From Fimbriimonadales bacterium (GTDB lineage: Bacteria; Armatimonadota; Fimbriimonadia; Fimbriimonadales; GBS-DC), in contig AP024673.1 in NCBI GenBank assembly GCA_025998675.1, positions 2,922,562-2,986,561 on the forward strand: a stretch of DNA of 64,000 nucleotides, written 5' to 3'. The position numbers were made by a program, and so were the translations under genes. Shown here piece by piece: positions 1-64,000 of the stretch. The notes beneath the pieces are model-generated. The model made no database searches, was not told the origin of the DNA, and saw only the letters and a list, made by a program, of their open reading frames with translations. The stretch's first letter is position 1. Every line of letters starts with the position of its first letter.

Positions 1-956
1 CTGGAGTAGAGAACCAGATAGATGGTGTAGGCGAGGTAGTAGCCCACAAACAGCGCGCCCTCCCAGCGTTTAATCTGGAAGCCGTTGAAGAAGACGGGGA
101 AGCACGCCAGCGAGACGGCAATCATCACCAGCGCGTCAAACCGCAGCACAGCGGGGGCGACTGTCATCCCATCGGGCGCCACGAGGCTGCTGAAGCCCAG
201 CACCGACAGGATGTTGAAGATGTTGCTGCCGACCACATTGCCCACCGAGATGTCGCGTTCGCCGCGCATGCTGGCAATCACGGAGGTCGCCAGTTCGGGC
301 AGGGAGGTGCCGACCGCCACAACCGTCAGCCCAATCACCAGTTCACTCACGCCGAAGGCGCGCGCCGCCGCGACCGCGCCCTGAATGAGCCATTCCGACC
401 CCAGCACCAGCCCTGCCAGCCCCGCGACAATCAGCCCCGTGAGCTTGAGATAGGTCCAGCCGTTGCGCGGAATCGCGCCCGCCTCTTCCAGCTCCTCCTC
501 CAGCAGCGTTTCCGAGCGCGCCGTGCGCGCCATCCAGACCAGATACGCGGCGAAGATGCCCACCAGCACCCCGCCGTCCAGACGCGTGAGCTTGCCGTCA
601 TACGCCAGCGCGAAAAACAGAAGCGCCGTGCCAATCATCATCGGCACTTCGATTTTGATGAGGCGCACGCTCACCGCCAGCGGCGCGACCACCGCCGATA
701 AGCCCAGAATCAGCAAAATGTTCACGATGTTGCTGCCGACCACATTCCCGACAGCAATATCGGGCTGCCCGCGATAGGCGGAGAGGACCGACACGGCAAG
801 CTCGGGCGCGCTCGTGCCAAACGCGACCACGCTCAGCCCAATGACTACGGGCGGCACGCCCAGCAGCGACGCGAGCCTCGACGCGCCCCGCACCAGCCAC
901 TCGCCGCCGCCAATCAGTAGCAGCAGCCCCGGCAGAATCAGCCAGATTTTCTCCAA
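1..956 (-). CDS. Calcium/sodium antiporter (CaCA/YrbG family), 3' end cut by window edge
   Basis: Membrane exchanger that swaps Ca2+ for Na+ (or K+/H+) across the inner membrane. The two alpha-repeats of the family are both visible: SVVAFGTSAPELAVS followed by GNVVGSNIVN near the N-terminus, and TVVAVGTSLPELATS followed by GNVVGSNIFN in the second half, separated by a hydrophilic acidic loop (ETLLEEELEE). About 318 residues lie inside the window, close to the usual 310-330, so little is missing. I choose a TTG start at 956 because AGGAGG sits 9 nt upstream and overlaps the stop codon of the preceding nuoL, suggesting translational coupling. Ion specificity cannot be read from sequence alone. 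Confidence 0.88.
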   Translation of the reverse strand, partial: MEKIWLILPGLLLLIGGGEWLVRGASRLASLLGVPPVVIGLSVVAFGTSAPELAVSVLSAYRGQPDIAVGNVVGSNIVNILLILGLSAVVAPLAVSVRLIKIEVPMMIGTALLFFALAYDGKLTRLDGGVLVGIFAAYLVWMARTARSETLLEEELEEAGAIPRNGWTYLKLTGLIVAGLAGLVLGSEWLIQGAVAAARAFGVSELVIGLTVVAVGTSLPELATSVIASMRGERDISVGNVVGSNIFNILSVLGFSSLVAPDGMTVAPAVLRFDALVMIAVSLACFPVFFNGFQIKRWEGALFVGYYLAYTIYLVLYS

Positions 957-971
957 CGCCCTGTGCGCCTC

Positions 972-2927
972 CTAACGCAAGCCATACACGAACGCCGCCG
1001 CCAGCAGCAGCAACGCGCCCAGCATCATCACAAACGCATACGAACGCACATAGCCGCTCTGCAGCGGACGGAGCCAGTTGCCCACGCTCCGCGCCAGCGC
1101 GCCCACTGCATTCACCACCAGGTCAATCAGACTCTCCACAATCACCGACAGCACGAGCGCGAACGCGCCGCCGAGATTGACCCCAACGGCGCGCATCACG
1201 CCGTCGTAGCCCCACTGCTTGTGCGCCGCGCCCCACACGCCCGCCAGACGCGCCTCTGGCTCGGGAACCCCGCGCCGATACCGCGCCACGCCAAACAGGA
1301 TGCCCAGCACCGCCGCGCCCAGCGCAATCCCGAACACCAGCCCCTTGCCCGCCGCCTCGCTGAAAAAGAGCTGCTCCTGCGTCAGAATGCTCGGCTCGGC
1401 GACGGGCTTGAGGAACTCATGGAACGCCTTCTCGCTCGGCAGCAGCCAGCCGAACAGCACCGACCCCAGCGCCAGCAAGCCCAGCACACTCAGCACCGTC
1501 GCGTACCGCTCGCGCACAGGCGCATGGTGTTCCTGATGCGCAGGCGGCGCGAAAAAGACCAGCCACACCATGCGCGTCATATACGCCGCCGTCAGTCCCG
1601 CCGTCAGAATGCCCACGCCAAACAGCACGGGCGCGAAGGTCACCAGCTTCGCGTTGTAGACGCTGAGCAGCACCGCCTCTTTCGACCAGAAGCCCGACAG
1701 GGGCGGGATGCCCGCAATCGCCAGCCAGCCGACAAGCATCGTAGCGGCGGTGATGGGCAACGCTCTCGCCAGCCCCCCCATCGCGCGGATGTCGCCCTGA
1801 TGGTGCAGCGCAATCAGCACGGAGCCTGCGCCCAGAAACAGCAGCGCCTTGAAAAACGCATGCGTCGCCACATGGAACATCCCCGCCCAGAACGCGCCGA
1901 CCCCGCACGCCAGAAACATGTAGCCCAGCTGGCTCACCGTCGAGTACGCCAGCACGCGCTTGAGGTCGGTCTGCGCAATCGCAATCGTCGCGGCGAACAG
2001 CGCGGTCAGCGCGCCCACGCCCGCAACAATCCCCATCGCCATCGGCGCCATCTCCAGCAGCGGATGCACCCGCACCAGCAGGTAGACGCCCGCCGTGACC
2101 ATCGTCGCCGCATGAATCAGCGCGGACACGGGCGTCGGACCCGCCATCGCGTCGGGCAGCCAGAAATAGAGGGGCAGCTGCGCCGACTTGCCTGCCGCCG
2201 CCAGAAACAACAGCAGCGCAATCGCCGTCGCCGCCAGACTCGCCTCACGCAACACGGGCAACGCCTGCGCGTTCACCTGCGCAAACGAGAGCGTGCCAAA
2301 CAGCGCAAACACCAGAAACATCGCCAGCAGGTAGCCCGCATCGCCGATGCGGTTCACAATAAACGCCTTGTTCGCCGCGTCCGTGTTCGACTTCCACTCC
2401 GCGTTGCGATAGAAAAAGCCTATCAGCAGGTAGCTACACAGTCCAACCCCTTCCCAGCCGACGAACATCACCAGAAAGTTGCCCGCCAGCACCAGCACGA
2501 GCATGAAAAAGATAAACAGGTTAAAATAGGTGAAAAAGCGCGGATAGTCCTCGTCCTCCGCCATGTAGCCCGTCGCGTAGAGATGAATCAGCCCGCCCAC
2601 GCCCGTCACGATGAGCGTCATCAGGATCGAAAGCGGGTCGAGGACAAACTCTATGGGGACGCGCAGGTCGCCGACCCTAATCCAGTCGGTGAGCAGGTAG
2701 GTGGTGCGCCGCGCCTCTTCGGGGAGCGCGAGCATTGCCTGAAAGAGCTGCCAGCCGAAGGCGAACGCCCCCAGCGCCACGCCCGTGCCTACCGCGCCGA
2801 TAAGCCATTTGCCTGTCCGCTCGCCCAGCGTGCGCACCAGCCAGCCGCCCAGCAGCGCGTGAAACAGGCTACCTGCCAGCGGCAACGCAAGAACCCAGAG
2901 TATCGTGTCGCTTCGCAATCCCTCCAT
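972..2927 (-). CDS. nuoL: NADH-quinone oxidoreductase subunit L
   Basis: Proton-pumping antiporter-like subunit of complex I, 651 residues with about 15-16 hydrophobic segments. Family hallmarks: GWEGVGLCSYLLIGF around residue 157 (conserved Glu159), KSAQLPLYFWLPDAM with Lys247, PTPVSALIHAATMVTAGVY with His272, and GIPPLSGFWSKEAVL. Length and C-terminal extension fit NuoL rather than NuoM/NuoN. No other nuo gene is adjacent: the neighbours are an ABC exporter upstream and an antiporter downstream. It may be an extra or relocated copy, or an NuoL-like subunit of another ion-translocating system; no DabA or Mrp partner is visible. The Shine-Dalgarno AGGAG lies inside a 14-bp inverted repeat (see 2935-2968). 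Confidence 0.9.
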   Translation of the reverse strand: MEGLRSDTILWVLALPLAGSLFHALLGGWLVRTLGERTGKWLIGAVGTGVALGAFAFGWQLFQAMLALPEEARRTTYLLTDWIRVGDLRVPIEFVLDPLSILMTLIVTGVGGLIHLYATGYMAEDEDYPRFFTYFNLFIFFMLVLVLAGNFLVMFVGWEGVGLCSYLLIGFFYRNAEWKSNTDAANKAFIVNRIGDAGYLLAMFLVFALFGTLSFAQVNAQALPVLREASLAATAIALLLFLAAAGKSAQLPLYFWLPDAMAGPTPVSALIHAATMVTAGVYLLVRVHPLLEMAPMAMGIVAGVGALTALFAATIAIAQTDLKRVLAYSTVSQLGYMFLACGVGAFWAGMFHVATHAFFKALLFLGAGSVLIALHHQGDIRAMGGLARALPITAATMLVGWLAIAGIPPLSGFWSKEAVLLSVYNAKLVTFAPVLFGVGILTAGLTAAYMTRMVWLVFFAPPAHQEHHAPVRERYATVLSVLGLLALGSVLFGWLLPSEKAFHEFLKPVAEPSILTQEQLFFSEAAGKGLVFGIALGAAVLGILFGVARYRRGVPEPEARLAGVWGAAHKQWGYDGVMRAVGVNLGGAFALVLSVIVESLIDLVVNAVGALARSVGNWLRPLQSGYVRSYAFVMMLGALLLLAAAFVYGLR

Positions 2928-2934
2928 AGAGTCG

Positions 2935-2968
2935 CGCTCCTGCAGGTAGGATTATACCTGTAGGAGCG
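2935..2968 (-). promoter_or_regulatory. Hairpin over the end of the ABC exporter gene and the nuoL ribosome binding site
   Basis: Arms 2935-2948 and 2955-2968 pair over 14 positions, with one G-U wobble, around a 6-nt loop. The arm proximal to nuoL contains AGGAG, the likely nuoL ribosome binding site. The upstream arm contains CAGGTATAAT, matching the -10 style seen elsewhere in the window. The structure overlaps the last codons and stop of the exporter gene. It could terminate or attenuate, or hide the nuoL start region; which of these is inference. Confidence 0.5.
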
Positions 2969-4676
2969 CGGCGCGGTAGAGTTGCGCATACGCCCCGTCG
3001 CGCTGGAGCAGCTCGGCGTGCGCGCCCTGCTCCACCAGCCTGCCGCGTTCCAGCACCAGCACGCGGTCGGCGCACTGCACGGTCGTCCAGCGATGGGCGA
3101 TGATTAGCGTCGTGCGCACGCCGCGCCCTTCCTCAATCACGCGCTGAATGATGCGCTCCGAAACGGGATCCAGCGAGGCGGTCGCCTCGTCCAGCACCAG
3201 AATGCGCGGCTCACGCAGCAGGGCGCGGGCAATCGCGATTCGTTGCGCCTCGCCGCCCGACAAGCGCACGCCCCGATCGCCAATCAGCGTGTCGTAGCCG
3301 TCGGGCAATCGCTCGATGAATTCGTGCGCATGCGCGAGTTGCGCGGCGCGGACGATTTCCTCGCGTGTCGCGTCGGGCTTGCCGTAGGCGATGTTCTCAG
3401 CGACAGTGCCCACAAACAGCACGGTGTGCTGCGGCACGACGCCAATCTGCGAGCGCAGGCTCTCCAGCGTTGCCGTGCGAATGTCGCGCCCATCCACCCG
3501 AATCACGCCCTCCTGCGGCTGATAGAAACGCAGCAGCAGGTCAATCAGCGTGCTTTTGCCCGCGCCAGAGTGCCCCACCAGCGCGACCACCTCGCCGGGC
3601 TGAATCTCGAACGAAACCTCGCGCAACGCCTGCTCGCCCGTCGGATAGCGAAACGAGACGCGCTCGTACTGGATATGCCCATGCAGGGGGGGCAGGGGCT
3701 GCGCGTCGGGCGCGTCGTAGGCTTCAGGCTCCACATCGAGCGCTTCGGAGAAGATGCGCTGTGCGGCGGCGCGCACCTGCTTGCGCGTGAGCTGAATCGC
3801 GCCCACGCCCGACGCCGCCTGCGCAATCTGGTGCAGCAGGAACAGGAAGCTCAGCAGCTGGGCGGTGGTCATCTGCCCGCGCGCGACCTCCTGCCCGCCG
3901 AACCACAGCACGAGCGCGATACTCGCCGCGCCGATGAACTCCACCGTCGGGCGCAGGCGCGCGCGGCGACGCTCGCCCCGCAGCGAATGGCGCAGCACCT
4001 CGCGATTGCGCCCCACGAACCGCTCGATCTCACGGTCTTCCGCCGCGAAGGTCTTGATGACCCGCACGCCCGAAAGCGTCTCCTGCACCAGCGCGGAGAC
4101 GCTCGCCAGCGCGCCCTGCGTCTGGTGCGTGATTCGATGCACCTGCCTGCCCAGCCGCTGAATCAGCACGGCAATCAGCGGCAGGAAAATCAGCGCCAGC
4201 AGCGCCAGCCGCCAGTTCAGCACGAAAATATACGCCAGAAACGCCACGATGCGCAGCGGCGCGTCCAGCGTATCGCGCACCAGCATCACCGCGCTCTGCA
4301 GCACGGGCACATCGTTGGTGATGATGGACTGAATCGCGCCCACCTGCCGCGACTGGAAAAAGCCGAGCGGGAGCCGCTGCAGGTGCGCGAAAATATCCTC
4401 GCGCAGTTTCGCCGTGAGCCGCTGCCCCGCCAGCGCGAGATAATACACCTGCCCGTAGGAGAAGAACCACTTCAGCGCGAACACGCCCAGCACGGTCAGC
4501 GACACGCGGTTGAGCATCGCCGAGTCGCGCATGTCCATCGAGCGGATGACCTGCTCCAGCAGGTAAGCAGTGTAGCCTGTGATGGCGGTCACGCCGACCG
4601 AGCAGACAAGCGCGACGACCAGCGGCTTCCACTGCGCCGCCACATACCGCCAGAACCGACGTTCTACTGAATCCAC
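2952..4676 (-). CDS. ABC exporter, fused permease-ATPase (MsbA-like half-transporter)
   Basis: 574-residue half-transporter exporting a lipid, peptide or drug; substrate unknown. An N-terminal six-helix transmembrane domain (about residues 20-310) is followed by an ATPase domain with Walker A GHSGAGKST, ABC signature LSGGEAQR, Walker B ILVLDEA and a switch His in IIAHRWTT. I place the start at GTG 4676 (VDSVERRFWRY), not the longer upstream ORF: the predicted length then fits the family, and a -10 box GCAGGTACAAT ends only 6 nt before this GTG, suggesting a leaderless mRNA. Divergently transcribed from the amylase gene. A homodimer is likely since no second half-transporter is adjacent. Confidence 0.88.
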   Translation of the reverse strand: MDSVERRFWRYVAAQWKPLVVALVCSVGVTAITGYTAYLLEQVIRSMDMRDSAMLNRVSLTVLGVFALKWFFSYGQVYYLALAGQRLTAKLREDIFAHLQRLPLGFFQSRQVGAIQSIITNDVPVLQSAVMLVRDTLDAPLRIVAFLAYIFVLNWRLALLALIFLPLIAVLIQRLGRQVHRITHQTQGALASVSALVQETLSGVRVIKTFAAEDREIERFVGRNREVLRHSLRGERRRARLRPTVEFIGAASIALVLWFGGQEVARGQMTTAQLLSFLFLLHQIAQAASGVGAIQLTRKQVRAAAQRIFSEALDVEPEAYDAPDAQPLPPLHGHIQYERVSFRYPTGEQALREVSFEIQPGEVVALVGHSGAGKSTLIDLLLRFYQPQEGVIRVDGRDIRTATLESLRSQIGVVPQHTVLFVGTVAENIAYGKPDATREEIVRAAQLAHAHEFIERLPDGYDTLIGDRGVRLSGGEAQRIAIARALLREPRILVLDEATASLDPVSERIIQRVIEEGRGVRTTLIIAHRWTTVQCADRVLVLERGRLVEQGAHAELLQRDGAYAQLYRAALLQV

Positions 4677-4682
4677 AGTGGG

Positions 4683-4693
4683 ATTGTACCTGC
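4683..4693 (-). promoter_or_regulatory. -10 box of a putative leaderless promoter for the ABC exporter
   Basis: On the minus strand GCAGGTACAAT ends 6 nt before GTG 4676. A normal -10 to +1 distance would put transcription start on or next to the start codon, and no Shine-Dalgarno sequence lies between. The same arrangement occurs at asnS, the M16 protease, the epimerase and the sugar-binding protein in this window. Confidence 0.5.
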
Positions 4694-4725
4694 TTCTGGT
4701 GTAGATACGCAGTTTTACATGCCCC

Positions 4726-4754
4726 TTGACACAGCGAGCAAAGCATGCTATAAT
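4726..4754 (+). promoter_or_regulatory. Consensus sigma-70 type promoter for the amylase gene
   Basis: TTGACA (4726-4731) and TATAAT (4749-4754) are separated by exactly 17 bp, with TGC just before the -10. Both hexamers are perfect consensus, so this should be strong. It drives the amylase gene at 4843 after a structured leader of about 80 nt. Confidence 0.85.
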
Positions 4755-4760
4755 ATAGTT

Positions 4761-4824
4761 CAGAATACGATTTCTCGCGTGGGGGCGCGGTCGCCGCTGC
4801 GCGAGCCATTCTGGGGAGTACCCC
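4761..4824 (+). promoter_or_regulatory. Structured 5' leader of the amylase mRNA
   Basis: CAGAAT (4761-4766) pairs with ATTCTG (4808-4813), and CTCGCG (4774-4779) pairs with CGCGAG (4800-4805), giving a long interrupted stem. A second small hairpin GGGG-AGTA-CCCC follows at 4813-4824, sharing one base with the first. No T-run follows, so it is not a clear terminator. It may control stability or access to the weak AGGGG ribosome binding site. No known riboswitch class was recognised. Confidence 0.4.
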
Positions 4825-4842
4825 CCAACGCAGGGGCGCACG

Positions 4843-6957
4843 ATGCGGATACGGCTGACTGTTGTAGGCGTGTTGCTGACTCTCATGCTCGCAGGCTGGG
4901 CGGACGAGCCGACCTACCCTGTCGCCTTTCGCCTTGAGCTGGACGCCCCCGCGGAAGTGGTCTATCTCGCGGGCAGTTTCAATCAGTGGCAGCCGCGTGC
5001 GACTCGCATGATCCCTGACGCCGACAGGCGCGTCTGGACGCTCACGCTGCGCCTCGCCCCCGGCGCCCATCAATACAAGTTCGTGGTGAACGGCGCGGAC
5101 TGGCGCACTGACCCGAACGCGCCCGCGATTGACGACGGCAACGGCAACCTGAACTCGGTGGTGTGGGTGGAACCCGACGGCTACAACCGCCCCGCGCGGC
5201 TCGGCGACGGGCACATCACCCGCAGCGCGCTCCGCCACGAGCCGGGCGACCTGCGCGACCGCAACCCCATCGGCGAGACGCTGTACCTGCGCCTGCGCGT
5301 ACGCAAGGACGATGTGGCGCACATCACGCTGCACTACCGCCAGAACGGGCGCACGCGCCGTGTCGCGATGACGCCGTTCGTGAGCGACGCGCTGTATACC
5401 TACTTCCGCGCGCGCCTGCCCGAAGCCGATATCGATTACTGGTTCGAACTGCGCGACGGGCGCACGCGCCTGCGCCTGCCCGCAGGCGACGCGACCTTTC
5501 GCCATCGACGCGGCGAGAACCGCCTCGATGTGCCCAGCTGGGTGCAGGACGCCGTCTTCTACCAGATTATGCCCGACCGATTCTACAACGCCGACCCGAC
5601 GAACGACCCCGACCCCAGCCAGCCCATCGATTTCACGGGGCGCATCGACGGCGACGGTTTTTACGGCGGCGACCTGCCGGGCATCCTGAAGCAGCTGGAT
5701 TACCTGCGCGCGCTGGGCGTGGACGCGCTCTACCTCACACCCGTGTTCGCCTCCGTGACGCACCATAACTACGACACCGACGACTACGAGCGCGTCGACC
5801 CCGCGCTGGGCGCGAACGAAGACCTCATTCGGCTGGCGCAGACCCTCCATCAGCACAACATGCGCCTCGTGCTGGACGGCGTTTTCAACCATGTCGGCGT
5901 CTACTTTTTCGCGTTCCAGGACCTGCTGCGCCATCAGCAGGCGTCGCCCTTCCGCGACTGGTTCATCGTGGAGCGGTTCCCCGTGGCGGTGGAGTGGAAC
6001 CCCGGCTACTGGGCGTGGTGGAACATTCCCTACATGCCGAAGCTGAACCACGAGAACCCGCTGGTGCGGCGGTATTTGCTCGGCGTGATTGAGCGGTGGA
6101 CGCGCACGCTTCGGCTGGACGGCTGGCGGCTGGATGTGCCCAACGAAGTGCCCGACGGGTTCTGGCGCGAGTTCCGCCCGGTGGTGCGCCGCGCGAACCC
6201 CGATGCGGTGATTATCGGCGAAATCTGGGACGATGCGGGGCGCTGGCTGCAGGGCGATATGTTCGACAGCGTGATGAACTATGTCTGGCGCGGGGCGGTG
6301 CTGGGCTTCGTGGCGCACGGGAGCCTCACCCCGTCGCAGTTCGACCAGCGCATGGCGCAGCTGCAGGTGATGTACCCGCGCCAGAGCCTCTACGCGATGT
6401 ATAACATGCTCAGCAGCCACGACACGCCGCGCTTCCGCCGCGAGTGCGGGGGCGACCTGAACCGCGTGCGGCTGGGCTTCCTGTTGCAGTTCACCGCCAT
6501 CGGCGCGCCCGCGATTTACTACGGCGACGAAATCGGCATGGACGGCGGCGGCACGCCCGACAACCGCCGCCCGATGCGATTCGAACGCACGCCCGACGAG
6601 CAGGCGCTGCTGGACTATGTGCGCGACCTGATTGCCCTGCGCAAGCGGTCGGTCGCCCTGCGCCGCGGCGAGTGGACAACCGTGCTGGTGGACGACTCGC
6701 GCAAGCTCTACGGCTTCGTGCGCCACCATGCCGCCGACGCCGCGCTCGTGCTGCTGAACCTCAGCAACCAGCCCCAGCGCATCGAGCTGCCCGCATGGAA
6801 CGGCGTCTCGCAGTGGACGCCCGCTGTCAGCACGCACACACGCAACGCAACGACTTTATCCGCCGTCCAGGGGCGCATCACTGTAGAGTTGCCGCCCCTG
6901 TCGGGAACCGTGCTGGTTCCCAGCAGTAATTCATCCACAGGAGGTAAGACACAATGA
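4843..6957 (+). CDS. Secreted alpha-amylase family enzyme (GH13, neopullulanase/cyclomaltodextrinase-like)
   Basis: Hydrolyses alpha-1,4 (possibly alpha-1,6) glucans outside the cytoplasm. Order of parts: signal peptide (about residues 1-20); CBM48/AMPK-like glycogen-binding domain (about 25-105, [13 protein letters not shown] and HQYKFVVNG); a second beta-sandwich like the CBM34 N-domain (about 125-225); then the GH13 barrel from [12 protein letters not shown]. Catalytic residues are present: nucleophile Asp431 in GWRLDVPNE, acid/base Glu460 in IIGEIWDD and Asp527 in SSHDTPRF. A small beta domain ends the 704-residue protein. Its stop overlaps the start of the next prepilin gene (ATGA), suggesting coupled translation. 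Exact specificity is not resolved. Confidence 0.9.
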
Positions 6958-7766
6958 AGGCTACACAGCATCGTGGCTTCACACTGATTGAGCTACTGGT
7001 CGTGATTGCGATTATCGCCATTCTTGCGGCGATACTGTTCCCTGTGTTCGCGCAAGCGCGTGAAAAGGCGCGCCAGACGCAGTGCATCAGCAACCTGCGT
7101 CAGACGGGCACAGCCCTGTTGATGTATGCCAGCGACTATGACAACCGCGTCCCGATTTTCTGCTTCGCGGAGTATTACCAGTTCGGCGCGCGGATTCAGC
7201 CCTACATGAAGAATCGCGACATCCTGCGCTGTCCCTCCTCGCCGTTTCGTCAGGGCGCGGCGCAGGTGGTGCAGCGCGACAACGGCTTCGGCGACTACAT
7301 GCGCGCGCCGAACCACCCGCAGGTCAATCTGGGCGTCTCCACGCGCGGGCGACAGAACTACTTCGACGACATCTATCCGCCGATGGACTATCTGGTGCAT
7401 AACGGGCTGGGCGGCTATGGAATCTACGACTGTGGCTATAATCCGTCGGCGGTCGACTCCGGGCGCGTGACTCGCCCCTCGCGCGCCGTCGCCCTGATTG
7501 ACCTCCCGCCGAGCCGCATGCAGTGGCCCGGTCCCCAGTTCTGGAGTTCGCGTATCGGAAACAGTTTCAAGGGACGCCACAGCGAGGGTTCCGTTGTGCT
7601 GCACCTCGATGGGCACTCGAAGTGGTATCAATACCAGAAGCTGTATCCCACGGATCGCGGACAGGCGAACTACTCTGAACCCAGCTGCTCCGACCCCGAC
7701 CCGATGGCGGTCTACACTTGGTACTGCTGGGGCTACGAGTGGGGTCCGCAGGAAGACAGGAACTGA
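6954..7766 (+). CDS. Prepilin-like H-X9-DG (DUF1559-type) protein, copy 1
   Basis: 270-residue pilin-like protein. A short basic leader precedes the type IV prepilin cleavage/helix motif [18 protein letters not shown] (from about residue 9), then the lineage-typical [16 protein letters not shown]. The C-terminal part carries the H-X9-DG motif ([14 protein letters not shown]), known from proteins processed with type IV pilin or pseudopilin systems. Known of the family: abundant in Planctomycetes, Verrucomicrobia and Armatimonadota, role largely unknown. AGGAGG lies 9 nt upstream of ATG, and the start overlaps the amylase stop by 4 nt. Functional coupling to the amylase is possible but unproven. 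A hairpin terminator follows. Confidence 0.88.
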
Positions 7767-7795
7767 TTCGCGCCCTGAAGTCGCGTTGTGTTCAC

Positions 7796-7822
7796 GGGGC
7801 AGCCCGCATCGGGGGCTGCCCC
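7796..7822 (+). terminator. Hairpin terminator after prepilin copy 1
   Basis: Perfect 10-bp stem GGGGCAGCCC (7796-7805) and GGGCTGCCCC (7813-7822) with a 7-nt loop, 29 nt after the stop codon. There is no strong T-run, only GTTTGT shortly after, so termination strength is uncertain. Confidence 0.65.
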
Positions 7823-7866
7823 GCGCCGTTTGTAGCGACGCCGCCAACGCGCCTGCGACCAGAAGG

Positions 7867-7872
7867 TATACT
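7867..7872 (+). promoter_or_regulatory. -10 box of the alaS promoter
   Basis: GAAGGTATACT fits the GGTAYAMT -10 style repeated across this window. It lies 33 nt before the alaS ATG, leaving a short leader that contains GGAGG. No convincing -35 box at 16-18 bp. Confidence 0.45.
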
Positions 7873-7905
7873 ATCCCCCGCAACGGAACCGACACGGAGG
7901 GAACG

Positions 7906-10566
7906 ATGCACTGGAACGCGCGCGCGCTGCGACACGCCTTTCTGAGCTACTTTCAGGAGAAGGGGCACCTGCTGCTGCCTTCCGATAGCCTCGTGCCGAA
8001 AGACCCGTCGTTGCTGTTTACCAGCGCGGGCATGGTGCAGTTCAAGCCCTACTTTCTCGGCGCGGCGCAGCCCCCCGCCCCGCGCGTGACCACCGTGCAA
8101 AAGTGCCTGCGCACCACCGACATCGACGAGGTGGGCGACCTGTCGCACCTGACCTTTTTCGAGATGCTGGGCAACTTCAGCTTCGGCGACTACTTCAAGC
8201 GCGAGGCGATTCTCTTCGCGTGGGAGTTCCTGACCGAGCGGCTGAAGGTGGACGCCGACCGCCTGCAGTTCACCGTGTTTCAGGACGACGACGAGGCGTT
8301 CACGATCTGGCAGCGCGAGGTGGGCATCGCCGAGAACCGCATCTGGCGACTGGGCGAGAAGACCAACTTCTGGCCCGCGAACGCCATCAGCGAGGGTCCC
8401 AACGGACCCTGTGGTCCCTGTTCCGAGATTTTCTACGACACGCGCCGCGAGACGGGTTGCACGAACCCCGCCTGCGGTCCCGCGTGCGACTGTGGGCGCT
8501 GGCTGGAAATCTGGAACCTGGTGTTTATGCAGTACGAGCGGAGCGAAGAGAACGGCAAGCCCAAACTCACGCCCCTGCCGAAGCAGAACATCGACACGGG
8601 CATGGGGCTGGAGCGCACCGCCGCCGTGCTGATGGGGCTGGAAAGCCCGTTCGAGACCGATGTGTTCGAGCCGATTGTGCAGCGCATTGAGCAGATTGCG
8701 GGCGTGCGCTACAAGCAGGGCGAGCCGACCGATACCGCCATCCGCCTGATTGCCGACCACATCCGCGCAGCGACCTTCACGATTGCCGACGGCGTCATCC
8801 CCCAGAATGAGGGGCGCGGCTATGTGCTGCGGCGTCTCATTCGGCGCGCCATCCTGCGTGGGCAGCGCGTGTTGCGCATCGAGCAGCCGTTTTTCGCCGA
8901 ACTTGTGCCCGCCGTCATCGACGCGCTGGGCGACCAGTACCCCGAACTGGCGCAACGGCAGGAGTATCTAACCACCACTTTGCGCTACGAGGAGGAGCGC
9001 TTCCGTCATACGGTGCAGGCGGGTCTGGCGCGGCTGGAGGAGATGCTTGCCGACGCTGGGACGCAGCAGACGCGCGTGCTGTCGGGCGAGCGCGTGTTTA
9101 TGCTGTACGACACCTACGGCTTCCCGCTGGAGCTGACGCAGGAAATCGCCGCCGAGCGGGGCGTCGCGGTCGATATGGCGGGCTTCGAACAGGCGATGGA
9201 CGCCCAGCGCCAGCGCGCGCGCGAGGCGAGCGGCATCTCCGAGAAACTCTTTGTGCAGACGGGCGCGGCGCTGGCGGAGCTGGCGCAGCATGCCCCGCCC
9301 ACCCAGTTCGTCGGCTACGACGCGCTTGACTGCGAGGCGCAGGTGGTCGGACTGGTGCGCGGCGGCGACCTCATCCCCGAAGCGCACACGGGCGAGACCG
9401 TCGAGATTGTGCTGAACCGCACGCCCTTTTATGCCGAGTCGGGCGGACAGGTCGGCGACACGGGCGTTGTTGAATGGCAGGGCGGACGCGCAGAGGTGCT
9501 GGACACCCAGAAGGCGAACGACTACTATTTCCATCACGCGCGGATTACGGAGGGCGCGCTGCGGCTGGGTGAGACGGTGCAGGCGCAGGTCGATGCGGAG
9601 CGCAGGCTCGACATCCAGCGCAACCACACGGCGACGCACCTGCTGCACGCCGCGCTACGACAGGTGCTGGGCGCGCATGTCGCACAGGCGGGGTCGCTGG
9701 TCGCGCCTGACCGCCTGCGCTTCGACTTCACGCACCCGCGCGCCGTGACGCCCGACGAACTGGAGCGTATTGAGGCGCTGGTGAACGAGAAGCTGCTGCA
9801 GGAGCTGGAGGTGCGCGTCTACACCGATGTGCCCATCGACGAGGCGCGTCGGCGCGGCGCGATGATGCTGTTCGGCGAGAAGTACGGCGAGCGCGTGCGC
9901 ATGGTGGAGATTCCGGGCTTTTCGCTGGAGCTGTGCGGCGGCACGCACCTGCGCAGCACGATTGAGGCGGGGCTTTTTAAGATTGTGCATGAGGGCAGCG
10001 TTGCCGCGGGCGTGCGGCGCATCGAGGCGCTGACGGGGCGCGCGCTGTATCAGTGGTTGCGCGAGCGCGAGCAGGCGGTGCGCGCCGCCGCCGAACGGCT
10101 GCAGACCCCCGTGCCCGAACTGCCCCAAGCCGTCGAACGCCTGCAACGCCAGGTGGACGCCCTGGCGTCCGAACTGGAGCAACTCAAGCAACAGGCGGCG
10201 AACGAGGCGGCGGCGAGCCTGACGCCCGTGGAGGTTGCAGGCGTGCCTGTGGTGGCGCAGGCGGTGTCGGGCGTGGACGCCAGAGCGCTGGGCGCGGTCG
10301 CCGATCGGCTGATTCAGCGCGGGGTCGGCGTCGCCGCATTGGGCGCGGCGCAGGACGGCAAGGTCGTGCTGGTGGTCAAGGTCGCGCCCCAGTGGGTGCA
10401 GCAGGGCGTTCACGCAGGCAACCTGATTCGCCAGATTGCCCAGGCGGTCGGCGGGTCGGGCGGCGGGCGTCCCGACTTCGCGCAGGCGGGCGGCAAGCAC
10501 CCTGAAAAACTCGCCGACGCGCTGGCGCAGACGCCGCATCTCGTGGCAGAACAGATTCAGCGGTGA
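7906..10566 (+). CDS. alaS: Alanyl-tRNA synthetase
   Basis: Charges tRNA-Ala with alanine and edits mischarged Ser/Gly; cytoplasmic. 886 residues, the usual size. N-terminal class II catalytic domain begins HWNARALRHAFLSYF with SAGMVQFKPYFLG and TFFEMLGNFSFGDYF (about 1-250); a tRNA-recognition region follows; the editing domain has HTATHLLHAAL and CGGTHLRSTIEAG (Zn ligands His and Cys); the C-Ala/DHHA1 domain ends with GGRPDFAQAGG. An unusual Cys-rich stretch CTNPACGPACDCGRW near residue 185-200 may bind zinc, as in some other AlaRS. Start at ATG 7906 with GGAGG 5 nt upstream; a TATACT -10 lies at 7867-7872. Confidence 0.96.
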   Translation: MHWNARALRHAFLSYFQEKGHLLLPSDSLVPKDPSLLFTSAGMVQFKPYFLGAAQPPAPRVTTVQKCLRTTDIDEVGDLSHLTFFEMLGNFSFGDYFKREAILFAWEFLTERLKVDADRLQFTVFQDDDEAFTIWQREVGIAENRIWRLGEKTNFWPANAISEGPNGPCGPCSEIFYDTRRETGCTNPACGPACDCGRWLEIWNLVFMQYERSEENGKPKLTPLPKQNIDTGMGLERTAAVLMGLESPFETDVFEPIVQRIEQIAGVRYKQGEPTDTAIRLIADHIRAATFTIADGVIPQNEGRGYVLRRLIRRAILRGQRVLRIEQPFFAELVPAVIDALGDQYPELAQRQEYLTTTLRYEEERFRHTVQAGLARLEEMLADAGTQQTRVLSGERVFMLYDTYGFPLELTQEIAAERGVAVDMAGFEQAMDAQRQRAREASGISEKLFVQTGAALAELAQHAPPTQFVGYDALDCEAQVVGLVRGGDLIPEAHTGETVEIVLNRTPFYAESGGQVGDTGVVEWQGGRAEVLDTQKANDYYFHHARITEGALRLGETVQAQVDAERRLDIQRNHTATHLLHAALRQVLGAHVAQAGSLVAPDRLRFDFTHPRAVTPDELERIEALVNEKLLQELEVRVYTDVPIDEARRRGAMMLFGEKYGERVRMVEIPGFSLELCGGTHLRSTIEAGLFKIVHEGSVAAGVRRIEALTGRALYQWLREREQAVRAAAERLQTPVPELPQAVERLQRQVDALASELEQLKQQAANEAAASLTPVEVAGVPVVAQAVSGVDARALGAVADRLIQRGVGVAALGAAQDGKVVLVVKVAPQWVQQGVHAGNLIRQIAQAVGGSGGGRPDFAQAGGKHPEKLADALAQTPHLVAEQIQR

Positions 10567-10626
10567 GCCATTGTGCGAAACCCCGTATAAAACCGGGCAG
10601 GAACAAAATCGCCTGTTTCGAATCTA

Positions 10627-11424
10627 ATGGGTATTATGCGACGAAGCGGTTTCACCCTGATCGAGTTGCTGGTCGTGATTGCGATCATCGCGATTCTCGC
10701 GGCGATTCTGTTCCCTGTGTTTGCGCAGGCGCGTGAGAAGGCGCGACAGACCCAGTGTACGAACAACATGAAGCAGAACGCGCTCGCCGTGTTGCAGTAT
10801 GTGCAGGACTACGACGAGCGGTTCCCGATGAGCATCTACCTGACCGCGCAGAACAACCAGGCATGTATTTTCACCCTGTACAACGCCATCTACCCGTATG
10901 TGAAGAACTCCGATGTGGTGACCTGTCCATCGGATCGTCAGGCGTTCGACCTTGTGGGGAGCTTTGGTTCGTTCGGCGTGCCCGTGTGCGCCATCCCCAA
11001 TTTCCGCTACACGGGTTATATCTTCAACTGGTGCGTTTTTGAAGATGGGGTCGTGCCCGGACTACTGGCGGGCAATCCTGTGGTCTCGCTGGCGCAGATT
11101 GAGTATCCTGTGGAGACCTCGATGCTGTACGACGGCACGCTGGGACCGCCGCCTACGATTCAGTCGTATCTGCAGGCGCGTCATAATGGTCTGGCGGGCG
11201 CGAACTTCGTGGATGGGCACGCGCGCACGGTCAAAGGGCGCGTGCGCGAGGGCGCGGGCAGCACGGCGACCACCTGGGACGGCAAGCAGGCGCGCGTCTT
11301 CGATGTCGGCGAGGTCGGTCCCTACCAGGGGCAATATAACCTGTGGGGCGTCGCGGCGCGACGCGCGAATGGCACGCCCTGCCGCAACTGTCCGAACCGC
11401 AACAATCCGGGCAACTGCAACTAA
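10627..11424 (+). CDS. Prepilin-like H-X9-DG (DUF1559-type) protein, copy 2
   Basis: 265-residue paralogue of the proteins at 6954 and 17733. [18 protein letters not shown] starts at about residue 7, followed by the same [16 protein letters not shown] block; the middle differs. The C-terminal motif is [16 protein letters not shown] (H-X9-DG). It ends in a Cys-rich tail ([13 protein letters not shown]). Two ATG codons are possible (10627 and 10636); neither has a good Shine-Dalgarno, and a TATAAA sequence lies about 40 nt upstream. It sits between alaS and glpX with no operon logic, as usual for this family. A repeat element and a strong terminator follow. Confidence 0.85.
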
Positions 11425-11429
11425 GCGCC

Positions 11430-11566
11430 TTTGCGCGACAATTGCAGCATGCCGATGAAACTCCGTCTGTATGGAGTGCGGAAGCGGAGCTTCCGCGACG
11501 CTGAAGCTCACGCTTCAGCACTCCAAATCATGCGTCTGTGTGCACGCGCGGATAGAAGGGCTATCG
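11430..11566 (+). repeat. Three-way-junction repeat element, copy 1
   Basis: Core 11472-11525: outer stem TGGAGT/ACTCCA encloses hairpin 1 (11478-11496, GCGGAAGC-GGA-GCTTCCGC) and hairpin 2 (11500-11519, GCTGAAGC-TCAC-GCTTCAGC). The left flank (TTTGCGCGACAATTGCAGC) and right flank (GCGGATAGAAGGGCTATCG) align with those of copy 2 with similar spacing. The copy starts 5 nt after the stop of the prepilin gene. Confidence 0.75.
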
Positions 11567-11594
11567 AAAACTTACTGCAACTGCAGCTAATTCT

Positions 11595-11623
11595 GCCCCG
11601 CCGTCGGCGGGGCTTGTTTTTTT
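11595..11623 (+). terminator. Intrinsic terminator between the prepilin gene and glpX
   Basis: Eight-base-pair GC stem GCCCCGCC (11595-11602) and GGCGGGGC (11606-11613), 3-nt loop, then TTGTTTTTTT. A textbook rho-independent terminator for the upstream transcript, which would include repeat copy 1. Confidence 0.92.
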
Positions 11624-11705
11624 CGAGGGCGTGGCAGGAAGGGGCGCACCTGTGCCGAAAATCTCCTCTGTCGACGCAGACATCACACATGAGGAGAGAA
11701 TCGCT

Positions 11706-12668
11706 ATGGATCGCAATCTGGGCATGGATTTTGTACGCGCGACTGAGGCGGCGGCGCTCAGTTCGGGGCGTTGGGTTGGCAAGGGCGACCGACACGCAGT
11801 AGACCAGGCGGCGTGCGAGGCGATGCGCCGCACGCTCGGCGACATCGATATGAAAGGCGTCGTGGTCATCGGCGAGGGCGAGCGCGACGAAGCGCCGATG
11901 CTCTACATCGGCGAGGAACTCGGCACGGGCAACGGGCACGCAGTGCAAATCGCCGTCGACCCGGTGGAGGGCACTAACCTCGTCGCCACGGGGCAACCGG
12001 GTGCGATTAGCGTAGTCGCCGCCGCGATGGAAGGCGAGGGCAAACTGCTCCGCGCCCCCGACATCTATATGGACAAACTGGTCGTCGGACCTGCCGCCAA
12101 GGGCGCAGTGGACATCACGCTGCCCCCGCGCATGAACCTGAAGGTCATCGCCAAGAGCCTCGGCAAAGAGGTGCAGGATTTGACCGTCGGCATGCTCGAT
12201 CGCCCGCGCCACGAGCAACTGATTCGCGAGATTCGGCAGGCGGGGGCGCGCATTCGGCTGGTGTCCGACGGCGACTTGTCGCTCGCGCTGGAGGCGTTAG
12301 ACCCGCAGGGCGAGATCGATGTGCTGATGGGCATCGGCGGCGCGCCAGAGGGGGTGCTGTCCGCCGCCGCCGCGCTGTGCATGGGCGGCGAGATTCAGGC
12401 GCGGCTGGTGTTCCGCAACGAGCAGGAACGCGAACGCGCCAAGCACCTGCTGGGCACGGAGGATGTCGACCGCGTGCTGACGATGGAAGACCTTGCGTGG
12501 GGCAATGTGGTGTTCGCGGCGACGGGCATCACGGGCGGCAACCTGCTGGGCGGCGTGCGCTACACGGGCTGGGGCGCCATCACGCACTCGGTCGTGATGC
12601 GCTCGCGCAGCGGCACCATCCGCTGGCTGGAGACGCACCACCACTTCCATCATGACCCGCGCTACTGA
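11706..12668 (+). CDS. glpX: Fructose-1,6-bisphosphatase class II
   Basis: Dephosphorylates fructose-1,6-bisphosphate in gluconeogenesis (related enzymes also act on sedoheptulose-1,7-bisphosphate). 320 residues, typical of GlpX. Metal and phosphate motifs are visible: IGEGERDEAPML (residues 55-66) and DPVEGTN (85-91), plus the GIGGAPEGVLSAAA glycine-rich stretch. I choose ATG 11706 (MDRNLGMDF) because GAGGAG lies 9 nt upstream and homologues start here; a longer in-frame ORF upstream runs through the terminator. Single gene, followed 4 nt later by repeat copy 2. Confidence 0.93.
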   Translation: MDRNLGMDFVRATEAAALSSGRWVGKGDRHAVDQAACEAMRRTLGDIDMKGVVVIGEGERDEAPMLYIGEELGTGNGHAVQIAVDPVEGTNLVATGQPGAISVVAAAMEGEGKLLRAPDIYMDKLVVGPAAKGAVDITLPPRMNLKVIAKSLGKEVQDLTVGMLDRPRHEQLIREIRQAGARIRLVSDGDLSLALEALDPQGEIDVLMGIGGAPEGVLSAAAALCMGGEIQARLVFRNEQERERAKHLLGTEDVDRVLTMEDLAWGNVVFAATGITGGNLLGGVRYTGWGAITHSVVMRSRSGTIRWLETHHHFHHDPRY

Positions 12669-12672
12669 GCTA

Positions 12673-12803
12673 TTTGCGTTAGAAGCGCAGCATGTGTATG
12701 AGACATCGTCTCTATGGAGTGCGGAAGCGGAGCTTCCGCATGCTGAAGCTGACGCTTCAGCACTCCATAAGGACGCACCGGTGCGGATAGAGGGACTAAC
12801 GCA
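12673..12803 (+). repeat. Three-way-junction repeat element, copy 2 (best preserved, with terminal inverted repeats)
   Basis: Ends in matching inverted repeats TGCGTTAG (12675-12682) and CTAACGCA (12796-12803). Core 12714-12768: outer stem ATGGAGT/ACTCCAT, hairpin 1 (12721-12739) and hairpin 2 (12742-12761). The flanks add a left hairpin GAGAC-ATC-GTCTC and a right palindrome CGCACCGGTGCG. About 129 bp in all. It lies between glpX and the MoxR gene. Confidence 0.78.
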
Positions 12804-12875
12804 GTCTACCCGCGCGTGGGGTAGAATGATTCCGCGTGCGCGACTGAGGCGCACGCGCCGAATGAGGCGTCAGGC

Positions 12876-13835
12876 GTGATTACCATCGACTCTGTGGGCG
12901 ACGCGCTGCAGCGTGTAGAGGCGCAAATCGGGCGCGTGATTATCGGGCAGCGGAGCGTCATCGAACAGGCGCTCTGCGCTTTACTTGCGGATGGACATAT
13001 CCTGATCGAGGGCGTGCCCGGCATCGCCAAAACGCTGCTGGTGCGCGTGATTGCCCAGACGCTGGGGCTGGAGTTCCGCCGCGTGCAGTTCACGCCCGAC
13101 CTGATGCCCTCCGACCTGATTGGCACGACGATTTTCGACGCCCAATCAGGCGAGTTCCGCGTGCGCTACGGACCGATTTTCGCGAACCTCGTGCTGGCGG
13201 ACGAGGTGAACCGCACGCCCCCGAAGACGCAATCCGCGCTGTTAGAGGCGATGGAGGAGCGCCGGGTCACCATCGATGGCGTCTCGCATGCGCTGCCGCG
13301 CCCGTTCATGGTGTTCGCCACTCAGAACCCTATCGAGTACGAGGGCACCTACCCGCTGCCCGAAGCGCAGTTAGACCGATTCTTGCTGAAGGTGGTGATG
13401 GACTACCCTGCGGAGGCGGAGGAGCGCGCCATCCTGCGCCTGCACGACGAGGGCTTCCGCACGCACCAGCTGGAGCAGGTCGGACTGGCGCCTGTGATGG
13501 ACGCGCAGGAACTGGAGCAGTTGCGCGCCGTCGTGCGCACGGTTCAGGTCGCCGACGAGGTGCGCGATTATATTCTGCAGATTGTGCGTCGCACGCGCCA
13601 GAACGAGTACCTGCTGGTGGGCGCCAGCCCGCGCGCGGGCGTCGCGTTGCTGCTGGTGAGCAAGGCGCTGGCGACGATGCGGGGGCGCGCCTTCGTCACG
13701 CCCGACGATGTGAAGCAGATGGCGACGCCCGTGCTGCGCCATCGCCTGATTCTCAAGCCCGAAGCGGAAGTCGAGGGACTGAACGCCGACCGCATCCTGT
13801 CCAGCATTCTGGACATGACTCCTGTGCCGCGATGA
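12876..13835 (+). CDS. MoxR-family AAA+ ATPase
   Basis: 319-residue AAA+ chaperone-like ATPase of the MoxR group, which usually helps mature or insert cofactors into VWA-domain partner proteins. Walker A GVPGIAKT (residues 46-53), Walker B LVLADE (Asp109, Glu110), sensor region MVFATQNPIEYEGTYPLPEAQLDRF split over residues about 145-170 and a C-terminal lid domain ending RHRLILKPEAE. GTG start at 12876; ribosome binding is weak. Normally followed by DUF58 and VWA genes, but here the next gene, overlapping by 4 nt (ATGA), is a glycosyltransferase, so the usual partners are missing locally. Confidence 0.9.
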   Translation: MITIDSVGDALQRVEAQIGRVIIGQRSVIEQALCALLADGHILIEGVPGIAKTLLVRVIAQTLGLEFRRVQFTPDLMPSDLIGTTIFDAQSGEFRVRYGPIFANLVLADEVNRTPPKTQSALLEAMEERRVTIDGVSHALPRPFMVFATQNPIEYEGTYPLPEAQLDRFLLKVVMDYPAEAEERAILRLHDEGFRTHQLEQVGLAPVMDAQELEQLRAVVRTVQVADEVRDYILQIVRRTRQNEYLLVGASPRAGVALLLVSKALATMRGRAFVTPDDVKQMATPVLRHRLILKPEAEVEGLNADRILSSILDMTPVPR

Positions 13836-14944
13836 GTAGCCTGCTTCTGGAACGCCCGCCCCGACTGCGCGATGCGCCTGATGACTCTGGCGATGGGCGC
13901 GAGCGCACTCCTGTGTTAATTGTTGTGCGCCCCAGCAGCAGCGGCATGCTGCGCCATGTGCAGGGGCTGATCAAGTACCTGCCAGCGTTCGGCTACGCGC
14001 CGACGCTGACGGGACCCGACTTTATCCGCGATCGGGCGGGCATTCTGGCGGACTCGCGCGCGGTTCACACACTGCGCCAATACGCCGAAGAGTTCCCCTT
14101 CGTTCACTGCCACGGCGTGCGGGCGGGCTGGATTTGCGCGCTGGCGTTCCGCGACCGCTACCCGTGGCTGTGGACGGTGCATCACCTGCTGCTGAGCAAG
14201 AGCGCGCTGGTGCGCGCCCTGTGGCGCTGGATTGCCCGCTACCCGCGCGTGATAACCGCCGTCTCGGAGCAGGTAAAAGCCGGGCTTGTGCGCGGCGGCG
14301 TGCCCGACGCACGCATCGAGGTGGTGCCGGGAGGCATCGATCTGGAGCGATTCGAGAAGTTGCCCCGCCGCGAGGCGATGCGCGAGCAGTTTTTCGTGCC
14401 CGCCGACCGCCCCATCCTGCTGTGCGTGGGGCGATTTGTGCGCCATAAGGGGTTCGACCTCGCGATACAGGCGATGGAACGCGTCTGGGAGTGCCTCCCG
14501 GACGCCGATTTGTGGCTGGCGGGCGACGGACCCGACAACACGCGCCTGGTGAAGCTGACCGCCGCCAGTCGCCGCCCGCACCATGTGCGCTTTTTCGGCT
14601 ACTGGAGCGCGGTGGAGGAGCTGTACGCCGCCGCCGATGTGCTGCTGGCGCCCGCGCGCGACGCGGGACTGGGACTTTCGACGATGGAAGCCATCGCCTG
14701 TGGGCTGCCCGTCGTGGCGACGGACATCCCCGCGATACGTCGCCTTGTTCAGCACGAGCGCACCGGGCTGCTGGCGCCGCCCGAGGATCCGACCGCGCTG
14801 GCGAACGCCGCGCTAAAACTGCTCAACGACCGCGCCCTCGCGAAACAGCTGGCGCAGAACGCCCTTCAGACCGCCGAACAGTTCCACATCCGCCACACGG
14901 TTGAGCAGACGACGCCTCTCTACCGCAGGCTCACGCGCGGCTAA
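13832..14944 (+). CDS. Glycosyltransferase, GT4 family (GT-B fold)
   Basis: 370-residue retaining glycosyltransferase. The N-terminal Rossmann half starts LIVVRPSSSGMLRHVQGLIKYL; the C-terminal half has ILLCVGRFVRHKGFDLAIQA, LWLAGDGPD, VRFFGYWS and the nucleotide-sugar EX7E region (GLGLSTMEAIACGLPVVATD). Ends with a helical tail. Probably builds a surface polysaccharide or glycolipid from a nucleotide-sugar; donor and acceptor unknown. The first ~25 residues (SLLLERPPRLRDAPDDSG) are disordered and not typical. Start overlaps the MoxR stop, so both are likely co-translated. Convergent with spoVR. Confidence 0.87.
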   Translation: MSSLLLERPPRLRDAPDDSGDGRERTPVLIVVRPSSSGMLRHVQGLIKYLPAFGYAPTLTGPDFIRDRAGILADSRAVHTLRQYAEEFPFVHCHGVRAGWICALAFRDRYPWLWTVHHLLLSKSALVRALWRWIARYPRVITAVSEQVKAGLVRGGVPDARIEVVPGGIDLERFEKLPRREAMREQFFVPADRPILLCVGRFVRHKGFDLAIQAMERVWECLPDADLWLAGDGPDNTRLVKLTAASRRPHHVRFFGYWSAVEELYAAADVLLAPARDAGLGLSTMEAIACGLPVVATDIPAIRRLVQHERTGLLAPPEDPTALANAALKLLNDRALAKQLAQNALQTAEQFHIRHTVEQTTPLYRRLTRG

Positions 14945-14950
14945 CGCGCC

Positions 14951-17599
14951 CTACAGCGCGCGCTGCGCAATCGCGTTCCCGTCGCAACTGAGCAGCACCT
15001 GCTCGTCGTCGATGACCGTCTCCAGATGCACGGGGCGTCCCCAGAGGCGCACCAGATAGCGCAGGCAGCGCGTCGTGCGTTGCATATCGAGCGGCTTGCC
15101 GTCGTAGTGATGCTTCAGGTACAGTTCGCCGCGATGCTCCCAGTCGCCGTCCTCGACGGTAATCACCGGCGCGCCGAAGTTGGTCATGTTGTCCACCAGC
15201 GTATTGCGCACCACGCGCCAGTCGGTCTCGTCCACCACCCACACCAGCTCGCCGTTGCGCTCTTCCACGCGGTAGGTGTAGAGGTCTAACTCGCGCACCA
15301 GTTTCTCGGTGAGGTACTTGTGCAGGAAGGTCTGGTCGCACTCCAGCGTGCGCACTTCGAAGAGTTTCTGCATCCCCTGCCCGACGGGTCGCTCGATGCG
15401 CGTCCCCAGCCAGTCGGTCTCCTGCTCGTCCGGGTCTACCTCGCCGTTCCAGCGACGCTCGATGTCGCGCAGCACCTTGTAGCCGACATAGTAGGGGTTC
15501 AGGTTCATGCGCGAGCCGGGCTGAATCACCGAAGAGTGCATCTTGCGGAACTGCACATGCTCATCGGGGGTGAGGGGGAGGTTTTCCAGGATGCGCTCAT
15601 GCCAGAACGAGTTGTGATGAATCATCCCGTTGGCGACATAGCGGTGCGCCTCGGCGACCGTGATGTCGTAGACCGTTGCGCGCCCCTGCTCGATGCGAAC
15701 GACGGCGTCGTAGGGTTCCTGCTTACAAAACCAGCGTCGCCTCTCGAGGTAGCGCTGAAGCGCTTCGGCTTTTCGTTTGAGCGCGAACCCGATTTTTTCT
15801 GCGAAGACGCGCGCTGCTGCGCCGCGAATGCCCAGCTGGTAGACGCCGTTCTGGGGCGGCGTGATTGACGACAGCACGCCGAAGTTGAGCAGAACGACCT
15901 GAGTCGTGCGTACCAACGACTCGGACGCACTGGAGAGGATTACGCCCGCGCTGCCTGCGTAAGCGTCGGCATCGAAGTAGCCGCGCAGGAACGCAGCCAC
16001 CACCTCACGCGGGGACTGCAGCACGATCGACGGGATAGACTTCTGACGCGCCTTGCACTCTGGGCGCAATCCAATCGCGACGAACAGTTCTCGGAGCGCA
16101 CGGGAATGAACGGCAATCCGCCAGCGCGCGCTGTTGTCCTGCATGTCGTATTTCACACGCGGATTGCATCCCCAGCTGCGCAGCAGGCTCGTCAATCGCT
16201 CCACGATTTCAGCGTCGCCCGTTGTGAACGCGATGCCTGATTTGGTGAAGTTGCCGTCGCCGACAAAGTAGCCGATGAGGTAAGCCAGCTCCTCGTTGAG
16301 GTATTCGGGCAGGCGCAGGGTATGGCGTGTGGCGAGGACGCGCCCGCAATTGGTCGGCGGCAGGTTGTAGCGCTTAAGTGCCTGCTCAATTGCCTCTGCC
16401 CGTCGGGTTTTCCGCCCGCGCAAGTGCCGCAGTACCGTGTAGTACGAGACGCCCGCCGCGCGCGCGACATCCGCAAGCGTGGCGCTGCGCTCCCGCAGGG
16501 CAGGCAATTGCTGGTAGGACTGCGCCCAGACCTCCGTGTTGACAGCAAGGGCAACCTCATCGCCCACAGCTATATCCTGCAGGTACATCCAGCGTCCATC
16601 CCGCAGCAGCACGCGGTGCTGATACGCGCCCTCGATCACGAAACCCCGCCGTGTCGTGATTCGCAGCGTGGGCGTGTCTGGCTGGCAGTGATAATCCTCC
16701 ACCGGGCGCGTCTCGTTCGTCGTTCCAGTCGCCACTGCAGCAGGCGTCTGGCGCGTCGCATACAGGTCGTCAAAGCGTATCATCCCCCGTGAGGTCGCCA
16801 GCAGCGAGTCGCCCGTCGCGCACGCCCAGCCCTCGTTGATAATCTTGGTCTTGATTTGCGGTAGAAAGTAAATCATCTCTTCGCGAATCATGCTGATGAT
16901 GTCGCGTTGCCAGTCTTCCAGCACGCGCGAGTGGTCGCGAACAAACAGCAGCAGGTCTTTCTGCGGCTCTTCGGGGATTTTGCGCGGCTTGGGTTCGGGT
17001 TTGGGCTTGGGCTGCGCCATGTAGAAGAGGTCTTCGTAAGTGTCGCCGACCGGGCTGGGTTCCCGCGATTCCTGCATGCGGGGCGGCGCGCCGTAGGTCG
17101 GCAGCACGGGGTCGATATGCTCTTCGATGGAAAGCACCGCGTCCAGAAACTGCTCCACGACCAGCGGACCATGCACCATTTCGTAGTGGCGGATGCGTTC
17201 CGCGTGCAGGCGGGCGCGCTCGATCATTTTGCGGTCGGTATGTTCGAAGTAGATGTTGTTTTTGAAAAAGTCGGAGTGTCCGTACACATGGGCAATCACC
17301 AGCTTGTGCGCCAGCATGTCGTTCACATCGAGCAGGAACGCCTGCGAGGGGTCGCAGTTGAAGACCAGCTCGTAGATACGGCTCACGCCGTACTCATACA
17401 TGGTTTTCTGCACATGGTAGTCGCGCCCGAAGGTCCAGTGCGAGAAGCGTGCGGGCAGGGCATACGACCCCAGTTCGTAAATCACATGGGCGGGCGCGAC
17501 TTCAAAATGCACTGGGAACGGGTCCAAGCCCATTTCCAGCGCTTTTTCGTAAATCATCTCGATCCAGCGTTCCAGTTCGGCGCGTTCAGCCTGCGTCAT
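14951..17599 (-). CDS. SpoVR family protein containing an intein
   Basis: 882-residue precursor. After removal of residues 260-663 the host protein is 478 residues, the normal SpoVR length. N-extein: RWIEMIYEKALEMGLDPFPV, HWTFGRDYHVQKTMYEYG and a Pro/Lys linker (KPKPEPKPRK). The insertion lies in the conserved NEGWA/SFWHERIL motif, and the joined sequence restores it exactly. C-extein: MNLNPYYVGYKVLRDIERRW to the end. Known of the family: needed for the spore cortex in Bacillus; elsewhere of unclear function and usually near prkA and yeaH, which are absent here. Start ATG 17599. Convergent with the glycosyltransferase gene; not obviously in an operon. Confidence 0.93.
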   Translation of the reverse strand: MTQAERAELERWIEMIYEKALEMGLDPFPVHFEVAPAHVIYELGSYALPARFSHWTFGRDYHVQKTMYEYGVSRIYELVFNCDPSQAFLLDVNDMLAHKLVIAHVYGHSDFFKNNIYFEHTDRKMIERARLHAERIRHYEMVHGPLVVEQFLDAVLSIEEHIDPVLPTYGAPPRMQESREPSPVGDTYEDLFYMAQPKPKPEPKPRKIPEEPQKDLLLFVRDHSRVLEDWQRDIISMIREEMIYFLPQIKTKIINEGWACATGDSLLATSRGMIRFDDLYATRQTPAAVATGTTNETRPVEDYHCQPDTPTLRITTRRGFVIEGAYQHRVLLRDGRWMYLQDIAVGDEVALAVNTEVWAQSYQQLPALRERSATLADVARAAGVSYYTVLRHLRGRKTRRAEAIEQALKRYNLPPTNCGRVLATRHTLRLPEYLNEELAYLIGYFVGDGNFTKSGIAFTTGDAEIVERLTSLLRSWGCNPRVKYDMQDNSARWRIAVHSRALRELFVAIGLRPECKARQKSIPSIVLQSPREVVAAFLRGYFDADAYAGSAGVILSSASESLVRTTQVVLLNFGVLSSITPPQNGVYQLGIRGAAARVFAEKIGFALKRKAEALQRYLERRRWFCKQEPYDAVVRIEQGRATVYDITVAEAHRYVANGMIHHNSFWHERILENLPLTPDEHVQFRKMHSSVIQPGSRMNLNPYYVGYKVLRDIERRWNGEVDPDEQETDWLGTRIERPVGQGMQKLFEVRTLECDQTFLHKYLTEKLVRELDLYTYRVEERNGELVWVVDETDWRVVRNTLVDNMTNFGAPVITVEDGDWEHRGELYLKHHYDGKPLDMQRTTRCLRYLVRLWGRPVHLETVIDDEQVLLSCDGNAIAQRAL
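15611..16822 (-). mobile_element. Intein with LAGLIDADG homing endonuclease inside spoVR
   Basis: 404 residues encoded in frame, from Cys260 to Asn663 of the precursor, with Ser664 as the +1 nucleophile. Splicing blocks: block A CATGDSLL, block B region GAYQHRVL, block F VYDITVAEAHRYVANG and block G MIHHN followed by Ser. Two LAGLIDADG-type motifs are visible, YLIGYFVGDGN (Asp448) and FLRGYFDADAY (Asp543, Asp545), so the endonuclease domain looks intact. Between block B and the first endonuclease motif is an added helix-turn-helix, TLADVARAAGVSYYTVLRHL, probably a DNA-recognition module. All residues needed for protein splicing appear present. Confidence 0.93.
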
Positions 17600-17666
17600 A
17601 AATGCCCCCAGTCATGGATATTAACGCAGATAATTGTCGGCAGGTTCCAGCGGTTTCGTGAGGCGA

Positions 17667-17705
17667 TGAAAAATCGCGCCGAACCCCTATCGGGTTCGGC
17701 GCGAT
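17667..17705 (-). terminator. Intrinsic terminator after prepilin copy 3
   Basis: 14-bp perfect stem, arms 17673-17686 and 17692-17705, with 5-nt loop. Read on the minus strand it is followed by TTTTC, 28 nt after the prepilin stop. It separates the prepilin gene from spoVR further along the minus strand. Confidence 0.85.
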
Positions 17706-17732
17706 GGAATGTTGGTTGCGAAAGATTCAGGC

Positions 17733-18593
<861 letters not shown>

Positions 18594-18672
18594 AGGTCTG
18601 CTCATACCTCCTGTTGGTAATGGTTCTCCCCACTCTGCCTGCCCAAAAGTACAGGCTTTAGAATAAGACGAA

Positions 18673-18740
18673 GGCAGTCCCGTGAATCGGGGCTGCCCTC
18701 CTGGGAGTAGCCTATTATACCCCAAATGCGATTTTGTCAA
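18673..18740 (-). promoter_or_regulatory. Promoter and leader hairpin of prepilin copy 3
   Basis: Minus-strand TTGACA (18735-18740) and TATAAT (18714-18719) are 15 bp apart, shorter than ideal. Downstream in the leader a hairpin (about 18676-18700, GGCAG-CCCG with CGGG-CTGCC) is followed by TTCGTCTTATT. It might act as an attenuator or as a stabilising 5' hairpin. Confidence 0.45.
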
Positions 18741-18775
18741 GGGGTATACGGCAAAACTGTTAATTATTGGGGGCG

Positions 18776-19366
18776 TCAGAGGATTTCCGACGCCGTGATG
18801 ATACTTTGGGCAATCTCTTTCATCGTTTTGTTTTGATTGCGCGCCATGAAATGGATGCGTCGGAAGGCTTCCGATTCGCTGAGTCCCAGCCGGTCCATCA
18901 GGATGCCTTTCGCGCGTTCGATGAGTTTGCGCGTTTCGAGCGCTTCCTGCAGTTCGCGCACCTCTTTGTCTTTGGTTTGCATTTCGCGGAATCGGGTCAG
19001 GGCGACATTGATGGCGGGCGCGAGTTCCTGTTTGCGAAACGGTTTGAGCAGGTAGGCATACGCGCCGGCGGCGGTCGCCTGGTTGACCAGTTCCTCTTCA
19101 GCATACGCCGTGAGGAACACTATCGCGCAGGGGTGCTGAATTACTATCTGACGCGCGGCTTCGATGCCGTCCATCAACGGCATTCGAATGTCCATCACAA
19201 TCACATCGGGCTGTGCCTGGAGCGCGACGCGGACAGCATCCTCCCCGGTTTCTGCCTCTCCGACGACCTCGTAGCCCAGCTGCTCCAGCTGGGTACGCAC
19301 CATCAGTCGGGTCAGTTCCTCATCTTCCGCGACCATGACACGAATAGGCGATTTGTGCGTTTCCAT
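18776..19366 (-). CDS. Response regulator with ANTAR RNA-binding domain
   Basis: 196-residue antitermination regulator (AmiR/NasR type). Receiver domain residues 8-122: acidic pocket AEDEE, phosphoacceptor Asp59 in [11 protein letters not shown], Thr in FLTAYAEEE and Lys in YLLKPF. A coiled linker leads to the C-terminal ANTAR domain (about 130-190; [37 protein letters not shown]), which binds paired hairpins in mRNA leaders and prevents termination. Start ATG 19366 with GGAGGG 4 nt upstream. The cognate kinase is not adjacent. It lies just downstream of the Gfo/Idh/MocA gene (stop 19386) and is probably co-transcribed. Targets unknown. Confidence 0.92.
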
Positions 19367-19385
19367 AGTTCCCTCCATCTCTCGC

Positions 19386-20474
19386 TTAGCTTCGCTTCGC
19401 TCGGCTTGCGGTATAGCGGCGCGCCATCTCCAGTTTACCTGCGGTGGAGTAGCAGGGGCTGTCGGGCGTGATGGGCAGTGGCACAACATCCCCTGTGAAA
19501 GCGGACTGGTAGATGGCAGTGATCAGTTCCAGCGCGCGTCGACCCTCCATAGCCGACACGCGCGGTTCGCGGTTCTCCAGCACGCTGGACACAAAGTCGT
19601 GAATCTCGGCGGTATGCCCTGGGATTTCCTGTTCCGGCACGGCGCGGCACGCTTCGCCGATTTGCAGATGGCGCTCCTCATGGCGGGAGTGGGGACGGAA
19701 CGGGAACATCTGCAACGAGCCGTGCGCGCCCAGAATCAGCAAGCGGCTGGAATCGGTCTCCAGCTCGGCGCAGGTTGCGGCGCAGAAGCTCGCTTTAAGC
19801 CCATCCCAGTAGAGCGTCGCCAGACACCAGTCTTCGACCTCAATCTGGTGCGCGACGGTGTCGATTTCGGCGTAGACGCGCTGGGGCGTCCCCAGCAGGT
19901 GGATCAGTAGGTCGAGGTGGTGGATGGCTTGATTGATGACCGCGCCGCCGCCTTCGGTCGCCCACTTGCCGCGCCAGGTGTTTTCGTAATACATCGGGCG
20001 TCGCCACCAGAGGCAACTTGCCTCTGCATAAAACGGCGTGCCAATCAGCCCGCGCTCGAGAATCAGCCGTGCGCGCTGCACATCGCTTTCGAAGCGCAGC
20101 TGAAACACGACGCTGAGACGCCGTTTCGCCTTCTGCGCCGCGCGAATCATCGCGTCGGCTTCCTCCAGACTGATTGCCAGTGGTTTTTCGACCAGCACAT
20201 GTTTGCCCGCCTGCAGGGCAGCGATGGCGACAGGGGCGTGGAGATGATGCGGCAGGCAGAGGCTGATAATCTGGATGTCGTCGCGCTTGAGCAGCTCCTC
20301 ATCCTCACTACTCCAGATGGGAATCTCGTAGCGGCGCGCGAAGGCGCGGGCGCGCTCCTCGTCGATGTCCGCGACGCCGATTAGATGCGCCTTTGCGCCC
20401 AGCATTTGATAGGCTTTCGCGTGCGCCGCCGCAATTCCGCCTGCTCCAATAATCCCAACGCCAACTGTCTCCAT
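19386..20474 (-). CDS. Gfo/Idh/MocA family oxidoreductase
   Basis: 362-residue NAD(P)-dependent sugar or inositol dehydrogenase family member. N-terminal Rossmann fold begins VGIIGAGGIAAAHAKAYQ; the catalytic-lysine motif EKPLA is in HVLVEKPLAISLEEAD; the C-terminal alpha/beta domain has WATEGGGAVINQAIHHLDLL with the conserved His. Substrate unknown. Start ATG 20474 with AGGAG 7 nt upstream. A well-formed promoter (20526-20554) precedes it. Its stop is 20 nt from the response regulator start, so the two probably form a unit. A second, distinct family member is at 51194. Confidence 0.9.
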   Translation of the reverse strand: METVGVGIIGAGGIAAAHAKAYQMLGAKAHLIGVADIDEERARAFARRYEIPIWSSEDEELLKRDDIQIISLCLPHHLHAPVAIAALQAGKHVLVEKPLAISLEEADAMIRAAQKAKRRLSVVFQLRFESDVQRARLILERGLIGTPFYAEASCLWWRRPMYYENTWRGKWATEGGGAVINQAIHHLDLLIHLLGTPQRVYAEIDTVAHQIEVEDWCLATLYWDGLKASFCAATCAELETDSSRLLILGAHGSLQMFPFRPHSRHEERHLQIGEACRAVPEQEIPGHTAEIHDFVSSVLENREPRVSAMEGRRALELITAIYQSAFTGDVVPLPITPDSPCYSTAGKLEMARRYTASRAKRS

Positions 20475-20525
20475 CCGCTTGCTCCTGGTCAAGCCCAGCC
20501 GTCTGGGACGCGAACCGTAGGATGT

Positions 20526-20554
20526 ATTGTACCCGCTGATGCAACGCAAGTCAA
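20526..20554 (-). promoter_or_regulatory. Promoter for the oxidoreductase/ANTAR unit
   Basis: On the minus strand TTGACT (20549-20554) and TACAAT (20526-20531) are spaced by 17 bp; the -10 is preceded by GGG, as in several other promoters here. A leader of about 45 nt follows, containing AGGAG. Confidence 0.75.
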
Positions 20555-20594
20555 AAAACGGCAGGAATAGGCTTCGAAGGGGCGAATTGCGCCC

Positions 20595-21311
20595 GTGATG
20601 GCGGTTGAGTTGAAGCAGGTGAGCGTGGCGTATGGCGAGCAAGGCGCCCTGCGGCGCGTGAGTCTGCGTGTGGAGCGCGGCGAGTTCGTGTTCGTGGTCG
20701 GCGCGACAGGCGCGGGCAAGTCGACGCTGTTCAAGCTGCTGTACGGCGAGTTGCGCCCGACGGAAGGCGAGGTGTGGGTGCTGGGCGCGCCCGTACACGC
20801 GCTCAAGCCGCGCGAGCTGCCCTTCCTGCGGCGGCAGATGGGCATCGTGCCGCAGGATTACCCGCTTTTGCCGCGCAAGACGGTGTGGGAGAACATCGCC
20901 TACGGCTTGCGCGCGATTGGCTACAACGAGAGCGCGGTGCGTCAGCGGGTGGCGCAGGTGCTGGCGCTGGTGGGGCTTAACGAGCAGGCGCGCCAGCTGC
21001 CCAGCCAGCTGTCGGGCGGCGAGGCGCAACGCGCCGCCATCGCCCGCGCCATCGCCAACAACCCGCCCCTGTTGATCGCCGATGAGCCGACCGCCAACCT
21101 CGACCCCGACACCTCGTGGGAGATTATCGAGCTGCTGATGCGTATCAACCTGCGCGGGGCGACGGTGATTGTCTCGACGCACAACCGCACGATTGTCGAC
21201 CGCGCCTGCCAGCGGGTCGTGGCGATGGATCGGGGGCAAATCCTCAGTGATGTGCCGCGCGGGGGCTATCCGATTGAACTCGACCGTCTGTATGCTTCGG
21301 TGTTGCTATGA
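20595..21311 (+). CDS. ftsE: Cell division ATP-binding protein FtsE
   Basis: 238-residue ABC ATPase that partners with FtsX at the septum to activate peptidoglycan hydrolases. Walker A GATGAGKST, Q-loop MGIVPQDYPLLPRKTVWENI, signature LSGGEAQR, Walker B LLIADEPTANLDP and H-loop VSTHN. GTG 20595 or ATG 20598 can serve as start. Overlaps ftsX by 4 nt (ATGA), the classic ftsEX arrangement. The C-terminus has a short extension (RGGYPIELDRLYASVLL). Confidence 0.92.
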   Translation: MMAVELKQVSVAYGEQGALRRVSLRVERGEFVFVVGATGAGKSTLFKLLYGELRPTEGEVWVLGAPVHALKPRELPFLRRQMGIVPQDYPLLPRKTVWENIAYGLRAIGYNESAVRQRVAQVLALVGLNEQARQLPSQLSGGEAQRAAIARAIANNPPLLIADEPTANLDPDTSWEIIELLMRINLRGATVIVSTHNRTIVDRACQRVVAMDRGQILSDVPRGGYPIELDRLYASVLL

Positions 21312-22183
21312 TCGATCGTGTCCGCTTCGTGTTGCAAGAGACCTGGGAGAGCCTGCTGCGCAACGCGACGATGCAGGCGGCGGCGATTAGCACCGCGTGT
21401 ATCGCGCTGATTTTGCTTGGGGGCGCGGGCATGGCGCTGTATAAGCTGGACGCCGCCGCGCAGGCGTTGCCCAGCCACTTTGAAGCGGAGGTGTTCCTCA
21501 AGATGAGCGCGACGCGCGAGCAGGCGCTCCAGCTGCAAGCCGCGTTGCAAGCGCGCCCTGAAATTGCGAGTGTGCGCCTGACCCCGCGCGAAGTCGCCTG
21601 GGAAGAGCAGAAGCAGAAACTCGCGGCGGATGTAAACCTCGCGGACATTCCGAACCCGCTGCCCGACAAGCTCACCGTGCGCGTGCGCGACCCGCAGCAA
21701 CTGCCCGCCGTCGCCGAGCGCATCCAGCAGTCGCCGCTGGTGGACGAGGTGATCGACAGCCGCGCCGAGCTACAGACGGTGCTGAGCCTGTCGCGTCTGG
21801 TGCGCTGGGTGGGGCTGGGCGCGGGCGGGCTGCTGCTGCTGGCGTCGCTCATCCTGATTTACAACACCGTGCGCCTGACGATTTTCTCGCGCCAGCGCGA
21901 GGTGCGTGTGATGGCGCTGGTGGGCGCGACGCTACGCTCGATACGGCTGCCGTTTGTTCTGGAGGGGATGACGCAGGGGCTGGTGGGCGGCGCGCTGGCG
22001 GCGACGCTGACGCTGCTGGCGGCGGCGTTCCTGTCGGACTATATGACCAGCCAGTGGGCGTTCCTGCGCGATTTGCCGCCCGGGATGCCCCCGTCGGCGG
22101 TGTTGATCGGGTTGCCCGCGCTGGGCGCGCTGATGGGCGGATTGTGCGCATGGTGGGCGACCCTGCGCTATGTGCGCATCTGA
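21308..22183 (+). CDS. ftsX: Cell division protein FtsX
   Basis: 291-residue permease-like subunit of the FtsEX complex. Layout: cytoplasmic N-terminus, TM1 (about 25-45), extracytoplasmic domain (about 50-165, the part that contacts hydrolases or their activators), then TM2-TM4 in the FtsX domain (about 170-285) with LVRWVGLGAGGLLLLASLI and VRVMALVGATLRSIRLPF. Short and without a long N-terminal tail, resembling Gram-positive type FtsX. Translationally coupled to ftsE. No dedicated hydrolase gene is adjacent. Confidence 0.9.
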   Translation: MIDRVRFVLQETWESLLRNATMQAAAISTACIALILLGGAGMALYKLDAAAQALPSHFEAEVFLKMSATREQALQLQAALQARPEIASVRLTPREVAWEEQKQKLAADVNLADIPNPLPDKLTVRVRDPQQLPAVAERIQQSPLVDEVIDSRAELQTVLSLSRLVRWVGLGAGGLLLLASLILIYNTVRLTIFSRQREVRVMALVGATLRSIRLPFVLEGMTQGLVGGALAATLTLLAAAFLSDYMTSQWAFLRDLPPGMPPSAVLIGLPALGALMGGLCAWWATLRYVRI

Positions 22184-22191
22184 GGGCGACC

Positions 22192-23190
22192 GTGCGGGGG
22201 CGACGCGCGTGGCTGGCGGGAACGCTGCTGCTGGGGGCGCTGGGCGCGAGCGGACTTATCTGCCTGCTCATCGGCGCAGTGCCGCTCAGCCTGGCAGCGC
22301 TGTGGGACGCCGTGCGCGGGCAGGGCGAGGAGACGACGCAAGTTATCTTGTGGGAGTTGCGTCTGCCGCGCGTGCTGACGGCGGTGATGGTGGGCGGCGT
22401 GCTGGGCTGCGTCGGCTGCGCGTTTCAGGGGCTGCTGCGCAACCCGCTGGCAGACCCTTATATTGTGGGCGTTTCGTCGGGCGCGGCGGTCGGCGCGGCG
22501 GTCGGCGTGTTGCTTGGCTGGCATATGCGCGGCTGGGGCTGGGCGATTGCGCTGCTGGCGTTCGGCGGCGGGCTACTGACGCTCATGCTCGCGCTGGGGC
22601 TGAGCCGACAGGCGGGGCAGTTGCGAATCCCCAGCTTCCTGCTGGTGGGCGTGTCGCTGAGCGCGAGCCTGTGGGGCGTGATTACGCTGCTGCTAACGCT
22701 GGCGGGCGAAGACCTCTCGCGCGTGATTTACTGGCTGCTTGGGGGGCTGCTGAATGCGGACTGGGCGCGCCTGTGGGGCGCGAGCGTTCCCGCGCTGGTC
22801 GGGTGTGCGCTGCTGCTGGCGCAGGCGCGCGCGCTCAACCTCTACACGGCAGGCGAGGAGACGGCGCAGCATCTGGGCGCGCCCGTGGAACGGCTCAAGT
22901 GGGTGGTGCTGGTGGGCGGCGCGCTGGCGACCGCCGCGACGGTGTCGATTGCGGGCGTCATCGGCTTCGTGGGCTGGATGACCCCGCACCTGCTGCGGCG
23001 CGTGGTGGGGGGCGACCATCGCGCGCTGATGCCCCTCTCCGCGCTGGGAGGCGCGCTACTTTTGCTCTGGGCGGACACGCTCGCGCGCACGCTGGCGCGC
23101 CCCGTGGAGCTGCCCGTCGGCGTGATTACCGCGCTGATAGGCGCGCCCCTCTTTTTGTGGGTGATGCGGAGCGAAACGCGGGCTGGATAA
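22192..23190 (+). CDS. FecCD/BtuC-type ABC transporter permease
   Basis: 332-residue inner-membrane permease of the iron-siderophore/vitamin B12 class with about 9-10 membrane segments. Motifs: RLPRVLTAVMVGGVLGCVGC, QGLLRNPLADPYIVGVSSGA, GVIGFVGWMTPHLLRRVVG and the C-terminal ELPVGVITALIGAPLFLWVM. I select GTG 22192 because GAGGG precedes it by 5 nt and the length then matches the family; longer starts would overlap ftsX. No binding protein or ATPase gene lies next to it. Its 3' end overlaps the convergent hicA-like gene by 65 bp. Confidence 0.88.
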   Translation: MRGRRAWLAGTLLLGALGASGLICLLIGAVPLSLAALWDAVRGQGEETTQVILWELRLPRVLTAVMVGGVLGCVGCAFQGLLRNPLADPYIVGVSSGAAVGAAVGVLLGWHMRGWGWAIALLAFGGGLLTLMLALGLSRQAGQLRIPSFLLVGVSLSASLWGVITLLLTLAGEDLSRVIYWLLGGLLNADWARLWGASVPALVGCALLLAQARALNLYTAGEETAQHLGAPVERLKWVVLVGGALATAATVSIAGVIGFVGWMTPHLLRRVVGGDHRALMPLSALGGALLLLWADTLARTLARPVELPVGVITALIGAPLFLWVMRSETRAG

Positions 23191-23428
23191 TCGCGCGGGA
23201 CTGAGGCTCTAAAAGTTTTTCCCATTCCTCGCGCGAGACTCCAGCCTGACGAAGAATTCGAGCAAGCAAATCACGACTGATGTCGCCCTGATGGGGATTC
23301 GGCAGCACAACCTTGACCTCGCCTCGAACCATGTACTGGTGCTTGCCGCCAGCATAAGGACCGACGAAGCCCAACTGCTTCAGATAGCGAATCAGGTCCG
23401 AACGCTTAATCGGACCAAACACTGGCAT
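23126..23428 (-). CDS. HicA-like toxin (mRNA interferase)
   Basis: 100-residue protein of the HicA/YcfA family, a double-stranded-RNA-binding-fold RNase that cleaves mRNA. Core: PIKRSDLIRYLKQLGFVG, then GGKHQYMVRG with the catalytic-type His30, and VVLPNPHQGDISRDLLARIL. Usual HicA length is 60-85; the last ~25 residues form an atypical basic tail that runs across the 3' end of the convergent permease gene. Start overlaps the end of the hicB-like gene by 1 nt. Function as toxin is inferred from family and pairing. Confidence 0.82.
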   Translation of the reverse strand: MPVFGPIKRSDLIRYLKQLGFVGPYAGGKHQYMVRGEVKVVLPNPHQGDISRDLLARILRQAGVSREEWEKLLEPQSRAIIQPAFRSASPTKRGARLSAR

Positions 23429-23673
23429 TAGACTGCCTCCTGCTCAACAGTCAAAGAGATGCCGTCCACAACGGGCAGCGTATGTCCCAGCCGTAGTCCC
23501 AGAATAATCCACCCTTCCAGAACCTCTTGCAGCGTCTCGCGACATGCTTCAAGGGTTGGCGCGTTGGCGTAAACCCCCTGAAAGCCGGGAATCTCCCCGT
23601 AGTAAGTATTGTCCGGCAAAATCTCGTAAGTCGCTCGACGCATAGCGCCCTGAATGTAGTTGGTTAGCAACAT
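23428..23673 (-). CDS. HicB-like antitoxin
   Basis: About 81-84 residues, partial RNase-H-like HicB fold: [29 protein letters not shown] split across residues about 17-45, then [20 protein letters not shown]. It lacks an obvious C-terminal DNA-binding helix domain, so it probably acts by binding toxin, with unclear autoregulation. Upstream of the toxin gene, as in hicBA-ordered modules. Start could be 23673 (AGGTGA 5 nt upstream) or GTG/ATG at 23682/23679. Confidence 0.8.
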
Positions 23674-23806
23674 GTTCATCACCTGCGACCGGCTCGAGGC
23701 GCGCCGCTGTTGGGGGAAGGTGCGCGCATCCGTTCACAAGAGAATTATATCCCATCTCCATGCGCCTGTGAAACAATCACTGTGGCTCTTCCGACATGCC
23801 GTCTGC

Positions 23807-23817
23807 TCAGGTACAAT
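23807..23817 (+). promoter_or_regulatory. -10 box of a putative leaderless asnS promoter
   Basis: TCAGGTACAAT ends at 23817, 7 nt before the asnS ATG at 23825. No Shine-Dalgarno is present between. A weak -35 like TTCCGA (23789-23794) is 17 bp upstream. Confidence 0.5.
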
Positions 23818-23824
23818 ACCCTCT

Positions 23825-25216
23825 ATGGAACCGAAGCTGGTCTCCGTGAAGCACGCTTACGAGCAACCGGTGGGGAGCCTGTTGAAGGTGCGCGGCTGGG
23901 TGCGCTCCCGACGCGATTCGAAAGGCGTCTCGTTCATCGAACTCAACGACGGCTCCCGCTTCAAGAGCCTGCAAATCGTGGCGGAGGCGGGCGCAATTCC
24001 CGAAGAGACGCTCCGCCAGATTACAACAGGGGCGTGCATCGAGGCAGTCGGCGTGCTGACCGAATCGCCTGCGCCCAAGCAGCCCGTGGAGCTGAAACTG
24101 CAGTCGCTGCATCTGTACGGCGGCGCCGACCCCGAAACCTACCCGATGCAGAAAAAGGGGCACTCGTTCGAGTACCTGCGCGAGATTGCCCACCTGCGCG
24201 TGCGGGGCAACACCTTCGGCGCGGTGTTCCGCGTGCGCAACGCGCTCGCCCACGCCATTCACCAGTTCTTTCAGGAGCGCGACTTCCTCTATGTGCATAG
24301 CCCCATCATCACCACCTCCGACTGCGAGGGCGCGGGCGCGATGTTCCGCGTCACGACGCTGGATCTGGAACACCTCCCGCGCACGCCCGACGGCAGGGTG
24401 GACTTCACGCAGGACTTTTTCGGCAAGCCCGCCTACCTGACCGTGAGCGGGCAGCTGGAAGCCGAGATTTTCGCGCTCGCGTTCGGCAAGGTCTACACCT
24501 TCGGACCGACCTTCCGCGCCGAAAACAGCAACACGCCGCGCCATCTCGCCGAATTCTGGATGATCGAACCCGAAATGGCGTTCTACGACCTCCACGACAA
24601 CGCCGACCTCGCGGAAGAGTTCCTGAAATACATCATCGGCTATGTGCTGAACCACTGCGGCGAGGATCTGGAGTTTTTCCATGAGCGCATCGACAACACC
24701 GTGCTGGAGACGCTGCAGCATGTCGCCGAGTCGCCCTTTGAGCGGATTACCTACACGGAGGCGATTCGCATTCTGCAGGGCGCGTCGCGCGACTGGGAGT
24801 TCCCGCCCGTGTGGGGCAGCGACCTGCAGACCGAGCATGAGCGCTACCTGACGGAGGAGCATTTCAAAAAGCCCGTTATCGTGATGGACTACCCGCGCGA
24901 GATTAAGGCGTTCTATATGCGCCTGAACGACGACGAGCGCACCGTGCGGGCGATGGATGTTCTCGTGCCGCGCGTGGGCGAGATTATCGGCGGCAGCCAG
25001 CGCGAGGAACGCTACGAGGTGCTGCTGCAGCGCATCCGCGAGATGGGGCTGAACGAGCAGGACTACTGGTGGTATCTCGACCTGCGTCGCTACGGCAGCG
25101 CGCCCCATTCGGGCTTCGGGCTGGGCTTCGAGCGGATGCTGATGTACCTCACGGGCATGAAAAACATTCGGGATGTAATCCCCTTCCCGCGCACGCCGGG
25201 AAACGCGGAGTTTTAG
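23825..25216 (+). CDS. asnS: Asparaginyl-tRNA synthetase
   Basis: Class IIb synthetase charging tRNA-Asn; 463 residues. N-terminal OB-fold anticodon-binding domain (about 1-105, [23 protein letters not shown]), then the catalytic domain with [18 protein letters not shown], motif 2 [19 protein letters not shown] and motif 3 [15 protein letters not shown]. The residues AENS favour Asn over Asp specificity. Start ATG 23825 (MEPKLVSVK); the ORF extends upstream in frame but without homology, and a -10 box lies 7 nt before this ATG. No Shine-Dalgarno, which fits a leaderless mRNA. Confidence 0.95.
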
Positions 25217-25253
25217 GAGGCGTCTAACCGAATAGGCGACGCAAGCAAGAGCC

Positions 25254-25847
25254 ATGAGGAATCGCACGATACGATGGACGACGGGACTGCTGGGCGTGTT
25301 GTTCGCGCTGAGCCTGCTGGCGTGTTCAGGCGGCGGGGGCGGCGGTGGGACGACCACCTTCTCCCTCGCCGTGACGGGCAATCCAACAGGCGCGCGCGTG
25401 TACCTCAACGGGCAGCTGGTGGAAAATCCGCAGCGAATCACGCTGCTTCCGGGCACACACCGCATCCGCGTGGAGACCACCCTCAGCAACGGGCAGGTGG
25501 TCGCCCAGGAGTTCACGGTGGTGGCGGGGTCGGTCGGCTCGATTCAGTACGACCTCAGCCGCTATCAGATTGAAACGAACCCCGCAACCATCGAAGTGTG
25601 GGCGGGCGAGCAGATTCAAGTTGCCGCGACCCTGCGCGATTTGCAAACGAACGGTATCGTAAGCGCGGATTTCATCTTCTCGGTGCGCGACCCGAATCTG
25701 GCGACTGCGCAGAAACTCAGCACGAACGCCGTGCGCATCACGGGCGTCCGTCAGGGCGCGACGCGGCTGGTCATTACCGACGGGGGCACGGGAGTCACTT
25801 TCGAAGTGCCCATCTCGGTGCTGGACTTCCCGCCGCCGCCTAACTAA
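25254..25847 (+). CDS. Lipoprotein with PEGA-like domain
   Basis: 197 residues. Signal peptide with lipobox LLAC (Cys24 would be lipidated), then a run of glycines. A PEGA-type repeat follows (PTGARVYLNGQLVENPQRIT and LLPGTHRIRV), a beta-rich surface module. The remainder (IETNPATIEVWAGEQIQVAAT to the end) looks like a bacterial Ig-like (Big) domain, ending PPPPN. Probably anchored in a membrane with an extracytoplasmic face; partner unknown. 37 nt after asnS and possibly co-transcribed. Confidence 0.8.
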   Translation: MRNRTIRWTTGLLGVLFALSLLACSGGGGGGGTTTFSLAVTGNPTGARVYLNGQLVENPQRITLLPGTHRIRVETTLSNGQVVAQEFTVVAGSVGSIQYDLSRYQIETNPATIEVWAGEQIQVAATLRDLQTNGIVSADFIFSVRDPNLATAQKLSTNAVRITGVRQGATRLVITDGGTGVTFEVPISVLDFPPPPN

Positions 25848-25888
25848 AAGCGAGCAACACCTTGCTAAGTGCTGTTACAGAAAGTTTC

Positions 25889-26019
25889 CGCTGCCCTACT
25901 GTCCACGCAGGCGCGTAATTTGGGAGTGCTGAAGCGGGAGCTTCAGCATGCGCGGAAGCTCCGCTTCCGCACTCCATAAAAAATGGCGAATCGCACACAT
26001 GCCGCGTTTCTAACGCAAA
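25889..26019 (-). repeat. Three-way-junction repeat element, copy 3 (inverted)
   Basis: Same element in opposite orientation. Hairpins at 25928-25947 (GCTGAAGC-GGGA-GCTTCAGC) and 25952-25970 (GCGGAAGC-TCC-GCTTCCGC) lie inside the outer stem GGAGT/ACTCC (25923-25927, 25971-25975). The flank on the right, read inverted, is TTTGCGTTAGAAACGCGGC, nearly identical to copy 2. A small hairpin ACGC-GCCT-GCGT replaces CGCACCGGTGCG of copy 2. The ~300-bp gap from 25848 holds this element and the rpoB promoter only. Confidence 0.75.
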
Positions 26020-26083
26020 GACACTTATTGCGGACGGGCTTCTACGCAGCCGGTTCCGCGCGTGATTGTTCGTGCGAACCCCC

Positions 26084-26114
26084 TTGACAACCCCTCCTGC
26101 CTGTAGGGTATACT
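26084..26114 (+). promoter_or_regulatory. rpoBC promoter
   Basis: TTGACA (26084-26089) and TATACT (26109-26114) with a 19-bp spacer; the -10 is preceded by GGG. The start codon of rpoB is 39 nt downstream, with GGAGG 7 nt before it. The ribosomal protein genes that commonly precede rpoB (rplJL) are absent. Confidence 0.7.
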
Positions 26115-26152
26115 TTTAGACTGGGCAAATTTGCGCCTGTGGAGGGTATTGT

Positions 26153-30202
<4,050 letters not shown>

Positions 30203-30214
30203 GGTGAAGATTCT

Positions 30215-33200
30215 ATGGCGGACATCTCGCGTATCAAGGCGCTCAAAATCGGTCTTGCCTCGCCCGACGATATTCGGGCGTGGTCGTTCGGCGAAGTCAA
30301 AAAGCCCGAAACGATTAACTATCGCACCTTCAAGCCCGAACGCGACGGGCTGTTCTGCGAGCGCATTTTCGGTCCCACGCGCGACTGGGAATGCTCTTGC
30401 GGACGCTATAAGCGCGTCAAAAACAAGGGCATCCGCTGCGAGCGGTGCGGCGTGGAGGTTACGCGCGCCCGCGTGCGCCGCGAACGCATGGGACACATCG
30501 AACTCGCCGCGCCCGTGTGCCACCTGTGGTACCTCAAGGGGCAGCCGCCCAGCCCGCTCGGACTGCTGCTCGACATCTCCCCACGCCAGCTCGAAAAGGT
30601 CATCTACTTCACCAACTACATGGTCATCGACATCGACCGCGTGGGCATCGAACAGAACCTCGGCGACCTGAACCGCATGGTGGAAGAAGCCAAGCGCACC
30701 TTCGAAGAGGAGATCGAGCGCGTGTTCATGGAGCTGGACGCCCGCCTGGAGCGCGAGCTGGAGGAGGGGCGCGACACACTCACCGAACAACAGATTGCCG
30801 AGCGCGTGCGCATGTTCGAGAGCCGCAAAGACAGCGAACGCCGCGAACGCGCCCGCCTGCTCGAAGAGATGGAGAAAGCCATCGAGCGGCTCGCCAAACT
30901 CCAGCAATACGAACTGCTGGACGAAAGCAGCTGGCAGGCGATTGAACAGCTCCTGCTCACGGGCGCGCGCAAACTGCAGCGCGACCTGCGCCCGCTGGTG
31001 CGCGTCGGGCAGGGTGCAGAAGCCATCCGCGAACTGCTCAAAAACATCGACCTCGAAAAGCTCGACCGCGAACTGCGCGAGGAAATCAGCAAGACGCAGG
31101 GCACGCGCCGCGCACGCGCCATCAAGCGGCTCGAAATCGTCGAAGCGTTCAAAAACAGCAAGACGCGCCCCGAATGGATGATTCTCGACGCCGTGCCCGT
31201 GCTGCCGCCCGAACTGCGCCCGATGGTGCAGCTCGACGGCGGACGATTCGCGACCTCCGACCTCAACGACCTCTATCGGCGCATCGTCAACCGCAACAAC
31301 CGCCTGCGCAAGATTATGGAAATCCGCGCGCCCAAGAGCATTCTCAACTCCGAGAAGCGGCTCCTGCAGGAGGCGGTGGACGCCCTGATCGACAACACCA
31401 AGCGCTCCAAGCCCGTCACAGGCTCTGGCGGACGCCCGCTCAAGTCGCTCTCCGATATGCTCAAGGGCAAGGAGGGACGCTTCCGCAAGAACCTGCTCGG
31501 CAAGCGCGTGGACTATTCGGGACGCTCGGTGATTGTGGTCGGACCGACGCTACAACTGCACCAGTGCGGGCTGCCCAAAGAGATGGCGCTGGAGCTGTTC
31601 AAGCCGTTTGTGATGCAGCGGCTCATCCGCGACCAGCTCGCCAACAATGTCAAAAACGCCAAAAACGCCATCGACCGCCAGCTGCCCGAAGTGTGGAAGG
31701 CGCTGGAGTCGGTGATTAAGGAGCATCCCGTGCTGCTGAACCGCGCGCCGACGCTCCACCGACTGGGCATTCAGGCGTTCGAGCCGATTCTGGTGGAGGG
31801 CAAGGCGATTCAGCTGCACCCGCTGGTGTGCCATGCCTACAACGCGGACTTCGACGGCGACCAGATGGCGGTGCATGTGCCGCTGTCGTACCCCGCGCAG
31901 GCGGAGGCGCGCACGCTGATGCTCTCCACGCACAACCTGTTCAAGCCTGCGGACGGCTCGCCCGTGGTCTCGCCCCTGCAGGACATTGTGCTGGGCGCGT
32001 ACTACCTGACGATGAACGACCCGCAGCACCAGCAGGAGGCGCGCCACTACTTCGCCAACCCCGAAGAGGCGCGGCTGGCGTTCGAACGCGGCGACGCGCG
32101 CCTGCACGAACCCATCCATGTGCGACTCGTGCGCCCCAACGCGCAGGAGCCAGAGCTGACGCAGACCACCATCGGACGCCTGATCTTCCAGGAAATCATG
32201 CCCGACGAGCTGCGCTACGACCCCGAATGGCTGAACAAGGTCTACAACAAGAAGATGCTCTCGGCGGTCATTCGCGCGGTGTACCAGACCTGCGGGCACG
32301 CGCGCACGGTGCGCTTCCTGGACGACCTCAAGGCGCTCGGCTTCGAGTGGGGCTTGCGCGGCGGCGTCACCTTCGCGCTGACCGATATGGCGGTTCCCGC
32401 GCAGCGCGACGCCATCCTGCAAAAAGCCGCCGAGGAAGCGCGCCTCATCGACGAACTGTACGATCGCGGCGAGCTGACCCAGGATGAGAAACGCCAGCGC
32501 AAAATCGAACTCTGGCAGCGCGTGTACGACGAGGTCTCCCGCGTGATGCTGCAGGAGCTGCGCGACGACAACCCGCTGTTTATCATCACCGATTCGGGCG
32601 CGCGCGGCTCCACCAAGCAGCTGGCGCAGCTGGTCGGCATGCGCGGGCTGATGATGGGCGGCTTCGACTTCCGCTCCGGCGGCGAGCGACTCGTGGAGGA
32701 GCTGCCCGTGCAGCACAACTTCCAGGAGGGTCTGACCACGCTGGAATACTTCGTCTCGGGCTACGGCGCGCGGCGCGGACTGGCAAGCACTGCGCTGCTG
32801 ACCGCCAACGCGGGCTACCTCACGCGCCGCATGTGCGATGTCGCGCAGGATGTGGTCGTCCGCGAACCCGACTGTAACACGCCCGAAGGGATTGTCGTCA
32901 GCCGTATCGAGCGCGAGGGCGACCTCATCGAGACGCTGTTCCAGCGCATCCGCGGGCGCACCGCGCGACGCGACCTGCGCCACCCCATCACGGGCGAGAT
33001 CCTCGTCGCCGAGAACGAGATTATCCCCGAATCGGTTGCGACCGAACTCGACGCGCTGGCGCAGGCGACCGAACGCTTCACGCAAACCCTGCGCGAGCTG
33101 GCAGGCAAGGAGGAAGGCGAGCTCTACACGCCCACCGACGACCAGCCCCTGCGCGACCCCATCACGGGCGAATCGCTGCTGGAGCCGTATGATATGCTCG

Positions 33201-34822
33201 AGGCGCAAACGCTGGAGCGACTGCACGCCCGACGCAACGAGCTGCGCGACCTGTGGCAGCAGGCAGGCTACGAGTGGGTGGAACACGACCGCGTGGGCGT
33301 GCCCATCCGCTCGCCGCTGACCTGTAATACGCGGCAGGGCGTGTGCGCGAAGTGCTACGGACAGGACATGGGCACGCTGCGCCCCGTGGAGCTGGGCACG
33401 GCGGTCGGTATCATCGCCGCCGAATCGATTGGCGAGCCGGGCACGCAGCTGACCATGCGCGTGTTCCACACGGGCGGCGTCGCGGGTGCAGGACAGCAAA
33501 TCGCGGGCTTCAAAATCGGCGGCGCGCGCGCCCTCTCCGCGACCGAACTGGAAGAGCGCGGCGCCACCCAGGAAGCCATCGACCTCAGCAAGGACCAGAA
33601 AAATGTGCTGCTCAAGGTCGCCTCGAACCTGCTGAACAAGCCCGTGCCGCTGCTTGCGGGAGACGAGTTCAGCGAAGGCGAAGAGAAGCTCGAAAAGCGC
33701 ACGCGCGACTCGCTGCGCCGACTCGCCAAACTGCAGGAGCCGCCCAACACGGGCATCAACCGCGTGGAGGAGCTGTTCGAGGCGCGCAAGCCCAAGGGTG
33801 AAGCCATCACCGTCGACTATCAGGGCGAGGTGGTGGACATCGTCCGCTCCATCGGACGCTGGGTGGTCATCAAAGCGACTCTGCCCGTCGGCGAGATGCT
33901 CGTGGGCAAGATGAGTCTGGAGACCATCGAAGACCCCAGCACGGGCGCGGTGCTGCTGGAAGCGATGGACGAGATTCGCCTCGCCCATGTCAACCGCCTG
34001 ATGGAGGCGGGCGTTGCGCAGGTCACGGTGCTGGACGCCGTGCTGGTGCCGCCGCTGGGCTCGCTGGAGGTGGTCAGGGGCGATACCGTGCTGGCAGGCG
34101 ACCGCCTCACGCCCGGACCGCTGAACCCGCACGAACTGCTGCGCCTGCGCGGCGTGCGCGGCGTGCAGGAGTACCTCATTCAGGAGATTCAGGCGGTCTA
34201 CAAGGCGCAGGGCGTCGACATCGACGACAAGCACCTGGAGGTCATCATCCGCCAGATGCTGCGCAAGCGGCGCGTGATCGACCCCGGCGACACCTACTTC
34301 CTGCCCGGACAGATGGTGGATCGCTTCGTGTTCGAGGACACCAACCGCAAGATTCTCGCCGAGGGTGGGCGGCCTGCCACCGCCGAGTGGGTGCTGCTGG
34401 GCGTCTCCGAATCGGCGCAGCAGACCGAGTCGTTCCTGTCGGCGGCGTCGTTCCAGCGCACGGTCAAGGCGCTCACTGAGGCGGCGGTGCGCGGCAAGGT
34501 CGACGAACTGGTCGGCTTGAAGGAGAATGTGATTATCGGGCGGCTGATTCCTGCCGGTACGGGCTATGTGAAGCCGCGCTTCGAGCCGAAGTTCGAATGG
34601 GGCGCACGCGCCGAAGAGGCGGCGGCAGTCGTCGAAACGCGCGAGCCGACGCTGGGCACGCTCTTCGAAGAGGAGCTGGCGGAGGCAAGCGCCCCGCCTG
34701 CCGAGGAGACGCTGAGTCTTGCCGAAGTGGAGCCAGACGCGCAGGAGACCACTGCCGAAGCGCCAGAGGCGGACGGCGCAGCCAAACCGAAGCGCGCCCG
34801 CAAAAAGCAGAGCGAGGAGTAG
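30215..34822 (+). CDS. rpoC: DNA-directed RNA polymerase subunit beta-prime
   Basis: 1535 residues. N-terminal zinc finger [11 protein letters not shown] to CERCGVEV, lid/rudder/clamp regions, and catalytic Mg motif NADFDGDQM with Asp545, Asp547 and Asp549. A helical, charged insertion (about residues 150-270, rich in Glu/Arg/Leu) sits in the clamp region. The second zinc site is [28 protein letters not shown]-type trigger region appears as [18 protein letters not shown]. The C-terminal ~80 residues form an acidic, Ala/Glu-rich tail ending [12 protein letters not shown]. Operon with rpoB; RBS GAGG upstream of ATG 30215. Confidence 0.98.
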
Positions 34823-34838
34823 CCCTCACCCCCTGTAT

Positions 34839-34868
34839 CCCCCTCTCCCAACCCGTTGGGAGAGGGGG
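34839..34868 (+). terminator. Hairpin after rpoC
   Basis: 13-bp perfect stem CCCCCTCTCCCAA (34839-34851) and TTGGGAGAGGGGG (34856-34868) with 4-nt loop, 16 nt after the rpoC stop. There is no T-run. A near-identical CCCCTCTCCC hairpin occurs at about 59091-59116. The rest of the gap up to 35117 contains a small hairpin GCAGAGG-TGCG-CCTCTGC at 34996-35013 and no gene that I can support. Confidence 0.6.
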
Positions 34869-35117
34869 ATGGCGCGTTGTTTGACGCCAAGTGCCTTTGC
34901 GCTAAGACGGCAACAGAAGCGCCGCTCCCAGCTGCCGCCTGCGGGAACGGGCGGGGGGCATGGGAGCAGTCGAAATTGTACGGATTTAGCCGTTGGGCAG
35001 AGGTGCGCCTCTGCATACGCTGACCAAACACACCTATCCTCAAGGAACCTGCAGGAGGGGAGCAGACAATCGAGGCGAAACCGTTTGGATTTACGAAAGT
35101 AGGTTCGCTGACTGGGA

Positions 35118-35921
35118 TCACAGCCGCCTCAAATAGCGCAGCGATTCTCGCGCCATCGTTTCAGGGTCGGGATAGTAATCGAACGGCTCCAGCGACGCCC
35201 AGCCAGTGTAGCCGACCGCACGGAGCGTATCCAGTATCGGCGCAAAATCGGTCGCCCCGTAGCCCGGCGCGCGCAGGTTCGAATCGTTGAGATGCACATG
35301 CGCAAGGTAGGGCGCGTGCTGGCGAATGAGCGCGGGCACATCGTCGGTCTCGGCGAGCGCGCTTTTGACATCGAGCATCGTGCGCAGGTTCGGATGGTTC
35401 GCCTGCTGCACGAAAGCGACCGCCTCGCCCAGCCGCTGGACGACATTCGTTTCGGGCAGCGGCTCCAGCAGCAGCATGACGCCTTCCTGGGCGCACACAT
35501 GCAGGGCGGGCTGGAGCGTCTCCAGCCAGAGCTGCGCCGCAGCGTCGGGCGTGAGGGGCGGGAGGGCGTCGCGCTGGCGGGGCGAGCCAAACACCATCAC
35601 CCCTCCGCCCACCGCCGCGCAGAAACGCGCCAGCTCGACCAGATAGTCGGCGGTCGCCGCGCGCACTTCAGGGTCGGGATGCGTCGCGTGCAAGCCCGCG
35701 GGCGACCAGAGCAGCATATGCAGCCCCGCTATCTGGAGTCCGTGCTGATGGGCAATCTGGCGGATTTCGGCGCGGGCATGCGAGTCCAACAACTCCACCC
35801 GCTCCGCGAAGGTGAACGGCGCGAGTTCAACGCCGGCGTAGCCCGCATCCGCGAGGAGCGCACATGCGTCTGACCACCGCATGTGCCGAAGCGCCTCGTT
35901 GCACAGAGCGTACCGAATCAA
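35118..35921 (-). CDS. Sugar phosphate isomerase/epimerase (AP-endonuclease-2-like TIM barrel)
   Basis: 267-residue xylose-isomerase-like TIM barrel. Metal-site type motifs: GYAGVELAPF, LQIAGLHMLLW, LLLEPLPETN (Glu), TMLDVKSALAE (Asp), AHVHLNDSN (His) and GWASLEPFDYYPDPE (Glu). Probably isomerises or epimerises a sugar or inositol derivative; substrate unknown, but such genes often work with Gfo/Idh/MocA dehydrogenases, two of which are in this window. TTG start at 35921; its AGGAG overlaps the stop of the gene upstream (35926), suggesting coupling. Confidence 0.87.
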   Translation of the reverse strand: MIRYALCNEALRHMRWSDACALLADAGYAGVELAPFTFAERVELLDSHARAEIRQIAHQHGLQIAGLHMLLWSPAGLHATHPDPEVRAATADYLVELARFCAAVGGGVMVFGSPRQRDALPPLTPDAAAQLWLETLQPALHVCAQEGVMLLLEPLPETNVVQRLGEAVAFVQQANHPNLRTMLDVKSALAETDDVPALIRQHAPYLAHVHLNDSNLRAPGYGATDFAPILDTLRAVGYTGWASLEPFDYYPDPETMARESLRYLRRL

Positions 35922-35925
35922 CGCC

Positions 35926-36285
35926 TCACTCCTCGTCTGCGTCCAGCGGCGCGCGCTCCACCCCGTACTTGAGCATCAGCTTTTCGAAGTCGCGCGGACT
36001 CATCAGCTTGATGTGAATGTCGGGGCGCAGGGCGCGCAGCAGCGCAATCTTTCGACGCTTGCGCCGATTCAGATTCGCGCGACGCACGGTCAACTCCACA
36101 TAGAGGTTGTAGTCGGGCAGGTAAAAGTCAGGGGTGAAGCACTCTTTGGGGTTGCCGTCTGCGTCGGTGCGCAGCACGAAAGTGTGAGGCTCATACTCCC
36201 AGCGAATGCGGTAATAATCCAGCAGGCGCGCGAACGCCTCTTCGCTGGGATGCACAAACGAGACCGTCGCCTTGCGACTTCGCAC
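35926..36285 (-). CDS. Small conserved protein with PD-(D/E)XK nuclease-like core
   Basis: 119 residues. The stretch HPSEEAFARLLDYY, then TPDFYLPDYNLYVELTVRR and KRRKIALLRALRPDIHIKLM, resembles the Asp-X(n)-Glu-X-Thr core of restriction-endonuclease-like folds (Asp of PDFYLP, Glu of VELTV). Homologues I recall sit near hpt-type genes in other phyla; the function is unknown. GTG start at 36285. A minus-strand TATAAT (36309-36314) lies upstream. It forms a tight pair with the sugar isomerase downstream. Confidence 0.65.
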   Translation of the reverse strand: MRSRKATVSFVHPSEEAFARLLDYYRIRWEYEPHTFVLRTDADGNPKECFTPDFYLPDYNLYVELTVRRANLNRRKRRKIALLRALRPDIHIKLMSPRDFEKLMLKYGVERAPLDADEE

Positions 36286-36359
36286 TCTGGTTTATGCCTC
36301 CACCCTCTATTATACACGATGGGCGTTAAAATCGTGTTATCTGATGGGCAAACAGGAGG

Positions 36360-37298
36360 CTAATCGGGCGAGAAAGGCGTATTTTCCCGTAGTTTCCACA
36401 GGATTCCGTAGCGCAGCCCGCGCGTGCTGATTTGCGCCTCCTCGCGGCGCAGGGCGAACAGGACGCGCTCTAAGATGAGCGCGCCGACATGCAGCAGGGG
36501 CGCGCGGTCAGGCTCAATCCCGGGCAGGGCGCGTCGCTCAGCGTCCGTCAGGCGCAGCAGGCGTTCCAGCAGCGCGGCGGGCGTCTCGTCGCCGAACCAG
36601 ACGCCGTGAACCTGTGCCGGATCGAACGCGGTCAGCCCCAGCGCGAGCATCGCCAGATTCACGCCTGTACCGCCGATGGCGACCACGCGCTCTGGCTGCG
36701 GGAGCGTGCGCAGGGGTTCGAACGCCTCATCGAGGGCGCGCGTCGCCGCCAGCACCTCGCGCGGGTGAGGCGGATCGCTCGGCAGATACTGCTCGCGCAC
36801 GCGCCTCGCGCCGACGGGGAAGCTATGCCACGCCTCCATACGCGCGCTCTGCCCCAGCGCGACCTCCACGCTCCCACCGCCGATGTCCACCACCGCCAGT
36901 CGCGCCTCGCCCACACCGAGCGACTCGTCCCGCGCAGCCGAAAGATAGCTCAGCGACGCCTCCTCCTGCGCCGACAGCACGCGAATCACGGCGCTGGGGG
37001 GCAACCGTTCGCGCAGGGGCTGCAGAATCGCCTCCGGGTTGCTCGCCTCGCGCACGACGGCGGTCGCCGCCGCAATCACATGCTCCACCCCATGCGTGCG
37101 GCACACGGCGAGGTACTCGTCCACCGCCTGCAGGGTGTGCTGGACGGCTTCGGGGCGCAGGAGCCGCGCCGCGCCGAACCCCTCGCCCAGTCGGGTGATA
37201 CGCGCCTGGTCGGTCAGCACGCGCCAGCCCTCCGGGTCCCGCTCCGCAACGAGCAACAGCACCGAGTTGGAGCCGATGTCTAACACGCCAACGCGCAT
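36360..37298 (-). CDS. Exopolyphosphatase / pppGpp phosphatase family protein (Ppx/GppA)
   Basis: 312-residue member of the ASKHA fold family that removes phosphate from polyphosphate or pppGpp. Phosphate-1 loop GVLDIGSNSVLLLVAE at the N-terminus, AAATAVVREASNPEA, catalytic-Glu region VLSAQEEASLSYL and phosphate-2 loop VVDIGGGSVEVALG, then VAIGGTGVNLAML. It has only the short N-terminal two-domain form, lacking the extra HD-like C-terminal domain of E. coli Ppx. Start ATG 37298 with GGAGG 7 nt upstream; the start overlaps the mgtC stop (TAATG). Stress or phosphate role is inferred. Confidence 0.9.
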   Translation of the reverse strand: MRVGVLDIGSNSVLLLVAERDPEGWRVLTDQARITRLGEGFGAARLLRPEAVQHTLQAVDEYLAVCRTHGVEHVIAAATAVVREASNPEAILQPLRERLPPSAVIRVLSAQEEASLSYLSAARDESLGVGEARLAVVDIGGGSVEVALGQSARMEAWHSFPVGARRVREQYLPSDPPHPREVLAATRALDEAFEPLRTLPQPERVVAIGGTGVNLAMLALGLTAFDPAQVHGVWFGDETPAALLERLLRLTDAERRALPGIEPDRAPLLHVGALILERVLFALRREEAQISTRGLRYGILWKLRENTPFSPD

Positions 37299-37972
37299 TA
37301 TCCAACCTCCCAGTGCGCCGCGCGCACTTCGTGAAGCGCCAGCAAATCCTGCAGAATCGATTCGCGTGTCGCATGGTCACGCAGGAGAACCTCCAGCGCG
37401 TAGACGCGGGTGTGCGGCTGGTCGGGGAACTCCTGACGGAACGAAAGCAGCTCCGCGTGATGATGGGACAGCACGGCAAACACGCTATCCAGTTTCGCGC
37501 GCGCCTCCAGCGTGACCCACAACAACGGAGGACGGTTCTGGTGCTGAATGCGCTCTTCAGGAATGCGCAGTAAGGTCAGCACGCCATAGACGAACAGCGT
37601 GCCCATCAGCGCAATCAGGTAATACTGGGGCGCGCCCATCCCGACTGTCATGCCGATGGCGACCACTGCCCACAGGCTTGCAGCGGTAGTGAGACCGCGC
37701 ACCACGCTCCCCTGCCGCAAAATGGTGCCTGCACCGATGAAACCGACGCCGCTGACAATCTGCGCCGCGATGCGTCCAGGATCGCCCTGCGGACTGAACG
37801 CGCGGGAGAGAATCATCATCAGCGTCGCACCCAGACAGAGCAACACATGCGTGCGGATACCTGCCGGGCGTCCCCGCACTTCGCGCTCCCAGCCGATCAA
37901 CGCGCTCAGCCCGACCGCAATCAGGAGCTGCACGGCGACCTGCCCAACCTCTTCCCACGAAACTGCCTGCAT
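37298..37972 (-). CDS. MgtC/SapB family membrane protein
   Basis: 224 residues. About four to five hydrophobic segments with the family signature LSALIGWEREVRGRPAG, IRTHVLLCLGATLMMI, VSGVGFIGAGTIL and LTTAASLWAVVAIGM. A cytoplasmic C-terminal ACT-like domain (about 145-224) follows. Known of the family: linked to survival at low Mg2+ and to inhibition of ATP synthase in Salmonella; not a confirmed transporter. Upstream of and overlapping ppx, so they are likely co-expressed. Divergent from the M16 protease gene. Confidence 0.9.
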   Translation of the reverse strand: MQAVSWEEVGQVAVQLLIAVGLSALIGWEREVRGRPAGIRTHVLLCLGATLMMILSRAFSPQGDPGRIAAQIVSGVGFIGAGTILRQGSVVRGLTTAASLWAVVAIGMTVGMGAPQYYLIALMGTLFVYGVLTLLRIPEERIQHQNRPPLLWVTLEARAKLDSVFAVLSHHHAELLSFRQEFPDQPHTRVYALEVLLRDHATRESILQDLLALHEVRAAHWEVG

Positions 37973-38012
37973 CGCGGCAAGTGTACCTGAATCCCTGTCC
38001 CGTGCGCGCCTG

Positions 38013-38022
38013 CAGGTATACT
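38013..38022 (+). promoter_or_regulatory. -10 box of a putative leaderless promoter for the M16 protease
   Basis: GCAGGTATAC-T ends at 38022 (TATACT 38017-38022), 9 nt before ATG 38032, with CTCTCCCCG between and no Shine-Dalgarno. Same spacing as at 44580-44585. Confidence 0.5.
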
Positions 38023-38031
38023 CTCTCCCCG

Positions 38032-39276
38032 ATGAACCTGCATCAGACCACTTTGAGCAACGGCGTGCGCATCGTCGCCGAGCCGATTCCGACCGTGCAA
38101 TCGCTCACGGTGAGCCTCTGGATTCGGGCAGGCTCCCGCGACGAACTCCCGCACCAGCACGGCATCGCCCACTTTCTGGAACATATGCTATTCAAGGGCA
38201 CGCAGACGCGCAGCGCGGTGCAAATCGCCCAGGAGATTGAGGGGCGCGGCGGCATCCTGAACGCCTCCACGGGCAAGGAGCTGACCTTCTACTATGCCCG
38301 CATGCTCGCCGAGCATATGCCCATCGCCGTCGAGGTGCTGAGCGACCTCTTTCTGAACGCCCGCTTAGACCCGCAGGACATCGAGCTGGAGAAGGGCGTC
38401 GTGCTGGAGGAGATGCGCATGATTGAGGACACGCCCGACGAAATCCTGCACGACCGCGCGGCGGAGGTGCATTGGGGCAATCACCCGCTGGCGCGGCGCA
38501 TTATCGGTACGCCCGAAACGGTCAGCGCGTTCACCCGCGAGGGCATTCTGGAGTTCATCCGCACGCACTACCGCCCGGAGCGGGTGGTGGTCGCCGCCGC
38601 GGGCAATCTGGACCCCGACGCGCTGTTTCGCGAGGTAGACCGCTGGCTGGGCAGTTGGAACCCTGCGCCTGTGGATGCATTCCCTGCAGCGCAGCCCATC
38701 CCCACCCGCGCCCCCGACGCCCCGCCGCGCCTGCTGGAGCCGCGTGAGGTCGAGCAGACCCACTTCGCGCTGGTGATGGACGGCGTGTCCTTTTTCGACG
38801 AGCGACGCTACGCACAGGCAGTGCTGAACACCCTGCTGGGCGGGAGCATGTTCAGTCGCCTCTGGCAGGAAGTGCGCGAGAAGCGCGGGCTTGCCTACGA
38901 GATTGGCAGCTACGCGCTGCCGATGTCCGATGGGGGGCTGTTCGTGATTTACGGCGGGGTCGCCCCCAGCGCGTTCGAGCAGGCGGTACAGGTGATTGAA
39001 ACCGAACTGGAGAATCTGCTCGCCGCGCCGCCCGACGAAGCGGAGGTCGAGAGCGCGCGCAACCTGCTGAAGGGCAATCGCGTGCTGGCGCTCGAATCGA
39101 CGCAGAACCGCACGGAGCTAATCGGCAGCGAGACGCTGATGCGCGGGCAGGTCACCCCCATGGAGGAGATTATCGAGCGCATCGACGCCGTGACGCCCGA
39201 AACGCTGCACATGCTGGCGGGGCAGCTCTTCGCCCCTGAACGGCGCACGCTGGTCGCCCTCACACCGCAAGCGTAG
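38032..39276 (+). CDS. M16 family zinc peptidase (processing-peptidase-like)
   Basis: 414-residue pitrilysin-type metalloprotease. Inverted zinc motif HXXEH as HFLEH (His47, Glu50, His51), with the downstream Glu in [15 protein letters not shown]. Two M16 halves; the second has [10 protein letters not shown]-type motif as [20 protein letters not shown] followed by [13 protein letters not shown], the substrate-binding region. Length fits the bacterial PqqL/YmxG-like single-chain group. Start ATG 38032 ([15 protein letters not shown]) matches homologues; the longer ORF upstream has no support. Substrate unknown. Confidence 0.92.
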
Positions 39277-39293
39277 CGAAAAACGCGCGGGGG

Positions 39294-41954
39294 ATGTGGA
39301 ATAACCCCCCTGCGATGCAACAGGCGTGGCGACGCGAGTGGACACACTGGCTGACGGGGCTGGGCGTGGCTCTGCTGGTCTTTGCCGTGGGCGCGCTGCT
39401 GGCGGCGTATTTCCATCGAAACGCGCAAAAGCTTCTGGAACAGGAGTTCCATGCGATGATGCTCCAGACGGCGCTTGCCGCCGCCGCCGCAGTAGATACT
39501 GAGCAGCATCAAACCTTCCAGCCCGGCGAAGAGACCACCGAAAAGTACCAGCGCGCCATCGAGCCGCTCGCAAAAATTCAGGCGACCAATCCCAAAATCA
39601 AATTCATCTACACTTTCACGCGCAAAGACGGCAAGATTTACTTCGTGCTGGACGCGACGCCTCCGGGCGACAGCGACAACGACGGCGTGGAGGACAAATC
39701 CTACATCGGCGACGAATACCCGGAAGCCGACCCCCAGATGCATACGGTACTTGAAACAGGCGAGGCACAAATCACTCCAATCGGGGTGGATCGCTGGGGA
39801 AGCTTTGTGAGCGCGTATGTCCCCCTGCGCGACCCCAGCGGCGCAGTCGTCGGCGCGCTGGGAGTCGATATCGAGGCGGAAACCTACCTGCAGGAGCTGG
39901 GCAGCCTCCGACAGGCGTTGTATCGGGTGCTTCTCGTGCTGGCGGTGTGCGCCGTGATTGTCGGGCTGGGCGTCGTCGCGTTCCTGCGGTATCAGGCGCG
40001 TGTGCATGTGGCGCAACAGGCGTATCAGCAGCAGCTGGAGTTTGACAACCATGTGCGCCAGCAGATTCTCGACCACACGCCGCTGATTGTGTTCGTGTGC
40101 GACCCGGAGGGGAATCTGTTGTTCAGCGAAGGCGCCGCGCTCAAGCACCTGCCTCCGCCGCCCGAAAACACGCCGCGCAGTCGCAACCTGTTCGTCACGA
40201 TGCAGGCGTCGCCCGAAATCATCGACGACCTCAAACGCGCCATGCGGGGCGAGGTCACGACCGCCCAGCGCCAGTGGATGGGACGCCACTACCGCACCTA
40301 CTACTCGCGCATCTTCGATGAGAAGGGACAGATGCGCATGCTATTGGGCGTCTCTATCGACGAAACGGAGCTTCAGCATTTACTTGCGGAGTCCCGCCAG
40401 CGGGAGCTGTACCTGAACTCGCTGCTGAGCGCGCTCCCCGATTTGCTGTTCGTAATCGATTGCGAGGGCGTCTATCGCGAGGTGTATGCGCACGACGACT
40501 CCATGCTGGTAGCGCCGCGTGCGGAGGTGATTGGCAAAACCATGCATGACTTCCTGCCGCCCACGCTCGCCGACCAGGCGCTGCAAGCCATCCGACTGGT
40601 GCTGGCGACCCGCGAGCCGTTCCTGCTGGAATATAGCCTGCCGATTAACGGCGAGGAGCATTATTACGAGGCGCGGTTTGTTCCTTACACCGACGACGCG
40701 GTGATTATTCTGGCGCGTGATGTGCATGAGCGCAAGGTCGCCCAGAAACTGCTGGAGGAGACGAACCAGTGGTTGGAAGAGGCGCTGCTCGAGGCAAACG
40801 AGATGGCGGTGCGCGCTGAAGCCGCCAATCGCGCCAAGTCGGAGTTCCTGGCGAATATGAGCCACGAAATCCGAACCCCAATGAACGGCATTCTCGGCAT
40901 GGTGCAACTGCTCGAAGACACGCCGCTGAATCGGGAGCAGGCGGAGCTGCTGCACACGCTCAAAAACAGCGCAAACTTCCTGCTGGGACTGCTCAGTGAT
41001 ATTTTAGACCTCTCCAAGATCGAGTCGGGCAAGATGACGCTGGAGCAGATTCCCGTGAATGTGCATGCGCTGGCGCAGGAGGCGGTGAACCTGTTCAGCG
41101 GGCGCGCGAGCGAGAAGGGGCTGGTGCTGCAGGCGCACATCGACCCGAACGCGCCAGAGTGGGTGCAGGGCGACCCCGTGCGCCTGCGCCAGATTGTGGC
41201 GAACTTTCTCAGCAACGCCATCAAGTTCACGCACGAGGGAACCGTGACGCTGATGGCGCTGCCCAGCCCGACCTACCCGCAGGGCGTGTGGCTGGGCGTG
41301 CAGGACACGGGCATTGGCGTGCCGCCCGAAAAACACGAGACGCTGTTCGAGGCGTTCACACAGGCGGACGCCTCCACCACGCGCAAGTACGGCGGCACGG
41401 GGCTGGGATTGGCAATCAGTAAAAAGCTCGCCGAGCTGATGGGCGGGCGCATCGGCGTGGAGAGCGAGGTCGGCGTCGGGAGTCTGTTCTATGTAGACCT
41501 GCCGTTGCCTGCCGCCCAGCCGCCACAAGCCGCGCCCGACGAGCCGACAGACGCCCTGCCTGAAGCGTTCCCCGACAGGCGCGTGCTGCTGGTGGAAGAC
41601 AACGAGGTCAACCGCAAGGTCGCCACGCGCATGCTCAGCAAACTGCAGCTCGAAGTGGACATCGCCGTCAACGGGCTGGAAGCGGTGCAGAAAGCGACCC
41701 AGACTGCCTATGATTTAATCCTGATGGACTGCCAGATGCCAGAGATGGACGGCTACGAAGCGACGCGCACGCTGCGCCAGCAGGGGGTGCAGACGCCGAT
41801 TGTCGCGCTTACAGCCAACGCGCTGGAGGGCGACCGCGAAAAGTGCCTCGCATGCGGGATGGACGACTACCTCTCCAAGCCGATTCAGGCGGACAAGCTG
41901 CGCCAGACGCTGGCGTACTGGCTGGGCAACGCGCCGCAGCAGCAGGCGGCATAA
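39294..41954 (+). CDS. Hybrid sensor histidine kinase with C-terminal receiver domain
   Basis: 886 residues. TM1 (about 21-41), extracytoplasmic Cache-like sensor (about 45-205; [20 protein letters not shown] and [18 protein letters not shown]), TM2 (about 208-230), two PAS-like domains (about 255-365 and 375-485), HisKA with phosphoacceptor His524 in [14 protein letters not shown], HATPase ([29 protein letters not shown]) and receiver with Asp812 in [16 protein letters not shown]. Phosphate presumably passes to the HPt protein encoded 12 nt downstream. The signal is unknown; the output regulator is not in the window. Starts 17 nt after the protease stop. Confidence 0.93.
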
Positions 41955-41966
41955 CAGGAGGCGACC

Positions 41967-42302
41967 ATGCTGAACCACGACTATCTGAACGAAATCACGG
42001 GCGGCGATTCGGAGTTTATCGCCGAGATTCTGGACGACTTTGTGAGCCAGACGCCCGAACTGATGGAGCAGATTGCCATCGCGCTGGCGCAGGGCGACGC
42101 GGCGGCGGTGGGCAGGGCGGCGCACACGCTCAAGGGCAGCGCGCGCGCCGTCGGCGCGGACGCATTCGCCGCGATTGCGTTCGAGCTGGAGCAGGCGGGC
42201 AAGCAGGGCAACCTTACCGACGCGCCCGAGGCGATGCACCGCCTGCAGGACTACTGGCAGTCGCTGGAGGCGTACCTGCACGAGCAACTCGCTGCCGCGT
42301 AG
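41967..42302 (+). CDS. Histidine phosphotransfer (HPt) protein
   Basis: 111 residues, four-helix bundle with the HPt signature AAHTLKGSARAVGA; phosphorylated His is residue 53. Carries phosphate from the receiver of the hybrid kinase just upstream to a distant response regulator. AGGAG 7 nt before ATG; the gap to the kinase stop is 12 nt, so they form an operon. Homologous to Hpt domains of ArcB/BarA-type kinases, here as a separate protein. Confidence 0.92.
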   Translation: MLNHDYLNEITGGDSEFIAEILDDFVSQTPELMEQIAIALAQGDAAAVGRAAHTLKGSARAVGADAFAAIAFELEQAGKQGNLTDAPEAMHRLQDYWQSLEAYLHEQLAAA

Positions 42303-42382
42303 TAATATCAGCGTGTAGTCAGCGTTCGCTAATTGCCTCGCACATGCCTGCGGAGGCGTGCATTCGCCCGCGCCCTGCTACT

Positions 42383-42416
42383 GTGGAGTGCGGAAGCGGG
42401 AGCTTCCGCATTCCAT
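42383..42416 (+). repeat. Degenerate copy of the three-way-junction repeat (one hairpin only)
   Basis: TGGAGT, then hairpin GCGGAAGC-GGGA-GCTTCCGC (42390-42409), then ATTCCA. Hairpin 2 is missing, as if precisely deleted. The flanks are only weakly similar to other copies. It sits between the HPt gene and the fliJ-like gene. Confidence 0.6.
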
Positions 42417-42507
42417 AAACCGCCGCTTTGCGAACTATGAACCGCCGATGGGTAGAACACGCCACCATGCAGAGAATCGCGCCGCCTGCCGATACTCACG
42501 GGTAGAG

Positions 42508-42960
42508 ATGCGACGCTTTCGGTTTCGTCTGGAGCGGGTGCTGCGCTACCGTGAGACGCGCGAGCAGATTGCCTACCGTGCGGTGCAGGAGGCGGCGCGC
42601 CAGCGCGCCCAACTGCAGGAGCAGATACGCGCCCTGACCGAGCAGATGCGCCAGCTGGCAGGCGCGACCCTGCACCCCGCTGAATGGGCGCACCGCGAGC
42701 GCACCTTAGAGGCGCTCCAGACACGCCTGCAACGCCTGCAGGACACGCTGCCCCTCCTGATTGAACAGGAGTCGCACGCGCGCGAGGTCTACCTGCAGGC
42801 GCGGCGCGAACGCGAGGCGCTCACCCAGCTGCGTATCCGCGCCTACGAACAGCACCAGCAAGAGATGAATCGCCTGTTCCAGAACGCCATCGACGAGGCT
42901 GCCGTCTATGCGTATCAGCGACGCCTTTCAGAGGACCCTGCAACGGGTGCAGGAGATTGA
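42508..42960 (+). CDS. FliJ-like flagellar export chaperone (coiled coil)
   Basis: 150 residues, almost entirely alpha-helical coiled coil. The N-terminus MRRFRFRLERVLRYRETRE is typical of FliJ (F-x-F-x-L-x-x-V-L-x-x-R). FliJ links export substrates and the FliI ATPase in the flagellar or a related secretion apparatus. I use ATG 42508, not the longer ORF that reads through the repeat. It overlaps the next gene, a lytic transglycosylase, by 53 nt. No fliI or other flagellar gene is visible; the rest of the locus may be elsewhere. Confidence 0.75.
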   Translation: MRRFRFRLERVLRYRETREQIAYRAVQEAARQRAQLQEQIRALTEQMRQLAGATLHPAEWAHRERTLEALQTRLQRLQDTLPLLIEQESHAREVYLQARREREALTQLRIRAYEQHQQEMNRLFQNAIDEAAVYAYQRRLSEDPATGAGD

Positions 42961-43447
42961 ATCGCGCCTGCAGTCGCTGCGGGGCGAGTCGGCTGCCGCC
43001 GCGCCGCCGTCGTTTGAGTCTGCGTTTGTTGCGCCGGTAGGCTTCCCCGTCGGCGGCACGCCCCCGCCCGGCATGCAGCTGCGCGTGCGCGACTGGGAGC
43101 CTGTGGTCGCCCCCATCGCCGCCCGCTACAATCTGGACACGGAGCTGGTGCTGCGGATTATCGAAGCCGAATCGGGGGGCGATCCGCGCGCGGTGTCGCC
43201 CAAGGGCGCGCTGGGGCTGATGCAGCTGATGCCCGAAACGGCGCGCGCGCTGGGCGTCGCGGACCCGCTGGACCCCGTGCAGAACATCGAGGGCGGCGTG
43301 CGGTATCTGAGCCATCTGATTCAGCGGTTCGGCGACCTGCGCCTTGCGCTGGCGGCGTACAACGCGGGACCCGGGCGCGTGCAACAGTACGGCGGCGTGC
43401 CCCCCTTCCCCGAAACCCAGCGCTACATCGAGCGGATTCTGGGGTAG
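42908..43447 (+). CDS. Lytic transglycosylase (SLT domain)
   Basis: 179 residues. The first ~60 residues are a helical, low-complexity stretch without a clear signal peptide, then an SLT domain: NLDTELVLRIIEAESGGDPR with catalytic Glu88, GALGLMQLMPETARALG and LALAAYNAGPGRV with PFPETQRYIERIL at the end. It would cut the glycan strands of peptidoglycan. The 53-nt overlap with the fliJ-like gene suggests local wall opening for flagellar or secretion rod passage, a role played by FlgJ elsewhere. The absence of a Sec signal agrees with export through that apparatus (inference). Confidence 0.87.
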   Translation: MRISDAFQRTLQRVQEIESRLQSLRGESAAAAPPSFESAFVAPVGFPVGGTPPPGMQLRVRDWEPVVAPIAARYNLDTELVLRIIEAESGGDPRAVSPKGALGLMQLMPETARALGVADPLDPVQNIEGGVRYLSHLIQRFGDLRLALAAYNAGPGRVQQYGGVPPFPETQRYIERILG

Positions 43448-43451
43448 CGGG

Positions 43452-44540
43452 CTACCGCGTCGGCGCGGATGCGCGGCGCGGCTTTTTGCGCCCGCCCAGC
43501 AGCCACTTGAACACCTTCAGCGCGCCCTGCTCCCACGCCACGCGATGCGTCACGCCCGTGCCGACCTCCAGCTCGGACGCATGCTCTAAGTACCACTGGT
43601 AAGAGCGTATCAGCGCCTCCGCGTTGCTATACACGGGTTGCCAGCCCAGCTGCGCCTGCGCGCGCTCCGTCGAGACAAACGAATCGCGGTCGGCGGTCAG
43701 GTAGACCCACTTATACAGAGGCGAGAGCTTGAGCGCCTCCAGCACGCGCAACACCAGCTTGACCAGCGCGGCGGGCGTGCCCATCGGACGCGCGCCCGAA
43801 CCCGCGAAGTCGCACAGCGCCTGAATATCCTCCCGAACGGTCTGAAACCGAGTCGCGCCGATGTTGAAGGTCGCGTTCGCCTGCGCCGCGTCCACCGTGC
43901 ACGCGAGCCAGTACGCTTGCGCGAGATCCGTGACCTCCAGCAGCTGGTAGCGGTTGCGCCCGCTGCCAATCATCGGGATGCGCGCGCCCGACTCCACCCA
44001 GTCGTACAGTATCTGGAACACGCCCAGCCGCGCCTGACCGATGAAGGTCTTCGGGCGAATCACGGGCACGATATGCCCCTTCGCGCGGAACTCTTCACAG
44101 ATGCGCTCCGCCAGAATCTTGCTTTCGCCGTAGGGACCGACGCCCACCATCGGGTCGGTCTCCTCAATCGGGTGCTTTTCGGGCACGCCATAGACGGCGG
44201 TTGAAGACACATGCGCCACGCGCTCGACGCCCACGCGGAACGACTCGTCCAGCACGGTGCGCGTACCGTCCACATTCACGCTGAAGATGTCGGCGCGTTT
44301 CCACAGGGGGAGCGCCGCCGCGCCGTGAATGACCCAGCGCGGGCGCGACGCCTCCAGCGCGGCGCGCACCTCGTCGCGATTGCGTACATCGCCTTTGAAA
44401 AACAGCGCGCCTTCGGGGTACTCCGACTCCTCGTAAGGGGCAATGTCCAGCAAGGCGGGGCGCACGCCCTGACACGCGAAGTGATGCGCCAGATGGTAGC
44501 CCAGAAACCCCGCGCCGCCCGTAATCAGCACCGTGTCCAT
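43452..44540 (-). CDS. NAD-dependent epimerase/dehydratase (3-beta-HSD-like SDR)
   Basis: 362-residue extended short-chain dehydrogenase. NAD-binding VLITGGAGFLGYHLAHHF at the N-terminus, catalytic YGESK (Tyr-X3-Lys) and preceding VAHVSSTAVYGVP. Motifs such as VIRPKTFIGQARLGVFQILY and NRYQLLEVTDLAQAYW resemble sterol/flavonoid reductase or nucleoside-sugar epimerase groups. C-terminal ~60 residues are basic (GGRKKPRRASAPTR). Substrate unknown. Start ATG 44540 (MDTVLITGG); a TACAAT -10 lies 8 nt upstream, suggesting a leaderless mRNA. Divergent from the sugar-binding protein gene with only 54 bp between. Confidence 0.88.
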   Translation of the reverse strand: MDTVLITGGAGFLGYHLAHHFACQGVRPALLDIAPYEESEYPEGALFFKGDVRNRDEVRAALEASRPRWVIHGAAALPLWKRADIFSVNVDGTRTVLDESFRVGVERVAHVSSTAVYGVPEKHPIEETDPMVGVGPYGESKILAERICEEFRAKGHIVPVIRPKTFIGQARLGVFQILYDWVESGARIPMIGSGRNRYQLLEVTDLAQAYWLACTVDAAQANATFNIGATRFQTVREDIQALCDFAGSGARPMGTPAALVKLVLRVLEALKLSPLYKWVYLTADRDSFVSTERAQAQLGWQPVYSNAEALIRSYQWYLEHASELEVGTGVTHRVAWEQGALKVFKWLLGGRKKPRRASAPTR

Positions 44541-44548
44541 ATACGGGA

Positions 44549-44585
44549 ATTGTACCGCACTGAGCCTGCTGGACGCAGGTATACT
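44549..44585. promoter_or_regulatory. Overlapping divergent leaderless promoters
   Basis: Minus strand: GCGGTACAAT with TACAAT at 44549-44554, 8 nt before ATG 44540. Plus strand: GCAGGTATACT with TATACT at 44580-44585, 9 nt before ATG 44595. No Shine-Dalgarno in either 5' gap. The whole divergent control region is 54 bp. Confidence 0.5.
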
Positions 44586-44594
44586 CCCGATTCG

Positions 44595-45899
44595 ATGCGG
44601 ATTCCCATCGGCGGTCTGGGATTGGGCGCGGCGGCGATGCTGAGCGGCTGCGGCGCGCGGCGTGAGCCAACAGCAGAAGGGCGCGTCGTCGTGCGCGTGT
44701 GGAGCATGTGGGCAGGCGACGAAGAGAAGGTCTTTCAGGGCGTGGTGGACGCCTACAACCGCGCGCAGGAGCGGGTCTATCTGCAGAATCTGGGCGCGGT
44801 TGCGGACGACAAGATTCTGCGGGCGGTCACGGCGGGCGCGCCGCCCGACTTTTTCACCCTGCGCGAGCCCGGCTACCTCGCGCCGCTGGCGGCGAACAGT
44901 GCGCTGCTGCCGCTGGACGAGTGGTTCCATGCGGCGGGCTTCCGCGAGGCGGATTTCGTGCCCGGCGCGCTCGCGCTGGGACGCTACAACGGCGCGCTCT
45001 ACTCGATGCCCTATCTGCTGGACGCGATGGCGCTCTTTTACAATCCCGACCATTTCCGCCGCGCAGGAATCCCGCCCGACCGACCGCCCGAAACGCTGGA
45101 ACAGCTGCTGGAGTATGCGCGGCGGCTGACCCAGCGTGCGCCGAGCGGCGCGATTCGCACGCTGGGGATGCGCCCGCCTGACCTGATTTACATCATCGGC
45201 GCGTTCGGCGGGCAGTTCATCGACCCGCGCACAGGCGAGCCGACCGCCGACCATCCCATTAACCTCGAAGCGGCGCGCTACTACCGCGCCCTCATCGAGG
45301 CGATGGGCGACGGCAAGGCGGTTCAAGCGTTCACCATGAGCTTCGGCAACGAACAGGGCACCAACAACCCCTTCTTTCTGGGCAAAATCTCGATGATGAT
45401 TAACGGGCAGTGGAACACCTATTGGTTCCAGAAGTACGCGCCCGATGTGCCCTACGCGATTGCGCCCATCCCGTACCCTGCGGGCAAGCCCCATCTGCGC
45501 CAGCCGACCTGGATTGGGCAGAATATGTTCTGTATCCCGCGCGAGTCGCGCCATCCGCGCGAGGCGTGGGACTTTTTCGTGTGGATGCAGAGCGAGGCGG
45601 CGCAGCTGCTCTTTGCCGAGACGATGCACGGCATCCCCAACATACGGCGCGTGCTGAAGCACCCCAGCCTGCGCGCCGTCAACCGCCCCGACGAACGCTG
45701 GAAACGGGGCTACGCACGGTTTCTGGAGCTGGTGGACAGTCCCAACGCCCGCTACTTCCCCATCACGCCCATCGCCGCGCTGTACCTGCACGAACTCTAC
45801 ACCGCGCAGGACTATCTAATCAGCGGCAACAAGACGCCTGAAGCGGCGCTGCGCGATGTGCAAGCCCGCCTGCGCGCCGAGTACCGACGCTGGCGTTAA
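44595..45899 (+). CDS. Extracellular sugar-binding lipoprotein (ABC transporter family 1)
   Basis: 434 residues. Short signal peptide with lipobox LSGC (Cys19). Family features: VVVRVWSMWAGDEEKVFQGV near the N-terminus, PDFFTLREPGYLAPLAANSALLPLDEW split over residues about 75-105, the hinge motif GALYSMPYLLDAMALFYNPDHF (in two stretches) and IGQNMFCIPRESRHPREAWDF. Binds a mono- or oligosaccharide for an ABC importer; no permease or ATPase gene is adjacent, so the rest is encoded elsewhere. The C-terminus is typical (KTPEAALRDVQARLRAEYRRW). Confidence 0.9.
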   Translation: MRIPIGGLGLGAAAMLSGCGARREPTAEGRVVVRVWSMWAGDEEKVFQGVVDAYNRAQERVYLQNLGAVADDKILRAVTAGAPPDFFTLREPGYLAPLAANSALLPLDEWFHAAGFREADFVPGALALGRYNGALYSMPYLLDAMALFYNPDHFRRAGIPPDRPPETLEQLLEYARRLTQRAPSGAIRTLGMRPPDLIYIIGAFGGQFIDPRTGEPTADHPINLEAARYYRALIEAMGDGKAVQAFTMSFGNEQGTNNPFFLGKISMMINGQWNTYWFQKYAPDVPYAIAPIPYPAGKPHLRQPTWIGQNMFCIPRESRHPREAWDFFVWMQSEAAQLLFAETMHGIPNIRRVLKHPSLRAVNRPDERWKRGYARFLELVDSPNARYFPITPIAALYLHELYTAQDYLISGNKTPEAALRDVQARLRAEYRRWR

Positions 45900-45929
45900 G
45901 GAGGCGCGCCTCCCCCTCACGCAGCAAGG

Positions 45930-47981
45930 CTATTCATCGCCCATCTCGCCCAGCGGCGCAGGTTTAATCTGAACAGGTTCTGACGTATACAGCGGCTGCA
46001 CCCACGCAGGCTGGTCGGGCAGCGGCGCAGGCTGCCAGTCGACAAGCTGCGCCTGCAGCTCCTCGTCGGTTGGGTTCAGCATCAGCTGCCACTTTTCGTC
46101 GGTCAGGCGGTCTTCGACGGGGTGCGTGAACTCGTAGTAGCTGAAGGACGCCCCGCGCGCGAGGGCGAATCGATTGCCCGCAGGCACAAGCACGAGGATC
46201 TCGTGCGCGTATCCAACGCCCGCCTCCAGCGCTACCTCGCCCACGCCCCCAGGACGCCGATCAATGGCGGTATGCACATCGGCGATGCACGCCATCCGCC
46301 GATCGGCGGGATGCTCGATTTCGTACCATCCCGACGCCTTCCCGTCGCCCACGACACTGACGGCGAGCGTATCCATCTCCCCGCCGATGTAGTGGAGCCG
46401 CTCGAGTTCCGCCCTGGTCAGGTTGCGATTGGCGAGTTGCTTGCGCGCGCACGCAAGCAGGAACGCAGTAAGCGCCTCCAGTTCGCTCAGCTCCTCCCGA
46501 ACGGCGCCCGCCACGAAGGGGATTTTGAGCGTGAGGCGTATCAGCTCCAGCAGACGGCTCCATGCTTCGGTGTTCGGCTCTACAAAGTGATAACGCGGTT
46601 CGGGTTCAGGTTCCACATCGCCGCCTTCCGCCGCCACGACGGATTGCTTGGCGTACAGAATCGTATCGTGTCGCAGCTGCGCCCATGAGGCGAGCGCGGT
46701 CTGCAGGCTTTTGTCGCGCCATGCGTCGGTGCGGAAGAGGGCGGGCAGGCGCGCGTCCTGCGGCGGCTCGGCGATGCTCTGCAGCACCCACAGCCAGCCC
46801 CAGTAGAGGTTGCGCGTCCATTCGCGTTTGCCCAGCGCGGCGAACCGATCGGTCAATCGGCGACGGGTCGGCAGGTACTCCGACCACAAGGGCGACTGCG
46901 CGTCCAGATGCTGCGCCGCGCGCCGACTGCCCAGCGCCGCCATCACATCCAGCCCGCTGGGCACGGGACGCCTCAGCTCCTGTAGCACTTCGCTGTCGGG
47001 CACATAGCGCTGCCCCAGCAGGCGCATCTGCGGCGAGTTGGGGTCGGGCAGCGGCGGCAGCGCGCCCGTTAATGAGACAATCTTCGGGCGAATGGCGGGC
47101 ATCCGCAGCTTGCAAAACGCCTCCATGAACCGCGCGAACCGCTCGCGGTCGGCGTACATCCGCAGCGACGGGTTCCTGCCGAAGACGCGCTCCGCCGCCT
47201 GACGCACTTCGGGCGGCGTGAGGTCGTCCACGCCCCCCACGAAAAAGTCGATCGGCGTCATCAGTTGTTGCCACTCATTCACCAGATTCGCCCGATAGAG
47301 CGCGTCGGTCAGCAGCAGCGCCTGACGCACGGGCATGGGCGTCGGCTCGGTCGTCCTGCCAGGCATCAGGCGTCGGGGCGCGAAGGGGAACAGCCCGTAC
47401 CACATCATCGCGCGGAAGTAGCGCTGCAGCGTCGCCGTGCGCGTGTAGTGCCCGCGCACCTGGAACTGGGTGTAGTCTATCGCGTAGGGGAGGATTGCGC
47501 CTTCTCGGAACTCCTTATGCTCGCGAATCAGCTCCAGTTCGCGGCGCACCATCGGCAGCGCGGGATCAGGCAGCGAGTCGTTCAGGTTCTGCAGGCGCGC
47601 CGCCACCCCCACATAGGCGACATTGCGCAGCGCGGCGGCTTTCAACTCAGGCGTCGGCGCCTGCTGGTAGGTCTGCACGCACTGCCGTAGCAGTCGCCGC
47701 GTGAACTGCGCCAGACGCGGCGCCAGCGCGCGCGCCTCCAGACGGCGCAGTGTAAACTGAAAACAGAGATGGTACAGATGCAGCATGGAGTCGAGCGTCA
47801 CAAAGTGCGGGATATTATCGTAGGCGTTTGCCTCGTAGATAAAAAACGGCTGTTCCCAGTCTCCTTTCTGGAGCAGGAACCCGTTGCGCTCCAGCAACTC
47901 GCGCGCCTCAGCGGGGATGGGCGCGTACTGATCGAGATTAACGACCTGATCCAAGCGGTATGGCTTCTGTTGTGTTCGCAT
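45930..47981 (-). CDS. DUF3160 family protein
   Basis: 683 residues of the DUF3160 family. Characteristic start: VVNLDQYAPIPAEARELLERNGF, YEANAYDNIPHFVTLDSMLHLYHL, then LPYAIDYTQFQVRGHYTRT, QSIAEPPQDARLP and a C-terminal VHTAIDRRPGGVG to GASFSYYEFTHPVEDRL. Known family members are mostly secreted lipoproteins of unknown function; here no signal peptide is seen at ATG 47981 (GGAGG 6 nt upstream). The upstream FG-GAP gene overlaps it by 44 nt. Possible role in cell-surface or wall biology is a guess. Confidence 0.8.
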   Translation of the reverse strand: MRTQQKPYRLDQVVNLDQYAPIPAEARELLERNGFLLQKGDWEQPFFIYEANAYDNIPHFVTLDSMLHLYHLCFQFTLRRLEARALAPRLAQFTRRLLRQCVQTYQQAPTPELKAAALRNVAYVGVAARLQNLNDSLPDPALPMVRRELELIREHKEFREGAILPYAIDYTQFQVRGHYTRTATLQRYFRAMMWYGLFPFAPRRLMPGRTTEPTPMPVRQALLLTDALYRANLVNEWQQLMTPIDFFVGGVDDLTPPEVRQAAERVFGRNPSLRMYADRERFARFMEAFCKLRMPAIRPKIVSLTGALPPLPDPNSPQMRLLGQRYVPDSEVLQELRRPVPSGLDVMAALGSRRAAQHLDAQSPLWSEYLPTRRRLTDRFAALGKREWTRNLYWGWLWVLQSIAEPPQDARLPALFRTDAWRDKSLQTALASWAQLRHDTILYAKQSVVAAEGGDVEPEPEPRYHFVEPNTEAWSRLLELIRLTLKIPFVAGAVREELSELEALTAFLLACARKQLANRNLTRAELERLHYIGGEMDTLAVSVVGDGKASGWYEIEHPADRRMACIADVHTAIDRRPGGVGEVALEAGVGYAHEILVLVPAGNRFALARGASFSYYEFTHPVEDRLTDEKWQLMLNPTDEELQAQLVDWQPAPLPDQPAWVQPLYTSEPVQIKPAPLGEMGDE

Positions 47982-48558
47982 GGTGCGCCTCCAGCGTGAA
48001 ATGAACCTTCTCATGGGGCTGACGCAGGATGTAGGTGTGCGCATGCGCGACCACGACAACCGTGTCGCCGTTCAGATGCAGGCGCGCGGGCGCGGGCAAC
48101 GGCTTGCTCTGCCACAGGGCGGTGAAGCCGAAGCCGCTCCAGCGGTAGACGCGCACAAACGGCTGGCGGGCGCGCGTGCGCTCAAGGGTAATCAGGCGCA
48201 GCGGTTGCTCCGGGCGCAGGCGCGCCAGCGCGAAATCGTCCAGCGGGCTGCCCAGACGCGACCCCAGCCACTTCGCGTAGCCGTACGCGCCTGTCCAGCC
48301 GAGGATATGGATCGTGTTCTGGCGGTCGCGATACCAGCGCGTGCTGCGATTCACCCCGACGACGAACTCCGCGAAGCCGTCCTCGTCAATGTCGGCAATC
48401 TGGAGTTTCCACGCCCGAAGCCAGGCGGGTCCCCACTGCCACAGACGCCTGCCCCCACGAAACACCTGCAGGAACGGCTCCGCATGCGGCGTGAACCGAA
48501 CGGTTTCGAGCGCGCCGTCGCCATCGAGGTCCTGCTCGTACACCTGCGCCTCGACCAC
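47938..48558 (-). CDS. FG-GAP/VCBS-like repeat protein
   Basis: 206 residues, at least two beta-propeller type calcium loops: DLDGDGALETVRF near the start and DIDEDGFAEFVVGVNR around residue 55. Further blades are weaker (VRVYRWSGFGFTALW). GTG start at 48558; the reading frame is open further upstream (to about 48610) but with no signal peptide or ATG, so the N-terminus may be lost or the protein cytosolic. Its end overlaps the DUF3160 gene by 44 nt. In related genomes such proteins are, from memory, exported next to DUF3160 genes. Confidence 0.6.
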   Translation of the reverse strand: MVEAQVYEQDLDGDGALETVRFTPHAEPFLQVFRGGRRLWQWGPAWLRAWKLQIADIDEDGFAEFVVGVNRSTRWYRDRQNTIHILGWTGAYGYAKWLGSRLGSPLDDFALARLRPEQPLRLITLERTRARQPFVRVYRWSGFGFTALWQSKPLPAPARLHLNGDTVVVVAHAHTYILRQPHEKVHFTLEAHHANTTEAIPLGSGR

Positions 48559-48609
48559 GCGCGATAGCTTCGACAGCCGATTCGGGAGTCCTGCTTCCCT
48601 GCAACTCGA

Positions 48610-49041
48610 CTACTCCCCCGTCTCTTCTCGCCAGTTCACCAGCTGCAAGGGATAGCCTACCTCTATCACGCGCTGATAATGACGCTCGTTCGCCGACACC
48701 AGAACCAGCCCGTACCGCAACGCCGTCGCCGCTATCAGCGGATCCAAACGCCCTATCGGAAAACCCGCCAAATCCAACCGCGCATATAACTCCCCTGCCA
48801 ACTCCCCAACCGCATAATCCACTGGCAAAATCTCCAGCCTGCTCGCATCCGCACGCCACTGTGCCAGCAAGTCCGCCCGCTGGCGACGCACCAGCCCCCG
48901 CACCACCTCCGCCACTGTAATCACCGACAGCGTGTAAGTGCCGTAAACCGTCCAGTAGGCGTTCGCCCGCGCCTGCACCACAGGATACGCACCCCGCATG
49001 ATGTCCAGCCAGATGTCGGTATCAATCAGCGCCTTCTCCAT
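48610..49041 (-). CDS. VapC-like PIN-domain toxin
   Basis: 143-residue PIN RNase. Acidic residues: Asp7 and Asp9 in ALIDTDIWLDIMRG, Glu45 in VITVAEVVRG, Asp99 in GRLDPLIAATALRYG, and the final S/N pair in LVSANERHYQRV. Would cleave tRNA or rRNA when freed from its antitoxin. The start overlaps the end of the antitoxin gene (20 nt). Slightly lower GC than neighbours, in keeping with an acquired module (impression only). Confidence 0.87.
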   Translation of the reverse strand: MEKALIDTDIWLDIMRGAYPVVQARANAYWTVYGTYTLSVITVAEVVRGLVRRQRADLLAQWRADASRLEILPVDYAVGELAGELYARLDLAGFPIGRLDPLIAATALRYGLVLVSANERHYQRVIEVGYPLQLVNWREETGE

Positions 49042-49252
49042 TCAGGCTTCTCCAAGCGGTGCTTTCGCGCGCGGTTAGGATTTCCTGTTCTATTTCGGTC
49101 AGCAGGTCAGCATACTTGCGCCAGCGTCCCCAGAAGGGGTTCTCGGAAGGGACAGGGGAAATCAGTTCCACCTCCACCTGTGTGCCATCGGGCAGAGGCG
49201 GCTCCTGCTCCAGCTCAATCGTGCGTCCGCGTATCACGCCGCGTAAACTCAT
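49022..49252 (-). CDS. Antitoxin partner of VapC-like toxin
   Basis: 76 residues. N-terminal beta-rich segment MSLRGVIRGRTIELEQEPPL and DGTQVEVELI resembles the DUF104/AF2212-type or AbrB-like antitoxins; the C-terminal helix (ADLLTEIEQEIL) would wrap the toxin. ATG 49252 is chosen as GAGGTG precedes it by 6 nt; the ORF can be extended upstream to 49297 without support. Overlaps the toxin gene by 20 nt, the usual order. Confidence 0.75.
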   Translation of the reverse strand: MSLRGVIRGRTIELEQEPPLPDGTQVEVELISPVPSENPFWGRWRKYADLLTEIEQEILTARESTAWRSLNGEGAD

Positions 49253-49298
49253 CGCGCTCACCTCTGAAGAGGATACCTCATTCAGACAGGCGTGCATT

Positions 49299-50516
49299 TT
49301 ATACGCGCATCACCCACTCGCTGCCGCCGCGCTGGAGTTCGAAGGTTTGCGTTTTCCCGTCGACGGTCAGGCGGTAGGCGCCCAGAAAGCCGCGCAGGCG
49401 CGCCCTGCCGCGCGAGTCGGTCGTCAGCGTCTGCGTCGGCGTCCACCACTGCTCGCGTACCAGCCGTTTGACGCGCTCGTAGGCGGGCTTGGGGCTGAGG
49501 TCTGCCCGCAGCAAGCCCGCAGGCGCGCCCTGCCACGCGAAGCGGTCGCTCAGGTCCCACCATGTGATGGCGTCCACCGCCGGGTGCGCGAACAGCAGCG
49601 TGTAGAACCGCTCCACATAGTCCGCCTGACGCTGCTCGCCGTCGGGGGTGGACTGCCACGGGCGCGGCAGCTGCCAGCCGTGTTGCCCCGACAGGATGGT
49701 GATCTCCGTGAAGTGCAGGGGCTTGCCGAACCGCGCGTAAGTTTCGCACACCTCCCACACGCGCTCGAGCGTCCACTCGCCCCGATGCATATGCGACTGG
49801 ATTCCGATTGCGTCCACGGGCGCGTTGCGCTTGATCAGCGTCTCCACCAGCTGCTCGAACTCCGGGCTGAGGTTGTAGTCGTTATACAGCAGGAACGCCT
49901 TTGGGTTCGCCTCCTTCGCCCACTGGAGGGTTTCGATGACCACATTCGCCGCGCCGTCGCGCTTGACCCAGTTGCCGACCCCGTTTTCGAACTGGTGCGA
50001 GACGGTCGCCTCGTTAATCACATCCCAGCGGTCGATCAGCCCCTGAAACTCGCGGATGATGGCTTGCACGCGCGCCTTGAGCAGGGGTTTGACGGCGTCG
50101 GGCTCGTTGGGCGCCCAGCGGGGGAAGACCTCGTGCCACACCAGCGGGTGCCCTTTGGTCGCAATCCCGTGCTGGCGGCACCAGCGGGCGATGCGCAGCT
50201 GCGCGTCGCGTCCGGGCGTGCGTCCCTGTTCGGGCTCGTAGCCGCCCCAGTAGAAGCCCAGCGTCGCGTAGTTCAGCAACTCGCGGAAGCGGCGCCCGTA
50301 GGTCTCGTGCTGCTGCGTCTCTTCAAAGTCGTACAGCGGGAAGATGTTCGCGCCGAACAGGAAGGCGTGCTGGATGAACTCGACTTGCACGCGCTGATTG
50401 CGCCGCGCGCGCCCGCGCGAGTCGAGCAGGCGGATGGTCGCGTCCGCCTTGCGATGGCGTTCAATCTGTGCCGGTGCACGGGCAAGCAGTTCCTGTGCTT
50501 TGGGCGTGAGTTGCAT
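49299..50516 (-). CDS. GH10 endo-beta-1,4-xylanase-like enzyme
   Basis: 405 residues. A short N-terminal beta segment (about 20-60: DATIRLLDSRGRARRNQRV) precedes a GH10 TIM barrel: KGHPLVWHEVFPRW, acid/base Glu169 in WDVINEATVSHQF, IGIQSHMHRGEW and nucleophile Glu271 in LHFTEITILSG, then DAITWWDLSD. A C-terminal beta part (GRARLRGFLGAYRLTV) ends it. No signal peptide, so it probably acts on imported xylo-oligosaccharides in the cytoplasm. ATG 50516 with AAGGAG 7 nt upstream. Downstream of the MarR gene, 11 nt gap: perhaps regulated with it. Confidence 0.9.
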   Translation of the reverse strand: MQLTPKAQELLARAPAQIERHRKADATIRLLDSRGRARRNQRVQVEFIQHAFLFGANIFPLYDFEETQQHETYGRRFRELLNYATLGFYWGGYEPEQGRTPGRDAQLRIARWCRQHGIATKGHPLVWHEVFPRWAPNEPDAVKPLLKARVQAIIREFQGLIDRWDVINEATVSHQFENGVGNWVKRDGAANVVIETLQWAKEANPKAFLLYNDYNLSPEFEQLVETLIKRNAPVDAIGIQSHMHRGEWTLERVWEVCETYARFGKPLHFTEITILSGQHGWQLPRPWQSTPDGEQRQADYVERFYTLLFAHPAVDAITWWDLSDRFAWQGAPAGLLRADLSPKPAYERVKRLVREQWWTPTQTLTTDSRGRARLRGFLGAYRLTVDGKTQTFELQRGGSEWVMRV

Positions 50517-50527
50517 AGAATCACTCC

Positions 50528-51097
50528 TTACCGACACTCCTCAACGGCGTGCATCTCCACCAGCGGGCAGTTCGGGTCCGCGCTCGCGCCGCACTGCAGG
50601 CACACCTCCATCGGCTTGAGGATGCCCGCCTCGACGCCCGCGCGAATGAACGCGCTCAAGCCCTCGATAAATGCGCTTCGTTCGGACGGCTCCATCTGCG
50701 CCAGCACGCTCGCAAACCGCTGGCGGCGCTCCTGATCGAGGCGCTGGATCATCTCATGCCCCGCATCGGTCAGCGCAAGCCCCACCTGCCGCCGATCGCG
50801 CGGGTTCGCCACGCGCCGAATGAGCGACTTCTTCTCCAGACGATGCACCATGTTCGTCGCCGACGGGTACGAGATGTTCAGCCCCTCCGCCAGGTCGCCC
50901 ACCGTGACGCGCCGATGCGTGTGTAAATAGCGCAACGCCTGCATCTGCGAGTAGGTCAAATCCGACTCCGCCAGCTCCTCCAGCAACTTCTCGCCGATGG
51001 AGGTATACATCGCCTGCAGGAACACCCCCGCCACCAGCTCCGCGTGATTCAGCAGCTCTTCCGTCAGCGCAATCGGCAATTTGATAGCTTCTCTCAC
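50528..51097 (-). CDS. MarR-family regulator with a cysteine-rich C-terminal tail
   Basis: 189 residues. Winged helix-turn-helix core: LTYSQMQALRYLHTHRRVTV, GDLAEGLNISYPSATNMVHRLEKKSLI and the wing RVANPRDRRQVGLALTDAG, then dimerisation helices. The last 25 residues carry CLQCGASADPNC and a final His/Cys (MHAVEEC), four Cys and one His in all, able to hold a metal or sense redox state; not usual in MarR. GTG 51097 has AGGTGAGACCC upstream. Likely controls the xylanase and/or the divergent oxidoreductase (51194). Confidence 0.88.
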   Translation of the reverse strand: MREAIKLPIALTEELLNHAELVAGVFLQAMYTSIGEKLLEELAESDLTYSQMQALRYLHTHRRVTVGDLAEGLNISYPSATNMVHRLEKKSLIRRVANPRDRRQVGLALTDAGHEMIQRLDQERRQRFASVLAQMEPSERSAFIEGLSAFIRAGVEAGILKPMEVCLQCGASADPNCPLVEMHAVEECR

Positions 51098-51193
51098 GGG
51101 TCTCACCTGCGCATAAGGATACCCCAAATGTATAGCGTGGCTAAATATTCGCGCTCGGCAGGACTCGCGCCGTGGCGCGCGAATCGTCGGCGT

Positions 51194-52351
51194 ATGCAAA
51201 CGGTACGGTTCGGCGTGGTTGGACTGGGCGGCATGGGATTGGGGCACTGTCGATTCCTGAGCGAGGTTGTGCCCGAAACGACTCTGACCGCCGTGTGCGA
51301 CACGCATCCCGACCGCGCGCAACAGGCAGGCGAGCAGTTCGGCGTCCCGCACTTCACCGACCCCGACGCGATGTTCCAGAGCGGGCTACTGGACGCCGTG
51401 CTGATTGCCACACCGCACTACGGGCATGCGCCTGTCGCCATCCGCGCGTTCGAGCACGGACTGCATGTGCTGGTGGAGAAGCCCCTGTGCGTCGCCGTGT
51501 CGGAGGGCGACCAGATGATTGCCGCCGCACGTCGCGCAGGCGCGAAATTCGCGATTGGCTACCAGCACCGCTTCCGCCCTGAAGTGCAGGCGGCGCGGCG
51601 GGTGATTGAGCAGGGCATCCTCGGCGAGGTGCGCCGCACGCTGCTGATTACCGCATGGTACCGCACGCAGGCGTACTACGATTCGGGCGGCTGGCGGGCG
51701 ACCTGGGCGGGCGAAGGCGGCGGCGTGCTAATCAATCAGGCGCCGCACTTCATCGACCTCTGGACATGGCTGGGCGGGCTGCCCTGCCGCGTCTGGGGAC
51801 AGACCCGTACCGTGCTGCACGAGATTGAAACCGAAGATGAGGCGTTCGCGCTGGTGGAGTACCCCAACGGCGCGCACGGCTACCTCTACGCGACCACCAA
51901 CGAAGAGCCGGGCGAGAACCTCATCGAAATCTGCGGCGACCGGGGCAAGCTGCGTCTGGAGGGTTCCGACCTGCAGGTGTGGCAACTCAAGCATCCCATC
52001 CGCGCGTTTACTTATGAAGCCGAGGGTATGTGGGACGGTATCCCCGCCGAGCGCATCGAGCCGCCGTTTCCCAAGTCGCCCGAAGGCGCGCTGGAGGGGC
52101 AGCCCGCGCTGATACAGAACTTCGCCCGCGCCATCCTCTACGACGAGCCGCTCGTCGCTCCGGGCGAGGAGGGACTGCACACGGTGGAGGTCATCAACGC
52201 GCTCATCCTCTCCAGCAAGCGCGGGCAGCCCGTGTCTATCCCGGTAGACCGCGCCGCCTACGACGCGCTGCTTGCCGAGCTGAAGGCGCAGTCCCGCCCG
52301 AAAACGCGCCTCCGCGAACAACGCATAACCGACCCGAACCTGATTCAATAA
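51194..52351 (+). CDS. Gfo/Idh/MocA family oxidoreductase
   Basis: 385 residues. Rossmann fold FGVVGLGGMGLGHCRFLSE, LIATPHYGHAPVAIRAFEHG, catalytic-type EKPLCVA with Lys, and WAGEGGGVLINQAPHFIDLW with His in the C-terminal domain. Binds NAD(P)(H) and oxidises or reduces a sugar derivative; substrate unknown. Distinct from the enzyme at 19386, though both share the EGGG-V-NQA motif. Start ATG 51194 (MQTVRFGVV); an in-frame extension to 51044 overlaps the divergent MarR gene and is unlikely. Confidence 0.9.
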   Translation: MQTVRFGVVGLGGMGLGHCRFLSEVVPETTLTAVCDTHPDRAQQAGEQFGVPHFTDPDAMFQSGLLDAVLIATPHYGHAPVAIRAFEHGLHVLVEKPLCVAVSEGDQMIAAARRAGAKFAIGYQHRFRPEVQAARRVIEQGILGEVRRTLLITAWYRTQAYYDSGGWRATWAGEGGGVLINQAPHFIDLWTWLGGLPCRVWGQTRTVLHEIETEDEAFALVEYPNGAHGYLYATTNEEPGENLIEICGDRGKLRLEGSDLQVWQLKHPIRAFTYEAEGMWDGIPAERIEPPFPKSPEGALEGQPALIQNFARAILYDEPLVAPGEEGLHTVEVINALILSSKRGQPVSIPVDRAAYDALLAELKAQSRPKTRLREQRITDPNLIQ

Positions 52352-52360
52352 CATGCAGGG

Positions 52361-52366
52361 TATTCT
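52361..52366 (+). promoter_or_regulatory. Possible -10 box for the R2lox/CARF/PIN operon
   Basis: GCAGGGTATTCT resembles the GGTAYAMT boxes of this window. It lies 25 nt before ATG 52392, with GAGGTGG about 9-10 nt before the ATG. The -35 is not evident. It may instead be read through from the gene upstream (stop at 52351). Confidence 0.35.
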
Positions 52367-52391
52367 AATTCACTGACGAGGTGGTCGAACA

Positions 52392-53330
<939 letters not shown>

Positions 53331-53333
53331 GCC

Positions 53334-53843
53334 ATGCAGAACACGCAATCACCTCAGACGCGCGCGTGGGTCACCGTCGTCGGCTGGAGCCCGATGGCGG
53401 TGATTAACACGCTCTGGCAGGCGTGCGAGCAGGGGATTGTGCCGACGCACATCTACCTGCTCTGCTCGCAGCAAGCGCCGCAAATAGAGCAGAGCCTGAA
53501 GACGGTCGAGCGCTACCTGCATGCAATCCTGCCCGAATTTGGCGTCGCTGCCCCGCAGATAGAGGTTCAATCCATCGACGAGGACGATCTGCGAGGGTTT
53601 CGACAGAGGCTTAACCTGACGCTTCTGGAGGCGCGTCGGCAGTGCGAGAAAGTCGTGCTGGACATCACGGCGGGCAGGAAGTATATGTCGGCGTTCGGAC
53701 TGGCGCTGGGCTTGCGCGACGACATCGGACTGGAGACGCTCTACTACAATCAGCTGCTTGATCAGCGCTATCAGGATGTACCGCACCCGCTGATTCCGCG
53801 CCATCATCAGCAGCTCTACGACCTGCTGGAGGTTTTGGAATGA
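53334..53843 (+). CDS. CARF-like (CRISPR-associated Rossmann fold type) protein, no CRISPR nearby
   Basis: 169 residues, a single Rossmann-like domain. The first strand-loop is AWVTVVGWSPMAVINTLWQA (residues 11-30), as in CRISPR-associated Csx/ring-nuclease type proteins (G-x-SP-x-x-V-x-x-T). The second is VVLDITAGRKYMSAFGLALG (residues 107-126), matching the DITGGTK-M loop of CARF and Card1/Csm6-like sensors. Such domains bind or cut cyclic oligoadenylates. There is no effector domain in this protein; the effector candidate is the next gene, overlapping by 4 nt (ATGA). Homology is by motif only; a Csx-like fold outside CARF is possible. Confidence 0.65.
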   Translation: MQNTQSPQTRAWVTVVGWSPMAVINTLWQACEQGIVPTHIYLLCSQQAPQIEQSLKTVERYLHAILPEFGVAAPQIEVQSIDEDDLRGFRQRLNLTLLEARRQCEKVVLDITAGRKYMSAFGLALGLRDDIGLETLYYNQLLDQRYQDVPHPLIPRHHQQLYDLLEVLE

Positions 53844-54913
53844 TACTCCTGCCTGAACGATACCTGATCGCGCTTTTGAATCAGCTGGGCGATCGTGTGT
53901 CTGTGCACGCGCCCCTGCTGCAGGACGCTCAACTATTCACAGTTGACCTTTCAGGGTCCCAGGCGCGTATCGAGGCGATTATCTCCGCGCGGGACTATCA
54001 CAACCAGCGTGATGCAGTGAAACGGCACACCATAGACAATTTGTCTGGGGATACTTCTCTCCGCATCGATGCGGAACTGCCCAAACACGACCGCCTGCGC
54101 GACGCCTTCCGCGCGGCGGGCATTGTGCCCCCAACGAATCTGGACGCGCTGAAGGACTATCTACGCGCAGCTGCTCAGTCAGACCCTGCGCGCGGGGGCG
54201 ACATCTACTACTTCGCGTTCGATAATAACGCCCTGCGCAATCGTCTCTACTCTCTCTACTTGAAGTCCACCAGACGCGATCGCTCTGAGCCGAATCTGCT
54301 GCTGTCGAGAGCCGTGCGCGAGGAGCTGGACACACGCGGCGGCAAAATTCTATCCGAGTTTCTGGAAGCGTTCAATCGCGCCTATCAGGGCGTGGCGATC
54401 GATCAGATTTTTGCCAATCAGAATCGCCTCGACGATCGCCTGCGTTTGATGGCGCTGGCGGAGTATCGCAAGGTGCTGCAGTCGCGCAACTGTGAAGAGC
54501 TGCCCGCGGCGGATAGCGCCGACGCCGACGGGCGGATTATCGACTCCTATGCCGGGTACGCGAATGCGGTAGGACGCAAAGTGGTCGTGCTCAGCTCCGA
54601 CAACGAGTTCATCCTGCGCTGCGAGGCGCGCCCCAACCTCATTCCGCAGATGGTCGCCTATCCGTTGGAGCTGGACGCGGCTTATGAGACCGATTGGGAA
54701 GCGTTGCGCTGGCTCCTCTATCAGTTGGCGGTGGTCTACGGGCGTCTGGATCTCCAGCTCGCGAAAGGCGCAATTGTGCGAGTCTATGGCGTGTGGAAAG
54801 GGAAAACGGAGCATGACTGGCTACAGGAGCATGTCAAGATAACCATCACACCCAGCAGCATACCGCTGGAGGCTGCGCTTCAACGCACGCTGAATATCTT
54901 GCAAAGGGTCTAA
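53840..54913 (+). CDS. PIN-like RNase candidate paired with the CARF-like protein
   Basis: 357 residues. N-terminal ~115 residues of unknown fold; a central region with PIN-type acidic residues: Asp128 in YYFAFDNNALRNRLYSLY, Glu161/Glu162 in SRAVREELDTRGG, Asp236 in RIIDSYAGYANAV and Asp254 in KVVVLSSDNEFI. The spacing D...E...D...D with S-D-N-E-F at the end is characteristic of PIN nucleases. A C-terminal domain (about 275-357) contains ALRWLLYQLAVVYGRLDLQL. Starts within the stop of the CARF-like gene, so the two are translated together. It may be an RNase gated by a nucleotide second messenger (inference). Confidence 0.6.
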   Translation: MILLPERYLIALLNQLGDRVSVHAPLLQDAQLFTVDLSGSQARIEAIISARDYHNQRDAVKRHTIDNLSGDTSLRIDAELPKHDRLRDAFRAAGIVPPTNLDALKDYLRAAAQSDPARGGDIYYFAFDNNALRNRLYSLYLKSTRRDRSEPNLLLSRAVREELDTRGGKILSEFLEAFNRAYQGVAIDQIFANQNRLDDRLRLMALAEYRKVLQSRNCEELPAADSADADGRIIDSYAGYANAVGRKVVVLSSDNEFILRCEARPNLIPQMVAYPLELDAAYETDWEALRWLLYQLAVVYGRLDLQLAKGAIVRVYGVWKGKTEHDWLQEHVKITITPSSIPLEAALQRTLNILQRV

Positions 54914-54999
54914 CGCACACATTTGAGAAGTATATCCTGCAAAGGCTCTCAAGGGAGGTATAGATTATTCTTCCAGACGGTTCAGTAGATGCTCAATTG

Positions 55000-55062
55000 T
55001 TATTTTGAGATAGCGTCGATCGCTTGCAGAATATCTTTCAATCGCTCCTTGACATCCCTCAT
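55000..55062 (-). pseudogene. Remnant of a HEPN partner of the MNT nucleotidyltransferase
   Basis: ATG at 55062 overlaps the MNT stop (ATGA) and encodes MRDVKERLKDILQAIDAISK, which resembles the start of HEPN toxins of MNT/HEPN pairs (M-R-D-x-x-E-R-L-x-D-I-L-x-A-I). A TAA stop follows at 55000 and no further HEPN sequence can be seen. Most likely the 3' part was lost. The rest of 54914-55058 has no supportable gene. Confidence 0.55.
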
Positions 55063-55382
55063 AAAGCGACTGCCTCTTGTAAGACACGGTCGCGTATTCT
55101 TGCCTTAAGCCCTCTGGGGGTCGCCACATCCACCGGGTGATTCAGCAGGGTTTCCAGTTCATACTGCAAGCCGCCCAGATCGAGAAGCGTCCGCCCTGGT
55201 TCAAGGTCCACCAGCAAGTCGATATCGCTGGCTTCGTCGGCTTCACCGCGCGCGAGCGAGCCAAAAAGTCGCACATTGTACGCCCCGTACTTTGCACAGA
55301 CACGCAAAATCTCAGCTCGCTTCGCGTGAAGACGCTCGCGGAGCGAGACGGTTCCATCAGCAGGAGCAGGTGAACTTCTCAT
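55059..55382 (-). CDS. Minimal nucleotidyltransferase (MNT family)
   Basis: 107 residues. Nucleotidyltransferase core GSLARGEADEASDIDLLVDL (G-S-x-A-R-G-x(n)-D-x-D-L-L-V), followed by helical LGGLQYELETLLNHPVDVA and a C-terminal LKARIRDRVLQEAVAL. Known of the family: the antitoxin of MNT/HEPN modules, AMPylating its toxic HEPN partner. Here the partner is reduced to a fragment. Start ATG 55382 is chosen; the ORF extends further upstream without homology. Divergent from the dehydrogenase gene. Confidence 0.82.
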   Translation of the reverse strand: MRSSPAPADGTVSLRERLHAKRAEILRVCAKYGAYNVRLFGSLARGEADEASDIDLLVDLEPGRTLLDLGGLQYELETLLNHPVDVATPRGLKARIRDRVLQEAVAL

Positions 55383-55494
55383 GGGTTGCACGCAACTATG
55401 ATACCCTCTCCGACGCGCTTGTGCAGTGTGCGCGGGGTGTAGTGTTGCAGGAAAAGCGCTCCGATGGGTGAACTCCTGGAGCGGAGGAAAGCCG

Positions 55495-56460
55495 ATGAAG
55501 GTTGTCGCAATCTTACCCCCATCCGAACAGGTACAGGCGCAGGTAGCGATGGTGCGTGCGCTCTTTTCGGGGCACACGGTGGAGCTGGCGACGAACGCCG
55601 CCGAGCTGGAGCCGCACCTGCCCGATGCGGAAGTGCTGATTTCCACCGCGTTCACGCCGCTCACCCGCGCGATGTTGCAGGCGGCGCCGCGCGTGCGCTT
55701 TATTCAGGTCGCAGGCGTCGGCGTGGACCATGTGGACATCGACGCGGCGCAGGAGCTGGGCATCACCGTCGCCGCCGTCACGGGCGCGAACACAGTCAGC
55801 GTCGCTGAGCATGTGGTGATGGTCGCGCTCGCGCTGATGCGCGGCTTAATCCCCGCGCACACCATGCTGGCGCAGGGGCAATGGTCGCTGCCCTACTGGA
55901 TTGCGCACGCCCGCGATATTCAGGGCAAGACAGTCGGCGTCGTCGGCATGGGGCGCATCGGGCGCGAGGTTGCCGCGCGCCTGTTGCCGTTCGGCGTGAC
56001 GATTTTCTACTACGATGTGCAGCCCCTGCCCCCCGAACAGGAATCGGCGCTGGGGGCGACCTATCTGGAGTTGGACGCGCTGCTGCCCGAGTGCGACCTG
56101 ATTACGCTGCATATGCCTCTCACGCCCGAAACGCGCGGGCTGTTCAATCGCGAGCGGTTGCTGTCGATGAAGCCGGGCGCGTTTTTGATCAACACGGCGC
56201 GTGCGGAGCTGGTGGACGAAGGCGCGCTCGCGGAGGCGTTGCAGGGGCATCTGGGCGGCGCGGCGATCGATGTGTTCTCGTCCGAGCCGCCGCCGCTCGA
56301 CCACCCGCTGCTGCGCCTGCCGAATGTGATTCTCACGCCGCATGGGGCGGGCGTCACGCAGGAGGCGCAGCAACGCATCGCGCAGGGCGTCATCCAGAAT
56401 GTGCTGCGCTTTCTGGAGGGACGCCCGCTGGCGGATGTGGTGGTGCAGGGCACGCGCTAA
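55495..56460 (+). CDS. D-2-hydroxyacid dehydrogenase (NAD-dependent)
   Basis: 321 residues. Substrate-domain part VRFIQVAGVGVDHVDIDAA, then the NAD Rossmann GKTVGVVGMGRIGREVAARL, catalytic Arg region INTARAELVDEGALAEAL (Arg in NTAR), Glu in VFSSEPPPLDHPLL and His in LTPHGAGVTQEA. The His-Glu relay is intact. Substrate not deducible (glyoxylate, phosphoglycerate or another 2-keto acid). ATG 55495 with GGAGG 7 nt upstream. Confidence 0.9.
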   Translation: MKVVAILPPSEQVQAQVAMVRALFSGHTVELATNAAELEPHLPDAEVLISTAFTPLTRAMLQAAPRVRFIQVAGVGVDHVDIDAAQELGITVAAVTGANTVSVAEHVVMVALALMRGLIPAHTMLAQGQWSLPYWIAHARDIQGKTVGVVGMGRIGREVAARLLPFGVTIFYYDVQPLPPEQESALGATYLELDALLPECDLITLHMPLTPETRGLFNRERLLSMKPGAFLINTARAELVDEGALAEALQGHLGGAAIDVFSSEPPPLDHPLLRLPNVILTPHGAGVTQEAQQRIAQGVIQNVLRFLEGRPLADVVVQGTR

Positions 56461-56461
56461 C

Positions 56462-57892
56462 CTACAAGCGTCCACTCACAAGCAACCGCTGCCCGCCCTG
56501 TGAACCGGGCGCCGCCAGTGAGCCTGTCGGGTCGTAGTCCGCCGACGACCCGGTCGGCAGCTGATTCAGCAGATTGATGGCGTTGGCGAGCGCTTCGGCG
56601 CTGTTGGCATGCGTCTCGGCAATCCACTCGATGCGTTCTGCTGAGGTGCCGCGAATTGCGTCGCGCACGCCGTTCACATAATGCTCGCGATCCATCAGCG
56701 GGTCAGCGGACGGCTCGCCGCGCACCCAGCGCGACCCGCGCTCTGCCAGCTCGGGATACGATTGCAGCTCGCGGCGCGTTTGATTGGCGGAGTCCACTCG
56801 ATCCAGCCAGCGATTGACCCAGCTGGGCGTGCGCTGGAACAGCCCAATGCGTCCCGCCGACGCCACACGCACGCTACCAGCCGCCGTCGCGCGTTTCTCG
56901 ACTGCAAACAGCCAGCCCTCGACCGACTCCGTATGCGCCAGCGACTGGTCGAGACGCTCGAATTGCACCGTATGGAACCGATACGCCAGCCAGCGCGGTT
57001 CGCGCGGGCAGCGCCACGGCTCGACGCCGTCGTCGTAGATTACGCGAATCCGCCAGACGCCCGCACGCGCCATCGAGACAATCCGCCCGCGCGAGTCGTA
57101 CTCCACCGCAATTGGCTGCGGAACCCAGAGACGCAGGCGCACACGCGAGAAGCCGTTCGGCTCGTAGCGCACAAAGCACCCCCCGCGCGGATGCCAGTAC
57201 CAGTGTTTTGGCTCCACGAGGATTTTGTCGTTCGGGTCGAGCGGACGCATGACGAGCTGTTCCAGCTCCTGATAGCTGCGCGCGCCTTCGGTGAGGTAGC
57301 GTCGCACGCGATTCTCCAGCTCAATCAGGGGGCGCAGCGCCTCGCGCACCTGGGGCAGGAGCCGACGCACGACCTCGTCGCGCAGCGCGTCGACTCCAAC
57401 CCCGTCCAGCTCGCGGATTTCCTGCGGGGTGAGCAGTCGTTCCGCAGCGGCGCGGGCGCGCCCCTTGAGCGCGGAGGGCTTCACGCGCGAGAGCAAGCCC
57501 CACACCAGCGCCTGCGCGTCGCTCCACTCCACCTCCTCGCGCTCGGTGTAGCGCCGTACCAGGTTGTGGAAGATACCCGCCGTGCGCCCCTTGTACGGCG
57601 CGGGCAAATACCCCAGCGCCTTATGGGGTGCATACGATGCATGCCGCCCGCAGAATGAATGAACCGTGATTTCATACAGTCCAGGCGCCAGACGCCACGC
57701 GCCGCCCGACGGACGGTCGCCTGCGCGCAGCGGCTGATACACGCTCGGCTGGAATGTATCCAGACAGCGCAGGGGCATCGGCGCGTCGCTCATCGAGGTC
57801 GTCAGCGGCGACTGGTCGGGCGCGAAGAGCCGCTCCAAACGCGGGAGCTGTTCCCCCAGTTCAGGCACGCGGGGCAGGCGTTGCATACTCAC
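56462..57892 (-). CDS. Uncharacterised protein, possibly phage/portal-like or structural
   Basis: 476 residues, not recognised. The N-terminal ~60 residues are Pro-rich (APMPLRCLDTFQPSVYQPL). A helical basic centre (SRVKPSALKGRARAAAERLL, LPQVREALRPLIELENRVRR) is followed by a beta-rich part with Trp/Tyr-dense LVEPKHWYWHPRGGCFVRYE and a helical Asn/Ala-rich C-terminus (IAETHANSAEALANAINLLN). No signal peptide or membrane segment seen. GTG 57892 (or ATG 57886) starts within the stop of the upstream gene. Both probably form one unit. No function assigned. Confidence 0.5.
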   Translation of the reverse strand: MSMQRLPRVPELGEQLPRLERLFAPDQSPLTTSMSDAPMPLRCLDTFQPSVYQPLRAGDRPSGGAWRLAPGLYEITVHSFCGRHASYAPHKALGYLPAPYKGRTAGIFHNLVRRYTEREEVEWSDAQALVWGLLSRVKPSALKGRARAAAERLLTPQEIRELDGVGVDALRDEVVRRLLPQVREALRPLIELENRVRRYLTEGARSYQELEQLVMRPLDPNDKILVEPKHWYWHPRGGCFVRYEPNGFSRVRLRLWVPQPIAVEYDSRGRIVSMARAGVWRIRVIYDDGVEPWRCPREPRWLAYRFHTVQFERLDQSLAHTESVEGWLFAVEKRATAAGSVRVASAGRIGLFQRTPSWVNRWLDRVDSANQTRRELQSYPELAERGSRWVRGEPSADPLMDREHYVNGVRDAIRGTSAERIEWIAETHANSAEALANAINLLNQLPTGSSADYDPTGSLAAPGSQGGQRLLVSGRL

Positions 57893-58557
57893 ATGCCTCC
57901 CGAATCGGACGCGCCATCTTCTTTAAGGAAGATACGGAACCCTTTCAACGGCGGCTTGCCGCCGGTCGAGCGGAACTGAATGAGCAGCTTGTCGGGTTGT
58001 CCTACCTCCCTAAGCTGATTGCTGGCGTCGCCGAACTCCAGGCGCGTCGTGAAGCCGTCCGCGCGTACAATCGAGTTGTATTGCTGGCTGAATCGGGAGG
58101 CGGCAAGACTCAGCTGACGCCCCGCGTCGTCCAGCAGCTGGATACTGCCCAGCCCGCTCCCGTACAGCGAAATGGTGTTCTGGGTCAGGTTGCGGAACTC
58201 CACCGTCGCGGCGTAGCCTGGACCGGGTCCGAACGGATTGGGAATCGGCTCGATTTTCGAAACACGCACGCGCCAAGTGCCGTTGCTCAGCCATTCGCCA
58301 ATGCGTCCCTCAATCATGTCGCCCTGCAAGCGCCCCCGCACGGGTTCGAACTGTATCTCGATGCGTCCACCCGATTGAGAGACCAGCGCGCCCGCGTCGC
58401 GCAGCGCCGCGATGGAAACATAGGTCTTGTTGTTGGAGACTACCACATCTGCCGTCTCCTTGCCGTTGATGAACACACGCGCGCGCTGGAAGGCGAACAG
58501 CATGCCCAGCAACGCCAGCGCGCCCAGAAGCATGCCCGCAATTTTGTTGAATCGCAT
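57889..58557 (-). CDS. Membrane-anchored protein with a copper-amine-oxidase-N-like domain
   Basis: 222 residues. One N-terminal transmembrane helix or uncleaved signal (KIAGMLLGALALLGMLFAF), then a short stretch like the amine-oxidase N-terminal domain (VFINGKETADVVVSNNKTYV and SIAALRDAGALVSQ). The remaining ~130 residues look like an Ig-like sandwich (GYAATVEFRNLTQNTISLYG). Exposed outside the cytoplasm. ATG 58557 with AGGAGG 9 nt upstream. The end overlaps the start of the unknown 476-residue gene by 4 nt. Confidence 0.65.
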   Translation of the reverse strand: MRFNKIAGMLLGALALLGMLFAFQRARVFINGKETADVVVSNNKTYVSIAALRDAGALVSQSGGRIEIQFEPVRGRLQGDMIEGRIGEWLSNGTWRVRVSKIEPIPNPFGPGPGYAATVEFRNLTQNTISLYGSGLGSIQLLDDAGRQLSLAASRFSQQYNSIVRADGFTTRLEFGDASNQLREVGQPDKLLIQFRSTGGKPPLKGFRIFLKEDGASDSGGM

Positions 58558-58650
58558 AGCCCATAACCTCCTGAACGAATTATCGGAGTGAAAGCCTACT
58601 TTGCACAGAGCGGCGCGGCGGGGGCGCTTTCACCCCCGCCGCGTGTTGCG

Positions 58651-59052
58651 TTAACACCCGCTCCCGAAGTTAAACAGCACAGTCAGCAGGTCAGCGTCGT
58701 CCACTGTCGCGTCGCAGTTCAGGTCGGCGGGGTTCAAGCCCGTCGCGCCGAAGTTGAACAGTACGGTCAGCAGGTCGGCGTCGTCCACACAACCGTTGCC
58801 GTCCACATCGCCGTTGGAAATGATGCACGGCGTGAACCAGAAGCCGCCCGTGAGGCTGAAGCTGCCCCCCGTGAGCGCACTGCTGGCGTCGGGCTGACCC
58901 ACCGTGCCGCCGAGGTTGAAAGTACCCCCCGTGGCGAAGGTAATCCCGCCGCCGTCAATCGTCCACCAGCTCAGGTCATAGCCGCCCCCTGATTGGGCGC
59001 ACGCGACGCCGATCAGCATCGCAACAAACGCACTCATCATCAGTGTTCTCAT
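58651..59052 (-). CDS. Secreted protein with dockerin-like double calcium loop
   Basis: 133 residues. Signal peptide (about 1-19, MSAFVAMLIGVACA), then a Gly-rich beta segment (WWTIDGGGITFATGG, GGTVGQPDASSALTGGSFSL) of a type common in Planctomycetes and related phyla. The C-terminus carries two EF-hand-like repeats, DVDGNGCVDDADLLTVLFNF and DLNCDATVDDADLLTVLFNF, each with a Cys, which resembles type I dockerin. No cohesin was seen in the window. Probably cell surface attached or secreted. Confidence 0.75.
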   Translation of the reverse strand: MRTLMMSAFVAMLIGVACAQSGGGYDLSWWTIDGGGITFATGGTFNLGGTVGQPDASSALTGGSFSLTGGFWFTPCIISNGDVDGNGCVDDADLLTVLFNFGATGLNPADLNCDATVDDADLLTVLFNFGSGC

Positions 59053-59090
59053 CGTTGTTGACCTCCATCGTTTGTTGTTGTTCCCCTCTC

Positions 59091-59116
59091 CCGCCCGCGG
59101 GAGAGGGGCAAGGGGT
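59091..59116. terminator. Hairpin between the protease gene and the dockerin-like gene
   Basis: CCCCTCTCCC and GGGAGAGGGG pair around GCCCGC. It lies 8 nt after the protease stop (59124, minus strand), followed on that strand by AACAACAACAAACG, so no T-run. Similar to the hairpin after rpoC (34839-34868). Confidence 0.5.
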
Positions 59117-59123
59117 GCGCGAA

Positions 59124-60674
59124 TCATGGCGCGCCGATGCGCACGACGCCCGAAGCGCCCTCGCGTTCCAGTCGCATCGGGCGCCAGAGGGTGAACCGCT
59201 CGTTGTAGTTGCCGGGCACGATGCGCACGGTACCGTTGCTGGGCACGCAGAAGGCGCCTTCGTACACGGTGTTGAACGGGTTCGACGAAGTGCCGCGTTC
59301 GGTGCTGCCGTCGTTGCCCGGATCGCCCGCAACGGCGCGGTTCACAAAGGTCGGGTTCGCAGGGTTGAACAGATACCACCTGACCTCAGGAAACGCGACA
59401 TCGAGTCGCCCGAAATTAGACTCGTTGGTACAGTCCGATGGACCACATGACAGCGTGCCCCGCGCCCTTCGATTGATATCATACAGAGGCGAGCCAGAAT
59501 CGCCCCTCGAACCCAGTCCAGTCGTACTAATCATCCGAAAGGTACCAGCGGTTCCAAAGCAGGTGGTATCGGATGTCTTGGTACCAAACTGAATTCGTTT
59601 GGGGTAGCCCCTTGGATGACCGATTGTAACGACTGAAGAACCGATAGGCAGGTACGAAGAATCCCACCCGATGTAGCTATCGCTGCCGGGAGGCGTGTAC
59701 AGCCCAAGCAGCGTCCAGTCGGAACTGGCGTCGGTCTTGAGCAGAAGCGTACCATCGTTGCGAGGGAGTGTGTTGGGGTTAGGCGGGTTCTTGCCGTTGC
59801 AAGTCTGGCTCTGGTAGAACCAGATGATAACCGCCGTGTTTGCCTCCGCTTGCGTTCCCAGACAGTGGCGCGCCGTCATCAGAATTGGCGAGAAGTCGCC
59901 TATGTCGCGAACGATTAGGGCGCCTGTGCAGAGAAAAGAATCGCCTGAAGAACTGAACAAGATTAGTCCAATGGCTCTCCCCTCGATGGAGTTTGCCCAG
60001 CTGGGATAGCACATCAGGTCGGTATGGCAATCGCCTGACTGTGGATAAAAGTCGGACCCCGTCAGATCTTTGTAGCAGTACAGGGCGCCCACAATGCGCG
60101 GCAACACCGAAGGAGGCGCCGTGTATTCCGCAGGGAGATAGAACTCCAGCCCGATGGTGTCGCCAAAAATGATGGTCGACCACCATGTGCCGTCCTCGTT
60201 CAGGGTGGGCGATGTATAGGGTCCAAAGGCGGACATCGTCACGGGGTCGTACACGCGCAGTTGCACGGGTCCAGGGTCGGTCATCATCACACGCAGGGCG
60301 GTAGCGTTGCGGGAGTGGAGCTCGATTCTTTTGATGCGACTCCCGTCGCTCAGGCGATGCCAGGGTGCCCGCTCGAAGATGGCTTCGGGTACTGGACCCA
60401 CATACCCGATTCGCAGGGAACGCGCTTGCGAATCTTCCTCCTCTGGCGGTGTTATCGTGGGGGGAAGCTCCACCCGGTAGGGTTTGATTTGAGGCGCCAG
60501 CACCTTTTGGGACTGATGGTAGATGAGGGAGAGGCGCGTAAACATTTCCTCTGGCATAACCGCCCCATCGGTGGTTATACTATCACCTGAACCCACGAAG
60601 TCGTCTTGTCCCCAGACCATCACGCAGGTGGCAATCGTTATGAACATGGATAATACTCTCAGGAGTCGTTTCAT
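59124..60674 (-). CDS. Secreted trypsin-like serine protease with C-terminal add-on
   Basis: 516 residues. Signal peptide (1-23), a large N-terminal beta region (about 30-220), then a chymotrypsin-fold domain. Catalytic triad: His270 in MTARHCLG, Asp319 in SSDWTLLGLY and Ser393 in RGDSGSPLYD. Three Cys pairs are likely. After about residue 455 comes GDPGNDGSTERGTSSNPFNT and IVPGNYNERFTLWRPMRLE, the opening of a pectate-lyase-like/parallel beta-helix domain that ends after only ~65 residues. Codon use and GC look lower in its middle part than in neighbours. ATG 60674 with AAGGAGG overlapping the previous stop. Confidence 0.8.
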   Translation of the reverse strand: MKRLLRVLSMFITIATCVMVWGQDDFVGSGDSITTDGAVMPEEMFTRLSLIYHQSQKVLAPQIKPYRVELPPTITPPEEEDSQARSLRIGYVGPVPEAIFERAPWHRLSDGSRIKRIELHSRNATALRVMMTDPGPVQLRVYDPVTMSAFGPYTSPTLNEDGTWWSTIIFGDTIGLEFYLPAEYTAPPSVLPRIVGALYCYKDLTGSDFYPQSGDCHTDLMCYPSWANSIEGRAIGLILFSSSGDSFLCTGALIVRDIGDFSPILMTARHCLGTQAEANTAVIIWFYQSQTCNGKNPPNPNTLPRNDGTLLLKTDASSDWTLLGLYTPPGSDSYIGWDSSYLPIGSSVVTIGHPRGYPKRIQFGTKTSDTTCFGTAGTFRMISTTGLGSRGDSGSPLYDINRRARGTLSCGPSDCTNESNFGRLDVAFPEVRWYLFNPANPTFVNRAVAGDPGNDGSTERGTSSNPFNTVYEGAFCVPSNGTVRIVPGNYNERFTLWRPMRLEREGASGVVRIGAP

Positions 60675-60687
60675 GCTCACCGCCTCC

Positions 60688-62349
60688 TTATTGCAGGTTG
60701 ACCAGCACCAGCACGAAGCCCGTCTGACCTTTCTCAAGGCGGGTCATCGCCTTGCCCAGAATCGCGCCCTGTGCCTGTTGCAGGTCGGTCGCCTTCATCG
60801 CGTAGCCGGGGCGTTCGGCGGTGGTCAGGAAGTCGCCCGGAACGATTGCGTGTTCCGTCGCGTCCGCGTAGACCCACACGCGCCCGCTGATGGCAATCGG
60901 CGAATGGTTCTCGCTGCCCTCCAGGTTGCCCAGCACGATGCCTTTGGACAGCCCATTCGCGCCCGCGACGATGCCTGCGACACGCTTATTGTACGCGCCG
61001 CGCGCCAGGCGGAGGTTGCCCGGGTTGTCGGGGTCAATTTCCACGACCATGCCGGGTTGCACTTCATCGGTGGTGGGGAACTTCTCGGCGAAGTCGGCGC
61101 CCGTGATTTCCAGCACATTCACGCGCGCCGTGCCGTTCACATGCAACTTCGCGGCGGGCGCGTTGGTGCCGATTCCCACATTCCCGTTGCCCTTGACGCG
61201 CATGGTTTCGGTGAAGCTGGCGCTGCTGCCATATCCGAAGGCGATATCCGCGCCGTTCCAGTCGGTATAGATTTGCAACAGATTCGCCTGGATTCCGAAT
61301 CCGTAGTGCGCGCTGGCGTTGGAACCCCACAGGCTAATCTTGTTGCCCGTCGTGCTGGCAAAAGAGAGCGGCGCGATAGGCGAGGTCGTCCCAATTCCCA
61401 CATTGCCGCCTGCCCGGAAATACATTCGGATGGCATTTGCAGCGTTCTCCCACAGCTGCAGGTTGGCGCCGCCCCCGTCAGTGGCGAAAAACCACTGGTT
61501 GGCAGAAGATGGAAAGCCTATTCGCAGGTGCCCCGTAGAACTATTGACCAGCATTCCACCGCTGACTTCCAGAGGATAGGTGGGATTGGTCGTCCCGATA
61601 CCGATATTGGAGCCGCTCTGGAAAATTACGGAGTCGCCCAGCGTGTTCGCGGCGGTGAACAGCGCGATGCGGTTCGCCGTGCCTGAGCCGCCCAAAAAGC
61701 TCGGCGCGCCCGTGATACGCGCCCACGGCACCGAGCCGCCCTGCAAAACGCCGCTCCAGCGCACATCGCCCGACACATCCAACGCGTGGGCAGGCGTTGA
61801 AGTGCCAATCCCGACGCGCCCCATGCTCATATCCACCGTCATTATAGAAGCGCTGCCCGCAACGAAGTTGAACTTGTCGCCCACATCTTGATATTGCAGC
61901 CCCCAGTTCGGGAACGCAGGCGAATGGGTAATCACCATGCGGTCGGCGTTGTTCGTGCCCGACTGGAACATGTTCAGCTGGGTTGCCGTGTTCGCATAGG
62001 GGGTCGCGCGAATCAGCACGCGCGGGGTGAGCGTCGTTGAGCCTACCTGAATCTCAAGGTAGCGATCCGCGCCTGTCCAGATGGACGCAGGCGGGTTGAG
62101 CTGCACGGTAAACAGCCCGTTGGACACATTCACGGTCAGCGCGCCCGAATCCCAGAGCACGGTAGTGTCTGTGGCGGTGGCGAAGATGCGGAATCGCATC
62201 GATTGTGAGGGGTTATTCAGGGGCGCGCCGCCCTGACGCAGGTAGCCCTGATAAGTGAACGATTGCGTTACGCCCTGTGCGGACGCGCCTACAAGAGTCG
62301 AAAGCGCAACCAGTGCGCTGAAAGCCGATACTACAAGCCATCGCTTCAT
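60688..62349 (-). CDS. Secreted tail-fibre-like repeat protein
   Basis: 553 residues. Signal peptide (1-25, WLVVSAFSALVALSTLVGASA). Then a jelly-roll-like start (TYQGYLRQGGAPLNNPSQSM), followed by repeats of the form GIGTxxPxxxLxVxG (four copies: TSTPAHALDVSG, TTNPTYPLEVSG, TTSPIAPLSFAS, TNAPAAKLHVNG), and a C-terminal part VLEITGADFAEKFPTTDEV to KGQTGFVLVLVNLQ typical of phage-tail-fibre or surface-adhesin trimers. Probably a fibrous surface protein. Upstream of and coupled to the protease gene (13-nt gap). ATG 62349 with AGGAGG 7 nt upstream. Confidence 0.75.
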   Translation of the reverse strand: MKRWLVVSAFSALVALSTLVGASAQGVTQSFTYQGYLRQGGAPLNNPSQSMRFRIFATATDTTVLWDSGALTVNVSNGLFTVQLNPPASIWTGADRYLEIQVGSTTLTPRVLIRATPYANTATQLNMFQSGTNNADRMVITHSPAFPNWGLQYQDVGDKFNFVAGSASIMTVDMSMGRVGIGTSTPAHALDVSGDVRWSGVLQGGSVPWARITGAPSFLGGSGTANRIALFTAANTLGDSVIFQSGSNIGIGTTNPTYPLEVSGGMLVNSSTGHLRIGFPSSANQWFFATDGGGANLQLWENAANAIRMYFRAGGNVGIGTTSPIAPLSFASTTGNKISLWGSNASAHYGFGIQANLLQIYTDWNGADIAFGYGSSASFTETMRVKGNGNVGIGTNAPAAKLHVNGTARVNVLEITGADFAEKFPTTDEVQPGMVVEIDPDNPGNLRLARGAYNKRVAGIVAGANGLSKGIVLGNLEGSENHSPIAISGRVWVYADATEHAIVPGDFLTTAERPGYAMKATDLQQAQGAILGKAMTRLEKGQTGFVLVLVNLQ

Positions 62350-62438
62350 CACATGACCTCCTGATTGGGATGTATCCCGCCTCTATTATCCACAGGGGGT
62401 CTTACAAAAGTCTTAACAAAACGGGGGTTTTTCGGGAC

Positions 62439-64000
62439 TTAAGTCCTAATTCGGGGGTTTTCAGGGGATATTTGCGCGGCGATTTGGGCGGCGAGGGCGC
62501 GGCACTGTTCGAGGGCGGGCAGGCGTCCCATTTCGATGTTGAGACGGATGGCTTCGTCGAGGGCGTTCTGGGCGCTGGGGAGATCGCCCAGCGTGTTGTA
62601 GGCGCAGGCGAGGTAGTAGAGCGTGTTCGCCTGCCATGGAGTCATCTGGGTGGTTTGCCAGAAGCGCAGGCACTCCTGCAAGCCGCGTATCGCGTCGGCG
62701 TCGGGCGAGGCGAGACCGCACACGCCGTAGGCGATGGTCTTGCTGAAGTGGAGGCGGTAGGTATCCTCCTGGAGTGCGCGCTGGCGGAGCGCGTGTTCGG
62801 CGTAGCGGCGCGCGGCGACCAGGTCGCCCAGTCCCAGCGCGGCGGTCGCCGCCAACTCCCACGCGATGGCAGCCTCATGCGGACGATGTGCGATTTCCCG
62901 CCGCGCGGTGAGCTGGAGCGCCGCCTGCAGCGCGTCTGCGTAGCGCCCCTGTGTGCGATAGAGCAGCCCCCGCAGCCAGTGGATGCTCTCGGCGTGGCGT
63001 CCCACCTGCGCGTTGAGCGTGTCAAGATTCGCGATAAGCTGCTCTGCCGAGTCGAAGGCGCCCTGCTGGATGTCGATGTAGGCGCGCGTATACAAGATGG
63101 TCAGCAGGCGCATCGGCGCGCCCAATCGCCGCGCAATGCTCTCCGCTTCGGCGAGGTACACGCGCGCCCGATCGTATGCGCCGCTGAAATAGAGCGGCTC
63201 CAGTAGGGCGTCTATCGCATCGAGCAACATCAGCGGGTCGCCCTGCTGGTGCGCGAACAGCACGGCTTGCGCGCGCCACTCTGCTGTATGGCGGTCGGGG
63301 AGCAGATAGCCCGCCAGATAGTGAATCGCCAGATGGAGCTGGGGGTAGTGCGGGCACGGATAGTACGCCCAGAGCCGCTCCCAGTGAGCGTTCACGGTGT
63401 CCATGTCGCGCAGAGCGAAGGCGATTTGCACCATCCAGTAGAGCGTCCAGCCGCGCGTTTCGTCGTCGACGGGCGCATCGGGCGATTCGGCAAGCGCGTG
63501 CGCCTGACGCGCCCAGTGAAAGGCTTGCTCGAACTCCTCCAGGGAGAAGAACAGGCGCGCGAGCAAGCATAAGCCGCGACAGTGTAAATCGGGCGATGTG
63601 TCGGGCGTTTGCACCGCGTGCGTCAGTTGCTCGCGCATCCAACCTGTGAATGGGCGCAGCGCCAGGTAGCGCTCCAGATGGATAAACAGCTGCAATCGCG
63701 ACTCGGCGCGCCCCTGTTCCCGCAGGTACACGAGCGTTTCCAGCAGCATCTCCCGATGGTCGTCCCAGAACGCCAGCCACTCGAACAGCTGCTCGGTGTA
63801 GCACTGGGCGTGGCGCGTGGCAGCCTGCGTGCAGACCCATGCACTGACCGCCTGCATCCACGCGCACTGTTCGTCGGGCGACTGGAGCGTCTGCGCGTAT
63901 TCACGCACGACCTCCAGCAGGCGGAATCGAGGGATGTCGCTGTTGGTCGTGCGGGTCGCCAGTCCCGCGTTGATTAAAAGCTCCAGCGCCTCGGCGATGG
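62439..64000 (-). CDS. TPR-rich C-terminal part of a predicted ATPase/transcriptional regulator, 5' end outside window
   Basis: About 520 residues inside the window; no stop upstream, so the gene continues beyond 64000. The visible start, ALELLINAGLATRTTNSD and RFRLLEVVREYAQTLQ, matches the end of the NB-ARC/winged-helix part of COG3903-type regulators, and the rest consists of about ten TPR-like helical repeats (ADALQAALQLTARREIAH, AWELAATAALGLGDLVAARRYAEHAL in two stretches). Such proteins often have an N-terminal DNA-binding or kinase-like domain. Targets unknown. The gap 62350-62438 holds no gene. Confidence 0.8.
   Translation of the reverse strand, partial: IAEALELLINAGLATRTTNSDIPRFRLLEVVREYAQTLQSPDEQCAWMQAVSAWVCTQAATRHAQCYTEQLFEWLAFWDDHREMLLETLVYLREQGRAESRLQLFIHLERYLALRPFTGWMREQLTHAVQTPDTSPDLHCRGLCLLARLFFSLEEFEQAFHWARQAHALAESPDAPVDDETRGWTLYWMVQIAFALRDMDTVNAHWERLWAYYPCPHYPQLHLAIHYLAGYLLPDRHTAEWRAQAVLFAHQQGDPLMLLDAIDALLEPLYFSGAYDRARVYLAEAESIARRLGAPMRLLTILYTRAYIDIQQGAFDSAEQLIANLDTLNAQVGRHAESIHWLRGLLYRTQGRYADALQAALQLTARREIAHRPHEAAIAWELAATAALGLGDLVAARRYAEHALRQRALQEDTYRLHFSKTIAYGVCGLASPDADAIRGLQECLRFWQTTQMTPWQANTLYYLACAYNTLGDLPSAQNALDEAIRLNIEMGRLPALEQCRALAAQIAAQISPENPRIRT

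Follow-up and report, generated by a model that had tools for sequence, protein, structure and literature searches.

GGAG-tagged REPINs in an Armatimonadota genome lie mostly inside MITEs and are most likely moved by a single cognate RAYT

The window, a stretch of 64,000 nucleotides, belongs to a 2.99 Mb, single-contig genome of Armatimonadota (G000), and contains three copies and a degenerate fourth copy of a repeat, every one of them between called genes, as the preliminary description had reported. Copy 1 (11422..11589, plus strand) is a full-length unit of 168 bp with TA at either end, which contains a core of two inverted, GGAG-tagged REPs at 11473..11524 (plus strand), and its bases 1–3, TAA, serve the upstream N_methyl/DUF1559 gene as its stop codon. 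Copy 2 (12672..12805, plus strand; core at 12716..12766, plus strand) lies in the gap between glpX and a gene for a MoxR-type AAA ATPase. Copy 3 (25866..26027, minus strand; core at 25923..25975, minus strand) is a full-length, inverted unit of 162 bp upstream of rpoB. The three belong to one type of MITE, referred to as type A, whose ends are TAAGTGYCTTTGC / GCAAAGRCACTTA.

For copies 1 and 3, the extents first proposed proved too short, as type A terminal repeats bound both units at the coordinates given above. For copy 2, the terminal repeat TGCGTTAG/CTAACGCA is present as described, but it covers the inner portion only of what is usually a TAAGTGYCTTTGCG... repeat, the outermost bases having been lost on both sides. 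Copy 4 (approximately 42306..42456, minus strand) carries one collapsed REP, the lone palindrome GGAGTGCGGAAGCGGGAGCTTCCGCATTCC at 42385..42414 (no strand assigned). Its kinship with the other copies holds through the core, but it is not the same element: it is a separate, degenerate MITE of a second type, type B, which has the core alone in common with type A. The orthologous positions in G008 (Armatimonadetes bacterium HOT.MAX.079) lack copies 1 and 2; the empty site for copy 1 was found at locus L206, and the site of copy 2 is empty in the remaining members of the genus as well.

The conserved part of the repeat spans 51–53 bp and consists of two tagged hairpins in inverted orientation, GGAGT-GC(G/T)GAAGC..GCTTC(C/A)GC, which makes it a REPIN. 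It is laid out as GGAGTGCGGAAGCGGAGCTTCCGC, a linker of 2–5 bp, and GCTGAAGC..GCTTCAGCACTCC, with GGAG preceding each hairpin on its own strand. The stems are perfect short palindromes of 8–9 bp, placed directly 3' of the tag with a gap of 0–1 nt. The element is dispersed, as had been claimed: the tag-plus-stem 12-mer GGAGTGCNGAAG has 269 exact matches in the whole G000 genome (137 + 132 on the two strands), compared with 0 + 1 for the reversed control, and the family amounts to well over a hundred copies. In a sample of about 320 kb, made up of stretches picked around known copies (search matches), 91 doublets with a spacing of 2–5 bp were found, as against 30 single or collapsed units, and 80 of the 91 doublets combine one G-type with one T-type REP. 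Inverted doublets that can fold into a hairpin thus predominate in the family. The 58-nt core of copy 2, folded as single-stranded DNA, reached z = -9.2 relative to shuffles, and the three-way junction proposed for the whole of copy 2 was recovered as a single-stranded DNA fold far below its shuffles (z = -8.3). The REPIN would most likely be recognised in this folded single-stranded form.

The published definition of a REP demands a 5' GT[AG]G tetranucleotide (PMC3686654, PMC6006769), so that the GGAG tag, which is seen in G000, in G008 and at related RAYT loci in place of GT[AG]G, makes these REPs a variant. No empty site of a REPIN alone with exact ends was obtained; the mobile unit would be bounded by GGAG..CTCC, possibly plus the flanking TAT/ATA.

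The window encodes no transposase, as had been noted, but the genome does encode one elsewhere, and the earlier pointer to a RAYT-like enzyme was borne out. A Pfam Y1_Tnp (PF01797) profile search of G000 gave two matches, one of which is a RAYT, a 181-aa protein at G000:C1:1509173-1509715, outside the window. It scored 100.9 bits against the NCBIfam equivalog REP_Tyr_transpos (NF047646; cut-off 80), exceeded the cut-off of PF01797 too, and matched the solved TnpA-REP chain 4er8 with E = 2.6e-8. G000 and its closest RAYT-bearing relative, G008, yield one RAYT match each, and both genes are flanked by REPs: the G000 gene has the REP of the dispersed family on either side, and the G008 gene lies between two arrays, each of four REPs, the downstream one inverted. 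The second Y1_Tnp match (G000:C1:1525060) is not taken to be the cognate transposase, as it falls under the RAYT cut-off and has no REP in the 3.3 kb around it. The protein encoded there (L099:1378-2145; G000:C1 at about 1524.9–1525.7 kb) has 256 aa, with an IS200-type Y1 domain and a C-terminal part resembling sigma-70 region 4, no REP beside it, and may be a domesticated Y1 protein.

Within the 13-genome genus, the repeat is expanded only in G000 (269 matches) and G008 (187), the other 11 genomes showing at most one pattern match per strand, and a close RAYT was found only in the same two genomes, where the proteins are 71% identical. This co-occurrence, together with the association of the gene with its REPs, suggests that the RAYT probably spreads the REPIN family; as a Y1/HuH transposase, it would cleave and copy the REPIN.

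Among 12 RAYT loci at 40% identity or more, nine carry GGAG-tagged perfect hairpins, which in seven cases stand on both sides with opposite orientations. At two others imperfect hairpins were made out by eye, and L110 is without any. At the nine GGAG-bearing loci the tag is constant while the hairpin letters vary from genome to genome. A weak GGAG hairpin was seen at one of 16 more distant or fragmentary RAYT homologues. By eye, GGAGT-tagged hairpins were also found bordering RAYT relatives of a Deltaproteobacterium and a Kerfeldbacterium. The Kerfeldbacteria RAYT (L190) is bordered by several GGAGTAGAGACTTTAGTCTC-like hairpins, and the GGAG tag thus extends to the candidate phyla radiation.

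Most REPINs of G000 lie within a larger unit of 130–170 bp, the surrounding MITE. For type A, 38 units with both ends were recovered, including copy 3, which together with copy 1 makes 39. The empty, intact site at G008 locus L216 reads GATGGCGTCT-TA-GTCGC with a single TA, whereas the element at G000 1517102 is enclosed as TA...TA, and therefore the insertion of type A duplicates a TA target. These results bear out the MITE-like reading of the preliminary description, as both terminal inverted repeats and a TA duplication are present. Bacterial MITEs of the IS630/Tc1-mariner type are 150–170 bp long, with terminal inverted repeats, a TA duplication and no coding capacity. Type A resembles them in all these features and differs in that it carries a REPIN and in that neither an autonomous partner nor a DDE_3 transposase was found in the three genomes G000, G008 and G016. 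Since DDE_3 had no match in these genomes, which thus yielded no related transposase with matching ends, and no pair of ends in G000 is spaced like that of a longer, autonomous element, we do not file type A as IS630-derived. The MITE would be an independent, non-autonomous DNA transposon, moved by a putative transposase, that enters and duplicates TA and, inserting on its own, carries the REPIN along.

The type B MITE, with ends near TATACCAATCTGC..GGTCATAGTTCG, houses other REPINs, including the degenerate copy of the window. At L144:658-900, a type B MITE begins at the TA that closes a type A MITE, and type B may also target TA. At L131, L135, L138 and L142, MITEs with a type A end contain, instead of the REPIN, other palindromic interiors resembling GGGAGAGGGG...GGGTGAGGG.

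It might be supposed that the copies spread only as type A and type B MITEs, the RAYT being irrelevant today and the REPIN a passive cargo kept alike by purifying selection or gene conversion. Most doublets do lie within A or B arms in a consistent orientation. In addition, G016, which belongs to another genus and has no close RAYT, contains A and B copies with the core, indicating that MITE-borne spread without a RAYT occurs. The few such MITEs read there (L182, L184) have near-identical REPIN cores, which suggests that the composite of MITE and REPIN moved horizontally. However, the contexts in G008 are different: most REPINs read there lie in another palindromic repeat, CCCTCACCCC...GGGTGAGGG, which is neither A nor B, and the MITEs with type A ends that were read there have no REPIN. 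Moreover, 16 oriented doublets of G000 lack a recognised arm of either type, although some of these may have decayed A arms, and the RAYT is itself bordered by REP arrays.

The contrast between core and arms also argues against passive carriage. Over 30 aligned type A units, identity is 96.2% in the core and 77.5% and 74.8% in the two arms, that is, 96% as against about 76%. The copies had first been found via the core, a choice that favours conserved cores; of 40 type A units gathered by their ends alone, 35 contain a REPIN and five do not, and only a few are degraded. Three doublets are chimeras, with a type A arm on one side and a type B arm on the other, joined at the core, and linker variants are common to A, B and unembedded cores. 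REPIN cores would thus be exchanged or homogenised between the A and B contexts, and their homogeneity would have arisen either by repeated REPIN insertion or replacement at one point or by conversion; the data fit both. Taken with the G008 contexts, the doublets without recognised arms and the REP arrays at the RAYT, the contrast of core and arms makes spread as MITE cargo alone unlikely.

The preliminary description had read the arms as changing together between copies, and had seen in this a sign of selection for RNA structure. Over the 30 aligned copies this reading fails: each arm helix shows 0–4 two-sided changes, a level equal or close to that of the permutation and slide controls, and the core helices hardly vary, so that the covariation of a structured RNA family was not seen. 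Selection of the fold, in a structured non-coding RNA or in a cis-regulatory element, would agree with the very stable predicted fold of copy 2 and with the intergenic position of 99 of the 121 sampled copies. Conversely, an Rfam scan matched no family and a tRNA scan returned nothing, the REPINs in tandem gene contexts run with the genes in 20 cases and against them in 21 (p = 1), copies are missing from orthologous sites in the sister species, and outside G000 and G008 the genomes of the genus have at most one pattern match per strand. Selection for an RNA is therefore not supported, and we regard such an RNA or element as very improbable.

The nearness to stop codons that had been described is real, and stronger than stated. 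In the sample, 13 type A ends, as at copy 1, coincide exactly with a called gene's stop codon, and any other offset occurs at most twice, these and the other gene-based counts being approximate because genes were called with a simple codon-usage script. The type A ends read TAA, and at G000 1517102 both convergent neighbours take their stop from the ends of the element. When an element with TAA ends inserts at the TA within a stop codon, the protein stays unchanged, and the closeness to stop codons thus follows from TA-target insertion without a regulatory role. This bears on the proposal that the repeats are transcription terminators or attenuators, for which hairpins beside stop codons, and 26 of 93 placed copies between convergent genes, could be cited. 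That share (28%) is close to the 23% that gap lengths in the window would predict, however, and the hairpins are not followed by a T-tract. With the stop codons otherwise accounted for, a terminator role has hardly any likelihood.

These results indicate that the repeats are selfish DNA, a variant of the known REPIN, rather than a novel regulatory RNA. The whole explanation, in which each copy is a REPIN, mostly inside a type A or type B MITE, and is most likely moved by one cognate RAYT, is in our judgement very likely correct. A broader proposal is plausible, though we hold it with somewhat less than even confidence: that a GGAG-guided branch of RAYT/REP systems exists across several phyla, and that its REPINs preferentially settle in the middle of unrelated MITEs and make these centres uniform; a single composite element would thus serve two transposition systems, which would recombine their arms at the REPIN.

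REPINs with a RAYT are an established kind (PMC3116915, PMC8049555). The G000 family resembles the REPINs and RAYTs of Pseudomonas fluorescens SBW25 (PMC3116915) and the BIMEs and TnpA-REP of E. coli (PMC8266576) in its inverted pair of tagged hairpins, its intergenic position and high copy number, and in the single RAYT gene bordered by cognate REPs. It differs from them in its tag, which is GGAG and not GT[AG]G, in the location of most REPINs within MITEs, and in its host, a member of Armatimonadota. REP dimers regularly embedded in longer palindromes are described for A. variabilis, T. roseum and H. neapolitanus (PMC3733652); the passage concerned presents the hosts as target palindromes and gives no evidence of their mobility, whereas G000 houses its REP pairs in MITEs of two families, for one of which an empty site shows the TA duplication, and also in chimeras joined at the core. 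A literature search covering few subscription journals found no papers on GGAG-tagged REPs or RAYTs in Armatimonadetes. Within the literature searched, and as far as shown here, what is new is the GGAG tag common to a RAYT group, the occurrence in Armatimonadota, and the union of REPINs with TA-target MITEs in one composite.

RAYT/REPIN systems are thereby extended to Armatimonadota with a different guide tag. The retention of GGAG by related RAYTs while the hairpins diverge provides a natural test of tag-directed RAYT cleavage, and the contrast of core and arms in the MITEs offers a clean setting in which to ask whether REPINs spread by insertion, conversion or hitch-hiking. The rebuilding of stop codons by TAA-ended MITEs shows why such repeats hug genes without a regulatory role.

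At one gene junction (L154 and G000:C1:1269512), a REPIN is present in both G000 and G008, the sole common site seen, which suggests an old, retained insertion.
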